A DNA stretch of 40,699 nt from Gemmatimonadaceae bacterium (lineage in GTDB: Bacteria; Gemmatimonadota; Gemmatimonadetes; Gemmatimonadales; Gemmatimonadaceae), in the NCBI GenBank assembly GCA_025358925.1, contig JANYHT010000011.1, positions 1-40,699 on the forward strand. The letters are read 5' to 3'. The translations under genes were made by a program, and so were the position numbers. Positions 1 to 40,699 of this stretch are shown one piece after another. How positions within the stretch are numbered: the first letter of the stretch is position 1; each line of letters starts with the position of its first letter. The notes below the pieces were generated by a model, which did no database searches, had not been told where the DNA came from, and was given only the letters and a program-made list of their open reading frames with translations.

Positions 1-983
1 TGCGCATTCTTTTTTGGGGCACACCCGACTTTGCGGTGCCACCACTTCGCGCACTACTTGGCGAAGGACATGATGTGATCGGCGTCGTCACGCAGCCTGA
101 TAAACCACGCGGTCGATCGCGCTCGCAACTTGATCCATCGCCCGTCAAACAGATAGCGCTCGAAGAAGGATTGCCGGTGCTGCAACCGGACAAGCCACGC
201 GGCGAGGAGTTTTTGGATGCGATGCGCGCGCTTGAACCCGAACTCTCGGTCGTGGTCGCGTACGGCCAGATCCTCCCGCGTGCCGTCATCGAGCTGCCGC
301 GCTTGGGTACGATCAACATTCACGGTTCCATTCTCCCGGCGTTGCGCGGTGCCGCTCCGATTCAAGCGGCCATCCTCCAAGGCATGGTCGAAACAGGGAT
401 CACGATCATGCAAATGGTGCCGAAGCTCGATGCGGGCCCAATGCTGCACGTGCTACGCACGCCAATTTCACTCGACGAAACATACGGCGACCTGCATGAC
501 CGATTGTCCGAGTTAGGCGCACTCGGCATCGTCCAAGCGCTTGCACTTGTTGGAGCTGGTGTCTCACGCCCCACCGCGCAGGACGATTCGCTTTCGACGT
601 ACGCACCAAAAATTGAACGCGAAATGGGCCGTCTGGATTTCACTGTGGGCGCGCTGCAGGTCGCACGAGTCGTACGCGCCTTCGACCCGCGCCCCGGCGC
701 ATTCGCCTCTGTACGTGGTGCAGAGGTGAAATGCTTTGGCGTCACATTACTTGGGGATGGCACCGACGAGTCACTCGACGAACCAACGTGCGCCGCGCCA
801 CCGGGTACCGTTCGCTCCATCACGAGCAACGGTGTGCTTGTCCGCTGTGGAACGGGTGCCGTGCAGTTCGCCGTCGTTCAGCCCGCCGGAAAGCCGCGCA
901 TGACACCCGAGATGTGGGCCCGCGGCCGCGGTATCGCAGCGGGCGATGAATTCGTTTCGACTATCTTTCGGCATGACGTCTAA
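1..983 (+). CDS. fmt: Methionyl-tRNA formyltransferase (start codon cut by window edge)
   Basis: The enzyme transfers a formyl group from 10-formyl-tetrahydrofolate to Met-tRNAfMet in the cytoplasm before translation initiation. The frame is open from the first bases and reads RILFWGTPDFAVPPL, the usual Fmt N-terminus. The window starts with TG, so the A of the ATG lies just outside and the gene is otherwise complete at about 327 residues, normal for the family. The formyl-transfer core reads NIHGSILPALRGAAPIQAAI, with the family's Asn and His before SxLPxxRGAAP. The C-terminal OB-like domain follows from roughly residue 205. The stop overlaps the next start (rsmB) by 11 bases. The order fmt-rsmB is conserved in many bacteria. 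Identification is near certain. Confidence 0.97.
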   Translation, partial: RILFWGTPDFAVPPLRALLGEGHDVIGVVTQPDKPRGRSRSQLDPSPVKQIALEEGLPVLQPDKPRGEEFLDAMRALEPELSVVVAYGQILPRAVIELPRLGTINIHGSILPALRGAAPIQAAILQGMVETGITIMQMVPKLDAGPMLHVLRTPISLDETYGDLHDRLSELGALGIVQALALVGAGVSRPTAQDDSLSTYAPKIEREMGRLDFTVGALQVARVVRAFDPRPGAFASVRGAEVKCFGVTLLGDGTDESLDEPTCAAPPGTVRSITSNGVLVRCGTGAVQFAVVQPAGKPRMTPEMWARGRGIAAGDEFVSTIFRHDV

Positions 984-2400
984 GGGCTCTCGACCATATC
1001 AAGGTCCGGCACACAAAGCATTCGCCAATCGCAGCAATGCTGCCAACGGCGCGCGTTCCAGTGCGCACGAAGGCGCCGCTGCGGGTGCGGGCGCCGGTGT
1101 CACCGTGCCGCGATTTGCTGCAACAATGGTGCTGACCGATTTGCGTGCTGGCGTTCTGCTCGACGCTGCCTTTGAGCGACGCGTCGGACCGCTGGAAGCG
1201 CGCGATCGTCGGTGGACGCAAGAACTACTGTGGGGCATGCTGCGTCGCCGCAGTTGGATTGATGCCGTGCTCGAAACGCGCGTGAAAGGTGGCATCGTGA
1301 AACTCGACGCAGACGTCGCCGACTTATTGCGCATCGGCACCTACCAACTCATCGCCATGGGTAGCGTGCCCGCATACGCAGCAATCGCGCAAACGGTAGA
1401 ACTGACGAAACGTCGACATGGCATTGGTGCGAGTAAGTTGATGAACGCTGTACTTCGGCGCATTGATCGTGAGCGCGATGCGCTCGAACCCCTCGCTCCC
1501 ACGGATGCCATCGAAGCGCTCGCGCAACGATACTCGCATCCAGCGTGGGTTGTCGCCCGATGGGTCGAGCGCTGGGGCATGCTCGACACGGAAGCGCTGC
1601 TCACCGCGAACAACCGCGAAGCGCCGATAACAGTGCGCCCGTATGGCATTTTGCATGATGCGCTCAACGCGATGCTACAGGCCGCCGACGTCGCCACGGA
1701 AGACGTCCCGCTTTTGAAAGATTCGATTCGATTGCCGGCGGGCGTTGCACTCACCGAGCTTGGTGCGTTCAAGCAAGGGATGATGTTTGTCCAAGATCCG
1801 GCCGCGACGCTCGTTACGCAGTACGCCGCTATTGCGCCACAGGCGGTTGTCGCCGATTTGTGCGCAGCACCCGGCGGCAAGGCGCTCGAACTTTCGCGCA
1901 CCGCCTCGCTCGTGATCGCGGCAGATCGCAACGGTAGTCGTGTCGACCGTATGCTCCTGTCCCTTGGCCGCGTCGATGCCGCCAACCTCGCTCCGCTCAT
2001 TGCGGATGCGCGTTTCCCCGCGATCGCGCCGGTTGATGCCGTGCTCCTTGATGTTCCGTGTACTGGCACCGGCACGTTTCGTCGACATCCTGATGCGCGG
2101 TGGCGATTGCGTATTTCCGATTTTGCCGTGCTCGGCGATTTGCAGCGCTCCATTTTGCGTTCGGCTGCAAACGTGGTGAAACCAGGTGGATTGCTGATCT
2201 ACAGTACTTGCTCGCTTGAGCTCGAAGAGAACGACGAACAAATCGAAGCGTTTCTCTCCGCGCATCCGGAATTCACGCTGGAGGCACCGCCGATTGGAGC
2301 GGTGCCGAGTAGTGTGCTTGACGGTCCGCTGTTACGTGTGTTGCCGCAGCAGCACGGCACCGATGGCGCTTTTGCCGCGCGCATGCGACGGGCAGCGTGA
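973..2400 (+). CDS. rsmB: 16S rRNA m5C967 methyltransferase RsmB
   Basis: SAM-dependent cytosine-5 methyltransferase of 16S rRNA (RsmB/Sun/Fmu family). After a low-complexity Ala/Gly/Ser-rich leader of about 45 residues come a NusB-like RNA-binding domain (from FAATMVLTDLRAG) and a Rossmann methyltransferase domain. The SAM-binding motif is VADLCAAPGGKALELS. The two catalytic-loop cysteines are in LLDVPCTGTGTFRRHPD and YSTCSLELEEND. I chose the ATG at 973, which overlaps the fmt stop. An ATG nine codons upstream (946) is in frame but lies deeper in fmt, and the poorly conserved leader means translation could also begin later. The length of 475 residues is slightly above the usual 430-450 because of the leader. 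Confidence 0.95.
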   Translation: MTSKGSRPYQGPAHKAFANRSNAANGARSSAHEGAAAGAGAGVTVPRFAATMVLTDLRAGVLLDAAFERRVGPLEARDRRWTQELLWGMLRRRSWIDAVLETRVKGGIVKLDADVADLLRIGTYQLIAMGSVPAYAAIAQTVELTKRRHGIGASKLMNAVLRRIDRERDALEPLAPTDAIEALAQRYSHPAWVVARWVERWGMLDTEALLTANNREAPITVRPYGILHDALNAMLQAADVATEDVPLLKDSIRLPAGVALTELGAFKQGMMFVQDPAATLVTQYAAIAPQAVVADLCAAPGGKALELSRTASLVIAADRNGSRVDRMLLSLGRVDAANLAPLIADARFPAIAPVDAVLLDVPCTGTGTFRRHPDARWRLRISDFAVLGDLQRSILRSAANVVKPGGLLIYSTCSLELEENDEQIEAFLSAHPEFTLEAPPIGAVPSSVLDGPLLRVLPQQHGTDGAFAARMRRAA

Positions 2401-2948
2401 TGACCACGCCGTCTGCACCACGAAAGGGTAAAAAACCCGCGTCGGTGCGCACGTGGCTCATACGCGCGGCGATCGTGAGCGTGGTCGGACTCGCTGCAGG
2501 CGGAACGAGCGGTGTCATTGCGGTGAGAACGCTCGAACCGGGACATCCGGAGCGGCCTGACTCGCAGCAAGTCGCCCTCGACAGCATGGCGAAAGGCACG
2601 GTGCCCACCGCGAAAGACAAGTTGAGCATTCGGCGGGATCTCGATAGCGCCGAAGCCGCGCAACGCGAGCAGCGCATCGCGGACAGCCTTGCCATCATGC
2701 CGCCCACTGGCGAGGCAACCGTGCCCAATGTGGTCGGCATCGACGAAGGTTCCGCCCGTGCGGCGATCGCGGCTGCCGGATTCACGGTGGGCACGGTTCA
2801 GTTTCGGCCCTCGCGCGCCGCGGCGGGCACGGTCCTCGGTACTGTACCGGTAAACGGAGCATATGCACCGCGCGGCGCTGCGATCGCGATGGTATTGAGT
2901 GATGGGCACGCGCCGCCAGATTCACTTTCGTCAATCGAGTTGCATTAG
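2400..2948 (+). CDS. Single-pass membrane protein with one PASTA domain
   Basis: A 182-residue protein with a basic N-terminus (PRKGKKPASVRTW), one membrane segment at about residues 18-42, a linker rich in Asp, Ala and Glu, and a single C-terminal PASTA domain at about 105-175. The PASTA hallmarks are VPNVVG, the GF-VG pair and a final VLSDG. PASTA domains bind peptidoglycan fragments or beta-lactams in penicillin-binding proteins and Ser/Thr kinases, but no kinase or transpeptidase domain is present here. It therefore looks like a periplasm-facing wall-sensing or anchoring protein; its actual role is unknown. The start is the ATG in the TGATG junction with rsmB (a GTG one codon earlier is possible). 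It lies between rsmB and rpe, which is informative (see findings). Confidence 0.85.
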   Translation: MTTPSAPRKGKKPASVRTWLIRAAIVSVVGLAAGGTSGVIAVRTLEPGHPERPDSQQVALDSMAKGTVPTAKDKLSIRRDLDSAEAAQREQRIADSLAIMPPTGEATVPNVVGIDEGSARAAIAAAGFTVGTVQFRPSRAAAGTVLGTVPVNGAYAPRGAAIAMVLSDGHAPPDSLSSIELH

Positions 2949-2950
2949 CC

Positions 2951-3616
2951 ATGACTGTACGCATCGCACCGTCGCTACTAGCAGCGGACTTTCGACGTTT
3001 GGGTGAAGACATCGCGGTCTGTGAAGCCGGCGGCGCCGACTGGATTCACGTCGACGTCATGGATGGTCGTTTTGTGCCCACCTTGTCATTCGGTTCGAAA
3101 GTCATCGAAGCGGCGCGACGTTCCACGGCGCTCACGATCGACGTGCATTTAATGGTGATCGAGCCGGAGCGCTACTTCGAAGAGTTTGTGAGGGCCGGTG
3201 CTGATGTACTCACGATTCACGCCGAAGCGGCGCCGCATCTCGACCGGCAGCTCATGCACATTAAAGAGCTTGGTTGCAAAGCAGGCGTCGCGCTCAATCC
3301 AGCAACACCGCTCGCCGTAATTGAGGAAGTCGCACATTTGCTTGACGTGCTGCTCATTATGACGGTGAATCCGGGATACGGCGGACAAAAATTCATTGAG
3401 TATTCCGTCGACAAGATCACACGCGCGCGCTACCTGCTTGATCAGGCGGATAGCGCCGCGATCCTTGAAGTGGACGGCGGCATTTCGCGCGACACCATCG
3501 TGCGTTGTTGGGAAGCGGGTGCGGATACCTTTGTTGCCGGCAACGCAATTTTTTCCGCCCAGCATCCTCAATCGGAAATTGGAGTGCTGCGCGGACTTTG
3601 CACGGAAACAGCATGA
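2951..3616 (+). CDS. rpe: Ribulose-phosphate 3-epimerase
   Basis: Interconverts ribulose-5-phosphate and xylulose-5-phosphate in the pentose phosphate pathway (cytoplasmic TIM barrel). The 221 residues match the family length. Visible motifs are IAPSLLAADF at the N-terminus, HVDVMDG (metal-binding His33 and Asp35, catalytic Asp35), DVHLMV (His66), MTVNPGYGGQKF (phosphate and flexible loop, about 137-148) and EVDGGI (Asp175, the second acid). It starts two bases after the PASTA gene ends and its own stop overlaps the next start (ATGA), consistent with translational coupling in one operon. Confidence 0.97.
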   Translation: MTVRIAPSLLAADFRRLGEDIAVCEAGGADWIHVDVMDGRFVPTLSFGSKVIEAARRSTALTIDVHLMVIEPERYFEEFVRAGADVLTIHAEAAPHLDRQLMHIKELGCKAGVALNPATPLAVIEEVAHLLDVLLIMTVNPGYGGQKFIEYSVDKITRARYLLDQADSAAILEVDGGISRDTIVRCWEAGADTFVAGNAIFSAQHPQSEIGVLRGLCTETA

Positions 3617-4164
3617 CCGCGAAGCAACAATGGTTTGTGGTGCTCGGCATCGTGTTCGCGTTGGCCGCCGGTGCGCTCACCGCAACGCATTTTTTGAAGG
3701 ACGAACTGACGTCGGTAAGCATTGGCTCTGATGCACCGCAATTCACAGCCGTGACGCTGGATGCAACGCCAAAAACCAAAACGCTCGCTGACTATCACGG
3801 CGACGTCGTGTTACTCAACATTTGGGCAACGTGGTGCAAGCCATGTCGGACGGAGATGCCGAGTATTCAGGCGGTGCATACGCAGTTAGTCAGCAAGGGA
3901 TTGAAGGTGGTGGCGGTCAGCATCGACGATGCGGGCAAACAGCAAACGATTCGTGATTTCGCCAAAGAATTCGGCTTGACGTTTGAAATTCTGCACGATT
4001 CGACCGGTGTGATTCAAAGCATTTATCGCACCACCGGCGTACCCGAAACGTTTGTCATTGCACGAGACGGTTCCATCCGCAAGAAATGGATCGGTCCGGA
4101 AGATTGGAACTCTGCTGGCAACAAGATTTTGCTCGAGCAACTTCTCGCTGAAGCGCGTCCGTGA
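3613..4164 (+). CDS. Membrane-anchored TlpA/ResA-like thioredoxin
   Basis: A 183-residue thiol-disulfide oxidoreductase. Residues 8-27 form an N-terminal membrane anchor or signal (FVVLGIVFALAAGALTA), so the thioredoxin domain should lie outside the cytoplasmic membrane. The active site is WCKPC (Cys75 and Cys78), followed by the TlpA-type continuation RTEMPSIQ and the cis-Pro loop GVPETFVI. This architecture is typical of proteins that keep apo-cytochrome or other exported thiols reduced. No cytochrome c genes are visible nearby, so the substrate is unknown. The ATG overlaps the rpe stop by four bases. An in-frame extension into rpe exists but is rejected because it would bury the signal anchor. 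Confidence 0.9.
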   Translation: MTAKQQWFVVLGIVFALAAGALTATHFLKDELTSVSIGSDAPQFTAVTLDATPKTKTLADYHGDVVLLNIWATWCKPCRTEMPSIQAVHTQLVSKGLKVVAVSIDDAGKQQTIRDFAKEFGLTFEILHDSTGVIQSIYRTTGVPETFVIARDGSIRKKWIGPEDWNSAGNKILLEQLLAEARP

Positions 4165-4556
4165 CATGGACCGTTGCGCTGCGCGCGATCTCGGCGTTAT
4201 GTCTTGCGCTTGCCTTGTGGCTCATCGTCAGTGCGGAAGAACCCTCGGCCGGTTGGGTACCCGTACGCGTGATGCTCACGCTGGATAGCGCTGTCACGTT
4301 GTCGGAACCGGTCGTACCGGTACGCGCATTTGTCGTTGGTCGCCGACGTGATTTGTTGCGCCTGTTGCAGTCACCGCCGGTGTTGCAGCGCGCGGTGACC
4401 GACGATACAGCAGATAGCGTGCGTCTCGAATTGCATGAGCAAGATCTCGATCTGCCAAACGGCACCGACGCGCGCGTGCGTGATTTGCAGCCGCGATTGC
4501 TGACGGTGCGATTACGCCGCGCCCCCGCACGGATCGTCGGTCGGCCGGGCGCGTGA
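4161..4556 (+). CDS. YbbR-like membrane-anchored protein (tentative)
   Basis: A 131-residue protein with one N-terminal membrane helix (about residues 6-24, VALRAISALCLALALWLIVSAEEP) followed by an extracytoplasmic beta-rich region with alternating Val, Pro and Arg. The LWLxVSxEEP boundary and the following VPVRVMLTL / SEPVVPVRAFVVGRRRDLL pattern resemble one YbbR repeat, as found in CdaR-type regulators of the diadenylate cyclase CdaA. No cdaA is present in the window, and only one repeat is seen, whereas CdaR usually has several. Start is GTG overlapping the tlpA-like stop (GTGA); its stop overlaps tsaD the same way. Family assignment is by pattern only. Confidence 0.6.
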   Translation: MTWTVALRAISALCLALALWLIVSAEEPSAGWVPVRVMLTLDSAVTLSEPVVPVRAFVVGRRRDLLRLLQSPPVLQRAVTDDTADSVRLELHEQDLDLPNGTDARVRDLQPRLLTVRLRRAPARIVGRPGA

Positions 4557-5686
4557 GCGAGCGCCTTGAAAGTCCACGCTCGTGGCGCATTTTGGGCATC
4601 GAGACCTCGTGCGACGAAACATCTGCGGCTGTTGTCGAGGGTGACGCGGAGCATCCTGTGTTGCGATCGCTGGTAATTTTGTCACAGGATGTGCATCGCT
4701 TGTTTGGCGGCGTTGTGCCGGAAATTGCCAGTCGACAGCATCTCACGGGCATTGTGCCCGCAGTGCAAGCGGCGCTGGACGAAGCGGGCGTAACGTTGCA
4801 CGATCTCGACGCGATTGCTGTAACGCACGCACCAGGTCTCGTCGGCGCGCTCTTGGTGGGCACGAGCTACGCGAAAGCGTTGGGATTTGCGATAGGAGTT
4901 CCAGTGGTACCAGTGCATCATCTCGAAGGGCATCTTTTTGCCACGCTGCTGGAGCAACCGGATGCAACGCCACCGTTCACGGCGCTTCTTGTGAGTGGCG
5001 GCCACACGTTGTTACTCGACGTCCCAGCGTGGGGCACGTATCACTTACTCGGACAAACGCGCGATGACGCAGCGGGTGAAGCGTTTGACAAAGTGGCAAA
5101 GTTGCTTGGTTTACCGTATCCCGGTGGGCGTCCGCTCGAAGCACTGGCGCGCACCAGCGACACTGGCGTGTATCGTTTTGGGAAACCGATGGTGCGCACC
5201 AATGCGAAGCCTGGCGACGATGACTACTTCGACTTGTCATTCAGCGGTTTGAAGACCGCCGTGCTACTCAAAGTGCGCGACGCAGAAGCGAGCGGTACCC
5301 TCGACGAGCATCGGGCGTCCATCGCGCATGCGTTTCAGGACGCGGTTATCGGTACGCTCACCGACAAGGTCGAACGCGCGGTCCGGATGTTCAACCGCAA
5401 GCGCATTGTGCTGGGCGGCGGTGTCGCCTGCAACCTTGCGCTGCAAGACAGTATGCAACAACGATTCGCTACTCGTTCGGCACACGTATTTGCACCTTCA
5501 CCGCGACTCGCCACGGACAACGCCGCGATGATTGCGGCCGCTGGTCTTTTTCGATTCGCGGCCGGTGAGCGAGCCGCGCCTTCGCTTACGGCACGGTCAA
5601 CCTTGCCGTTGCCGGGTATGTTGCGGTACGCCGTGGCGACGGAACGTCCGCGCCTCGCCCAATCCACTCTCGCCGACTCCGCATGA
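4553..5686 (+). CDS. tsaD: tRNA N6-adenosine threonylcarbamoyltransferase
   Basis: Catalytic subunit that transfers the threonylcarbamoyl group from TC-AMP to A37 of ANN-decoding tRNAs (t6A), acting with TsaB and TsaE in the cytoplasm. The 377-residue length is normal apart from a short 12-residue leader before ILGIETSCDETSAAVVE. The metal-binding H-x3-H lies in VPVHHLEGH (about 120-127). Other ASKHA motifs are VSGGHT, GEAFDKVAKLLGLPYPGG, FSGLKTAV and a C-terminal LATDNAAMIA with the conserved Asp. Start is GTG overlapping the YbbR-like stop by four bases. The next gene (lgt) overlaps in turn. Confidence 0.97.
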   Translation: MSERLESPRSWRILGIETSCDETSAAVVEGDAEHPVLRSLVILSQDVHRLFGGVVPEIASRQHLTGIVPAVQAALDEAGVTLHDLDAIAVTHAPGLVGALLVGTSYAKALGFAIGVPVVPVHHLEGHLFATLLEQPDATPPFTALLVSGGHTLLLDVPAWGTYHLLGQTRDDAAGEAFDKVAKLLGLPYPGGRPLEALARTSDTGVYRFGKPMVRTNAKPGDDDYFDLSFSGLKTAVLLKVRDAEASGTLDEHRASIAHAFQDAVIGTLTDKVERAVRMFNRKRIVLGGGVACNLALQDSMQQRFATRSAHVFAPSPRLATDNAAMIAAAGLFRFAAGERAAPSLTARSTLPLPGMLRYAVATERPRLAQSTLADSA

Positions 5687-6546
5687 ATCCCGCTGGGATC
5701 ATTCACAGTCCGACCGTCTTTCCGATTTACGGCAAGCTCGAAGTCACCGGATTTGGTCTCGCCGTGCTGGCCGCGTTTGTCATCGCGCAGATCATCTGCC
5801 AACGCGAGTTTTGGCGGCGCGGGCAAGATGCAGAAGCGGCCGCCATGCCCGACATCGTACTCGCGGCGTTGATCGGCACGCTTGTCGGCGCGAAGACGTA
5901 TTACGTCATCCTCTCTGGTGATCCGTCGGCATTTTTCAGTCGCGGTGGCTTCGTCTTTTGGGGTGGCTTCATTGGATCGGTGTTTTTGTGCTGGCTCACC
6001 ATTCGATGGCGCAAGCTGCAGTTCTTGAAAGTTGCCGATGTCTGCGGCATCGCGATCGCGGCGGGTTATGCAGTTGGACGAACCGGATGTTGGGCGGTTG
6101 GCGACGATTACGGGCGTCCATGGAGCAGTCCATTCGCCGTGCAATTTCCGCATGGCGCACCGCCTTCTACCGCGCTGGTGATGTCGCAGCAGTTCGGCGT
6201 GAAGCTGCCCGCCGATATGCCGCCCGACACTGTGCTTTCCGTGCATCCAACGCAGTTGTACGAAACGTTCATGGGCTTCGTGATGTTTGCCATATTGTGG
6301 CGGTTTCGGGCCCACCAGCAAAAATCCGGCTGGCTGTTTGGCATGTACTGCGTGTTGGCCGGCGTCGAACGATTTATCGTCGAGTTTTTTCGCGCCAAGG
6401 ATGACCGACTGGCAAGCACTGGCGGGCTGTCGACGGCGCAGATCATTGCCATCGCCATCTTCGCGATTGGCGTGGCCATTATGGCTTGGCGACGGGCGCC
6501 GACTGGCGGAAACGGCGCGATGAGTCCCGCAACGCGAGCCGCATAA
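5683..6546 (+). CDS. lgt: Prolipoprotein diacylglyceryl transferase
   Basis: Inner-membrane enzyme that moves diacylglycerol from phosphatidylglycerol onto the lipobox Cys of prolipoproteins, the first lipoprotein maturation step. The protein has 287 residues and seven or so hydrophobic segments. Recognisable family pieces are an N-terminal FPIYGKLEVTGFGLAV, the GGFVFWGGFIGS loop, the signature region GRTGCWAVGDDYGRP and HPTQLYE. The signature lacks the Asn residues of the E. coli G-R-x-G-N-F-x-N-G-E form; I believe the CxxxGDDYG variant occurs in distant Lgt homologues, so this is divergence rather than damage. It is the last gene of the first operon. Candidate substrates encoded here are the lipoproteins at 23787 and 38763. 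Confidence 0.92.
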   Translation: MNPAGIIHSPTVFPIYGKLEVTGFGLAVLAAFVIAQIICQREFWRRGQDAEAAAMPDIVLAALIGTLVGAKTYYVILSGDPSAFFSRGGFVFWGGFIGSVFLCWLTIRWRKLQFLKVADVCGIAIAAGYAVGRTGCWAVGDDYGRPWSSPFAVQFPHGAPPSTALVMSQQFGVKLPADMPPDTVLSVHPTQLYETFMGFVMFAILWRFRAHQQKSGWLFGMYCVLAGVERFIVEFFRAKDDRLASTGGLSTAQIIAIAIFAIGVAIMAWRRAPTGGNGAMSPATRAA

Positions 6547-6593
6547 GGAAATTCTCGGACCGGAGAGTCCTTTCCCGAGCGGATAACTCCCTA

Positions 6594-6623
6594 TTGCATC
6601 CGCCGAGTATGTCTGTGTATACT
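6594..6623 (+). promoter_or_regulatory. Sigma70-type promoter upstream of feoAB
   Basis: TTGCAT (6594-6599) and TATACT (6618-6623) are separated by 18 bases, a good match to -35 and -10 elements. Transcription would begin near 6630, just after lgt ends, giving the iron genes their own control. If this promoter is used, the ATG at 6609 of the feoA reading frame would not be in the transcript. Confidence 0.55.
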
Positions 6624-6953
6624 CAATCATCGGGTTTGAGAAACATTCTCATCTATCGACATTTGCCTCCGGCGCTCGTACTTCCCACTCTGCAGCAGAA
6701 CGATCCGCGCACCGCACGTGCTACGTGCGCGCTTGCCGCATGTCCAGCCGGAAGTAGGGCCACCGTCGTCGACATTGAGTGTTCGGCCGACGAAGCCTGC
6801 CGACTTCGGGCGCTTGGTCTCTGTGAAGGCACCAGCGTGAGCGTGATCGATGCCCGCCACGCCATGCTGCTTGAAGTACGCGGCACGCGACTCGCCCTTG
6901 GCTCTGCCCTCACGGCCGGGATCACTGTTCGGCCAACCTCGGCGCGCGACTAA
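6609..6953 (+). CDS. feoA: FeoA-type ferrous iron transport accessory protein
   Basis: A small SH3-like cytoplasmic protein that assists FeoB. The FeoA core occupies the C-terminal 75 or so residues: LAACPAGSRATVVDIE, then CRLRALGLCEGTSVSVI and LEVRGTRLALGSALTAGITV. The frame can start at ATG 6609, but that leaves a non-conserved leader of about 38 residues and overlaps the promoter and the Fur-like dyad. The true start is probably a downstream TTG (6663) or CTG (6690s), giving a length nearer the usual 75-85 residues. No clear ribosome binding site decides this. feoB follows 45 bases later. Confidence 0.85.
   Translation: MSVYTQSSGLRNILIYRHLPPALVLPTLQQNDPRTARATCALAACPAGSRATVVDIECSADEACRLRALGLCEGTSVSVIDARHAMLLEVRGTRLALGSALTAGITVRPTSARD
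6637..6651. promoter_or_regulatory. Fur-box-like dyad over the feoAB start region
   Basis: The 15-mer TGAGAAACATTCTCA is a perfect 6-3-6 inverted repeat and matches the 7-1-7 Fur consensus TGATAATNATTATCA at 11 of 14 fixed positions. It lies 14 bases after the -10 element, where a bound Fur-type repressor would block transcription. The matches are seen directly; iron repression is inferred. No fur gene is in the window. Confidence 0.55.
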
Positions 6954-6961
6954 CGCCGACC

Positions 6962-6984
6962 TCGGGGCGCTCCGTCGTCCCCGA
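6962..6984 (+). other. Hairpin between feoA and feoB
   Basis: TCGGGG and CCCCGA form a perfect 6-bp stem around an 11-base loop in the 45-base gap between feoA and feoB. There is no T tract, so it is not an ordinary terminator. It could affect mRNA stability or the ratio of FeoA to FeoB. It ends 14 bases before the feoB GTG. Confidence 0.4.
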
Positions 6985-6998
6985 ACGAGCCTGATGCA

Positions 6999-9179
6999 GT
7001 GAGTTCGCTTCAAATACCCTCGCCCGTTGTGCCGCCGTCCGGTGGCAGCGCAGTGCGCGCACCAGCCGAAGCGCTGCGTGTTGCGATCATCGGCAATCCG
7101 AATACCGGCAAGACCACGCTCTTCAATGCGCTCACTGGATTGCGCCAGCGGGTGGGCAATTTTGCCGGCGTCACGGTTGAGCGCGTAGAAGGCACCTTCA
7201 AAGGCCCGGACGGCCGTAAAATTGTTGTCCTTGACCTTCCGGGTAGCTATTCACTTTCGGCCGGCTCGCCCGACGAGCAAATCGCACTAGAAGTGCTGTT
7301 GGGGCGCGACAAAGATCGCTGGCGGCCTGATGTTGTGCTCGTCGTCGTCGACTCGGTGCATCTCGAACGGAATCTGTTTCTCGCCAGCCAAGTCATCGAG
7401 TTGGGGGTGCCTGTGGTGCTCGCCCTCAATCAGTTTGATGTGGCCGAAGCGCAGGGCATTCGCATTGATGTGCCAGAGCTGATACATGAGGTCGGCGTAC
7501 CGATCGTGCCGACCGTCGCCAGTCGCGGCGAAGGTGTCGAACCGCTCAAACGCGCACTCGTGTTGGCGGCAACATTACCTGCACCCGTGCGCCCGTTTGC
7601 GCTTCCTGCGGAAGTCGACGTAGCACTTGAGCCCATTATTCGCTGTCTCGTGGCTGATGGATTTTCGCCGAGTGCGGCCGGAATGGAGTCGTTACGGCTG
7701 TTGGGATTGCCGGGTACCGATTTGCATCTGGCACATGTCGATGGACTCGCGGCGGCAATTGATGCGTCGTGCGTGGCACTGCGCGTCGCCGGGTATCAGG
7801 CCAATCGATTTGAGTCGGAAGTGCGGTACGCATGGATCTCGCTGGTCACGAGCCGTACCGTCACGCGTCGACACAACGCTGCACGTTCGACGAGTGATCG
7901 CATCGATGCATTCGCGATGCATCGCGTGTTCGGACCGCTCATTTTTCTCGCCCTGATGGTCGTCGTTTTTCAATCGGTATTTTCGTGGGCGAAACCGGTG
8001 CAAGACACCATCGCTGCCGGTATCGCGAGTCTCGGCGCGCTTGTTGGTGCACTAATGCCAGTCGGCGATTTACGCAGTTTGATCGAAGACGGTTTGTTCG
8101 CCGGCGTGGGCTCCGTGCTGGTGTTTCTGCCGCAGATTGCCATCCTCTTTGCGTTCATTGGACTGCTCGAGCACTCGGGCTACATGGCGCGCGCTGCGTA
8201 CTTGATGGACCGCGTGATGCGCCGGGTTGGCTTGCACGGCAAGAGCTTCATTCCCATGCTCTCAGGTTACGCGTGTGCGGTGCCCGGCATCATGGCTACC
8301 CGTACTATTGAAGATCCAAAAGATCGGCTTGCAACGATCATGGTCGTGCCGCTCATGAGTTGCTCGGCGCGACTGCCGGTGTATACGTTGCTCATTGGCG
8401 CGTTTGTACCACCAGTGGCCGTGTTTGCCGGCGTCACGTTGCAAGGGGTGACGATGCTCATCATGTATTTGCTGGGCACCGTTGTGGCACTTGGCGTCGC
8501 GGCCATTTTCAAGCGTACGTTGTTGAAGGGGCCCGTGCGTCCGATGATCTTGGAATTGCCACCGTACCGGATGCCCAGTGTGCGGTCACTCCTCGTGTCG
8601 GTCGCGCAGCGCTGTCAGCTATTCTTGCGTCGCGCGGGCACGGTGATCTTGTCGCTTTCCATCGTGTTGTGGGCACTCGCAACGTATCCGCGTACTGCAC
8701 CGGACACGTTGCTGTCACCGGCGCAGCAACAGGAAACGCAGTTAGCGCATTCAGTGCTCGGGCGCATTGGTCACGGTATCGAACCATTAGTGCGCCCATT
8801 GGGGTACGATTGGAAGATCGCTGTTTCCATCGCGGCGAGTTTCGCGGCGCGCGAAGTATTCGTCTCCACGATGGGTACCATTTACGGCGTGGGCGACACG
8901 AGCGGTGGCGACAAGGCGTTGCAAACTCGTCTCGTACAAGAACGTAACGCGGTCACTGGCAAACTTGTCTACTCCCCGCTCATCGCCATCGGATTGATGG
9001 TGTTTTACGTCTTCGCGCTGATGTGCATGAGCACCGTTGCCGTCACCGTGCGTGAAACGGGTGGCGGACGAGTGGGGTGGAGTTGGGCGGCGTTGCAGTT
9101 TGCTTACATGCTGGTGTTGGCGTATGGCGCGGCGTGGATTGTCTACGCTGGCGGACGCGCGCTGGGCTTCGGAGGCTAA
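6999..9179 (+). CDS. feoB: Ferrous iron transport protein B
   Basis: Inner-membrane Fe(II) transporter with an N-terminal GTPase domain. G1 is GNPNTGKT (32-39), G3 is DLPGSYSLS (from 79) and G4 is NQFD (144-147, where NMxD is commoner). A helical GDI-like region follows. The membrane part from about residue 300 carries two Gate (nucleoside-recognition) domains: the first around LEHSGYMARAAYLMDRVMRRVGLHGKSFIPMLSGYACAVPGIMATRTI (split here only by naming), with the Gly-Tyr-Ala-Cys-Ala-Val-Pro motif carrying the conserved Cys, and the second near AASFAAREVFVSTMGTIYG. The 726 residues are normal length. The GTG at 6999 is the best start; about 24 residues precede the G domain. Confidence 0.97.
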   Translation: MSSLQIPSPVVPPSGGSAVRAPAEALRVAIIGNPNTGKTTLFNALTGLRQRVGNFAGVTVERVEGTFKGPDGRKIVVLDLPGSYSLSAGSPDEQIALEVLLGRDKDRWRPDVVLVVVDSVHLERNLFLASQVIELGVPVVLALNQFDVAEAQGIRIDVPELIHEVGVPIVPTVASRGEGVEPLKRALVLAATLPAPVRPFALPAEVDVALEPIIRCLVADGFSPSAAGMESLRLLGLPGTDLHLAHVDGLAAAIDASCVALRVAGYQANRFESEVRYAWISLVTSRTVTRRHNAARSTSDRIDAFAMHRVFGPLIFLALMVVVFQSVFSWAKPVQDTIAAGIASLGALVGALMPVGDLRSLIEDGLFAGVGSVLVFLPQIAILFAFIGLLEHSGYMARAAYLMDRVMRRVGLHGKSFIPMLSGYACAVPGIMATRTIEDPKDRLATIMVVPLMSCSARLPVYTLLIGAFVPPVAVFAGVTLQGVTMLIMYLLGTVVALGVAAIFKRTLLKGPVRPMILELPPYRMPSVRSLLVSVAQRCQLFLRRAGTVILSLSIVLWALATYPRTAPDTLLSPAQQQETQLAHSVLGRIGHGIEPLVRPLGYDWKIAVSIAASFAAREVFVSTMGTIYGVGDTSGGDKALQTRLVQERNAVTGKLVYSPLIAIGLMVFYVFALMCMSTVAVTVRETGGGRVGWSWAALQFAYMLVLAYGAAWIVYAGGRALGFGG

Positions 9180-9181
9180 CG

Positions 9182-9325
9182 ATGGAAACGTTGATCGTAG
9201 GTGGCATCATTCTGGTCGCCGTCTCGTTTATCGCGCGTCGTGCCTGGCGCACCGTGCAGGCCGCGCGTCATCCAAAATCTGGGTGCAGTGATTGTGGCTG
9301 CAGCACAGCTACACCTCGTGACTAA
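9182..9325 (+). CDS. FeoB-associated Cys-rich small membrane protein
   Basis: A 47-residue protein with one N-terminal membrane helix (about 3-19) and a short tail with three cysteines in CSDCGC (about 35-40). This layout matches the small FeoB-associated Cys-rich proteins often encoded directly after feoB, which are thought to take part in iron uptake. It starts two bases after the feoB stop and so belongs to the feo operon. Its last 17 bases overlap the convergent gene on the minus strand. Confidence 0.8.
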   Translation: METLIVGGIILVAVSFIARRAWRTVQAARHPKSGCSDCGCSTATPRD

Positions 9326-10019
9326 CTCGTCGCCAAGCGTCGTCCGCAGCCGAAAACACGTCGCGTAACGCCAGAATCCAGCCGCGCCAATCAACAAGTC
9401 GTGTGTCGAGCGCGCTGCCACTCAAGGCGTCGGCCGCCAGTGCAAGTCGACCAAGCGCTAGAAATAAATCAATCGATTCTTCTTCCAGCGCCGCTTCAAT
9501 TGCGCGCTGGCGCGCCGCATCACCAGGTGCTTTCGCAGTCGCGAGCTGCAGCATCACACCTTCCATCTTTGTTGCCAACGCACCGGCATCAATTAACGCA
9601 AGTTGACGCGTTGCATCCGTCACCCCTTCAACGGCTCGCCGCACCGAGAGCAATGGTTCAAACCACAGGTCATGCGCAGCGCCCGGGGCGCCACGTAACG
9701 ATCCGAATGAGCGCAAACCCCGCGTTAATTCCGGCATCGTACAAGCGCGTGCCATCAGTCGAACGGCAAGTGGTCGCAAACCGTCGTCACCCGACAGTTC
9801 GAGCACGTCACCGCTACTGAGGTACAACGTGAGTTGTGACGATTGGCTGGCAATGCCGTCCAGAGCGTCCAGCGCGAGACGGAGCGACGTGAGTTCAGTC
9901 CACGACAGCACCAATATTGCATCGTCGAGCGAGACGTCGGCAACGCGGTCTATTTCGCTTCCGCGCACGATGCCGCGGACGCGTGCGATCGCCGCAACGT
10001 TCGGTCGAATGTCAGTCAT
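9309..10019 (-). CDS. Conserved-looking protein of unknown function
   Basis: A 236-residue soluble protein that I do not recognise. It has no signal peptide, membrane segment or metal motif. The N-terminal half is predicted to be mixed beta strands (for example TLYLSSGDVLELSGDDGL, reminiscent of a small PH-like or lipocalin-like sheet). The C-terminal half is Ala/Leu-rich and helical (from about residue 120). It starts one base after the stop of the HAD gene and ends the three-gene minus-strand operon. The final 17 coding bases overlap the FeoB-associated gene on the other strand. Codon use resembles its neighbours, so I think it is real. Confidence 0.75.
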   Translation of the reverse strand: MTDIRPNVAAIARVRGIVRGSEIDRVADVSLDDAILVLSWTELTSLRLALDALDGIASQSSQLTLYLSSGDVLELSGDDGLRPLAVRLMARACTMPELTRGLRSFGSLRGAPGAAHDLWFEPLLSVRRAVEGVTDATRQLALIDAGALATKMEGVMLQLATAKAPGDAARQRAIEAALEEESIDLFLALGRLALAADALSGSALDTRLVDWRGWILALRDVFSAADDAWRRVSHEV

Positions 10020-10020
10020 G

Positions 10021-10710
10021 CTAGTCCAGCAACGCGGTCAGCACAGCGTCCGTGTCATCGAGTGTGGCAAACGCCGCATGCGGGGCATGTGCTAACAAAT
10101 CTTCGACACTGTAACGCCCCGTGGCCACACCAATCGCGCGCACACCCAAGGATCGACCACAGTGAATGTCAGCGGGCGTATCGCCAATAATCACGAGCTC
10201 ATGTCCGGTGAGTTCGAGTCCAAGAATCTCACGCGCGCGCCGTTGCGCAACGGCCGGCAGCTCCGGTCGCTCTTCGTGATCACTGCCAAACGCGCTTACG
10301 CGAAATCGCGCAAAGTCGACACCAACAGCGCGCAACTTCTGACGCGCACCCTCCTCAACGTTGCCCGTCAGCAGTCCAAGAGTCGCACCGCCGTGCGCTT
10401 CTAAGGCGTCAAGGAGCGGCACTACACCACCGCACAACCGCGCAGCAGTCGGATCACGAGATAAGGCATCAGATAATCGCTCGACATATGCGTCAAGGAG
10501 CTCGTGCATGCGCGCGTCGATCGTTGCGTCATCGACACCGGACGCGCGTAACTCCTCACGCGCAATTTGCCGATCCGTCTTGCCGTCGTAGCGATACGCG
10601 GGATCACCGGTGGTGCCAAACAACGCGTACAATGCTCCTTCCATCGCTCGGCGACCGGCACCATCAGTCCACAACATCGTCCCATCGATATCAAACAGTA
10701 CCAGCTTCAC
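10021..10710 (-). CDS. HAD-superfamily phosphatase (Gph-like)
   Basis: A 229-residue haloacid-dehalogenase-type hydrolase with all four motifs: VLFDIDGT at residues 4-11 (nucleophile and acid/base Asp), GLLTGN (Thr), the Lys region before VIIGDTPADI, and that final GDTPxD pair. An alpha-helical cap lies between motifs I and II. The fold resembles phosphoglycolate phosphatase or pyrophosphatase-type HADs; the substrate cannot be read from sequence. Start is the GTG that overlaps the EamA stop (GTGA), giving VKLVLFDIDGT at the N-terminus; the frame is open upstream but only antiparallel to EamA. Compare the degenerate HAD at 36970. Confidence 0.88.
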   Translation of the reverse strand: MKLVLFDIDGTMLWTDGAGRRAMEGALYALFGTTGDPAYRYDGKTDRQIAREELRASGVDDATIDARMHELLDAYVERLSDALSRDPTAARLCGGVVPLLDALEAHGGATLGLLTGNVEEGARQKLRAVGVDFARFRVSAFGSDHEERPELPAVAQRRAREILGLELTGHELVIIGDTPADIHCGRSLGVRAIGVATGRYSVEDLLAHAPHAAFATLDDTDAVLTALLD

Positions 10711-11693
10711 AAACGATCCGAGATTGGAGTGAGTGGACGCGTGGGCGCAACCTTGGCCGTGCGAGAAATGAGCAGTCCAGCCATAATCAGAGTTGCGCCG
10801 AGTAATTGCCAACCGGTTGGACGCTCGGACAACACCATCGCGGCGACCGCAAGTGCGATGATCGGCTGCAAGTTGCTGTACATCGCCGTTCGCGTTGGGC
10901 CGAGCACGCGAATGCCGCGATAGAACAACAAGTACGCAATTACCAACGCACCAACACTCGCATAGAGCACCGCGCCCCATGCAGGGAGCGTGACGGTGCT
11001 CCAGTCCATGCGCAGCATTCCCGGCAGCGCAAAAATCAAACAGAACAAGCCACCGCTACTTAATGTGATCGCCGAGAGGTGAATCGCATGCGTCCGCTGT
11101 GTGTATGGCTGCAGCAGCACACTGAACACGGCCCACATGATGCTTCCAATCGCGATCAACCCCGCGCCGAGAATCGCCTCACCACTTGCCTCCATCGCGC
11201 CCGTACTCGCCACCACGCATGCGACGCCTGTCAGCTGCAAGCCGATCCCTATCCATCCGCGTGACGACAGTTGTTCGCGACCAAGAAATTGCGAAATGAT
11301 CGCAATCCACGCCGGACTCGCCGCAATCACCAAAGCAGCAATACCGGCCCGCGTATGCGACATGCCGATGATGAACAGGCACTGATAAAATCCGTTACCG
11401 ATAATCCCCAATCCGAGCAGCGCAATCACATCACGGCGGGACGGTAACGGTGCGTTGCGGACGGTCGCACTGATCCCCCACAGCACGGTCGCCGCAATCG
11501 CCACCCGCAACCCAGTAAAGGTGAGCGCTGGCATTACTGCGAGCGCGCTCTTCACCACACTAAAGTTCACGCCCCAAATCACGGACATCACAATCAACCA
11601 CATGTCTGTCGTGCCAAACGCGGTGCGCTGCAAGTCCGAAGGCGACGCAGAGTCCGAACGCTCGGCGGCGAGTGATGACGTTGTGGATGACAT
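10707..11693 (-). CDS. EamA/DMT-family transporter
   Basis: A 328-residue inner-membrane protein with about ten hydrophobic helices in two EamA repeats. The first begins MWLIVMSVIWGVNFSVVKSAL (residues about 32-52) with the typical WGxNF; the second is around AGLIAIGSIMWAVFSVLL. It ends with a cytoplasmic tail. Members export amino acids, metabolites or drugs; the substrate here is unknown. Start is ATG at 11693, 34 bases from the divergent gene at 11728. The frame stays open further upstream but would run antisense through that gene. It is the first gene of the minus-strand operon with the HAD phosphatase and the unknown protein. Confidence 0.88.
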   Translation of the reverse strand: MSSTTSSLAAERSDSASPSDLQRTAFGTTDMWLIVMSVIWGVNFSVVKSALAVMPALTFTGLRVAIAATVLWGISATVRNAPLPSRRDVIALLGLGIIGNGFYQCLFIIGMSHTRAGIAALVIAASPAWIAIISQFLGREQLSSRGWIGIGLQLTGVACVVASTGAMEASGEAILGAGLIAIGSIMWAVFSVLLQPYTQRTHAIHLSAITLSSGGLFCLIFALPGMLRMDWSTVTLPAWGAVLYASVGALVIAYLLFYRGIRVLGPTRTAMYSNLQPIIALAVAAMVLSERPTGWQLLGATLIMAGLLISRTAKVAPTRPLTPISDRL

Positions 11694-11698
11694 TCCGA

Positions 11699-11726
11699 AA
11701 GTTAGACACTCGCCATAACTTTGGCG
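11699..11726. promoter_or_regulatory. Two nested dyads in the 34-bp divergent intergenic region
   Basis: AAGTTA (11699-11704) and TAACTT (11716-11721) form a perfect inverted repeat with an 11-base gap. CGCCA (11711-11715) and TGGCG (11722-11726) form a second one with a 6-base loop that ends one base before the ATG at 11728. The space between the divergent starts is only 34 bases. This may be an operator shared by both genes or an RNA hairpin blocking initiation. No clear -10/-35 pair or ribosome binding site is seen. Confidence 0.35.
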
Positions 11727-11727
11727 T

Positions 11728-12159
11728 ATGCACGTTTCCTTTGCGCTTTTCGCTGACGCCGCCAATCTCTCGCAGGAAGGAAAACTCAACGTCCTCGGCG
11801 TCTTTGACGCAGTGCACGTTGGCCAATTTCCGGCCCTGCATCCTCGCGCCACGTTTGTCGTCCGCTTGAAAGGTCGGCCGAGCGACGCGGGCACACATCC
11901 CATGACGCTGCGCTGGATGAATCCGCGAGGCAACGAACTCTGGTCATCAACTGCAGAGTTGGCGATTGCCGCAAACCCGGGGCAAACCGAAGACATGGAC
12001 ATGCCGGTCATTATTCAGATTGACTTGCCACTCGATGTGGTCGGCAACTATTCCATGTACGTCGAGATCGACGGCGTGCGGACGGCCGAGTCGGTGTTGC
12101 ATGTTCGTGGGGGAGCACCGCCAACGGTGCCAGCTGCCGTAGGGCAGATGGTCAGCTAA
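11728..12159 (+). CDS. DUF6941-like small protein
   Basis: A 143-residue, probably all-beta cytoplasmic protein. The N-terminus MHVSFALFADAANLSQEGKL followed by NVLGVFDAV matches the style of the uncharacterised DUF6941 family (xxxALxCDxAxxxxxGKLxxLGVFD), and it continues through strand-rich GTHPMTLRWMNPRG and GNYSMYVEIDG with the family's typical immunoglobulin-like alternation. No function is known. It has no obvious Shine-Dalgarno sequence and could be translated leaderless. Divergent from the EamA gene. Its stop overlaps the convergent NlpC/P60 gene by four bases. Confidence 0.7.
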   Translation: MHVSFALFADAANLSQEGKLNVLGVFDAVHVGQFPALHPRATFVVRLKGRPSDAGTHPMTLRWMNPRGNELWSSTAELAIAANPGQTEDMDMPVIIQIDLPLDVVGNYSMYVEIDGVRTAESVLHVRGGAPPTVPAAVGQMVS

Positions 12160-12929
12160 ACAAGCACTCGACGCACAGCGACACATTGCGCGCGCAATCG
12201 CGCCACATAAGGATCATCGGCGTCGAGCTGCTCGATCACGACGCCGCCGCGCGCAAGTCCACTGTGCGCCATGCGGCCGTCGCCCAACGACACGCCAACG
12301 TGTGTCACTCGCTGATCATCGCGATCAGAAAAAAATAGTAAATCGGCGGGCGCATGCGCGTCGGGAGCGCGCGAAGAAACGGCTGTCCCGTGCAGCGCTT
12401 GCTGCCATGCATCACGGGGCAACGGAATGCCATGCAACTGGAAAACCCGTTGCACAAATCCGGAGCAGTCGCACCCCCATGGCGTGACGCCTCCCCACAT
12501 ATAGCTCGTGCCCGCATAGCGCGATGATGCGGTTTGCGCGATCGCCTTTGCATCGAGCGGGAAATGCGTGACGATCTGACGAACGTCGATTGCTTCGCCT
12601 GAAATTATCTCCGCTGTGGGCGCAATCCGCGCACAGAGCGGTAACGCGCGCGCGCAGCCGTTGGCTTCACGCACGACTGTACCGAGCGAGAGGCGCCACG
12701 TGTCTTCGTTCCCACTGCACAGCGAGAGGTAACCGGTGTGCATCCAGCCTTCATACGCATCGGCACCGCGAGCGTGCACCCAATCACCACGATGCTCGAG
12801 CACCTTGACGACTTCGCCAGCCACGAGCTGTGAGGACAATGGTGCGGAGATGCGCGGTTCGCCGAGCATCGGCGCGATGGATGATCGTACTGTGAGCGAC
12901 TGTTGACTCGAGGATTCGATGACGGTCAT
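12156..12929 (-). CDS. SH3-NlpC/P60 cysteine peptidase (YkfC-like)
   Basis: A 257-residue cell-wall peptide hydrolase. Two SH3b-like segments fill residues about 10-120; the NlpC/P60 domain fills about 125-257. Catalytic Cys155 is in GCDCSGF, His210 is in THVGVS and a third polar residue (His222) is in MAHS. Such enzymes cut the gamma-D-Glu to diamino-acid bond. There is no signal peptide at the chosen ATG (12929), which suggests a cytoplasmic muropeptide-recycling role, as in the Bacillus YkfC group that has the same SH3-SH3-P60 order. The frame is open upstream but antisense to the kinase stop region. It is the last gene of the minus-strand TAM-kinase group, 31 bases after the kinase. Confidence 0.87.
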   Translation of the reverse strand: MTVIESSSQQSLTVRSSIAPMLGEPRISAPLSSQLVAGEVVKVLEHRGDWVHARGADAYEGWMHTGYLSLCSGNEDTWRLSLGTVVREANGCARALPLCARIAPTAEIISGEAIDVRQIVTHFPLDAKAIAQTASSRYAGTSYMWGGVTPWGCDCSGFVQRVFQLHGIPLPRDAWQQALHGTAVSSRAPDAHAPADLLFFSDRDDQRVTHVGVSLGDGRMAHSGLARGGVVIEQLDADDPYVARLRAQCVAVRRVLV

Positions 12930-12960
12930 GACAGTAAAGGTACTCGCGCCGCGTTGTGAG

Positions 12961-15900
12961 CTAGATCGCGAATGCCGCCAATAAGTCCGCGACCCTGCGC
13001 CCAAGTTCGCCGAGTTCAAACGGTTTTGGAAGCACGGGTCGACCCGTTGCGCGCACAAATTCGGCTGCGGACGCGCTCTGCATGTCGCCCGTGATAAACA
13101 ACACGCGTGTCGCTTGCTCCGGGCAACGCCGCTCAAGTTCGCGATAGACTTCATCGCCCGGCAGATCTTCCATTCGCAAGTCCAGCAACACCACGTCGTA
13201 CCGACGTTCTTCGAGTTGCGCCAACGCCTCGTGCCCACCGGCCGCCATGTGCACGACAAAGCCGGCGCGTGAGAGATAGCGACTCATCGCCGAACGCAGT
13301 GTGGCCTCGTCCTCGACAACCAAGATGGTGGACTGCTCCGTGCTTCGAGCGACGCGCGTCGGCGCCGTCTCCGTTGGTGCGTCGGTGTTTGCAACTGGCA
13401 ACGTGAGCGTTAGTGTCGCGCCCGCGTTCGTCGACGACGTGACAGCGAGTTGACCTCCATGATCGCGCGCAATTGTACGGGAAATTGTCAAGCCAAATCC
13501 TCGGCCACCTCGCTCTTCCCGCGTACTGAACATTGGTTCGAATACGCTCTGCAGATGCGCGTCGGCGATACCCGGGCCACTGTCCGAGACCGAGAGGACC
13601 ACGGCATTGTCCACAACACACGTTGTGATACGAATTTCTTGTTCCCCTGATGAACCCTCAAGCGCTTCCTCAGCATTCGTCAGCAAATTGATCAGCAACT
13701 GTCGCAGCTGCGCGCTGTCACCCTGCACATAAACGTTGCTTGGTTCCAACGACGTCTCCACGGCGATATTGCGCCGCCTGAGACTAAACCCATGTAGCTC
13801 TAGCGCACCGCGCACAATGCGATTGACGTCCACGAGCGCGCGCTCACGACCACGATCGTTCGCCGATTCCAGCAGTGCCCCGACAATGCGCGACGCGCGC
13901 CGAGCCTCATTCAAGATTTGACCAATAACCTCTCGATCTGCATCCCCAATTGTTGGCGAGCTCGCCTCGAGTTCGGCAACGGCGAGTAAGCTAGCCAATG
14001 GATTGTTCAACTCGTTTGCGACGCCGCTTAACAGCTGTCCGACGGCCGCGAGACGTGATTGTTGTGCATTTGACTCACGCAAAACTTCTTCGTCCGTCGT
14101 GTCGCGCACCACACCAAGGCCGCCAACAACACGTCCGTCGCGTTCAACCGGCGACGTGTTGATCACGCCAACTCGTAACAAGCCATTCGCACCGCGAAAG
14201 CGGATTTGCATGCGTTGGCGTCTGCCCGCAAAAATCGCTGCGAGCAGGCCGGCGGCATCCGCGTGATCACGCGGATCGAGCATATCCGTGTATGACGCAC
14301 CGAGCAATTCCTCACGCGTACGTCCTGTTGCGATCAGGAAACCTTGATTTACAGATGTAAAGCAACCATCGGCATCAATCGTGAAAATTCCATCCATCGC
14401 GGATTCGACCAGTCGCGCATACAAGTCTTGGCTATCCGCCAGCGCGATCGCACCGGAGCGCTGTTCTGTAACGTCGCGCAAGCAGGCCACGCTTCCCGTG
14501 ATCTGCCCTAGCTCGGACAATGGCGCCGTACTGATGGCTACGTGTCGATGCGTCCCACTTGCTGTCAGGACGCGACACTCATATCGCTGCGGCACGCCAT
14601 CCTGCGCGTACCGCTCGCGTTCCTGAACTTCAGCGAGTGAGTCTTCCGCCGTAAGCTCCGCTGACAGAAGGCCGACGAGGAGCTCACGATCAAATAGATC
14701 GTGCGCGGCCGCGTTCGCGAACGCGATACGACCGTCAAGACCCGTGATGACAATGGCGTCCGAGACCGTCTCCAGTACGCGTTGGTGACGCTCGGCCAGT
14801 TGCCGTGCGTGCGTGACATCATCGAAGGTGAGCACGCATCCACCGTCGGGATGTGGTGCCGCAAGTAACTCGTACAGTCGACCACGAGCATCGTCGCGTA
14901 CTGAGTGCCGCGTCACCGTGCCCGCAGCGACCGAACGCTGAATCAGCGATGTCAGCGCGACTGCGTTGTTACTTGTGCCCTCGCCAAGTAGCGCCGAGGC
15001 AAACGACTGTCCCAACAGCGCGGCAATCGGCACGCCGCACAACTCGGCTGCCCGTGAATTGCAACGTCGGACTGCTTGGTTCTCTTCCAACACCACCATG
15101 CCGCTGGCAATCGAATCAAACGCCACCTTCCACTCGCGTGTGGCGCGCTCGATTTCCTCGAAGAGTCGCGCGTTCACAATGGCAACCGCCACGTGATCCG
15201 CGAGTCGTTGCAAGACGCGTGCGTCGTCCTGCAAAAACGGTTGCTCACGGTTGATGACCGCAATCGCACCGATCGTGCCGCGTCCCGTCACCAACGGCAC
15301 AATGACCGCTCGCTGAATGGGCGACAGACGGAGCACCGAACGATTCGCAAACGGATCGTTCGAGAAATCATTCGACACAACCAGTTCGTTGAGTGTCGTG
15401 GCACGACCCAACAAGCTACCAGCAACTGGTACGTGTACGCCCGCGAGCACATCGGCGGCGCCGACAGCAGCAACGATGTTCAGATAGTCATCGTGCTTGA
15501 GCGCAATGCATGCACCTTCCGCACCGAGTAAGGCGACCGAGTGTCGTAAAATGAGCCGAAGGACTTCGCCAAGACGGAGGGACTCGCCGACCGCACGCGC
15601 GACATCGGCCAAGGCTTCGGTTTGACGGCGTTCCCGCTCGCTTTCCGCGTAGCGACGCGCGTTCGCAATTGCCGTGGCGGCCTGCGACGCCATCGTGGCC
15701 ATCACTTCCTGGTCCTCCGCGCTGAACACCTCACGGGACGCCGCGAACACGGAGAGCACGCCGACGAGATGGATGCCAGACAGCAGCGGTACCGCGAGGA
15801 TGGACGAAGCGGGGGACGCGTCTCCAACAACGTCATACGTTGAAAGCAGCGGTGCGATACCCGCCTTCTCCCGGGCGCGGTCAGCGTCGCGATCACCAAA

Positions 15901-16737
15901 GCGCACCGGCTGCCCGCTGCGCGCGACCTCCGCCACGATGCCCTCACCGAGTCGGACCGGTTGCCGCGGACGTTCCGCACCGCGCAGTGTCCGCACGGCG
16001 GTGATCAAGATGTCTTTGTCGAGATCCGGAATGCCTATGGTGGCACCGTCCGCACGCGTTGCGCGCATCGCCTGTCGGCACAGCTCGCGCATGATCTCCG
16101 ATTCGTCCAACGAGCGCGCCAACGCAGCACCTGCCTCTTGCAATCGCTGTAATCGTTCGGCGCGCTGCTGCGCGAGCGAGTGTAGCGCATCATACGCAAT
16201 GCGTGCGGCCAAATGTCGAACCAGGCAACTGATATCCCGTCGCTTCGCGCTACAGGGTCGTCGACCATCGCGCGGACTGGCCAGCTTGATCGTGCCCAAC
16301 AGCTCGTGTTCGGCACCGTACAACAGCGCGAGGACCAAGTCGGTGGGCAGCCACGAGGTGCCATTGCCGCGTGGTGATGGATCCGCGCCAAAAAATTCGC
16401 GCGAGACCCACGCGTCGCTCCCGTCCAACAGCAGCAGATCATCCACACGATATCGGTCGAGATGCGCGAGCAGACGTCGCCATGCTGCGCCGGGCAACGG
16501 CTGCAACGGGTGTCCAACATCGTCCCCGTGCTCCGACGTTTCGGACGAGACGGTGAGCGTGATATTCATCGACGCGTCGCGCAGCGTGATGAGCACGCGA
16601 TCGAAACCAAACGACTGCAGCGCATCGACGGCCGCGCGCACGCGCGCCGAGGGCGACGTTCCGCGATCAATCGCGTGGAGCGCGTCGGCCAAGGTGAACG
16701 GAGTGGAACGAGGTGGTGGTGTCAGTATCTGAGACAT
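12961..16737 (-). CDS. GAF/PAS hybrid sensor kinase with Asn in place of the H-box His
   Basis: A 1258-residue soluble hybrid kinase without membrane segments. Order: an N-terminal GAF-like region (about 20-190), GAF (about 215-360), GAF (about 375-535), three PAS domains (about 540-895), HisKA-type helices (about 895-965), HATPase (about 1000-1120) and a receiver domain (1138-1258). The ATPase has its N box (LLINLLTNAEEAL), G1 (SDSGPGIAD) and G2 (GGRGFGLTIS). The receiver has acidic EDE (1142-1144), Asp1186, Thr1216 and Lys1238. The H box reads SGVANELNNPLA: residue 908 is Asn (AAC) where His is expected. Autophosphorylation on this residue should be impossible. Start ATG 16737 lies 76 bases after tamB. 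Confidence 0.93.
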   Translation of the reverse strand: MSQILTPPPRSTPFTLADALHAIDRGTSPSARVRAAVDALQSFGFDRVLITLRDASMNITLTVSSETSEHGDDVGHPLQPLPGAAWRRLLAHLDRYRVDDLLLLDGSDAWVSREFFGADPSPRGNGTSWLPTDLVLALLYGAEHELLGTIKLASPRDGRRPCSAKRRDISCLVRHLAARIAYDALHSLAQQRAERLQRLQEAGAALARSLDESEIMRELCRQAMRATRADGATIGIPDLDKDILITAVRTLRGAERPRQPVRLGEGIVAEVARSGQPVRFGDRDADRAREKAGIAPLLSTYDVVGDASPASSILAVPLLSGIHLVGVLSVFAASREVFSAEDQEVMATMASQAATAIANARRYAESERERRQTEALADVARAVGESLRLGEVLRLILRHSVALLGAEGACIALKHDDYLNIVAAVGAADVLAGVHVPVAGSLLGRATTLNELVVSNDFSNDPFANRSVLRLSPIQRAVIVPLVTGRGTIGAIAVINREQPFLQDDARVLQRLADHVAVAIVNARLFEEIERATREWKVAFDSIASGMVVLEENQAVRRCNSRAAELCGVPIAALLGQSFASALLGEGTSNNAVALTSLIQRSVAAGTVTRHSVRDDARGRLYELLAAPHPDGGCVLTFDDVTHARQLAERHQRVLETVSDAIVITGLDGRIAFANAAAHDLFDRELLVGLLSAELTAEDSLAEVQERERYAQDGVPQRYECRVLTASGTHRHVAISTAPLSELGQITGSVACLRDVTEQRSGAIALADSQDLYARLVESAMDGIFTIDADGCFTSVNQGFLIATGRTREELLGASYTDMLDPRDHADAAGLLAAIFAGRRQRMQIRFRGANGLLRVGVINTSPVERDGRVVGGLGVVRDTTDEEVLRESNAQQSRLAAVGQLLSGVANELNNPLASLLAVAELEASSPTIGDADREVIGQILNEARRASRIVGALLESANDRGRERALVDVNRIVRGALELHGFSLRRRNIAVETSLEPSNVYVQGDSAQLRQLLINLLTNAEEALEGSSGEQEIRITTCVVDNAVVLSVSDSGPGIADAHLQSVFEPMFSTREERGGRGFGLTISRTIARDHGGQLAVTSSTNAGATLTLTLPVANTDAPTETAPTRVARSTEQSTILVVEDEATLRSAMSRYLSRAGFVVHMAAGGHEALAQLEERRYDVVLLDLRMEDLPGDEVYRELERRCPEQATRVLFITGDMQSASAAEFVRATGRPVLPKPFELGELGRRVADLLAAFAI

Positions 16738-16813
16738 GCGTTAAAGAGAGACGAGTGTCCCGTGTCACCGAAACAGTTTTGAGTCCGATCGCGGGCAGCG
16801 AGGTCGTGATTCC

Positions 16814-19800
16814 CTAGAAAGTCCACGTACGGAAGAAGTCGATGCCGATCTGTGGGGGCGTTTGCTGGAAGGTGCGTGAAATACCGAGGCGACCGCACGC
16901 CTGCGCACTGGAACCGGGCTCGAGACCAAGCGACAATGACAACCCACGATTAAAACGGCGCTCGATTTTCGCACCAAGCCCCTGCGCGAACAATGACAAT
17001 GCGTCACCGCCACCGGCAGTCTGCGGAGCCAGTCCGCACAGGCCAGTACTAAATGTGAAATACGTATTCCGCGCGATTTGTCCGCCAACGCCAACGCGCG
17101 TGGACGCCAGAATACCAAGTCCGTTATCACGCAGATTTGCCGCGTCGCCCGGTGCTAAGGCTGTTGGTTCCACCTGTACTACATCAAACCGTCCGCCAGC
17201 GAGCCGACTCGACAAGTAGCTGCCCGCGAGTCGCAGCGCGAGCGTTGCGCCCTGCTCGGCGTACGGGGTATCCAACACTTTGTACGCGGGCTCACCAGTC
17301 ACGAGGTAGCTCAGCATATCGCTTTCTGGCAATGGCGGATTGTCCGCACTGGACAGCGCCAGCGTCGGCCGATCCAACGTTCCACCAATGGCCACACGAA
17401 TGCGGACATTTTGTCGATTGGAATTCGCGCGCAGCTCGCGCACCGTGTGGAGTGCGGTAATATCAAGTGCCGGTTCAAGATCAGGATCGCCGAAAAACCG
17501 TACGACGCCGCGCTCAACTTCAAATCCCGGACGGGCAATGCCGAGATTGAGTTGATATGTACCGCGTTCGACGGTGAGCGAATCTGAAAGCGCCAGTCGC
17601 GCGTTGCCACCATCGCGCCCAGCGGAACGCGTGACCTGTAATGCGCCACCCAGTTTCAGATTGGCCTCGGGCGAACGAAGCCACACGTCGTCCCCGATGG
17701 AGATGCGCAAGTTGTCGAGCACGAGATTTTGCACCAACGCATTCGGTGCGTCGGGTAGCAACGCATTCATCGCGAGCGTGGTCGTGTCAATCACGTCCAA
17801 GTTGTCCGTGAGGTCGAGTCCACGCCGTTGGGAAAGCGCACGAATGTAGACACGTCCACGATCAATATTCACGGCACCGCGAATACGCGGTGCCGTCATC
17901 GCACCCGTGAGCGAGAGCGGCGTTGTCGTTGTAATCGTCAGCGACGCGGTGCGCGCCTTATCGATGGCGAGAAAATTATTTGCGGCGAGGCGCAGATCGA
18001 AAACGGGTCGCGCCGGATCACTGAAAACGATCATGCCGCTCACGCCTAGCGAATCCTGTGGCGTCGCGCCCGTGGCACCGAAGCGACGCACGTACACGGT
18101 GTCGCCTGCTAATCCAATGTCGGCTTGCGCGCGCTCCACGCGAATACCGAGGTTGTCGAGTGACAGCGCAGCGCTGTCCATCAACAGTTGACCGCGCAAT
18201 CGGGGCTTATCCCACGTTCCAGTTAGCTGTACATCGGTCGATAGGCGACCACGCGCCTTACTGATATCCGGAAACAAGGCCTCCAGCACTGAGAGGTCCG
18301 CTCGCGTACTCACGACTCGACCCGTGAGGGGCTTGTCCAACTGTCGTTCGCGCCCGCTCAACAATGCCAGATCAAGCGGCAGAATCGCGTCGGCCTGCAT
18401 CGCCGGTTTGCCTTCGACGTTGAGTACTGCGCTCAGGGCCAATCGCAACGAGTCGTACTGTGCGCGCATTATGAGCTCGCCGATCCGCAGTCGACCTGCC
18501 GCCGCATCATGCAGCGAGACGACGCCCTCAATGCGCGGTTGCGCACGCACACCGGCAACGCGCACGGTTGCATCCGCGCGACCACCGGTGAGTCGACTCG
18601 TGCGCAATAGTTGCCCAAGATCGGCCAATGGGACACGATCAACGTCGAGCATCGCACTAATGGCGCCCGAGTCGCCCAATGTGCCACGGAGCGCAAGGCG
18701 GCCAGCGTCGGTGTGTACCAACACCAGCGAATCCAGCATCCCCGTGTTCGTGCGCGATACATGGAACACGGCCGGTGCGAGCAGAGAAAATCCTCGCGGT
18801 GCTGTGAACGCACTATCGAATCGAATCGTCAGCGTATCGAGCACAATAGTACTGAGGTCCTCGCGACGACTCACACCGCCCGTGACCGCCAAACGCGATG
18901 CCGAGGGCGTGCGCAAATCAAATCCAAATCGTTCGGCCAACCCGTGCTGCAACGTTGAACGCCCCGACGCTGCGATGACATCCAGCCCCGCAAGCTTCGC
19001 CGAATCAAGCGTCATGGTTAGCGTGCCGTTCGGACCGCGCAGCGCATCTGTCACATTGAGCGTGACGTTCGTTCGCGCCGCCTGCACCGCTCCAAACATG
19101 ATCCCCGTGCCGTCCGCGCGCACGTCAAGCAGCACACCGTTGGTGTCGAGAGAATCGAAGGAGCCGCGTAGACGTCCACGCACATCAATCATGCCGCGCA
19201 GCGTATCAGCGGCGACGACGTAGCGCGTCGCCAACGTATCCGTGCCCCGCAGCCACGGACGTAAGCCACTCAGCGAATCGACCGAAATATTGAACAACAG
19301 TGAATCACGACGAGCCGCTAGCAGCCCGACCCCACCGCGAGCATACGCGCGTAACGCCGCGCTTTCAAATGACAGGGTGTCGATGCGCACGTGCCCGGAA
19401 TCGAACACGACAACGGCGGTACCGCCGAGCACGCGTACATCCGCGAAGCGCGAAGACTGATCAACCGTGGCCCGTAACGGTCCGCGCAATGAGACGAGCG
19501 ACGATCCCGTTAACGCAAGTTCGCCGACAGTATTTAGCGTCGTGATGGGATACGAAGCGTCGGCAAATAGATTTTGCAAATTCATACCGCGCGTACGAAA
19601 CGTGCCCGCCGCGCCGTACGCGGGCTCGAGCGCGTCCAGGCGTCCATCAAACGCGATCTCACCACCTTCGCCAGCAAGCGTCGTCTGTAACGCAAAATCT
19701 TCCGCCAATCCATTCGCGCGAATGCTGCCTACGGCGCTGCCGCGAAAGGGCAAACTTGGATACGATTTTGACAACATCGTGTACGAGATTGGCGACGCCT

Positions 19801-21373
19801 GCATATCCACGTCAAAGTGCACGCCGTCCGATAAAAGCGCATAGCGACCACTGCCGGTGAAGTGCGACGGCTGACCAATGCCATCGACGTGCGCGAGATC
19901 AGCCTGCGAGAATTTCGCGTGATACCATAGCGAATCGAGATGCATCGATCCACGCACAAGTCCTTGCACATCTGGGAAAAACGGATTCACGAAACGCGGT
20001 GTGCGCAAATCCAATTGGTCGATGCGGAGAGCAACGTCGTTGAACACCGCATCAGCCGGTTTGAAAATATTGAGCATCCCTACGGCCGAGAATCGTGAGA
20101 CAGCGCCTTGGACGTGCGCATCAGTGTACGACACCGTCGCCTCGTCCATCACCCATCGGGTCACGGGACCACCGCGTGCCACCACGCGCCCCGTCAGCTC
20201 GCCCTGCCAATCGTACGGAAACGCCTTGCCGTTGAACTGTTTCAGCAAGTCGGTGTGCGCGGGCGCGAGATCGAGCGCAACATCCGTGACGCGCAAAACG
20301 GGTCCGCCTACGCCGAATGTCATGCGGCCACGCACATGCGATCGCAATGATCGCGTATCCATGTCGGTCAGGATGTACTCCATGACCGATAATTCTTTGG
20401 GATCATTCTTGATCACAAGCGACGTACTCCCGCCGCCCGTGCGCGGCAATGACGGATCAATCCACGCCACGTCTGCCATCGCTACGGTGTCGCCACGCAA
20501 TCGTACATCATATCGAACGGGAATGCCGCTGCCCCACACTACTTTGGCGCTGCCGTGCCCGGTCGAATTGGCCAAGTTGAAATGCGCATCATCGACCCAC
20601 AACGAATCATCGAGCTTCCGTACGGTGGTTTTCATATTGCGAAACCAGAACGGCGGATACATCCACACCACGTCAAACTTTTGAATCGCAAACCGTTGTC
20701 CGGCAGAATCGGGATCGGCCAGTCGTGACTTGCCGAGCGCGAGGTCGCCGCGCACGAAACGCCATACGCGAACCGTGCGGTTTCCGTCGCGGCGAATCTC
20801 ACCGTCGTGACGTGCAATGTTGAAGGCCAACGCACTATCGCGTTTCGCACCCTTGAGCGAGTCGGATGGATCCCATGGCAATCGTGCCACCAACGTGCCT
20901 TCGTGCACCGTCGCCGTGTCAATTTGTACAAATTGACCAAAGCTCCCGGGCCGCTCCGGCAACTTCGGACCGGCACGACGCATAGCGCGTTTCCAATTCC
21001 AATCGTCATTGCCATAATCAACGAGCGTCACGATCGGGCGTGTTACTTCGAGCGATTTCAAGATGATGCGGCGATCAAGCAAGTCGCGTGGATCGTACGT
21101 CACGCGGATTGGACCTGTACTGATAAACGGCGCACCATTGGGTTCACTAATCGACAACGAATCGATGGTAATGTCGGTGAACAGGGTGCCACCAACTTTC
21201 CCCACATACAGCTTACCTGGAATGGTGGCTGCAATTGTTGGCACGAGCGCGCGCATGATTGTCGCTCGACCGACGTCTGTTTGCGTGAGCGTCGCGATCG
21301 CACCCACGCACAGTGCGCCGATCCCTAAGAGGACCGCAGCCGTCACCAACACAACCGTCCGACGACGCGCCAT
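16814..21373 (-). CDS. tamB: TamB/YtfN-like translocation and assembly module protein
   Basis: A 1519-residue AsmA/TamB-superfamily protein with one N-terminal signal anchor (about residues 6-30) and a long, repetitive beta-rich periplasmic body. The C-terminal DUF490 domain (roughly 1150-1519) ends in FFRTWTF, with a terminal Phe as in beta-barrel-associated proteins. TamB spans the periplasm and works with the Omp85 protein TamA in outer-membrane protein insertion and probably lipid transport. The gene starts 30 bases after tamA ends, which supports the pairing. Its length is in the usual range. The reading frame is intact over 4.5 kb. Confidence 0.93.
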   Translation of the reverse strand: MARRRTVVLVTAAVLLGIGALCVGAIATLTQTDVGRATIMRALVPTIAATIPGKLYVGKVGGTLFTDITIDSLSISEPNGAPFISTGPIRVTYDPRDLLDRRIILKSLEVTRPIVTLVDYGNDDWNWKRAMRRAGPKLPERPGSFGQFVQIDTATVHEGTLVARLPWDPSDSLKGAKRDSALAFNIARHDGEIRRDGNRTVRVWRFVRGDLALGKSRLADPDSAGQRFAIQKFDVVWMYPPFWFRNMKTTVRKLDDSLWVDDAHFNLANSTGHGSAKVVWGSGIPVRYDVRLRGDTVAMADVAWIDPSLPRTGGGSTSLVIKNDPKELSVMEYILTDMDTRSLRSHVRGRMTFGVGGPVLRVTDVALDLAPAHTDLLKQFNGKAFPYDWQGELTGRVVARGGPVTRWVMDEATVSYTDAHVQGAVSRFSAVGMLNIFKPADAVFNDVALRIDQLDLRTPRFVNPFFPDVQGLVRGSMHLDSLWYHAKFSQADLAHVDGIGQPSHFTGSGRYALLSDGVHFDVDMQASPISYTMLSKSYPSLPFRGSAVGSIRANGLAEDFALQTTLAGEGGEIAFDGRLDALEPAYGAAGTFRTRGMNLQNLFADASYPITTLNTVGELALTGSSLVSLRGPLRATVDQSSRFADVRVLGGTAVVVFDSGHVRIDTLSFESAALRAYARGGVGLLAARRDSLLFNISVDSLSGLRPWLRGTDTLATRYVVAADTLRGMIDVRGRLRGSFDSLDTNGVLLDVRADGTGIMFGAVQAARTNVTLNVTDALRGPNGTLTMTLDSAKLAGLDVIAASGRSTLQHGLAERFGFDLRTPSASRLAVTGGVSRREDLSTIVLDTLTIRFDSAFTAPRGFSLLAPAVFHVSRTNTGMLDSLVLVHTDAGRLALRGTLGDSGAISAMLDVDRVPLADLGQLLRTSRLTGGRADATVRVAGVRAQPRIEGVVSLHDAAAGRLRIGELIMRAQYDSLRLALSAVLNVEGKPAMQADAILPLDLALLSGRERQLDKPLTGRVVSTRADLSVLEALFPDISKARGRLSTDVQLTGTWDKPRLRGQLLMDSAALSLDNLGIRVERAQADIGLAGDTVYVRRFGATGATPQDSLGVSGMIVFSDPARPVFDLRLAANNFLAIDKARTASLTITTTTPLSLTGAMTAPRIRGAVNIDRGRVYIRALSQRRGLDLTDNLDVIDTTTLAMNALLPDAPNALVQNLVLDNLRISIGDDVWLRSPEANLKLGGALQVTRSAGRDGGNARLALSDSLTVERGTYQLNLGIARPGFEVERGVVRFFGDPDLEPALDITALHTVRELRANSNRQNVRIRVAIGGTLDRPTLALSSADNPPLPESDMLSYLVTGEPAYKVLDTPYAEQGATLALRLAGSYLSSRLAGGRFDVVQVEPTALAPGDAANLRDNGLGILASTRVGVGGQIARNTYFTFSTGLCGLAPQTAGGGDALSLFAQGLGAKIERRFNRGLSLSLGLEPGSSAQACGRLGISRTFQQTPPQIGIDFFRTWTF

Positions 21374-21402
21374 TTATCGTCGCACCAATAACGGTGTCAT
21401 CA

Positions 21403-23673
21403 TCAAAACGCCTGTCCGATCCAGATACTCGGGTTCAGGCGACGCAGAAATCCGACGCTACGCAGTGGACGGAAGGTTGCGGGGCACGCACCCGCATCCT
21501 GCAACGCTGGGGCCGCCGGTGTCGTGGCCGTACGAATCGCCAACGTATTGCTTGGGCTTACGCAATACAGAGGCGCCACACCAGCCTGCAACGGCGCGTT
21601 GTAATAGGCGGCACCACTCGCGAGTTGATATGGATTGTATCCAAGATCAACGCGAATTGCGCCGAATGGTGAAACAATACGGACACCCAATCCCGGCGTA
21701 ATTTTTATCGCTGGGCCGTCGTCAACCAGCGCCCCCGTTTGCGTGCCGCTGACGCGATTCCACAACCGACCAGCATCGGTGAATAACGCTAATTGCAGCA
21801 GACGCGGCGCCACAGGACTCGGCACCTGCACTTCCACATTGCCCACCACGAGCGTGTTCCCACCCGTGGGCACTACACGTTCGGTGATACTGCCGGAGTC
21901 GGCACGATAGAACACCTGTCCGCCCGACAGCACCGTACGATACCGATCGACGATGTACACCGCGGGTCCAAGCTCATTCTGTCGGAACCCACGAACGGTG
22001 GTTGGACCGCCAGCGTACAAACGTTCTTGCGGTGGGATAAATCCATCAAGCGTTGGTTGCGTCCCACCGGCAAAGACCATTCCGCCGCGAATGTGCAGCA
22101 ACAGCGTCGCACCACCAATCAACGAGTGATACCACGTTGCGTCACCAGTACCGCGATTGAACTGCTGCGATTTGTCCGACCCAATCAACGTCGACGCGTG
22201 ACGCACACTCAGCCGAACGGTGCTCCCAGCCGACGGACGCAGCGGATTGTTTACGCGTTCACGTACGAGCGAGTATTCCAACGCCGCCAGTCGCGTATTC
22301 CGCTGTAAGAAATTGCGCGCATCGGTATCACACGCATTGAACACGGCGCAAAAAAACGCCGGCTCTGCTTCCGTGCGCCCCAGTTCCAGTTGATACGACA
22401 ACGTACTGGGATATCGAGACTGCAGCGGATTCGTCAGCGAGAGCGCACCTCCGATAGGTGCGCGTCGTAGGAACGCGCGGTACTCCGAGAGCGTCGAACT
22501 AAACACCGTGAGCGTTGGCACACGCGATTGTCGAGCACGCAGAGGCTGCCGGATCGTCATCGCGGTGTAATAGTTGAGCGTTCGACTGTACGGATCCGCG
22601 CGCGCTTGGCCTTGGCACAGTGCACGCGCGCCATCGAGCGGAGCGCCAATACCGATCTTACTCACGCGCGCCGTTAACTCGAGCCGTTGCGCGAACGGTA
22701 AGAAGTCGCGATCGGTCAGTGAGCCTTCCATCCGAAAGCAGTCGAGCGTTGCCCAGCCAAACCCTCCACGCGCCGCCCATCGATCGCCTTCCACAAGTCG
22801 TACCGTGAGGTTCACCGTCGAATCACCCGGCGGCTGCGCGCTATCCGGTTGCAGGTCGACACGCTGAAATGCATCGGTCTGATAGAGACTACGTTGTGCG
22901 TCAATGATTGCGCGCGCCGAAAACCAATCGCCGGTTCGCAGCGCCATGGTTCGACGAATGGTCGCGTCCGACACGCGTCGCCCACCGGTGGTCGTCGTAT
23001 CGACCAGAATGGCGATGCGACCCAATTTGGCTCGCGTGCCCGGCACCATCGTGACGTGCACATCCGACGTGCGCGACGATGTACTCGTGGTGTAGGCGAT
23101 TAAAACTTCGGCTTGCGGCCACCCCATATTGCGCATGCGACGCACCAATGTATCACGCCCGGCTTCTAGTGCACCGCGATCAAAGAGCCCACCCGTTTGC
23201 AATGGAAAGTCTGTGGCGAGGCGTTCTGCCACCGTAACATCACTGGGTGTGCCTAACGTCGTGATGCGCAGGGCGCTCACGCGCATGGGTATCCCTTCGC
23301 GAATCGTAAATGTGATGTCAATCACGCCGCGGCGCAGCGTGCGCACAATCGTATCAATTTTTACGTCAGGAAAACCGCGACGTCGATGGAGCGTCTCCAA
23401 TCGCTGCACATCCCGCACAAATTCAACAGGGTCGAGACAGCGTCGTTCTCCGATTACCGGCAGCCCCGCCAGCGACGACGGCAACGTCACCACGGTTGCA
23501 GCCAACGTGGAGGATGTGAACTCGTGGTTGCCCGTAAAGTGCAGCGCGCGCACCTCGCGATCCCCACGATCACAGGACAGATCCTGCGCGGCCGCCGTGA
23601 TGGCGAACACACCGGCAAGGATGGCGAGGAGGAGGTACTTGAGGACGCTGGCTCCGCGCACGCGGTAAGGCAC
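21403..23673 (-). CDS. tamA: TamA/BamA-like Omp85 outer-membrane protein
   Basis: An Omp85-family outer-membrane beta barrel of about 756 residues. A signal peptide (VLKYLLLAILAGVFAITAAAQ) is followed by three POTRA-like domains (beginning VRALHFTGNHEF, MRVSALRITTLG and KLGRIAILVD) and a barrel from about residue 310. The barrel contains the substrate-lid motif VRGFRQNELGP and ends with IRVDLGYNP and a terminal Phe (SIWIGQAF). Partner of the TamB encoded next. The start is uncertain: GTG at 23673 or 23661 places the signal peptide correctly. The frame is open further upstream to 23778, but that adds a leader with no signal character. Confidence 0.9.
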   Translation of the reverse strand: MPYRVRGASVLKYLLLAILAGVFAITAAAQDLSCDRGDREVRALHFTGNHEFTSSTLAATVVTLPSSLAGLPVIGERRCLDPVEFVRDVQRLETLHRRRGFPDVKIDTIVRTLRRGVIDITFTIREGIPMRVSALRITTLGTPSDVTVAERLATDFPLQTGGLFDRGALEAGRDTLVRRMRNMGWPQAEVLIAYTTSTSSRTSDVHVTMVPGTRAKLGRIAILVDTTTTGGRRVSDATIRRTMALRTGDWFSARAIIDAQRSLYQTDAFQRVDLQPDSAQPPGDSTVNLTVRLVEGDRWAARGGFGWATLDCFRMEGSLTDRDFLPFAQRLELTARVSKIGIGAPLDGARALCQGQARADPYSRTLNYYTAMTIRQPLRARQSRVPTLTVFSSTLSEYRAFLRRAPIGGALSLTNPLQSRYPSTLSYQLELGRTEAEPAFFCAVFNACDTDARNFLQRNTRLAALEYSLVRERVNNPLRPSAGSTVRLSVRHASTLIGSDKSQQFNRGTGDATWYHSLIGGATLLLHIRGGMVFAGGTQPTLDGFIPPQERLYAGGPTTVRGFRQNELGPAVYIVDRYRTVLSGGQVFYRADSGSITERVVPTGGNTLVVGNVEVQVPSPVAPRLLQLALFTDAGRLWNRVSGTQTGALVDDGPAIKITPGLGVRIVSPFGAIRVDLGYNPYQLASGAAYYNAPLQAGVAPLYCVSPSNTLAIRTATTPAAPALQDAGACPATFRPLRSVGFLRRLNPSIWIGQAF

Positions 23674-23716
23674 TTCGGAATGCAGGAGGGAATCACCGAG
23701 GCGTCGGCATATTCCG

Positions 23717-23745
23717 TTGATAGATTGCGCGTTACGCGCTATCCA
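23717..23745 (+). promoter_or_regulatory. Candidate promoter with palindromic spacer, for the peptide-binding gene
   Basis: TTGATA (23717-23722) and TATCCA (23740-23745) are 17 bases apart. The spacer contains the perfect 13-bp palindrome GCGCGTTACGCGC (23727-23739). It lies in the 113-base gap between the divergent tamA and the substrate-binding protein, 41 bases before the latter's ATG. The -10 match is moderate. The palindrome could be an operator serving either gene. Confidence 0.35.
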
Positions 23746-23786
23746 AAGTTCTCCCGTCTCTCGCTCAACGTCAACCACGTCTGCGC

Positions 23787-25367
23787 ATGCCCGTCACTCG
23801 TGTTGTCTTCTCACGCGTTCGACCGCTGTTGGTGTGCGTCACGCTAAGCGCCGCCTGCCGCAGCGCGGAACCCACCGCCGATCGGCACACGCTCGTCGAT
23901 TCACGCGATTGGTACGATCCGCGCTCGCTCGATCCAGCGCGCTCAACCGATGTGCCAACGGGTCGTGCTGTCGCCTATCTCTTCGATGGACTGACGCGGT
24001 TTACACCCGACGCCCGGGTCGAGCCGTCACTCGCCACACGCTGGGACGTCTCCTCAGATGGACTGCGCTACACGTTCCATCTGCGCCAAGGAGTCTTGTT
24101 TCACGACGGCAAACCATTCGTCGCGCGTCATGTTGCGCAATCGTTTCGGCGCGTGCTCGACCCCGCCACGAAAGGCGGACAAGTGTGGCCGCTTTACCCC
24201 ATTAAGGGTGCACACGCCTTCGCCGACGGGAAGAGCACGGCGCTCGGCATAGCGACACCGGATGACTCGACCGTTATTGTGACGCTCGAAGAACCATTTT
24301 CGATTTTCCCAAAACTTCTCGCGATGCCCGTCGCATCCATCGTGCCCGACTCCATTGGCAATGACTTTAGTGAACATCCGATCGGCACCGGGCCGTGGCG
24401 TTTAGTCGCGTGGAAACATGACGATTACCTGAAGTTTGCGCGTAACCCCATGTACTTTGGCGGCGCGGCCACCATCGATACGCTTCTGGCGCGCATCATC
24501 CCCGAACCATCCACGGCAGTCGCTGAGTTTGAGAGTGGCACGGTCGACATTTTGTACGTGCCCGAAGATCAGACTCGCGCGTGGGAAGAAACCGATTCAC
24601 GACAGGCGAAGCTCACGAGCGCGCCCGCGCTGCGCTTGTGGTACATCGGCGTAAATACAACCCGCGGTGCCTTGAAGGATGTGCGCGTGCGGCAAGCCAT
24701 CGCGCGCGCGATCGACGTGCCAACGTTGCTCAAACAATTGCTCGCCGGTCGTGGACGCGTCGCGGCGGGGGTCATTCCGCCATCGCTTGACGGCGCGGAC
24801 ACGTTGCGAAAAATTCTGCCCTACGACAGCGCCGCCGCACGTAAACTACTCGTCGATGCGGGGTTTGCCAAAGGCATTGACGTCGAACTGTGGTGCTCAC
24901 AAACCGCACCGTTTCCGCGCCTCGCGCAATCCATTCAGGCATATCTCGCCGCCGCAAATATCCGCGTCAAAATTGTGCAACGTGACGCCAGCTCTATGCG
25001 CGCAGCCGCCCGCGCTGGTCAAACGGACTTGGTGCTGAAAGATTGGTATGCCGATTACCCCGACGCCGAAAACTTTCTGTATCCCCTCTTGCACTCGGCC
25101 AACCGCGGCGCGGGCGGCAATGTGTCGTTCTTCAGCGATGCAACATTTGATAAACTGGTTGATCAATCACGGAAAGAATCCGATCCGACCAAGCGCGCGG
25201 CATTGTATCGACAGGCCGATAGCGTGGCGTACAACAGTGTCGGTCTCATGCCGTTGTTTTTCTACAACGAACTGTACGCCATTCAGCCGTGGGTGCAGGG
25301 CTTCGAAGTCCCAGTAATTTTCAATGGGCAACGCTGGACGAAAGTGAGGTTAGGGACTAGGGACTAG
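23787..25367 (+). CDS. Peptide ABC transporter substrate-binding lipoprotein
   Basis: A 526-residue SBP_bac_5 (OppA/DppA-type) protein. The N-terminus has Arg-flanked hydrophobic residues and a lipobox-like LSAAC (Cys24). The family body is clear: RSTDVPTGRAVAYLFDGLTRF, then LATRWDVSSDGLRYTFHLR with GVLFHDGKPF, and later GTGPWRLVAWKHDDYLKFARN. The fold binds peptides or other solutes outside the inner membrane. The last residues (RLGTRD) and stop are encoded by a heptamer repeat (25350-25367), so the natural C-terminus may have been altered slightly. The DppB-like permease follows immediately. No cognate ATPase is present. Confidence 0.93.
   Translation: MPVTRVVFSRVRPLLVCVTLSAACRSAEPTADRHTLVDSRDWYDPRSLDPARSTDVPTGRAVAYLFDGLTRFTPDARVEPSLATRWDVSSDGLRYTFHLRQGVLFHDGKPFVARHVAQSFRRVLDPATKGGQVWPLYPIKGAHAFADGKSTALGIATPDDSTVIVTLEEPFSIFPKLLAMPVASIVPDSIGNDFSEHPIGTGPWRLVAWKHDDYLKFARNPMYFGGAATIDTLLARIIPEPSTAVAEFESGTVDILYVPEDQTRAWEETDSRQAKLTSAPALRLWYIGVNTTRGALKDVRVRQAIARAIDVPTLLKQLLAGRGRVAAGVIPPSLDGADTLRKILPYDSAAARKLLVDAGFAKGIDVELWCSQTAPFPRLAQSIQAYLAAANIRVKIVQRDASSMRAAARAGQTDLVLKDWYADYPDAENFLYPLLHSANRGAGGNVSFFSDATFDKLVDQSRKESDPTKRAALYRQADSVAYNSVGLMPLFFYNELYAIQPWVQGFEVPVIFNGQRWTKVRLGTRD
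25350..25367 (+). repeat. TTAGGGA-type heptamer repeat within the 3' end of the lipoprotein gene
   Basis: TTAGGGA CTAGGGA CTAG: two and a half heptamer units that supply the last codons and the TAG stop of the substrate-binding gene. The same motif in the opposite orientation occurs at 31729-31763. Confidence 0.7.
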
Positions 25368-25372
25368 TGCCT

Positions 25373-26281
25373 ATGTTTTTCCGTCGCCTCGTCCTTTCCA
25401 TCCCCACCCTCTTCGGCGTCCTCGTCGTTGTTTTTCTGCTGCTCTATGTCGCCCCCGGCGATCCAGTGCAAGCGATGGTGGGTGAACGCGCCGATCCCGC
25501 AACCATCGCGCGATTGCGGGCCGATTTACGACTCGACGACCCGTTCATCGTACAATTCGCACACTATGCTGGTGGTATTCTGCGCGGTGACTTTGGTCGA
25601 TCGTACATCACCAATCGACCGATCATCCAAGACATCGCTGAACGATTTCCGCGCACGCTGTTGTTGGCAGCGGCAGCAATGTTGCTGGCGACGCTGTCGG
25701 GCATCACCATCGGCGTGCTCGCCGCCATTCGCCCCAACGGATGGTTTGATCGCACCGCACTCGCGCTGACGTATCTCGGCATCTCGTTTCCCGTATACTG
25801 GATTGGCTTGTTGCTCATTGTGCTATTCGCCGTCACGCTGCGTTGGCTCCCAGCCTCCGGTTACGGACATTGGAAGTTTCTCGTTCTCCCCGCTCTCGCA
25901 CTCGGTTCACGGTCCATCGCGTATCTCGCGCGCGTCACTCGTTCCGCGATGCTTGAAGTACTGGGCGCCGACTTCATACGCACTGCGCGTGCCAAAGGAC
26001 TTGCCGAACGCGTCGTCATTGTTCGACACGCGCTGCGCAACGCGCTGATCCCCGTCGTCACGGTGATAGGACTCGACTTCGGCGCCTATCTCACCGGCAG
26101 CATTTTAACAGAAACGATATTTGGTTGGCCTGGCATTGGACGCTACGTCGTGCAAGCAATTTCCAGACGAGACCTTCCCGCAGTTCAAGGCACCGTGCTT
26201 TTCCTATCCGTCGTGTTTGTGCTGGTCAATCTGCTCACCGACATGGTCTACCAACGCGTCGATCCTCGAGTACACGTGTAG
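25373..26281 (+). CDS. DppB/OppB-type ABC transporter permease
   Basis: A 302-residue inner-membrane permease with an N-terminal helix (FFRRLVLSIPTLFGVLVVVF), a periplasmic loop and five further helices. The EAA loop that contacts the ATPase is present: GADFIRTARAKGLAE continuing to HALRNALIPVV. ILTETIFGWPGIGRY is the family's C-terminal signature. ATG at 25373 is chosen; a GTG at 25367 overlapping the TAG is an alternative. The usual partners (DppC permease, DppD and DppF ATPases) are missing: the next gene is convergent, so the operon is incomplete here. The frame looks intact and functional if partners are encoded elsewhere. Confidence 0.93.
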   Translation: MFFRRLVLSIPTLFGVLVVVFLLLYVAPGDPVQAMVGERADPATIARLRADLRLDDPFIVQFAHYAGGILRGDFGRSYITNRPIIQDIAERFPRTLLLAAAAMLLATLSGITIGVLAAIRPNGWFDRTALALTYLGISFPVYWIGLLLIVLFAVTLRWLPASGYGHWKFLVLPALALGSRSIAYLARVTRSAMLEVLGADFIRTARAKGLAERVVIVRHALRNALIPVVTVIGLDFGAYLTGSILTETIFGWPGIGRYVVQAISRRDLPAVQGTVLFLSVVFVLVNLLTDMVYQRVDPRVHV

Positions 26282-26330
26282 TCTCGGAACACGCGGTCGC
26301 CGATGCGGCGGGATCGCGCACGTCGGATGC

Positions 26331-26349
26331 ATTTTAGCATGCGTAAAAT
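26331..26349. repeat. 19-bp inverted repeat after dppB
   Basis: ATTTTA and TAAAAT flank GCATGCG. It lies 50 bases beyond the permease stop. There is no T tract on either side, so a terminator role is doubtful. Confidence 0.4.
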
Positions 26350-26370
26350 ACTAACCGACCCAGCAACGGC

Positions 26371-26541
26371 TCACCGCGAATTTCCGCGAATGACGCAAAT
26401 GTGCTCCGCACGCGATGCGAGGGGATCGCGTGATGCCGACATTGCACTTTTTATTAAAGACCACGCACCGCCGACCGCCCGTCGACACGCCACCCGAGGA
26501 TGCACCGTCCGTATTCGCGTATTCGCGGAAATTCGCGGTGA
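26371..26541. repeat. 171-bp element bounded by perfect 21-bp inverted repeats
   Basis: The arm at 26371-26391 is the exact reverse complement of 26521-26541. Allowing one bulge, similarity continues inward for about eight more bases. The arms are built from CGCGAAT-like words spaced about ten bases apart (CCGCGAATTT, CCGCGAATGA, CGCAAATG). Between the arms are 129 bases with no recognisable gene, including an AT-rich stretch near 26446. It fills most of the 278-bp gap between dppB and the convergent reductase; the right arm ends 18 bases from the latter's stop. No terminal target-site duplication is evident, so I call it an intergenic repeat unit, not an IS. Confidence 0.7.
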
Positions 26542-26559
26542 TCAGTTTCACCAATCGCC

Positions 26560-27594
26560 CTACTCGTCTTTCTGCCCAAAAATCGCCAGGTTCGACGAAT
26601 GCCCCGGATTGACTTTCTTCTCCGGATAAATCCAATGCACCGCTTGATTGACCGCGATCGCCGCTTCTCCGAATCCCGTTGCAATCAGCTTAAGCTTTCC
26701 CGCGTACGTCGTGATGTCGCCCGCTGCGTACACGCCCGTTCGGCCCGTCTCCATCGTACTGGAGACGACAATTTCGTCTTTCTCAATATTCAAACCCCAT
26801 TCGAGTAGAGCACCAAGGTCGCTGACATAGCCAAGCATCGGCAGCACCACATCGGCGCGAACCTCGCGCGTTGTTTTTGTTTTGACGTCTTTCAGTCGTA
26901 CACCCACCAGACGTTCGTCGCCGTGAATAGCATCGAGTTCGTGAAACGTGTGAACGTTCACGCGACCATCGCCGACCGCCGCCGCTGCATGCACTTCCGA
27001 AACCGTGGCCGCGTGCGCACGAAACCGATCACTGCGATGCACCAACGTCACGGATGCCGCGCGTTCACGAAGTTGCGCCGTCCAGTCAAACGCAGAGTCT
27101 CCGCCGCCAACAATCACCACATGCTGACCGCGATACGTCTCCGGATTGGTCACAAGGTCATGCACGCCACGCCCATACCACGGCTCGGCAAATGCCTGCG
27201 GCAAACGTCGCGGACGAAATGCGCCAATCCCGGCCGCGACCAAGACCGAACGCGTCGGAAAACGATCCGTCTCCGTCACCAGCACAAAATGTCCGTCCGC
27301 CTCTTCCAGCCCAACAACGCGCTGTCCCAGATGCGTCGGCAAGCCCGATTCAACGTGAAATTGCTTGGCCTGCTCCGTCAGTGATCGCACGAGATCCTTC
27401 GCGAGGACTTTTGGATAGCCGGCCACGTCGAAGATATACTTCTCCGGATACAGCGCGGTGAGCTGACCGCCAAGTTCGGGCAGCGCATCGACAATTTGCG
27501 CCGTCGCGCCGCGCATGCCGGAATAAAAGAGTGCGAAGATCCCCGTGGGGCCGCCGCCAATGATCGTGATGTCCTGAATCGGGTGCGTATGCAT
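26560..27594 (-). CDS. Ferredoxin/flavodoxin-NADP+ reductase, thioredoxin-reductase-like type
   Basis: A 344-residue FAD- and NADP-dependent reductase. The FAD-binding GGGPTG (14-19) and the second Rossmann motif VIVGGGDSAFDW (about 164-175) are present, with a basic NADP-selecting stretch after it (HRSDRFR). The C-terminal ATG/AGD motif reads VYAAGDITTYAGKLKLIATGFGEAA (in two parts). It lacks the CxxC redox pair of true thioredoxin reductase and has the QLTALYPEKYIFDVAGYP segment typical of the TrxB-like ferredoxin-NADP reductases. Cytoplasmic; it supplies or takes electrons from ferredoxin. Divergent from the adenosyltransferase gene, 28 bases apart. Confidence 0.92.
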   Translation of the reverse strand: MHTHPIQDITIIGGGPTGIFALFYSGMRGATAQIVDALPELGGQLTALYPEKYIFDVAGYPKVLAKDLVRSLTEQAKQFHVESGLPTHLGQRVVGLEEADGHFVLVTETDRFPTRSVLVAAGIGAFRPRRLPQAFAEPWYGRGVHDLVTNPETYRGQHVVIVGGGDSAFDWTAQLRERAASVTLVHRSDRFRAHAATVSEVHAAAAVGDGRVNVHTFHELDAIHGDERLVGVRLKDVKTKTTREVRADVVLPMLGYVSDLGALLEWGLNIEKDEIVVSSTMETGRTGVYAAGDITTYAGKLKLIATGFGEAAIAVNQAVHWIYPEKKVNPGHSSNLAIFGQKDE

Positions 27595-27622
27595 CGTTGA
27601 ACGTTAGCAACGCTTACTTTTC

Positions 27623-28174
27623 ATGTCTATGAAGATCTACACGCGAACTGGGGACGAAGGCGCGACTGCGCTTTTTGGTGGTGGGCGGGTTGGCAAAGAC
27701 CACCCGCGCGTCGAGGCGTATGGCGACGTGGACGAATTGAACGCAGCACTAGGCATGGCGCGTTCCATCGAGATGATGCCGCGCATCGACGAGGTGCTCG
27801 TGCCCGTGCAAAAAGATCTGTTCGCGATCGGTGCGCTGTTGGCCACGCCGGATCACGACAAGATGAAAGAGCAACTCAGCAAAGCGCGCATCGACGACGG
27901 TCGCATCGCCGAACTCGAACGCGCGATCGACATTTGCGAGCAAGAGCTCGAACCGTTGCGCAGCTTCATCATTCCTGGCGGAACTCCCAAAGCTGCAGCG
28001 TTGCACGTCGCGCGCACCGTGTGTCGTCGTGCCGAACGTCGCGTCGTGCATCTCGCGCACGACATCGAATTGCCCGCACTTGTGGTCGTGTATCTGAATC
28101 GCCTCTCCGACCTGCTCTTCATGCTCGCCCGCGTTGCCAACAAACGCGCCGGCGCCGGCGAGGTGACGTGGTAG
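27623..28174 (+). CDS. Cob(I)alamin adenosyltransferase, PduO type
   Basis: Transfers the adenosyl group of ATP to cob(I)alamin, making coenzyme B12 (PduO/CobO-II family). The 183 residues match the family. Hallmarks are IYTRTGDEGATALFGG (ATP binding) at the N-terminus, YGDVDELNAALG, FIIPGGTPKAAALHVART, VCRRAERRVVHL and the C-terminal NRLSDLLFMLARVAN. The start may be ATG 27623 or ATG 27629. The stop overlaps the start of aroB. The neighbouring flavin reductase, divergently encoded, might supply electrons for cobalamin reduction, but that is only a suggestion from position. Confidence 0.95.
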   Translation: MSMKIYTRTGDEGATALFGGGRVGKDHPRVEAYGDVDELNAALGMARSIEMMPRIDEVLVPVQKDLFAIGALLATPDHDKMKEQLSKARIDDGRIAELERAIDICEQELEPLRSFIIPGGTPKAAALHVARTVCRRAERRVVHLAHDIELPALVVVYLNRLSDLLFMLARVANKRAGAGEVTW

Positions 28175-29292
28175 TGCCACTCGGCACCACGTTGGACCTG
28201 CCACTTGCCTATCCGATTCACATCGAACGTGGTGCACTCGCCGCCCTGGGCACGCTTGTCGCACAGTGGGCGCCCGCGCATCGATATGCCATCATTTCTG
28301 ACGCCACGGTAAGCGCGCTGCACGGCAAACGTATGTTGTCCACCTTTCCGCACGAACGTACACATTGCATCACCATCGCACCTGGTGAGCAGGAGAAATC
28401 TCGCGAGCGTTGGGCGCAACTGACCGATGCACTGTTTGCGTGGGGTGCCGGGCGCGACACGACCATCGTGGCCGTTGGTGGAGGAGTGGTGGGCGACCTC
28501 GCCGGGTTTGTTGCAGCCACGTTTATGCGCGGCATCCCAATTGTGCAGGTGCCAACCACGTTACTGGCGATGGTCGATGCATCCGTCGGCGGCAAGACAG
28601 GCGTCGATACGTCGGCAGGAAAGAATCTCGTTGGCGCCTTTCACGATCCGCGCGCGGTGTTGATCGATCCGGATGTGTTGGAGACACTGCCGCCCAACGT
28701 ACTGCGCAGTGGTCTTGCCGAGATGATCAAGCATGGCATTGTTGCTGATCGCGCGTACTTCGACGCCATGGTGCGCGAACTCGACACCGTCAATCGTGAT
28801 GGTGCAAGTGCCCCCGCGTTGCCGTCACTCATCGCGGGAAGCGTGCGCATCAAAGCTGCGGTCGTCGCGTATGACGCGCGCGAAGGGGGTATTCGGCACG
28901 TGCTCAACTTCGGGCACACCATTGCGCACGCCATTGAACGTGAATTGCACTATACCATCCTGCACGGCGAGGCGGTGGCTATTGGGATGGTGCTCGAAGC
29001 GCGGATAGCGCTGCGTCTTGGACTCGCGAGCGAAGATGTAACGCGTGATATCGAACACGCGGTACAATGCGCGGGGCTGCCGTCAACATTTCCGCGTGAC
29101 TGTTCACTCACCGCAACCGCAATTCTGCAGGCAACGCGCGGTGATAAAAAGGCGCGCGGCGGCGCAGTGCGCTACGCGTTGCCGAAAGTTATTGGTGAAA
29201 TGGAAACTGCCGACGGGCACTATGCAGTGGCGGTGCCAGACGCCGTCGTACTTGATGTGCTCCGACACGAATTGCACAAGTCGGCGCCGTAA
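28168..29292 (+). CDS. aroB: 3-dehydroquinate synthase
   Basis: Second step of the shikimate pathway: DAHP to 3-dehydroquinate, with NAD and a divalent metal, in the cytoplasm. Family motifs are VGGGVVGDLAGFVAATFMRG, PTTLLAMVDASVGGKTGVD, KNLVGAFHDPRAV, the metal-ligand region SGLAEMIKHG, LNFGHTIAHAIE and LHGEAVAIGM. About 374 residues from GTG 28168; the GTG at 28174, which shares one base with the preceding stop, is equally possible. The frame is open far upstream but only as an overlap with the adenosyltransferase gene. Convergent with the PEP-CTERM gene at 29377. Confidence 0.96.
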   Translation: MVVPLGTTLDLPLAYPIHIERGALAALGTLVAQWAPAHRYAIISDATVSALHGKRMLSTFPHERTHCITIAPGEQEKSRERWAQLTDALFAWGAGRDTTIVAVGGGVVGDLAGFVAATFMRGIPIVQVPTTLLAMVDASVGGKTGVDTSAGKNLVGAFHDPRAVLIDPDVLETLPPNVLRSGLAEMIKHGIVADRAYFDAMVRELDTVNRDGASAPALPSLIAGSVRIKAAVVAYDAREGGIRHVLNFGHTIAHAIERELHYTILHGEAVAIGMVLEARIALRLGLASEDVTRDIEHAVQCAGLPSTFPRDCSLTATAILQATRGDKKARGGAVRYALPKVIGEMETADGHYAVAVPDAVVLDVLRHELHKSAP

Positions 29293-29304
29293 CCACAGGA
29301 AAGC

Positions 29305-29337
29305 AAAAATCCCACACACCATCGCGGTGTGCGGGAT
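29305..29337 (-). terminator. Rho-independent terminator for the PEP-CTERM gene at 29377
   Basis: ATCCCACACACC (29309-29320) pairs with GGTGTGCGGGAT (29326-29337) around a 5-base loop with a single mismatch. Read on the minus strand the stem is followed by TTTTT (29305-29309). It may also stop aroB transcription from the other side, though without a T tract. Confidence 0.8.
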
Positions 29338-29376
29338 CGGTGCCGACTGCGATGTGCCGTACGCTACGGGTTCTTG

Positions 29377-30072
29377 TTACCGACGACGACGACGTGCAAC
29401 GAGTCCGAGTCCGGCTAACCCCGCCGCCATGAGCGCATAGGTCGACGGTTCTGGCACGGTGGTGTTGGGGTCGGCAAGGCGGTTCACACCCACGGTAAAC
29501 CCGTGGAAACTCTCTGGCGCATCCGTGCTCAGCGTGATTGACGAGAACGTACCCGTGAACTGAATCAAACCGCTAAACTCTGTGCCTGCGATGGTCTTGT
29601 TCGCGTTTGAAACAACAAACGAACCACAACCGAAAAACGCGCAGTTGGGGCTGTTGTTGTTGGAAAGTACGGAGAACGCCGAGTTGAACGTGTACGCAAC
29701 TGGGCTTCCGCCTTGTCCAACACTAATGAATGCGATATACGGATTGACGACCGGTGCACCAAACGAAATCGTTCCCTGCACGGCCGCGACTAACCGAATG
29801 AAGCTCGCGTTTGTCGGCGCCGTTTGTCCGCTTTGTGTAAATGGCGCGGTCGGCGACCAGTAATTGGGGCCCCCTGTTCCCAGTGCATCGTTAAAGCCGC
29901 CCGTATACGTGACGGTCGACGCGCCAAGCACACCATTCACCGTGCCGGAAACGGTCGGTCCAGTCGCGGCAGTCCACGTCGTCCAGATTTGTGCGCTCGC
30001 GACCATTGGCGCGAGGGTCAAGAATCCAGCAGCTGCACCGACGACGGCCTTGCGAATGAGCGAGCGCAACAT
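29377..30072 (-). CDS. PEP-CTERM sorting-domain protein (paralogue 1)
   Basis: A 231-residue exported protein. Residues 1-28 form a signal peptide (LIRKAVVGAAAGFLTLAPMVASAQ). The mature part is Gly/Thr/Ser-rich and beta-like, with a CAFFGCGSF pair of cysteines. The C-terminus carries a PEP-CTERM tag: VPEPSTYALMAAGLAGLGL then VARRRRR, that is, PEP motif, membrane helix and Arg cluster, recognised by exosortase and cleaved at the outer face of the inner membrane. No exosortase gene is in the window. It is clearly homologous along its length to the gene at 30817. GAGGT lies about 11 bases before the ATG. Function is unknown. Confidence 0.9.
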   Translation of the reverse strand: MLRSLIRKAVVGAAAGFLTLAPMVASAQIWTTWTAATGPTVSGTVNGVLGASTVTYTGGFNDALGTGGPNYWSPTAPFTQSGQTAPTNASFIRLVAAVQGTISFGAPVVNPYIAFISVGQGGSPVAYTFNSAFSVLSNNNSPNCAFFGCGSFVVSNANKTIAGTEFSGLIQFTGTFSSITLSTDAPESFHGFTVGVNRLADPNTTVPEPSTYALMAAGLAGLGLVARRRRR

Positions 30073-30138
30073 GGTTAAATACCTCAAAAGTGTGACCGAG
30101 ATCATCTCACCGTCACGCGTGCAAGATTGGCACCGCCA

Positions 30139-30151
30139 GCAGAATTTCTGC
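30139..30151. promoter_or_regulatory. 13-bp palindrome upstream of the PEP-CTERM gene
   Basis: GCAGAATTTCTGC is a perfect 6-1-6 palindrome 67 bases upstream of the gene starting at 30072, nested in a looser TTGGCA/TGCCAA pair (30128-30133 and 30149-30154). It may be an operator. I could not find a convincing -10/-35 pair here. Confidence 0.3.
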
Positions 30152-30205
30152 CAACCGCGCTTAAGCCGTTGCCAATTAGATATTTACAAAAATCTTCACC
30201 ACATT

Positions 30206-30283
30206 GTGTTGCGGCCACACATCAGCATCGTGTTGCGGCCACACATCAGCACTGCGTTGCGGCCACACATCAGCACTGCGTTG
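30206..30283. repeat. Three tandem copies of a 24-bp repeat
   Basis: Units at 30206-30229, 30230-30253 and 30254-30277, differing at three or four positions, followed by a 6-base start of a fourth. The core is TTGCGGCCACACATCAGCA. It lies in the 232-bp gap between the first PEP-CTERM gene and the broken one. No protein is assigned; a plus-strand frame through it (8-residue units) has no supporting features. The rest of this gap holds only the palindrome at 30139. Confidence 0.85.
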
Positions 30284-30304
30284 GACGCATGCGTCACCAG
30301 TCTT

Positions 30305-30740
30305 CTACCGCGGACAATGTCGACCCACCACCAAAAAGCCCACGAACCCGACGCCCAACAGCCAACGTCGACGGCTCCGGCATCTCACTTGCCACGCTGA
30401 CATTGTCGATGGAATCACGGTAACTGCGACCGTTGCCCGCACCTGCAAACCGCACAGTTGTCGCTCCGCTCGCCACAAACGACGTCGAGTAGTCTTGCCA
30501 CTGGTATGGCGCCACAATCTGGCCAGTACTGAAAAACAACACGTTGTTCATGTACACGTTGATCAGACCAAATCCCGATCGTGATCGATTCGCCGCCGAG
30601 AATCCAACGGTGTACTGCTGCCCAGCGACCGTCGCAAGACGCTGGTAAATCGACGTGGCTGTTGACGTTAAGCTCGAGATGACTGCCGCATTGCCCTTTG
30701 CGACGATGTCTCCTTGTATCGCGTCACACTTCACCGACAC
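30305..30740 (-). pseudogene. Broken PEP-CTERM gene (5'-truncated and frameshifted)
   Basis: The readable frame (from GTG 30740) begins without a signal peptide and resembles only the C-terminal part of a PEP-CTERM protein: IYQRLATVAGQQYTVGFSAANR, a long beta-rich stretch, then DSIDNVSVASEMPEPSTLA. Just after PEPSTLA (near 30358-30360) the frame is lost. The membrane helix continues one frame over as LLGVGFVGFLVVGRHCPR and stops at 30305. A single missing base restores PEPSTLALLGVGF. The terminal Arg cluster is also eroded. The 5' end begins directly after the terminator of the upstream paralogue. Sequencing error could explain the frameshift but not the missing signal peptide. Confidence 0.75.
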
Positions 30741-30749
30741 ACCTCAACG

Positions 30750-30798
30750 AAAACAGCCTGACGCAGGGAAGATTTCGAAGGATCTTCCCCACGTCAGG
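30750..30798 (-). terminator. Rho-independent terminator for the PEP-CTERM gene at 30817
   Basis: A 17-base stem (30757-30773 with 30782-30798) has two internal mismatches around an 8-base loop. On the minus strand it is followed by CTGTTTTCG (30750-30758 region), a short T tract. It separates the intact paralogue from the broken gene. Confidence 0.75.
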
Positions 30799-30816
30799 CC
30801 GTTTCGAATCCCGCCC

Positions 30817-31512
30817 TTACGCCGCCCGACGACGACGGCGGCTCACCAACCCAAGACCCGCCAACCCCGCCGCCATCAGCGCATACGTTGAAGGCTCAGG
30901 CACCACACTCGGATTGCCGTCCCCCTGCGGACGGATCACGCGCTCGGCACCAACCGTAAAGCCGTGCCAAAACTCTTCCGGGGAGTTCGACAGCGAGATC
31001 GACGAGAAGGTGCCGATAAACTGCACGGTACCGCTGAATTCAGAGCCCGTTAACGTGTTGCCCAACACCGAATACGAACCGCAGCCCCAGTACGCACACG
31101 ACGCGTTGTTGTTCGAGACCACCGTAAACGGAGAACTAAAGGTGTAGCTCACGGGAACGTTCGTTTGCCCGACACTGATGAAGGCAATGAACGGGTTCAC
31201 GACAGCCGAGCCAAAAGTGATTGTGCCCGATGCCGGCGCCACCATGCGGATGAAGCTCGTATTCGTTGGTGCAGTAAGCCCACCCTGTGTGTACGCACCG
31301 TTCGGCGACCAAAAGTCGGTGCCCCCGATTCCGTACGCTTGGTTGTAGCCGCCCGTGTAGGTGACGGTGGTGCTGCCAAGCACACCGTTCACCGGTCCAG
31401 ACGTCGCACCGGTCCAAGTAGCCCACGTTTGCGCAGCGGCCAGTCTCGGCGTCAGCGCGAGCAAACCGGCAACAGCAGCGGTAGCAAACTTGCGGATCAG
31501 GGAATGTGTCAT
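30817..31512 (-). CDS. PEP-CTERM sorting-domain protein (paralogue 2)
   Basis: A 231-residue exported protein, the same length as the gene at 29377 and similar throughout: signal peptide (SLIRKFATAAVAGLLALTPRLAAAQ), WATWTGAT near the mature start, VNGVLGSTTVTYTGGYN, the CAYWGCGSY cysteine pair, EFSGTVQFIGTFSSISLS, and the C-terminal tag VVPEPSTYALMAAGLAGLGL plus SRRRRRAA. It is predicted to be sorted by an exosortase to the cell surface or matrix. A strong-looking promoter with an overlapping dyad lies upstream (31592-31622), and a terminator follows. Function is unknown; the pair arose by tandem duplication. Confidence 0.9.
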   Translation of the reverse strand: MTHSLIRKFATAAVAGLLALTPRLAAAQTWATWTGATSGPVNGVLGSTTVTYTGGYNQAYGIGGTDFWSPNGAYTQGGLTAPTNTSFIRMVAPASGTITFGSAVVNPFIAFISVGQTNVPVSYTFSSPFTVVSNNNASCAYWGCGSYSVLGNTLTGSEFSGTVQFIGTFSSISLSNSPEEFWHGFTVGAERVIRPQGDGNPSVVPEPSTYALMAAGLAGLGLVSRRRRRAA

Positions 31513-31591
31513 AATCGGTCAGTCTCGGTTGAGGAGCAATCCAGCTTAGCGAACTCAACACTTCGCAAGCTCTGGTCCACAAACGACCTCA

Positions 31592-31622
31592 ACTATAAAA
31601 TTGCAGTTAAGCTGTTGCAATT
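31592..31622 (-). promoter_or_regulatory. Promoter with overlapping operator-like dyad, for the PEP-CTERM gene
   Basis: On the minus strand TTGCAA (31620-31615) and TATAGT (31597-31592) are separated by exactly 17 bases, close to the sigma70 consensus. AATTGCA (31599-31605) and TGCAATT (31616-31622) form a perfect inverted repeat with a 10-base gap, covering the -35 and the spacer. The start codon is 80 bases downstream. A dimeric regulator binding here would control access of RNA polymerase. Confidence 0.6.
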
Positions 31623-31728
31623 AAACCGCTTACAAGAACAACTCATCTATTGCATCTCAACCGATCTCATCCATTCACACCCTTCTGTCGCCAAAATCCC
31701 ACACCAATCGTCGCTCCCCCACTGCATT

Positions 31729-31763
31729 CCCTAATCCCTAATCCCCAATCCCTAATCCCTAAA
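31729..31763. repeat. Five tandem CCCTAAT-type heptamers
   Basis: Units at 31729, 31736, 31743, 31750 and 31757: CCCTAAT, CCCTAAT, CCCCAAT, CCCTAAT, CCCTAAA. They lie just upstream of the sigma-factor promoter in the 357-bp divergent gap 31513-31869. The rest of that gap holds the two promoters and an AT-rich stretch (31585-31680) without genes. Confidence 0.85.
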
Positions 31764-31771
31764 AAAAGCTG

Positions 31772-31800
31772 TTGACCACTCCACACCCCACCATTATCGT
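31772..31800 (+). promoter_or_regulatory. Sigma70-type promoter for the sigma-factor gene
   Basis: TTGACC (31772-31777) and TATCGT (31795-31800) have a 17-base spacer. The predicted leader is about 62 bases, ending in the ribosome binding site GGAGAGGG (31857-31864) before ATG 31870. Confidence 0.55.
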
Positions 31801-31869
31801 GGCGCTCCCACCTTAGAAACCGGGCAGTACCAACGCTTGGTCCCACGGAAACGTTCGGAGAGGGCGCGT

Positions 31870-32781
31870 ATGCAGGCAGCGACCGCCAGTAGATCCGCAG
31901 AGACCCGTTCTCAGCGAGGATTCTTCCGCTCCTCACCCTCCACTGCGTTCGACCAGTATCTGCACGATATCCAAAAACTGCCTCTGATCACCGACGTCAA
32001 TGAAGAGCGTCGACTGGCGAGGTTGGCACAAAAGGGCGACGAAGCAGCCGCCGAACGTCTCGTCACGGCGAACCTCCGCTTCGTTATCTCGTACGTGAAG
32101 AAGTATCAAGGACACGGACTCGACCTCAGCGAACTCGTCGCCATCGGTAACGAAGGCCTGCTCAAGGCCGTACGAAAATTCGATCCTGATCAAGGCGTCA
32201 AGTTCATTTCGTACGCGGTGTGGTGGGTTCGCCAAGCCGTGCTTAAGGCGCTGGCCGAACAGACCCGAAGCGTGCGCATCCCGCTGAACCAAAATTCACA
32301 GCTCATCCGATTGGCGCGAGCAGAGATGATTCTCTCGCAGGTGCTCAATCGAGAAGGCACCGACGACGAAGTCTCCAAGGTGCTGCAGGAGCCGGTCGAA
32401 CAAATTCGTTCGGCCAGACAAATTTCCTGCACCGAAGTCTCGCTGGACGCGCCGATTGATCGGCAAGATCGCGAAGCCTCTACGCTGGGCGAACGCTTCG
32501 CCGGCGAAACGCATACCGACATTGAAGAGTCCACCGACTTCAAGTTGATGCGCGAGTTCATCGACCGTGTGTTCCGTAAGTATCTCACACCGCGCGAACG
32601 TAAGATCTTGTACTTGTACTACGGACTCGATGAAGGGGCAGAAGCGATGACGTTGGAGCGCATCGGCGCGCTCATGGGCGTTACTCGCGAACGCATTCGT
32701 CAAATCCGCGAACGCGCGTTCGAGAAGCTCCGCGAGTCGCCCGATGGAAACGCGTTGGCAGGATTTTGGGGTACAGCGTGA
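31870..32781 (+). CDS. RpoD-family RNA polymerase sigma factor
   Basis: A 303-residue sigma70 without region 1.1. Region 1.2 is FDQYLHDIQKLPLI; regions 2.1-2.4 read ANLRFVISYVKKY, GLDLSELVAIGNEGLLKAV then KFISYAVWWVRQAVLKAL; region 3 follows; region 4.2 is the helix-turn-helix TLERIGALMGVTRERIRQIRERAFEKL. The intact 2.4 and 4.2 helices imply recognition of ordinary TTGACA/TATAAT-like promoters. The length fits either a compact primary sigma or a group 2 (RpoS-like) sigma; I cannot tell which. ATG 31870 has a good ribosome binding site. An ATG-less upstream extension to 31837 is unlikely. The gene is monocistronic, with its own promoter and terminator. Confidence 0.93.
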   Translation: MQAATASRSAETRSQRGFFRSSPSTAFDQYLHDIQKLPLITDVNEERRLARLAQKGDEAAAERLVTANLRFVISYVKKYQGHGLDLSELVAIGNEGLLKAVRKFDPDQGVKFISYAVWWVRQAVLKALAEQTRSVRIPLNQNSQLIRLARAEMILSQVLNREGTDDEVSKVLQEPVEQIRSARQISCTEVSLDAPIDRQDREASTLGERFAGETHTDIEESTDFKLMREFIDRVFRKYLTPRERKILYLYYGLDEGAEAMTLERIGALMGVTRERIRQIRERAFEKLRESPDGNALAGFWGTA

Positions 32782-32815
32782 GATAGGGCGGTTTGCAACG
32801 AGAGAGCACAAGCAG

Positions 32816-32850
32816 TGGGCGTCCGATTTGTTCGGGTGCCCATTTGTTTT
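32816..32850 (+). terminator. Rho-independent terminator of the sigma-factor gene
   Basis: TGGGC (32816-32820) pairs with GCCCA (32838-32842); an inner TCCGA/TTCGG pairing with a wobble extends the stem. It is followed by TTTGTTTT (32843-32850), 35 bases after the stop. Confidence 0.75.
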
Positions 32851-32957
32851 AAAAAGACTTCTGGGGAACATTTTTCGGATGATTTTATTTTTTGGCCGAT
32901 AAAGACCGGTAGCAGGTTATACAACGAACCACAAGAAATTCTTTAGCGGTTCGCCGT

Positions 32958-33026
32958 ATCAGCCGTTATCCGTTTTTCATCAGTGCAGTTTATCCGTGTC
33001 CCTTGCAGTTCATCCGTTCATATCCT
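32958..33026. repeat. Degenerate ATCCGT repeats at helical spacing
   Basis: ATC-containing words occur at 32958 (ATCAGC), 32968 (ATCCGT), 32979 (ATCAGT), 32992 (ATCCGT), 33012 (ATCCGT) and 33022 (ATCCTC), mostly 10-13 or 20 bases apart. TGCAGTT-Y-ATCCGT occurs twice, 20 bases apart (32984-32997 and 33004-33017). It fills the end of the 269-bp gap before glcD. The AT-rich part at 32845-32945 contains a possible -10 (TATACA, 32918-32923) but no convincing -35. Confidence 0.55.
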
Positions 33027-33050
33027 CAACCCCGTCGATATCTTCCGGCC

Positions 33051-34475
33051 ATGTCCGTCGACGCAACGCTGGTCAACAACCTCGAAGCCATCGTCGGCAC
33101 GCGCTGGGTAAAACGCCGAGCATCAGAACTCGTCGCGTATGACGCTGACGGACTACCAGGCTATCACGCCACCCCCAGACTCGCCGTTTTCCCCGGCTCT
33201 CGGGAAGAAGTTGTGCACGTCGTTCGCGCACTCGCCGAAGCGAACGTGGCATTCGTTCCGCGCGGCGCAGGCACCGGACTCTCCGGCGGGGCACTTGCCG
33301 CCGACAGCGTGTTGATTGGTCTCAATCGGCTCACGCGCATACACGACATCGATCACATAAATCGTGTCGTGCACGTCGAGCCCGGCGTTGTGAACGCCAA
33401 ACTTTCGCGAGCCGTCGCACCGTTTGGCTTGCAGTATGCACCCGATCCATCCAGCCAAACCGTGTGCACCATTGGCGGCAATGTCGCGGAAAATGCCGGC
33501 GGTCCGCACTGCCTCAAATACGGCGTCACACTGAATCACGTCGTTGCGCTCAACATTGTTCTCCCCAACGGAGAAACGCGAACACTCGGCCATCCCAACG
33601 GCGAGACCGACGGCTACGACCTCCTCGGTGTCTTCATTGGATCGGAAGGCTGCTTCGGAATTGCCACGGATGTGTGGGTGCGACTCGTGCCACTTCCCGA
33701 TGCGGTACGCACCATCCTAGCCGACTTTCCAAGCATCGACGCCGCAGCACGCGCGGTCTCCCGCATTGTAGCGACTGGTATCGTTCCTGCCGCGCTTGAG
33801 ATGATGGACAACCCCACCATTCGCGCCGTCGAAGCCTCTATTTACGCAGCAGGATATCCGATCGACGCGGCGGCAGTGCTCCTCTGCGAAGTGGATGGAC
33901 TGGGGGCCGGACTCGCAGAAGACGTTGACACCATTGCAGTGTGCTGCAGCGAAAGTGGCGCGCGTGACGTACGCGTCGCATCGACAGAGGAAGAACGTAC
34001 ACGACTATGGCAAGGGCGCAAGAAAGCGTTCGGTGCGATGGGTCGCATTGCGCCATCGCTCGTCGTGCAAGACGCCGTCGTTCCGCGCACTCGCCTCCCG
34101 GATATTCTCGCTACCATTCACGATATTGGTGTACGGCATCGCGTGAAAGTGTGCAACGTGTTTCACGCTGGCGACGGGAATTTGCATCCCAATATCCCGT
34201 ACAACGCGGATGACCCCGACGAATCAGCGCGCGTGCATCACGCCATGATCGAAATCATGCAAGCGTGCATCGATATCGGCGGCACGATCACCGGCGAACA
34301 CGGTGTTGGACTCGACAAGTTGCCGTATATGTCGAAGCTCTTCGACGACGACTCACTCGCGATGATGTGTGCCGTACGTGACGCGTTCGATCCTGATCGT
34401 CGCGCCAACCCTGGCAAAGTGGTACCGGTACACGCTTGTCGCGAATGGCACAGTACACGAGCTGCCCGCACGTGA
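33051..34475 (+). CDS. glcD: Glycolate oxidase FAD subunit GlcD
   Basis: FAD-binding catalytic subunit of membrane-associated glycolate dehydrogenase, oxidising glycolate (or D-lactate) to glyoxylate. The 474 residues show the PCMH-type FAD domain: VPRGAGTGLSGGAL (about 73-86), PDPSSQTVCTIGGNVAENAGG, then KYGVTLNHVV and GSEGCFGIATDVWVRL. The C-terminal domain carries the substrate and FAD-contact histidines in NVFHAGDGNLHPNI and ITGEHGVGLDKLPYM, ending in FDPDRRANPGKVVP. ATG 33051 gives the normal length; an in-frame upstream start at 33003 lies inside the repeat region. It overlaps glcE by one base. Members also act on D-lactate, so the substrate is inferred from the DEF set. Confidence 0.93.
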   Translation: MSVDATLVNNLEAIVGTRWVKRRASELVAYDADGLPGYHATPRLAVFPGSREEVVHVVRALAEANVAFVPRGAGTGLSGGALAADSVLIGLNRLTRIHDIDHINRVVHVEPGVVNAKLSRAVAPFGLQYAPDPSSQTVCTIGGNVAENAGGPHCLKYGVTLNHVVALNIVLPNGETRTLGHPNGETDGYDLLGVFIGSEGCFGIATDVWVRLVPLPDAVRTILADFPSIDAAARAVSRIVATGIVPAALEMMDNPTIRAVEASIYAAGYPIDAAAVLLCEVDGLGAGLAEDVDTIAVCCSESGARDVRVASTEEERTRLWQGRKKAFGAMGRIAPSLVVQDAVVPRTRLPDILATIHDIGVRHRVKVCNVFHAGDGNLHPNIPYNADDPDESARVHHAMIEIMQACIDIGGTITGEHGVGLDKLPYMSKLFDDDSLAMMCAVRDAFDPDRRANPGKVVPVHACREWHSTRAART

Positions 34476-35641
34476 TGCGCGAAACACCGACCACCGATCG
34501 CGACGTCGCTGTACTGGTCGCGGATGCACACGCGACAGGCACGCCGCTGCGCATCGTGGGAAACGGAACATGGCGTAACGGTGGCCGACCGGTGTACGCG
34601 CAACGCGAACTTTCAATGCGCGCAGTCTCGGGCATCGTCGAATACGTGCCAAGTGATCTGGTCATGACCGTTCGCGCTGGGACAACACTGGAGGAAATCG
34701 CGCTAGCGACGGCACGTCACGGACAGTGGCTATCGCTCGATCCGATTGGGCGAGACACCGGCACCATCGGCGCAACCGTCGCCACCGCATCGTCCGGGGC
34801 CATGTCGCTTGGCGCCGGTACAGTGCGTGATCTCGTGCTCGGGCTCGGCCTCGTCAGCGGCACTGGCACGCCGCTCCGCGTCGGCGGTCGCGTAGTAAAA
34901 AATGTCGCCGGATTTGATCTCGTGCGACTCTCAACCGGTGCATTCGGTACACTCGGTGTCCTTACAGATATTAGTGTACGATTGCACGCGAAACCTGCCG
35001 TTGATGCAACGTTCGCGATTGGTATCGACGCCGATCGCGACCCCCTCGACCTCGTGCAATCGCTTGGCCTGCGCGCGCTGTCGTTCCACGCACTTGAGGT
35101 ACTCGACCCTGCCACAACGGTACGTATCAACGCGGGCGATGATGCACGTTGGCTCATCGTGGCACGCGCAGTCGGTAACGCGACACGCGTCGCCGCACAG
35201 CGCGCAATATTGACCACCCTGGGCCGCGTGGAGGAACGCTCAGCACAACTCTGGACCGCGCTGCGGGACGAACCTGCATCGAGCGTTTCGCTTCGCGTCA
35301 CCCATGCACCATCGCGATTGGTCGCGACGCTCGACCGAGTGATGTTCGCGTTACGCGCCGCGCAGATCACCAGCGCGCAGCTTCGTTTGAGCCCACATCG
35401 CGGTGCGATTCGGCTCGTGATCCCCGACGCGATGACAATGGCAATCGAACCGTTGCGCCATCTCGTGAGCGCGCTGCACAGTAGCGCCACGCATGGCAGC
35501 GTACTGGGTGAACAATTGCCTAACGAAATTTGGCCGCTACTCCCGTCGGCCACGACGGACAGTATCTCGCAGCGTATTCGCGATGCGTTTGACCCGCGAC
35601 GCATTCTCAACCGCGGCATCTTTGGCGAACACACCGCATGA
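34475..35641 (+). CDS. glcE: Glycolate oxidase FAD-binding subunit GlcE
   Basis: Second flavoprotein-like subunit of the glycolate dehydrogenase, 388 residues. It has the FAD-domain half seen in GlcE proteins: TPLRIVGNGTWRNGG, VEYVPSDLVMTVRAGTTLEEI, GRDTGTIGATVATASSGAMS, VRDLVLGLGLVSGTGTPLRVGG, then VKNVAGFDLVRL and GAFGTLGVLTDI. The C-terminal half is shorter and more diverged than GlcD and lacks the GEHG metal/flavin motif, as expected for GlcE. It ends FDPRRILNRGIF. ATG 34475 forms a TGATG junction with glcD; the ORF is open to 34436 but that overlaps glcD. Its stop overlaps glcF (ATGA). Confidence 0.92.
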   Translation: MRETPTTDRDVAVLVADAHATGTPLRIVGNGTWRNGGRPVYAQRELSMRAVSGIVEYVPSDLVMTVRAGTTLEEIALATARHGQWLSLDPIGRDTGTIGATVATASSGAMSLGAGTVRDLVLGLGLVSGTGTPLRVGGRVVKNVAGFDLVRLSTGAFGTLGVLTDISVRLHAKPAVDATFAIGIDADRDPLDLVQSLGLRALSFHALEVLDPATTVRINAGDDARWLIVARAVGNATRVAAQRAILTTLGRVEERSAQLWTALRDEPASSVSLRVTHAPSRLVATLDRVMFALRAAQITSAQLRLSPHRGAIRLVIPDAMTMAIEPLRHLVSALHSSATHGSVLGEQLPNEIWPLLPSATTDSISQRIRDAFDPRRILNRGIFGEHTA

Positions 35642-36963
35642 CTGCTTCAGTGAAATCATGCGCGTTGCCTGAAACGCCGCTCGCCAACGTCTCGGCCGGA
35701 CTCGACGCATGCGTACACTGCGGTTTTTGTTTGCAAGCGTGCCCTACGTATGTCAATCTCGAAGACGAAAACGATAGCCCGCGAGGACGACTCGTACTCA
35801 TGCGTCGATTGCTCGACGGTGATATCGCACTTGACGACCCCGATGTCGGCGCGCACCTCGATCGCTGCCTCGGCTGTCGCGCATGCGAGACGGCGTGTCC
35901 GTCAGGGGTGCCGTACGGCGAACTGCTGGAGGCGACGCGTGCCACAATGATGCCCGTGCGCGGGCTGCCACTGGTCGCACGAATAGTGCTCGGTGTATTT
36001 GCACGGGAGTCGTTCTTACGACCGGTACTCTTTGCAGCACGGGTGTTGCGTGCAACACAAATTCCACGCGCGCTCGCACGAATTCTTCCCTCACGGCTCG
36101 CATTCCCGTTCGCGATGCTCGCGTCATCTTCACCGCATCTGCGAAACGCGCTAGGGCTCAACGCGCTAGGGCGCAACGAGCGGCTGCGATCCAGACCGCG
36201 CGTGCTTGCCTCTGAACAGCGTAATTCAGTCGCACTGCTGTACGGTTGCGTGATGGACGGTTTATTTGGTCACGTGAACGCAGCTACCGCTCGCGTCTTG
36301 CTCATAAACGGGTACGATGTGACCGCAGCACCGCAGCAGAAGTGTTGCGGCGCACTCCATGCGCACGCCGGCGATCTTGACAGTGCGCGCGCGCTCGCAC
36401 GCGCCAACATCGGAGCCTTCGAGTTATCGAACGTTCAATACATTGCCATCAACTCAGCCGGCTGCGGTGCGATGATCAAGCAGTATGCGCATCTCTTACG
36501 CGACGACCCCGCATGGGCGTCACGCGCCGAACAGATTGCCGCGCGTGCACGTGATATTTCCGAACTGCTCGCTGCTGTTGGACCGACGCAAGGCGGTGCA
36601 TTGCCTCTCCGCGTGACGCACGATCCGCCGTGTCATCAGATGCATGCGCAGCGTGTCGTCAAGCAGCCGCTGGCTGTGCTCGCGGCAATTCCCGAGCTGA
36701 CGCTCATTCCGCTGGAGGATGCCGATCAGTGCTGCGGAAGCGCTGGCATTTACAATCTGATTGAACCCGACACATCAGACGCCGTACTCGCACCGAAGTT
36801 ACGGTGCATCGCGCAAACGCACGCCACGTATGTCGCGTCCGGTAACCCTGGATGCATGATGCAACTAGGGGCCGGCTTGTTGCGCAGTGGCTCAACCATT
36901 CGTGTTGTGCATCCTGTTGAGTTGCTCGACGCGTCGTACGCCATGCAGCATCGCAACACCTAG
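35638..36963 (+). CDS. glcF: Glycolate oxidase iron-sulfur subunit GlcF
   Basis: Electron-transfer subunit, 441 residues, carrying electrons from the flavin subunits to the membrane quinone pool. Two 4Fe-4S ferredoxin motifs are complete: CVHCGFCLQACP (Cys25, 28, 31, 35) and CLGCRACETACP (Cys77, 80, 83, 87). Two CCG (DUF224) cysteine-rich domains follow: QKCCGALHAHAG and DQCCGSAGIYNL, with paired downstream cysteines in NSAGCGAM and GNPGCMMQL. There are no transmembrane helices. ATGA overlap with glcE supports one translation unit. The degenerate HAD gene starts six bases after the stop. Confidence 0.95.
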   Translation: MTASVKSCALPETPLANVSAGLDACVHCGFCLQACPTYVNLEDENDSPRGRLVLMRRLLDGDIALDDPDVGAHLDRCLGCRACETACPSGVPYGELLEATRATMMPVRGLPLVARIVLGVFARESFLRPVLFAARVLRATQIPRALARILPSRLAFPFAMLASSSPHLRNALGLNALGRNERLRSRPRVLASEQRNSVALLYGCVMDGLFGHVNAATARVLLINGYDVTAAPQQKCCGALHAHAGDLDSARALARANIGAFELSNVQYIAINSAGCGAMIKQYAHLLRDDPAWASRAEQIAARARDISELLAAVGPTQGGALPLRVTHDPPCHQMHAQRVVKQPLAVLAAIPELTLIPLEDADQCCGSAGIYNLIEPDTSDAVLAPKLRCIAQTHATYVASGNPGCMMQLGAGLLRSGSTIRVVHPVELLDASYAMQHRNT

Positions 36964-36969
36964 CGTGCG

Positions 36970-37587
36970 GTGAGGGAAAAGCTGCGCGCGATTATCGTTG
37001 CGTTTGACGGACTCGTTGCCGACACGCTTGGCGCGCGCGCGCAAGCGATTGCGGACGCGCTGACATCAGAGGGCACACCGACCTCGGCCGACGCAATCGC
37101 GGGACATGTCCATGGTCAGTCACTTGAGGAGACCATCGAGCATGTTTTGCGGCATCACGCGGCGCAGCGCGGTGGGTCAATAGATCACACGTCGCGCGAT
37201 CTCGCAGTGCTGCGTGCGCGTCGAAGTTATTCCGCGATCATTGCGCTCGGGCTTCCGCTGCAGCCGACTGCAACCGCGTGGATTATGCAGCATGCATCCA
37301 ACGGTATGAAGGTTATTCTTCGCGCCGACAGCGCGCGCGCCGACGTTGAAAATATGCTCCGACTTTCAGGATTTTCGGACAGCATCGCATTTGCGCGATG
37401 CGCTGATGATCTTCCTCGGCTGCGCGGACTCTCCACGACGGAAAGCGCATGGAGCGCGATAATACAACGTCTCGGAGTGATGCCAATCACACCGAGCGCT
37501 TGTCGCGCGGTCGAGATATCTGAAACTGCGGCTAAGATTGCGCAAACACTGATTGCTGACGTTGTGCTCGCTTCAACCCTGTCTTAA
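36970..37587 (+). CDS. HAD-fold protein lacking catalytic residues (predicted pseudo-phosphatase)
   Basis: A 205-residue protein with the outline of a beta-phosphoglucomutase/phosphoglycolate-phosphatase HAD: N-terminal RAIIVAFDGLVADTLGARAQ, a helical cap (GQSLEETIEHVL), and a core helix-strand pattern after ILRADSARADVENMLRLSGF. Every catalytic position looks altered. Motif I, normally hhFDxDGxxxDT, has Ala11 for the nucleophilic Asp (Asp13 remains). Motif II lacks the Ser/Thr after the strand. No motif III Lys is evident before SAIIQRLGV. Motif IV ED/DD reads VEIS. The reading frame is clean. GTG 36970 is the start, six bases after glcF, implying co-expression with glycolate oxidase, whose substrate is made by a HAD phosphatase. 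Confidence 0.8.
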   Translation: MREKLRAIIVAFDGLVADTLGARAQAIADALTSEGTPTSADAIAGHVHGQSLEETIEHVLRHHAAQRGGSIDHTSRDLAVLRARRSYSAIIALGLPLQPTATAWIMQHASNGMKVILRADSARADVENMLRLSGFSDSIAFARCADDLPRLRGLSTTESAWSAIIQRLGVMPITPSACRAVEISETAAKIAQTLIADVVLASTLS

Positions 37588-37622
37588 CGTGGGGGAACAC
37601 TATCGCACATTGAGGGGGCGTC

Positions 37623-38684
37623 ATGTTGGAGATGGAGCACGTAATTGCGACCCCACTGCATGTATCTGATCTTGCGGCATACCACGCGTTGCAGACGAAC
37701 GCGGTGTGGTTTGAGTCGGCTGGACATTGGAGCGGCTTCCGGGGCGAGAAGGCGGCTGAGGCACTAAACGGCCTCGTCACCAACGATGTGACGTTGCTCG
37801 GTCCGGGCGAAGGCCAATACGCCGCCGCGCTAAGTCCCAAAGGCAAGGTGCTCGCCGACATGCTTATCATTCGTGTCGACGAGAACACCTTTCAGATGAC
37901 GTTGTTACGCGCGGCGGCAGAAAGTTGGTTGGCACTCGCGCGCAAATACGTAAATCCGAGACTAGCAAAAATTACCGATGAATCAGAACGCTACGTGACC
38001 TGGATGCTCTACGGGGCGCGTGCAATTGAAGCCGTGGCCGCGTTGGGTGGTGCGCAAGCGAGCACGGAAGGCTTGGGCGACGTGATGGTTGCGGCGCTTT
38101 CTGGATGGCCCGTCTGGCATCATGCGCCATGGAATCTCGGCGAGGCATCGATTCGCCTCATTCGCGCACCAATCATGGGCGCCATCCCCGGATTTATTCT
38201 CATGGCCGAGGTTGCCGATGCGGAGATTGTTCGCGAGCATTTGCGCGTATCTAATGTCCTTCCGGCCAGTCGCACTGTGTGGAATGTGGCTCGCGTTGAG
38301 AGTGGCCGACCGGCGTGGGGTCTCGATATGGACGAGAACACGATTCCGCAGGAAGCGAATCTCGACGCGCTTGATGCGATCTCGTATACGAAGGGCTGCT
38401 ACATCGGCCAGGAAACCGTCGCGAGGCTTCATTTTCGTGGGCACGTCAACAAACAATTACGCGGGCTTCGCGCCACCGCACCACTGCGTTACGGCGCACT
38501 CATCACCGACAGCATCGGCAAACTGGTTGGTGATGTACGAAGCAGTGTCGTCTCGCCAAAGCTCGGTGCCATTGCCATCGCGATGATCCGCCGCGAAGTA
38601 GCGATTGGTGACACCGTCCTGATAGGCGAGGACGATCAGCAGATCTCGGCACGTGTGGTCGAGTTGCCGTTTAGCGACGAGTAG
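37623..38684 (+). CDS. ygfZ: YgfZ/GcvT-like folate-binding protein
   Basis: A 353-residue member of the aminomethyltransferase-fold family that binds tetrahydrofolate and helps assemble or repair iron-sulfur clusters, including those of radical-SAM enzymes. The YgfZ signature K-G-C-Y-x-G-Q-E is present (TKGCYIGQETVAR, Cys259), followed by RGHVNKQLRGL. The N-terminal part (LNGLVTNDVTLLGPGEGQYAAAL, then SPKGKVLADMLI) matches the GcvT fold. The start ATG 37623 has GAGGGGG four bases upstream; a second ATG nine bases later is possible. It is 35 bases downstream of the HAD-like gene and probably in the glcDEF transcript, where GlcF offers four cluster-binding motifs. Confidence 0.9.
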   Translation: MLEMEHVIATPLHVSDLAAYHALQTNAVWFESAGHWSGFRGEKAAEALNGLVTNDVTLLGPGEGQYAAALSPKGKVLADMLIIRVDENTFQMTLLRAAAESWLALARKYVNPRLAKITDESERYVTWMLYGARAIEAVAALGGAQASTEGLGDVMVAALSGWPVWHHAPWNLGEASIRLIRAPIMGAIPGFILMAEVADAEIVREHLRVSNVLPASRTVWNVARVESGRPAWGLDMDENTIPQEANLDALDAISYTKGCYIGQETVARLHFRGHVNKQLRGLRATAPLRYGALITDSIGKLVGDVRSSVVSPKLGAIAIAMIRREVAIGDTVLIGEDDQQISARVVELPFSDE

Positions 38685-38703
38685 TCCAGAAGTGGGCCAC
38701 GGC

Positions 38704-38741
38704 AAAAAAGCGGGGCACGTTCCGAAGAACGTGCCCCGCTT
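38704..38741 (-). terminator. Strong bidirectional-type terminator hairpin
   Basis: A perfect 15-bp stem (38708-38722 with 38727-38741) with a CGAA tetraloop. On the minus strand it is followed by TTTTTT (38704-38709), so it terminates the lipoprotein gene. It lies between two convergent genes and may also stop the ygfZ transcript. Confidence 0.9.
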
Positions 38742-38762
38742 CTCATCGCCGACGCGACGACA

Positions 38763-38960
38763 TTACATCTTCTTCGTCGTGTCAGCGGCTGCAGCGGCTG
38801 GCGGCGTCATCATCGCCGAATCCTTCTTGGTCGAATCCATGGCTGGTGCCATAGCGGGCATCACAACAGCAGCTTTCGTGGAATCAGCAGCCGGCGTCTT
38901 TTCGGCGGCAGAACAGGCGGCGAGTACGGCAACAACGGCGAACAGGGTAATGCGCTCCAT
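38763..38960 (-). CDS. Small Ala/Met/Lys-rich lipoprotein
   Basis: A 65-residue predicted lipoprotein. The signal MERITLFAVVAVLAAC has a standard lipobox L-A-A-C with Cys16. The mature part is of low complexity (Ala, Pro, Met, Thr, Asp, Lys) with DSTK, DSTKK and DTTKK repeats. No function can be assigned. ATG 38960 is the start; the frame is open to 39134 but the upstream part has no coding character. It has its own terminator and a candidate promoter and is monocistronic. Confidence 0.75.
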   Translation of the reverse strand: MERITLFAVVAVLAACSAAEKTPAADSTKAAVVMPAMAPAMDSTKKDSAMMTPPAAAAADTTKKM

Positions 38961-39051
38961 GTGCAGACTCCAAGGCGGTGGCAGGTGTGTGCGCCGCGCA
39001 CCTAAGCGCGGGCGACTCCACCGGTGTTCGCCGGCGGGATCTAACGACCGG

Positions 39052-39079
39052 AATCTACCGAACCCAGCCACAAAGTCAA
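39052..39079 (-). promoter_or_regulatory. Candidate promoter of the small lipoprotein gene
   Basis: On the minus strand TTGACT (39079-39074) and TAGATT (39057-39052) are separated by 16 bases. The start codon is 91 bases downstream. The 228-bp gap 38961-39188 holds nothing else that I can recognise apart from the unseen promoter of the divergent ATPase gene. Confidence 0.45.
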
Positions 39080-39188
39080 CGATCACTACCTGAGTGGGCA
39101 CATCTGAGCGTCGTTGCGCGCTGTATCTTGGCAATTGTACGGCACGTGCGCCTGCATTCGTGCGAATCCATCACATCAGACCAGACTC

Positions 39189-40655
39189 GTGTCCCGTCTC
39201 CCCGATTCCCTCGGCGCGCTCCGCCGATCAACATTCGCGCTCAAGCGCCCAGCCGGCGTCAAAGACGAGCTGCGTCGCAATCTCATCACGCGACTTCGCG
39301 AAGGCGGCCCGCTATTTCGCGGCGTGCTCGGCTACGAAGAAACGGTCATGCCGCAGATCGTGAACGCCGTACTCGCGCGCCACAACTTCATTTTGCTCGG
39401 ACTCCGGGGACAGGCGAAGTCGCGAATTCTCCGCGCACTGGTGAGTCTCCTCGACGAGCAGATGCCCGTGATTGCCGGGAGCGAAGTCAACGACGATCCG
39501 TTCTCGCCAATCTCAAAATACGCCAAGCTGCGCATCGCCGAGTTGGGGGACGACACCCCTGTCGCCTGGGTGGGTCGCGATGCGCGCTACGTCGAAAAGT
39601 TGGCAACGCCCGACGTCACCGTCGCGGACATTATCGGTGACGTTGATCCGATTAAGGCCGCGCGCGGTGGACACATTTTGAGCGACGAACTGACCATCCA
39701 CTATGGCATGTTGCCGCGCGCCAATCGCGGCATCTTTGCGCTCAATGAATTGCCCGATCTCGCCGGCAAGGTGCAGGTCGGACTATTCAATATCATGCAA
39801 GAAGGCGACGTCCAGATCAAAGGCTATCCCATTCGCCTCGAACTCGACGTCATGCTCTGTTTCACGGCAAATCCAGAAGACTACACCGCGCGCGGCAAGA
39901 TTATCACGCCGCTCAAAGATCGCATCGGCAGCGAGATCATTACGCACTATCCCGAGAGCGTGGACCTCGGCATGCAGATCACGCGACAAGAAGCGTGGAC
40001 GAAACGCGATGATGGCATTCCCGTTCGCGTGCCCGATCTCATCGAAGAAGTGGTCGAGCGTGTTGCGTTCGAAGCGCGAGAAGATAAGCGCGTAGACAAG
40101 CGCTCAGGCGTCTCGCAACGCATGCCCATTTCGGCCATGGAAAATGTGGTCTCCAACGCTGAGCAGCGGGCTTTGCGTGCGCGTGATACAGAGGCCGTTC
40201 CTCGCGTGGCGGATGTGTATGCCGCGCTCCCCGCGATCACCGGAAAGATCGAACTCGAGTACGAAGGTGAGTTAGTTGGCGGCGCGGCAATCGCGAAAGA
40301 ACTTATTCGTCGTGCATGCGATGCGACGCTGCGCGATCGAGCGGGCGATCTCGACACCGACGACATTGTAATTTGGTTTGACGCGGGTGGAGCACTCCAA
40401 GTTGCGGACGATGTTTCATTGAAACTCGTGCGACAGGGCTTTGATAGCGTGCCCGGACTGGTGTCATCAGTGGTTGCGCTCGGACTCGCGAAAAAAGGCG
40501 ACGACCCGATGATTGTCGTAGCGTGCGAACTCGTGCTCGAAGCGTTGGTGGCTCGGCGAAAAATTTCGCGCAGCGACGAAGGGAAGTACGAGTTCGCACG
40601 CTACGACAATCATCGGGTCGTCGCCTTTTTTCGCGAGTCCGAGCGCAACCACTGA
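39189..40655 (+). CDS. ChlI/MoxR-like AAA ATPase (C-terminus replaced by foldback sequence)
   Basis: A cytoplasmic AAA+ ATPase of the magnesium-chelatase-I/MoxR type. Walker A is GLRGQAKS, followed by the long insert, a Walker B-like [11 protein letters not shown] (Asn-Glu instead of Asp-Glu), sensor 1 in [26 protein letters not shown] and a lid region. MoxR-type ATPases usually work with a VWA-domain protein, which would be expected downstream, beyond the window. Start GTG 39189 gives [13 protein letters not shown]; the frame is open to 39114. From about 40588 (EFARYDN to the stop) the residues are encoded by the reverse complement of the gene's own upstream sequence, so the true C-terminus is unknown; only 39189-40587 should be trusted. 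Confidence 0.85.
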
Positions 40656-40699
40656 TGACACCAGTCCGGGCACGCTATCAAAGCCCTGTCGCACGAGTT
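40423..40699. repeat. Terminal foldback: 112-bp perfect inverted arms, 53-bp loop
   Basis: Bases 40423-40534 are the exact reverse complement of 40588-40699, the last base of the window. The loop is 40535-40587. The left arm is in-frame ATPase coding sequence. The right arm therefore encodes on the minus strand the same peptide as the left arm on the plus strand ([20 protein letters not shown]). The inverted identity may extend beyond the window. It is best explained as a chimeric or contig-end artefact. Confidence 0.95.

Follow-up and report, generated by a model that had tools for sequence, protein, structure and literature searches.

A probable HAD-fold pseudoenzyme encoded beside ygfZ in Gemmatimonadaceae, and a possible role alongside YgfZ

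The window analysed here is the whole 40,699-nucleotide stretch of contig JANYHT010000011.1 (positions 1 to 40,699 of the forward strand; assembly GCA_025358925.1, Gemmatimonadaceae bacterium), in which glcD-, glcE- and glcF-like genes are followed by a gene for a HAD-type protein and by a ygfZ-like gene (Table 1). The HAD frame opens six bases past the glcF stop and is intact over its 205 codons, as a sequence-only reading of the window had described it. That reading had also placed a non-catalytic HAD relative among glycolate oxidase genes, and the arrangement was borne out, since the protein with Ala11 comes next after the glcD/E/F-like genes (33003-36963), of whose products none reaches the strict NCBIfam equivalog cut-offs. 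The product of the downstream gene belongs to the YgfZ family, scoring above the curated TIGR03317 cut-off and carrying the KGCYxGQE motif. At the margins of this gene group, a sigma-70-type factor is encoded upstream of glcD (31837-32781, forward strand), an arrangement with a similar counterpart in genome G057, and ygfZ is followed by a large open reading frame (39114-40655, forward strand) whose AAA/MoxR-like matches are weak.

Table 1. Coordinates of the genes and motif codons at the HAD locus of the window
Feature	Position	Strand	Description
glcD-like gene	33003..34475	+	Start as called mechanically
glcE-like gene	34436..35641	+	Family profile matches
glcF-like gene	35638..36963	+	Fer4 motifs and CCG domain; usual upstream neighbour of the pseudo-HAD gene
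pseudo-HAD gene	36970..37587	+	205 aa, GTG start, TAA stop; predicted C1-capped HAD fold lacking the catalytic nucleophile
Ala11-Phe12-Asp13 codons	37000..37008	+	AFD in place of DxD (motif I); of 27 genus sequences, 25 have Ala and all have Asp13
R118-A-D-S-A-R123 codons	37321..37338	+	Apparently derived signature at motif II; in the genus, conservation of R118, D120, S121 and R123 is 90% or higher
R143-C-A-D-D-L-P-R150 codons	37396..37419	+	Conserved loop past strand 3; catalytic Lys of motif III missing
Glu182 codon	37513..37515	+	Conserved; the probable Glu of motif IV, whose Asp is gone (assignment from our reading of the alignment)
ygfZ-like gene (CAF17-like Fe-S assembly protein)	37623..38684	+	TIGR03317 89.3 and 92.3 bits (cut-off 49); 35 nt downstream of the pseudo-HAD gene

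Taken singly, the window protein gave a weak match to the Pfam family HAD_2 (E=0.14) and none to the PDB in a sequence search; HAD_2 was matched by 15 of 22 homologues from the genus (best 4.6e-6), and a profile built from 22 orthologues does retrieve HADs. The AlphaFold2 model, for which the input was an alignment of 14 sequences (the window protein and 13 orthologues), is that of a HAD with a helical C1 cap (pLDDT 84.6, pTM 0.79), its elements following one another in HAD order: a strand at residues 7-11, the helical cap at about 20-92, and strands at 114-118, 140-143, 178-182 and 197-200. The best Foldseek matches of this model were beta-phosphoglucomutases (E 1.8e-8 at best), and the best solved structure in VIA-align reached Z 19.6 over 187 residues at 2.1 Å. 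Both sets of matches span the whole length of the protein, and the model has the Rossmann-like core with a cap inserted after strand 1 that defines the superfamily; structure prediction and structural search thus recover the HAD core that had been proposed.

The residues on which HAD phosphatases and phosphomutases depend are missing from this fold: there is no Asp nucleophile of a DxD motif, no Ser/Thr at motif II, no Lys at motif III and no acidic pair at motif IV. In the model Ala11 closes strand 1 at the nucleophile position, where none of 27 copies from the genus has Asp, so that the proposed replacement of the nucleophile by Ala holds. The further proposal that the other motifs are eroded is correct for motif II, where Ala119 stands in place of Thr/Ser, for the lost Lys of motif III and for the lost Asp of motif IV; it fails for the second Asp of motif I, and the motif IV Glu has perhaps been kept as well, Glu182, invariant in one of the alignments, being a residue that the aligner may have displaced, as the motif IV columns of the MAFFT alignment are unreliable in the genus. 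Asp13 and Gly14 are invariant among the 27 scored genus copies. Positions conserved at a level of at least 90% cluster at the loops past strands 1, 2, 3 and 4, which form the HAD cleft (14/33 against 3.7 expected; hypergeometric p 1.6e-7), in a count for which the loop limits were set by us from the DSSP string and in which some of the conserved cleft residues are general HAD heritage. R118, D120, S121, R143 and P149 seem to be derived in the genus and its nearest kin.

Homologues were found in 28 of the 30 genomes of the genus (the Gemmatimonas group), the two genomes without one, G002 and G016, being 84% and 70% complete, respectively. Ala occupies the nucleophile position in 25 of the 27 scored copies, Leu and Gly in one each; Ala11 is conserved in relatives, a point that the sequence-only reading had proposed to check. 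No internal stops were seen in the genus matches, and pairwise dN/dS of the HAD gene lay between 0.09 and 0.23 (8 pairs), which is purifying selection; this comparison, too, had been proposed as a check. Simple local decay was rejected on account of the homologues in 28/30 genus genomes and of the lack of the nucleophilic Asp in almost all relatives in the family as well. The protein shares with pseudophosphatases, and pseudoenzymes generally, a conserved fold, a catalytic residue lost in the orthologues and purifying selection, and on this combination of alignment and predicted structure its status as a pseudoenzyme is well supported.

A gene may also be lost slowly, and a dispensable remnant kept mainly by its place in the operon, through translational coupling between glcF and ygfZ, would account for the absence of the HAD from several genera and for the stepwise loss of motifs across the family. 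It would also suit the comparison with the closest relative, in which dN/dS was higher for the HAD (0.21) than for glcF (0.13) and ygfZ (0.12); in the second pair compared the order was reversed (HAD 0.09, glcF 0.13). We consider such a remnant very improbable, given the low dN/dS throughout, the frames free of stops, the strong conservation of cleft residues within the genus and the presence of a shared derived signature (RxDSxR, RCADDxPR) instead of random erosion.

The protein had been described as of the phosphoglycolate phosphatase type, with a special link to the substrate of that enzyme, and this part of the sequence-only reading found no support, because less-derived relatives favour another family and the gene follows ygfZ and not glcF. 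TIGR02009, the beta-phosphoglucomutase/YqaB family of HAD-IA proteins, gave 20.1 bits with the window protein and 108 and 66 bits with the less-derived relatives L029 and L028, in each case below the cut-off of 153.35, while the same two relatives scored 75 and 44 bits with PGP_bact. For the window protein, TIGR01449 (cut-off 180 bits) was absent among the matches at E 0.1, and the Gph model NF009697 gave 15.9 bits (cut-off 327). These family scores led us to discard an ordinary Gph next to glycolate oxidase as an explanation. Among named proteins, the nearest relatives by sequence comparison are HADs of the beta-phosphoglucomutase/YqaB type and not phosphoglycolate phosphatase. With the former the window protein shares the C1-capped fold, its best NCBIfam family and its best Foldseek matches, but it lacks their nucleophile, the Thr/Ser of motif II and the Lys of motif III and carries the RxDSxR and RCADDxPR signatures; with Gph (TIGR01449) it has in common the superfamily and the cap type, with structural matches at Z 18-19 (2hsz, 2nyv), but not the catalytic residues.

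Phosphoglycolate phosphatase activity had been tentatively assigned to a second HAD of the window (10021-10710, reverse strand). Its DxD motif is indeed intact, but it is a poor candidate as the supplier, scoring 26.6 bits with TIGR01449, lower than the three other Gph-like proteins of the genome, which score 112, 76 and 60 bits; none of the four reaches the cut-off. This second HAD is closest to the phosphonatase-like TIGR03351 (45.8 bits, below the cut-off).

The region upstream of ygfZ was surveyed in 80 genomes of the order and then in 20 more, all within one phylum (Gemmatimonadota). In the window's family, the 34 copies from outside the genus have Glu at the nucleophile position in 27 cases, Ala in four and Asp in three, and they keep the Thr/Ser of motif II in 30/34, the Lys in 21/34 and the motif IV Asp in 23/34. 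In two sister families all 17 scored copies combine an Asp nucleophile with an acid/base Asn (DxN) and retain the Ser, the Lys and the Glu-Asp pair; in a sample of 100 genomes from the phylum, this DxN form beside ygfZ was confined to the same order. Loss of the nucleophile is thus old and family-wide, since Glu and Ala dominate the other genera and the sister families carry DxN. The window's family (support 98/98) and the sister families (98/99) form separate, well-supported clades in the tree, as expected under vertical descent. With the motif I columns removed, the whole tree requires three changes between Asp and non-Asp. A single early loss of Asp, followed by two later returns in copies without the Lys, fits this number; that order of events is our own reading of the tree and is made without ancestral inference. 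As separate observations, loci L029, L109, L110 and L113, together with other f2/f3 loci, hold a HAD subfamily whose motif I is invariably DxN(G), with Asn as the acid/base residue, and whose other motifs are intact; the HAD copies of L100 and L102 (genomes G095 and G080) contain an Ala-Asn-Thr repeat in the cap region, longer in L100.

Conservation of this kind could also mean that the enzyme has changed its chemistry, another reaction being catalysed by a remodelled cleft centred on Asp13, R118, D120 and the RCADD loop or, in relatives, on ExE or ExD. The invariance of Asp13, the high conservation of charged residues in the cleft loops and the retention of Thr/Ser, Lys and motif IV Asp around a Glu in many copies from other genera are all in keeping with this. 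However, the nucleophile position varies among Glu, Ala, Asp, Leu and Gly in relatives, and motifs III and IV have been lost repeatedly, which suggests that catalysis is not the property under constraint; moreover, no HAD is known to us that carries out its chemistry with Ala at the nucleophile position. We therefore regard a new catalytic activity as improbable, if somewhat less so than a dying remnant.

The neighbour that the HAD gene keeps most faithfully is ygfZ, immediately upstream of which it was found in every homologue with enough assembled sequence. Of the 50 copies outside the genus, 43 show an overlap of 4 or 8 nt between the two genes (29/34 in the family and 14/16 in the sister families), as measured between the HAD stop and mechanically called ygfZ start codons. 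In the single-contig genome G028 (locus L019, reverse strand) HAD and YgfZ are fused in-frame in one frame of 550 aa, while they are separate in close relatives. Genes for the two proteins stay together in G005, G012, G015 and G028, in which glcF lies 2-13 kb away, and the pair is present in G057, G154 and G160 (DxN form) and in G169 (ExE form), where no glcF orthologue was found, G154 being 86% and G169 91% complete. It is thus ygfZ, not glcF, that the pseudo-HAD gene follows. In several genera glcF and ygfZ are present and the HAD is missing (G033, G035, G063, G065, G066, G078, G093 and G165, among others), and YgfZ therefore does not always depend on it. The pairs without a glcF orthologue lie at loci L178 (G057), L183 (G160), L197 (G154) and L081 (G169); at L178 the gene order is sigma factor, glcE-like gene, HAD, ygfZ.

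A tie to GlcF may nonetheless exist. The HAD is directly downstream of glcF in most genomes, every genus genome with an assembled HAD locus also has a glcF match, and in seven members of the genus (L005, L006, L007, L014, L018, L023 and L024) there is a 4-nt overlap between the glcF stop and the start of the HAD gene, whereas the overlap with ygfZ is gone in the genus, being replaced by a gap of 35 nt here and by larger ones elsewhere. Coupling in those members seems to have shifted to glcF from ygfZ. The tie could be explained by a pseudoenzyme dedicated to GlcDEF, which would regulate glycolate oxidase either by sensing 2-phosphoglycolate (or some other phosphometabolite) or by acting as a scaffold. 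We think this unlikely: the HAD remains with ygfZ where the three genes have separated, HAD-ygfZ pairs occur without glcF, and the less-derived relatives score higher with beta-phosphoglucomutase families than with phosphoglycolate phosphatase. The phosphate-binding Thr/Ser and Lys motifs are also gone, and binding of phosphoglycolate is therefore not specifically predicted. By way of YgfZ, a function particular to GlcF may still exist, given that GlcF belongs to the Fe-S proteins and that the start of the HAD gene runs into the glcF stop in several members of the genus.

YgfZ/IBA57/CAF17-like factors (COG0354, TIGR03317), to which the product of the neighbouring gene belongs and with which the HAD is not homologous, have genes that are often found in clusters with those of various Fe-S proteins; in E. 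coli, YgfZ is a folate-binding protein that supports Fe-S enzymes (PMC3223725). The explanation we favour, to which we give about an even chance, is that the non-catalytic HAD works with YgfZ, either as its partner or by regulating it, and that GlcF is a likely client, though not the sole one; the mechanism by way of YgfZ is drawn from gene order, overlap and one fusion. A beta-phosphoglucomutase-type (C1-cap) HAD would have lost its nucleophile in the ancestor of the family and been retained as a non-catalytic protein; it would work with YgfZ, the folate-binding factor for Fe-S cluster maturation or repair encoded alongside, and help it to load or repair [4Fe-4S] clusters, among others those of GlcF. 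The former phosphate-binding cleft, remodelled and strongly conserved in the genus, probably still binds a ligand or a partner. Physical interaction with YgfZ, an effect on Fe-S maturation and ligand binding would be corollaries of this reading. Against a role with YgfZ it may be said that the genus has lost the ygfZ overlap, that several of its members overlap glcF instead, and that operon neighbours can share transcription without interacting. More speculative, and less likely than not, is a dedicated subunit of bacterial YgfZ: a pseudoenzyme of the HAD type would bind YgfZ, possibly together with a phosphometabolite or folate, and would control the delivery of Fe-S clusters to clients, GlcF among them.

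Pseudoenzymes are a known kind of protein, but a family-wide pseudo-HAD linked to ygfZ, with a graded series of motifs, was not found in the literature searched. Likewise, this literature, outside which most subscription journals lay, held no description of a HAD partner of YgfZ and nothing relevant on 'pseudoenzyme' with 'HAD superfamily', an absence that is no proof of novelty. The DxN, ExD/ExE and AxD forms provide a graded natural series for tracing the passage from a phosphatase fold to a non-catalytic protein. Since the precise role of YgfZ in Fe-S metabolism has been described as uncharacterized (PMC10002905), a partner gene that is constant, often overlapping and once fused offers a direct handle on that role, and a dedicated YgfZ subunit, if it exists, would link central metabolism to Fe-S maturation.
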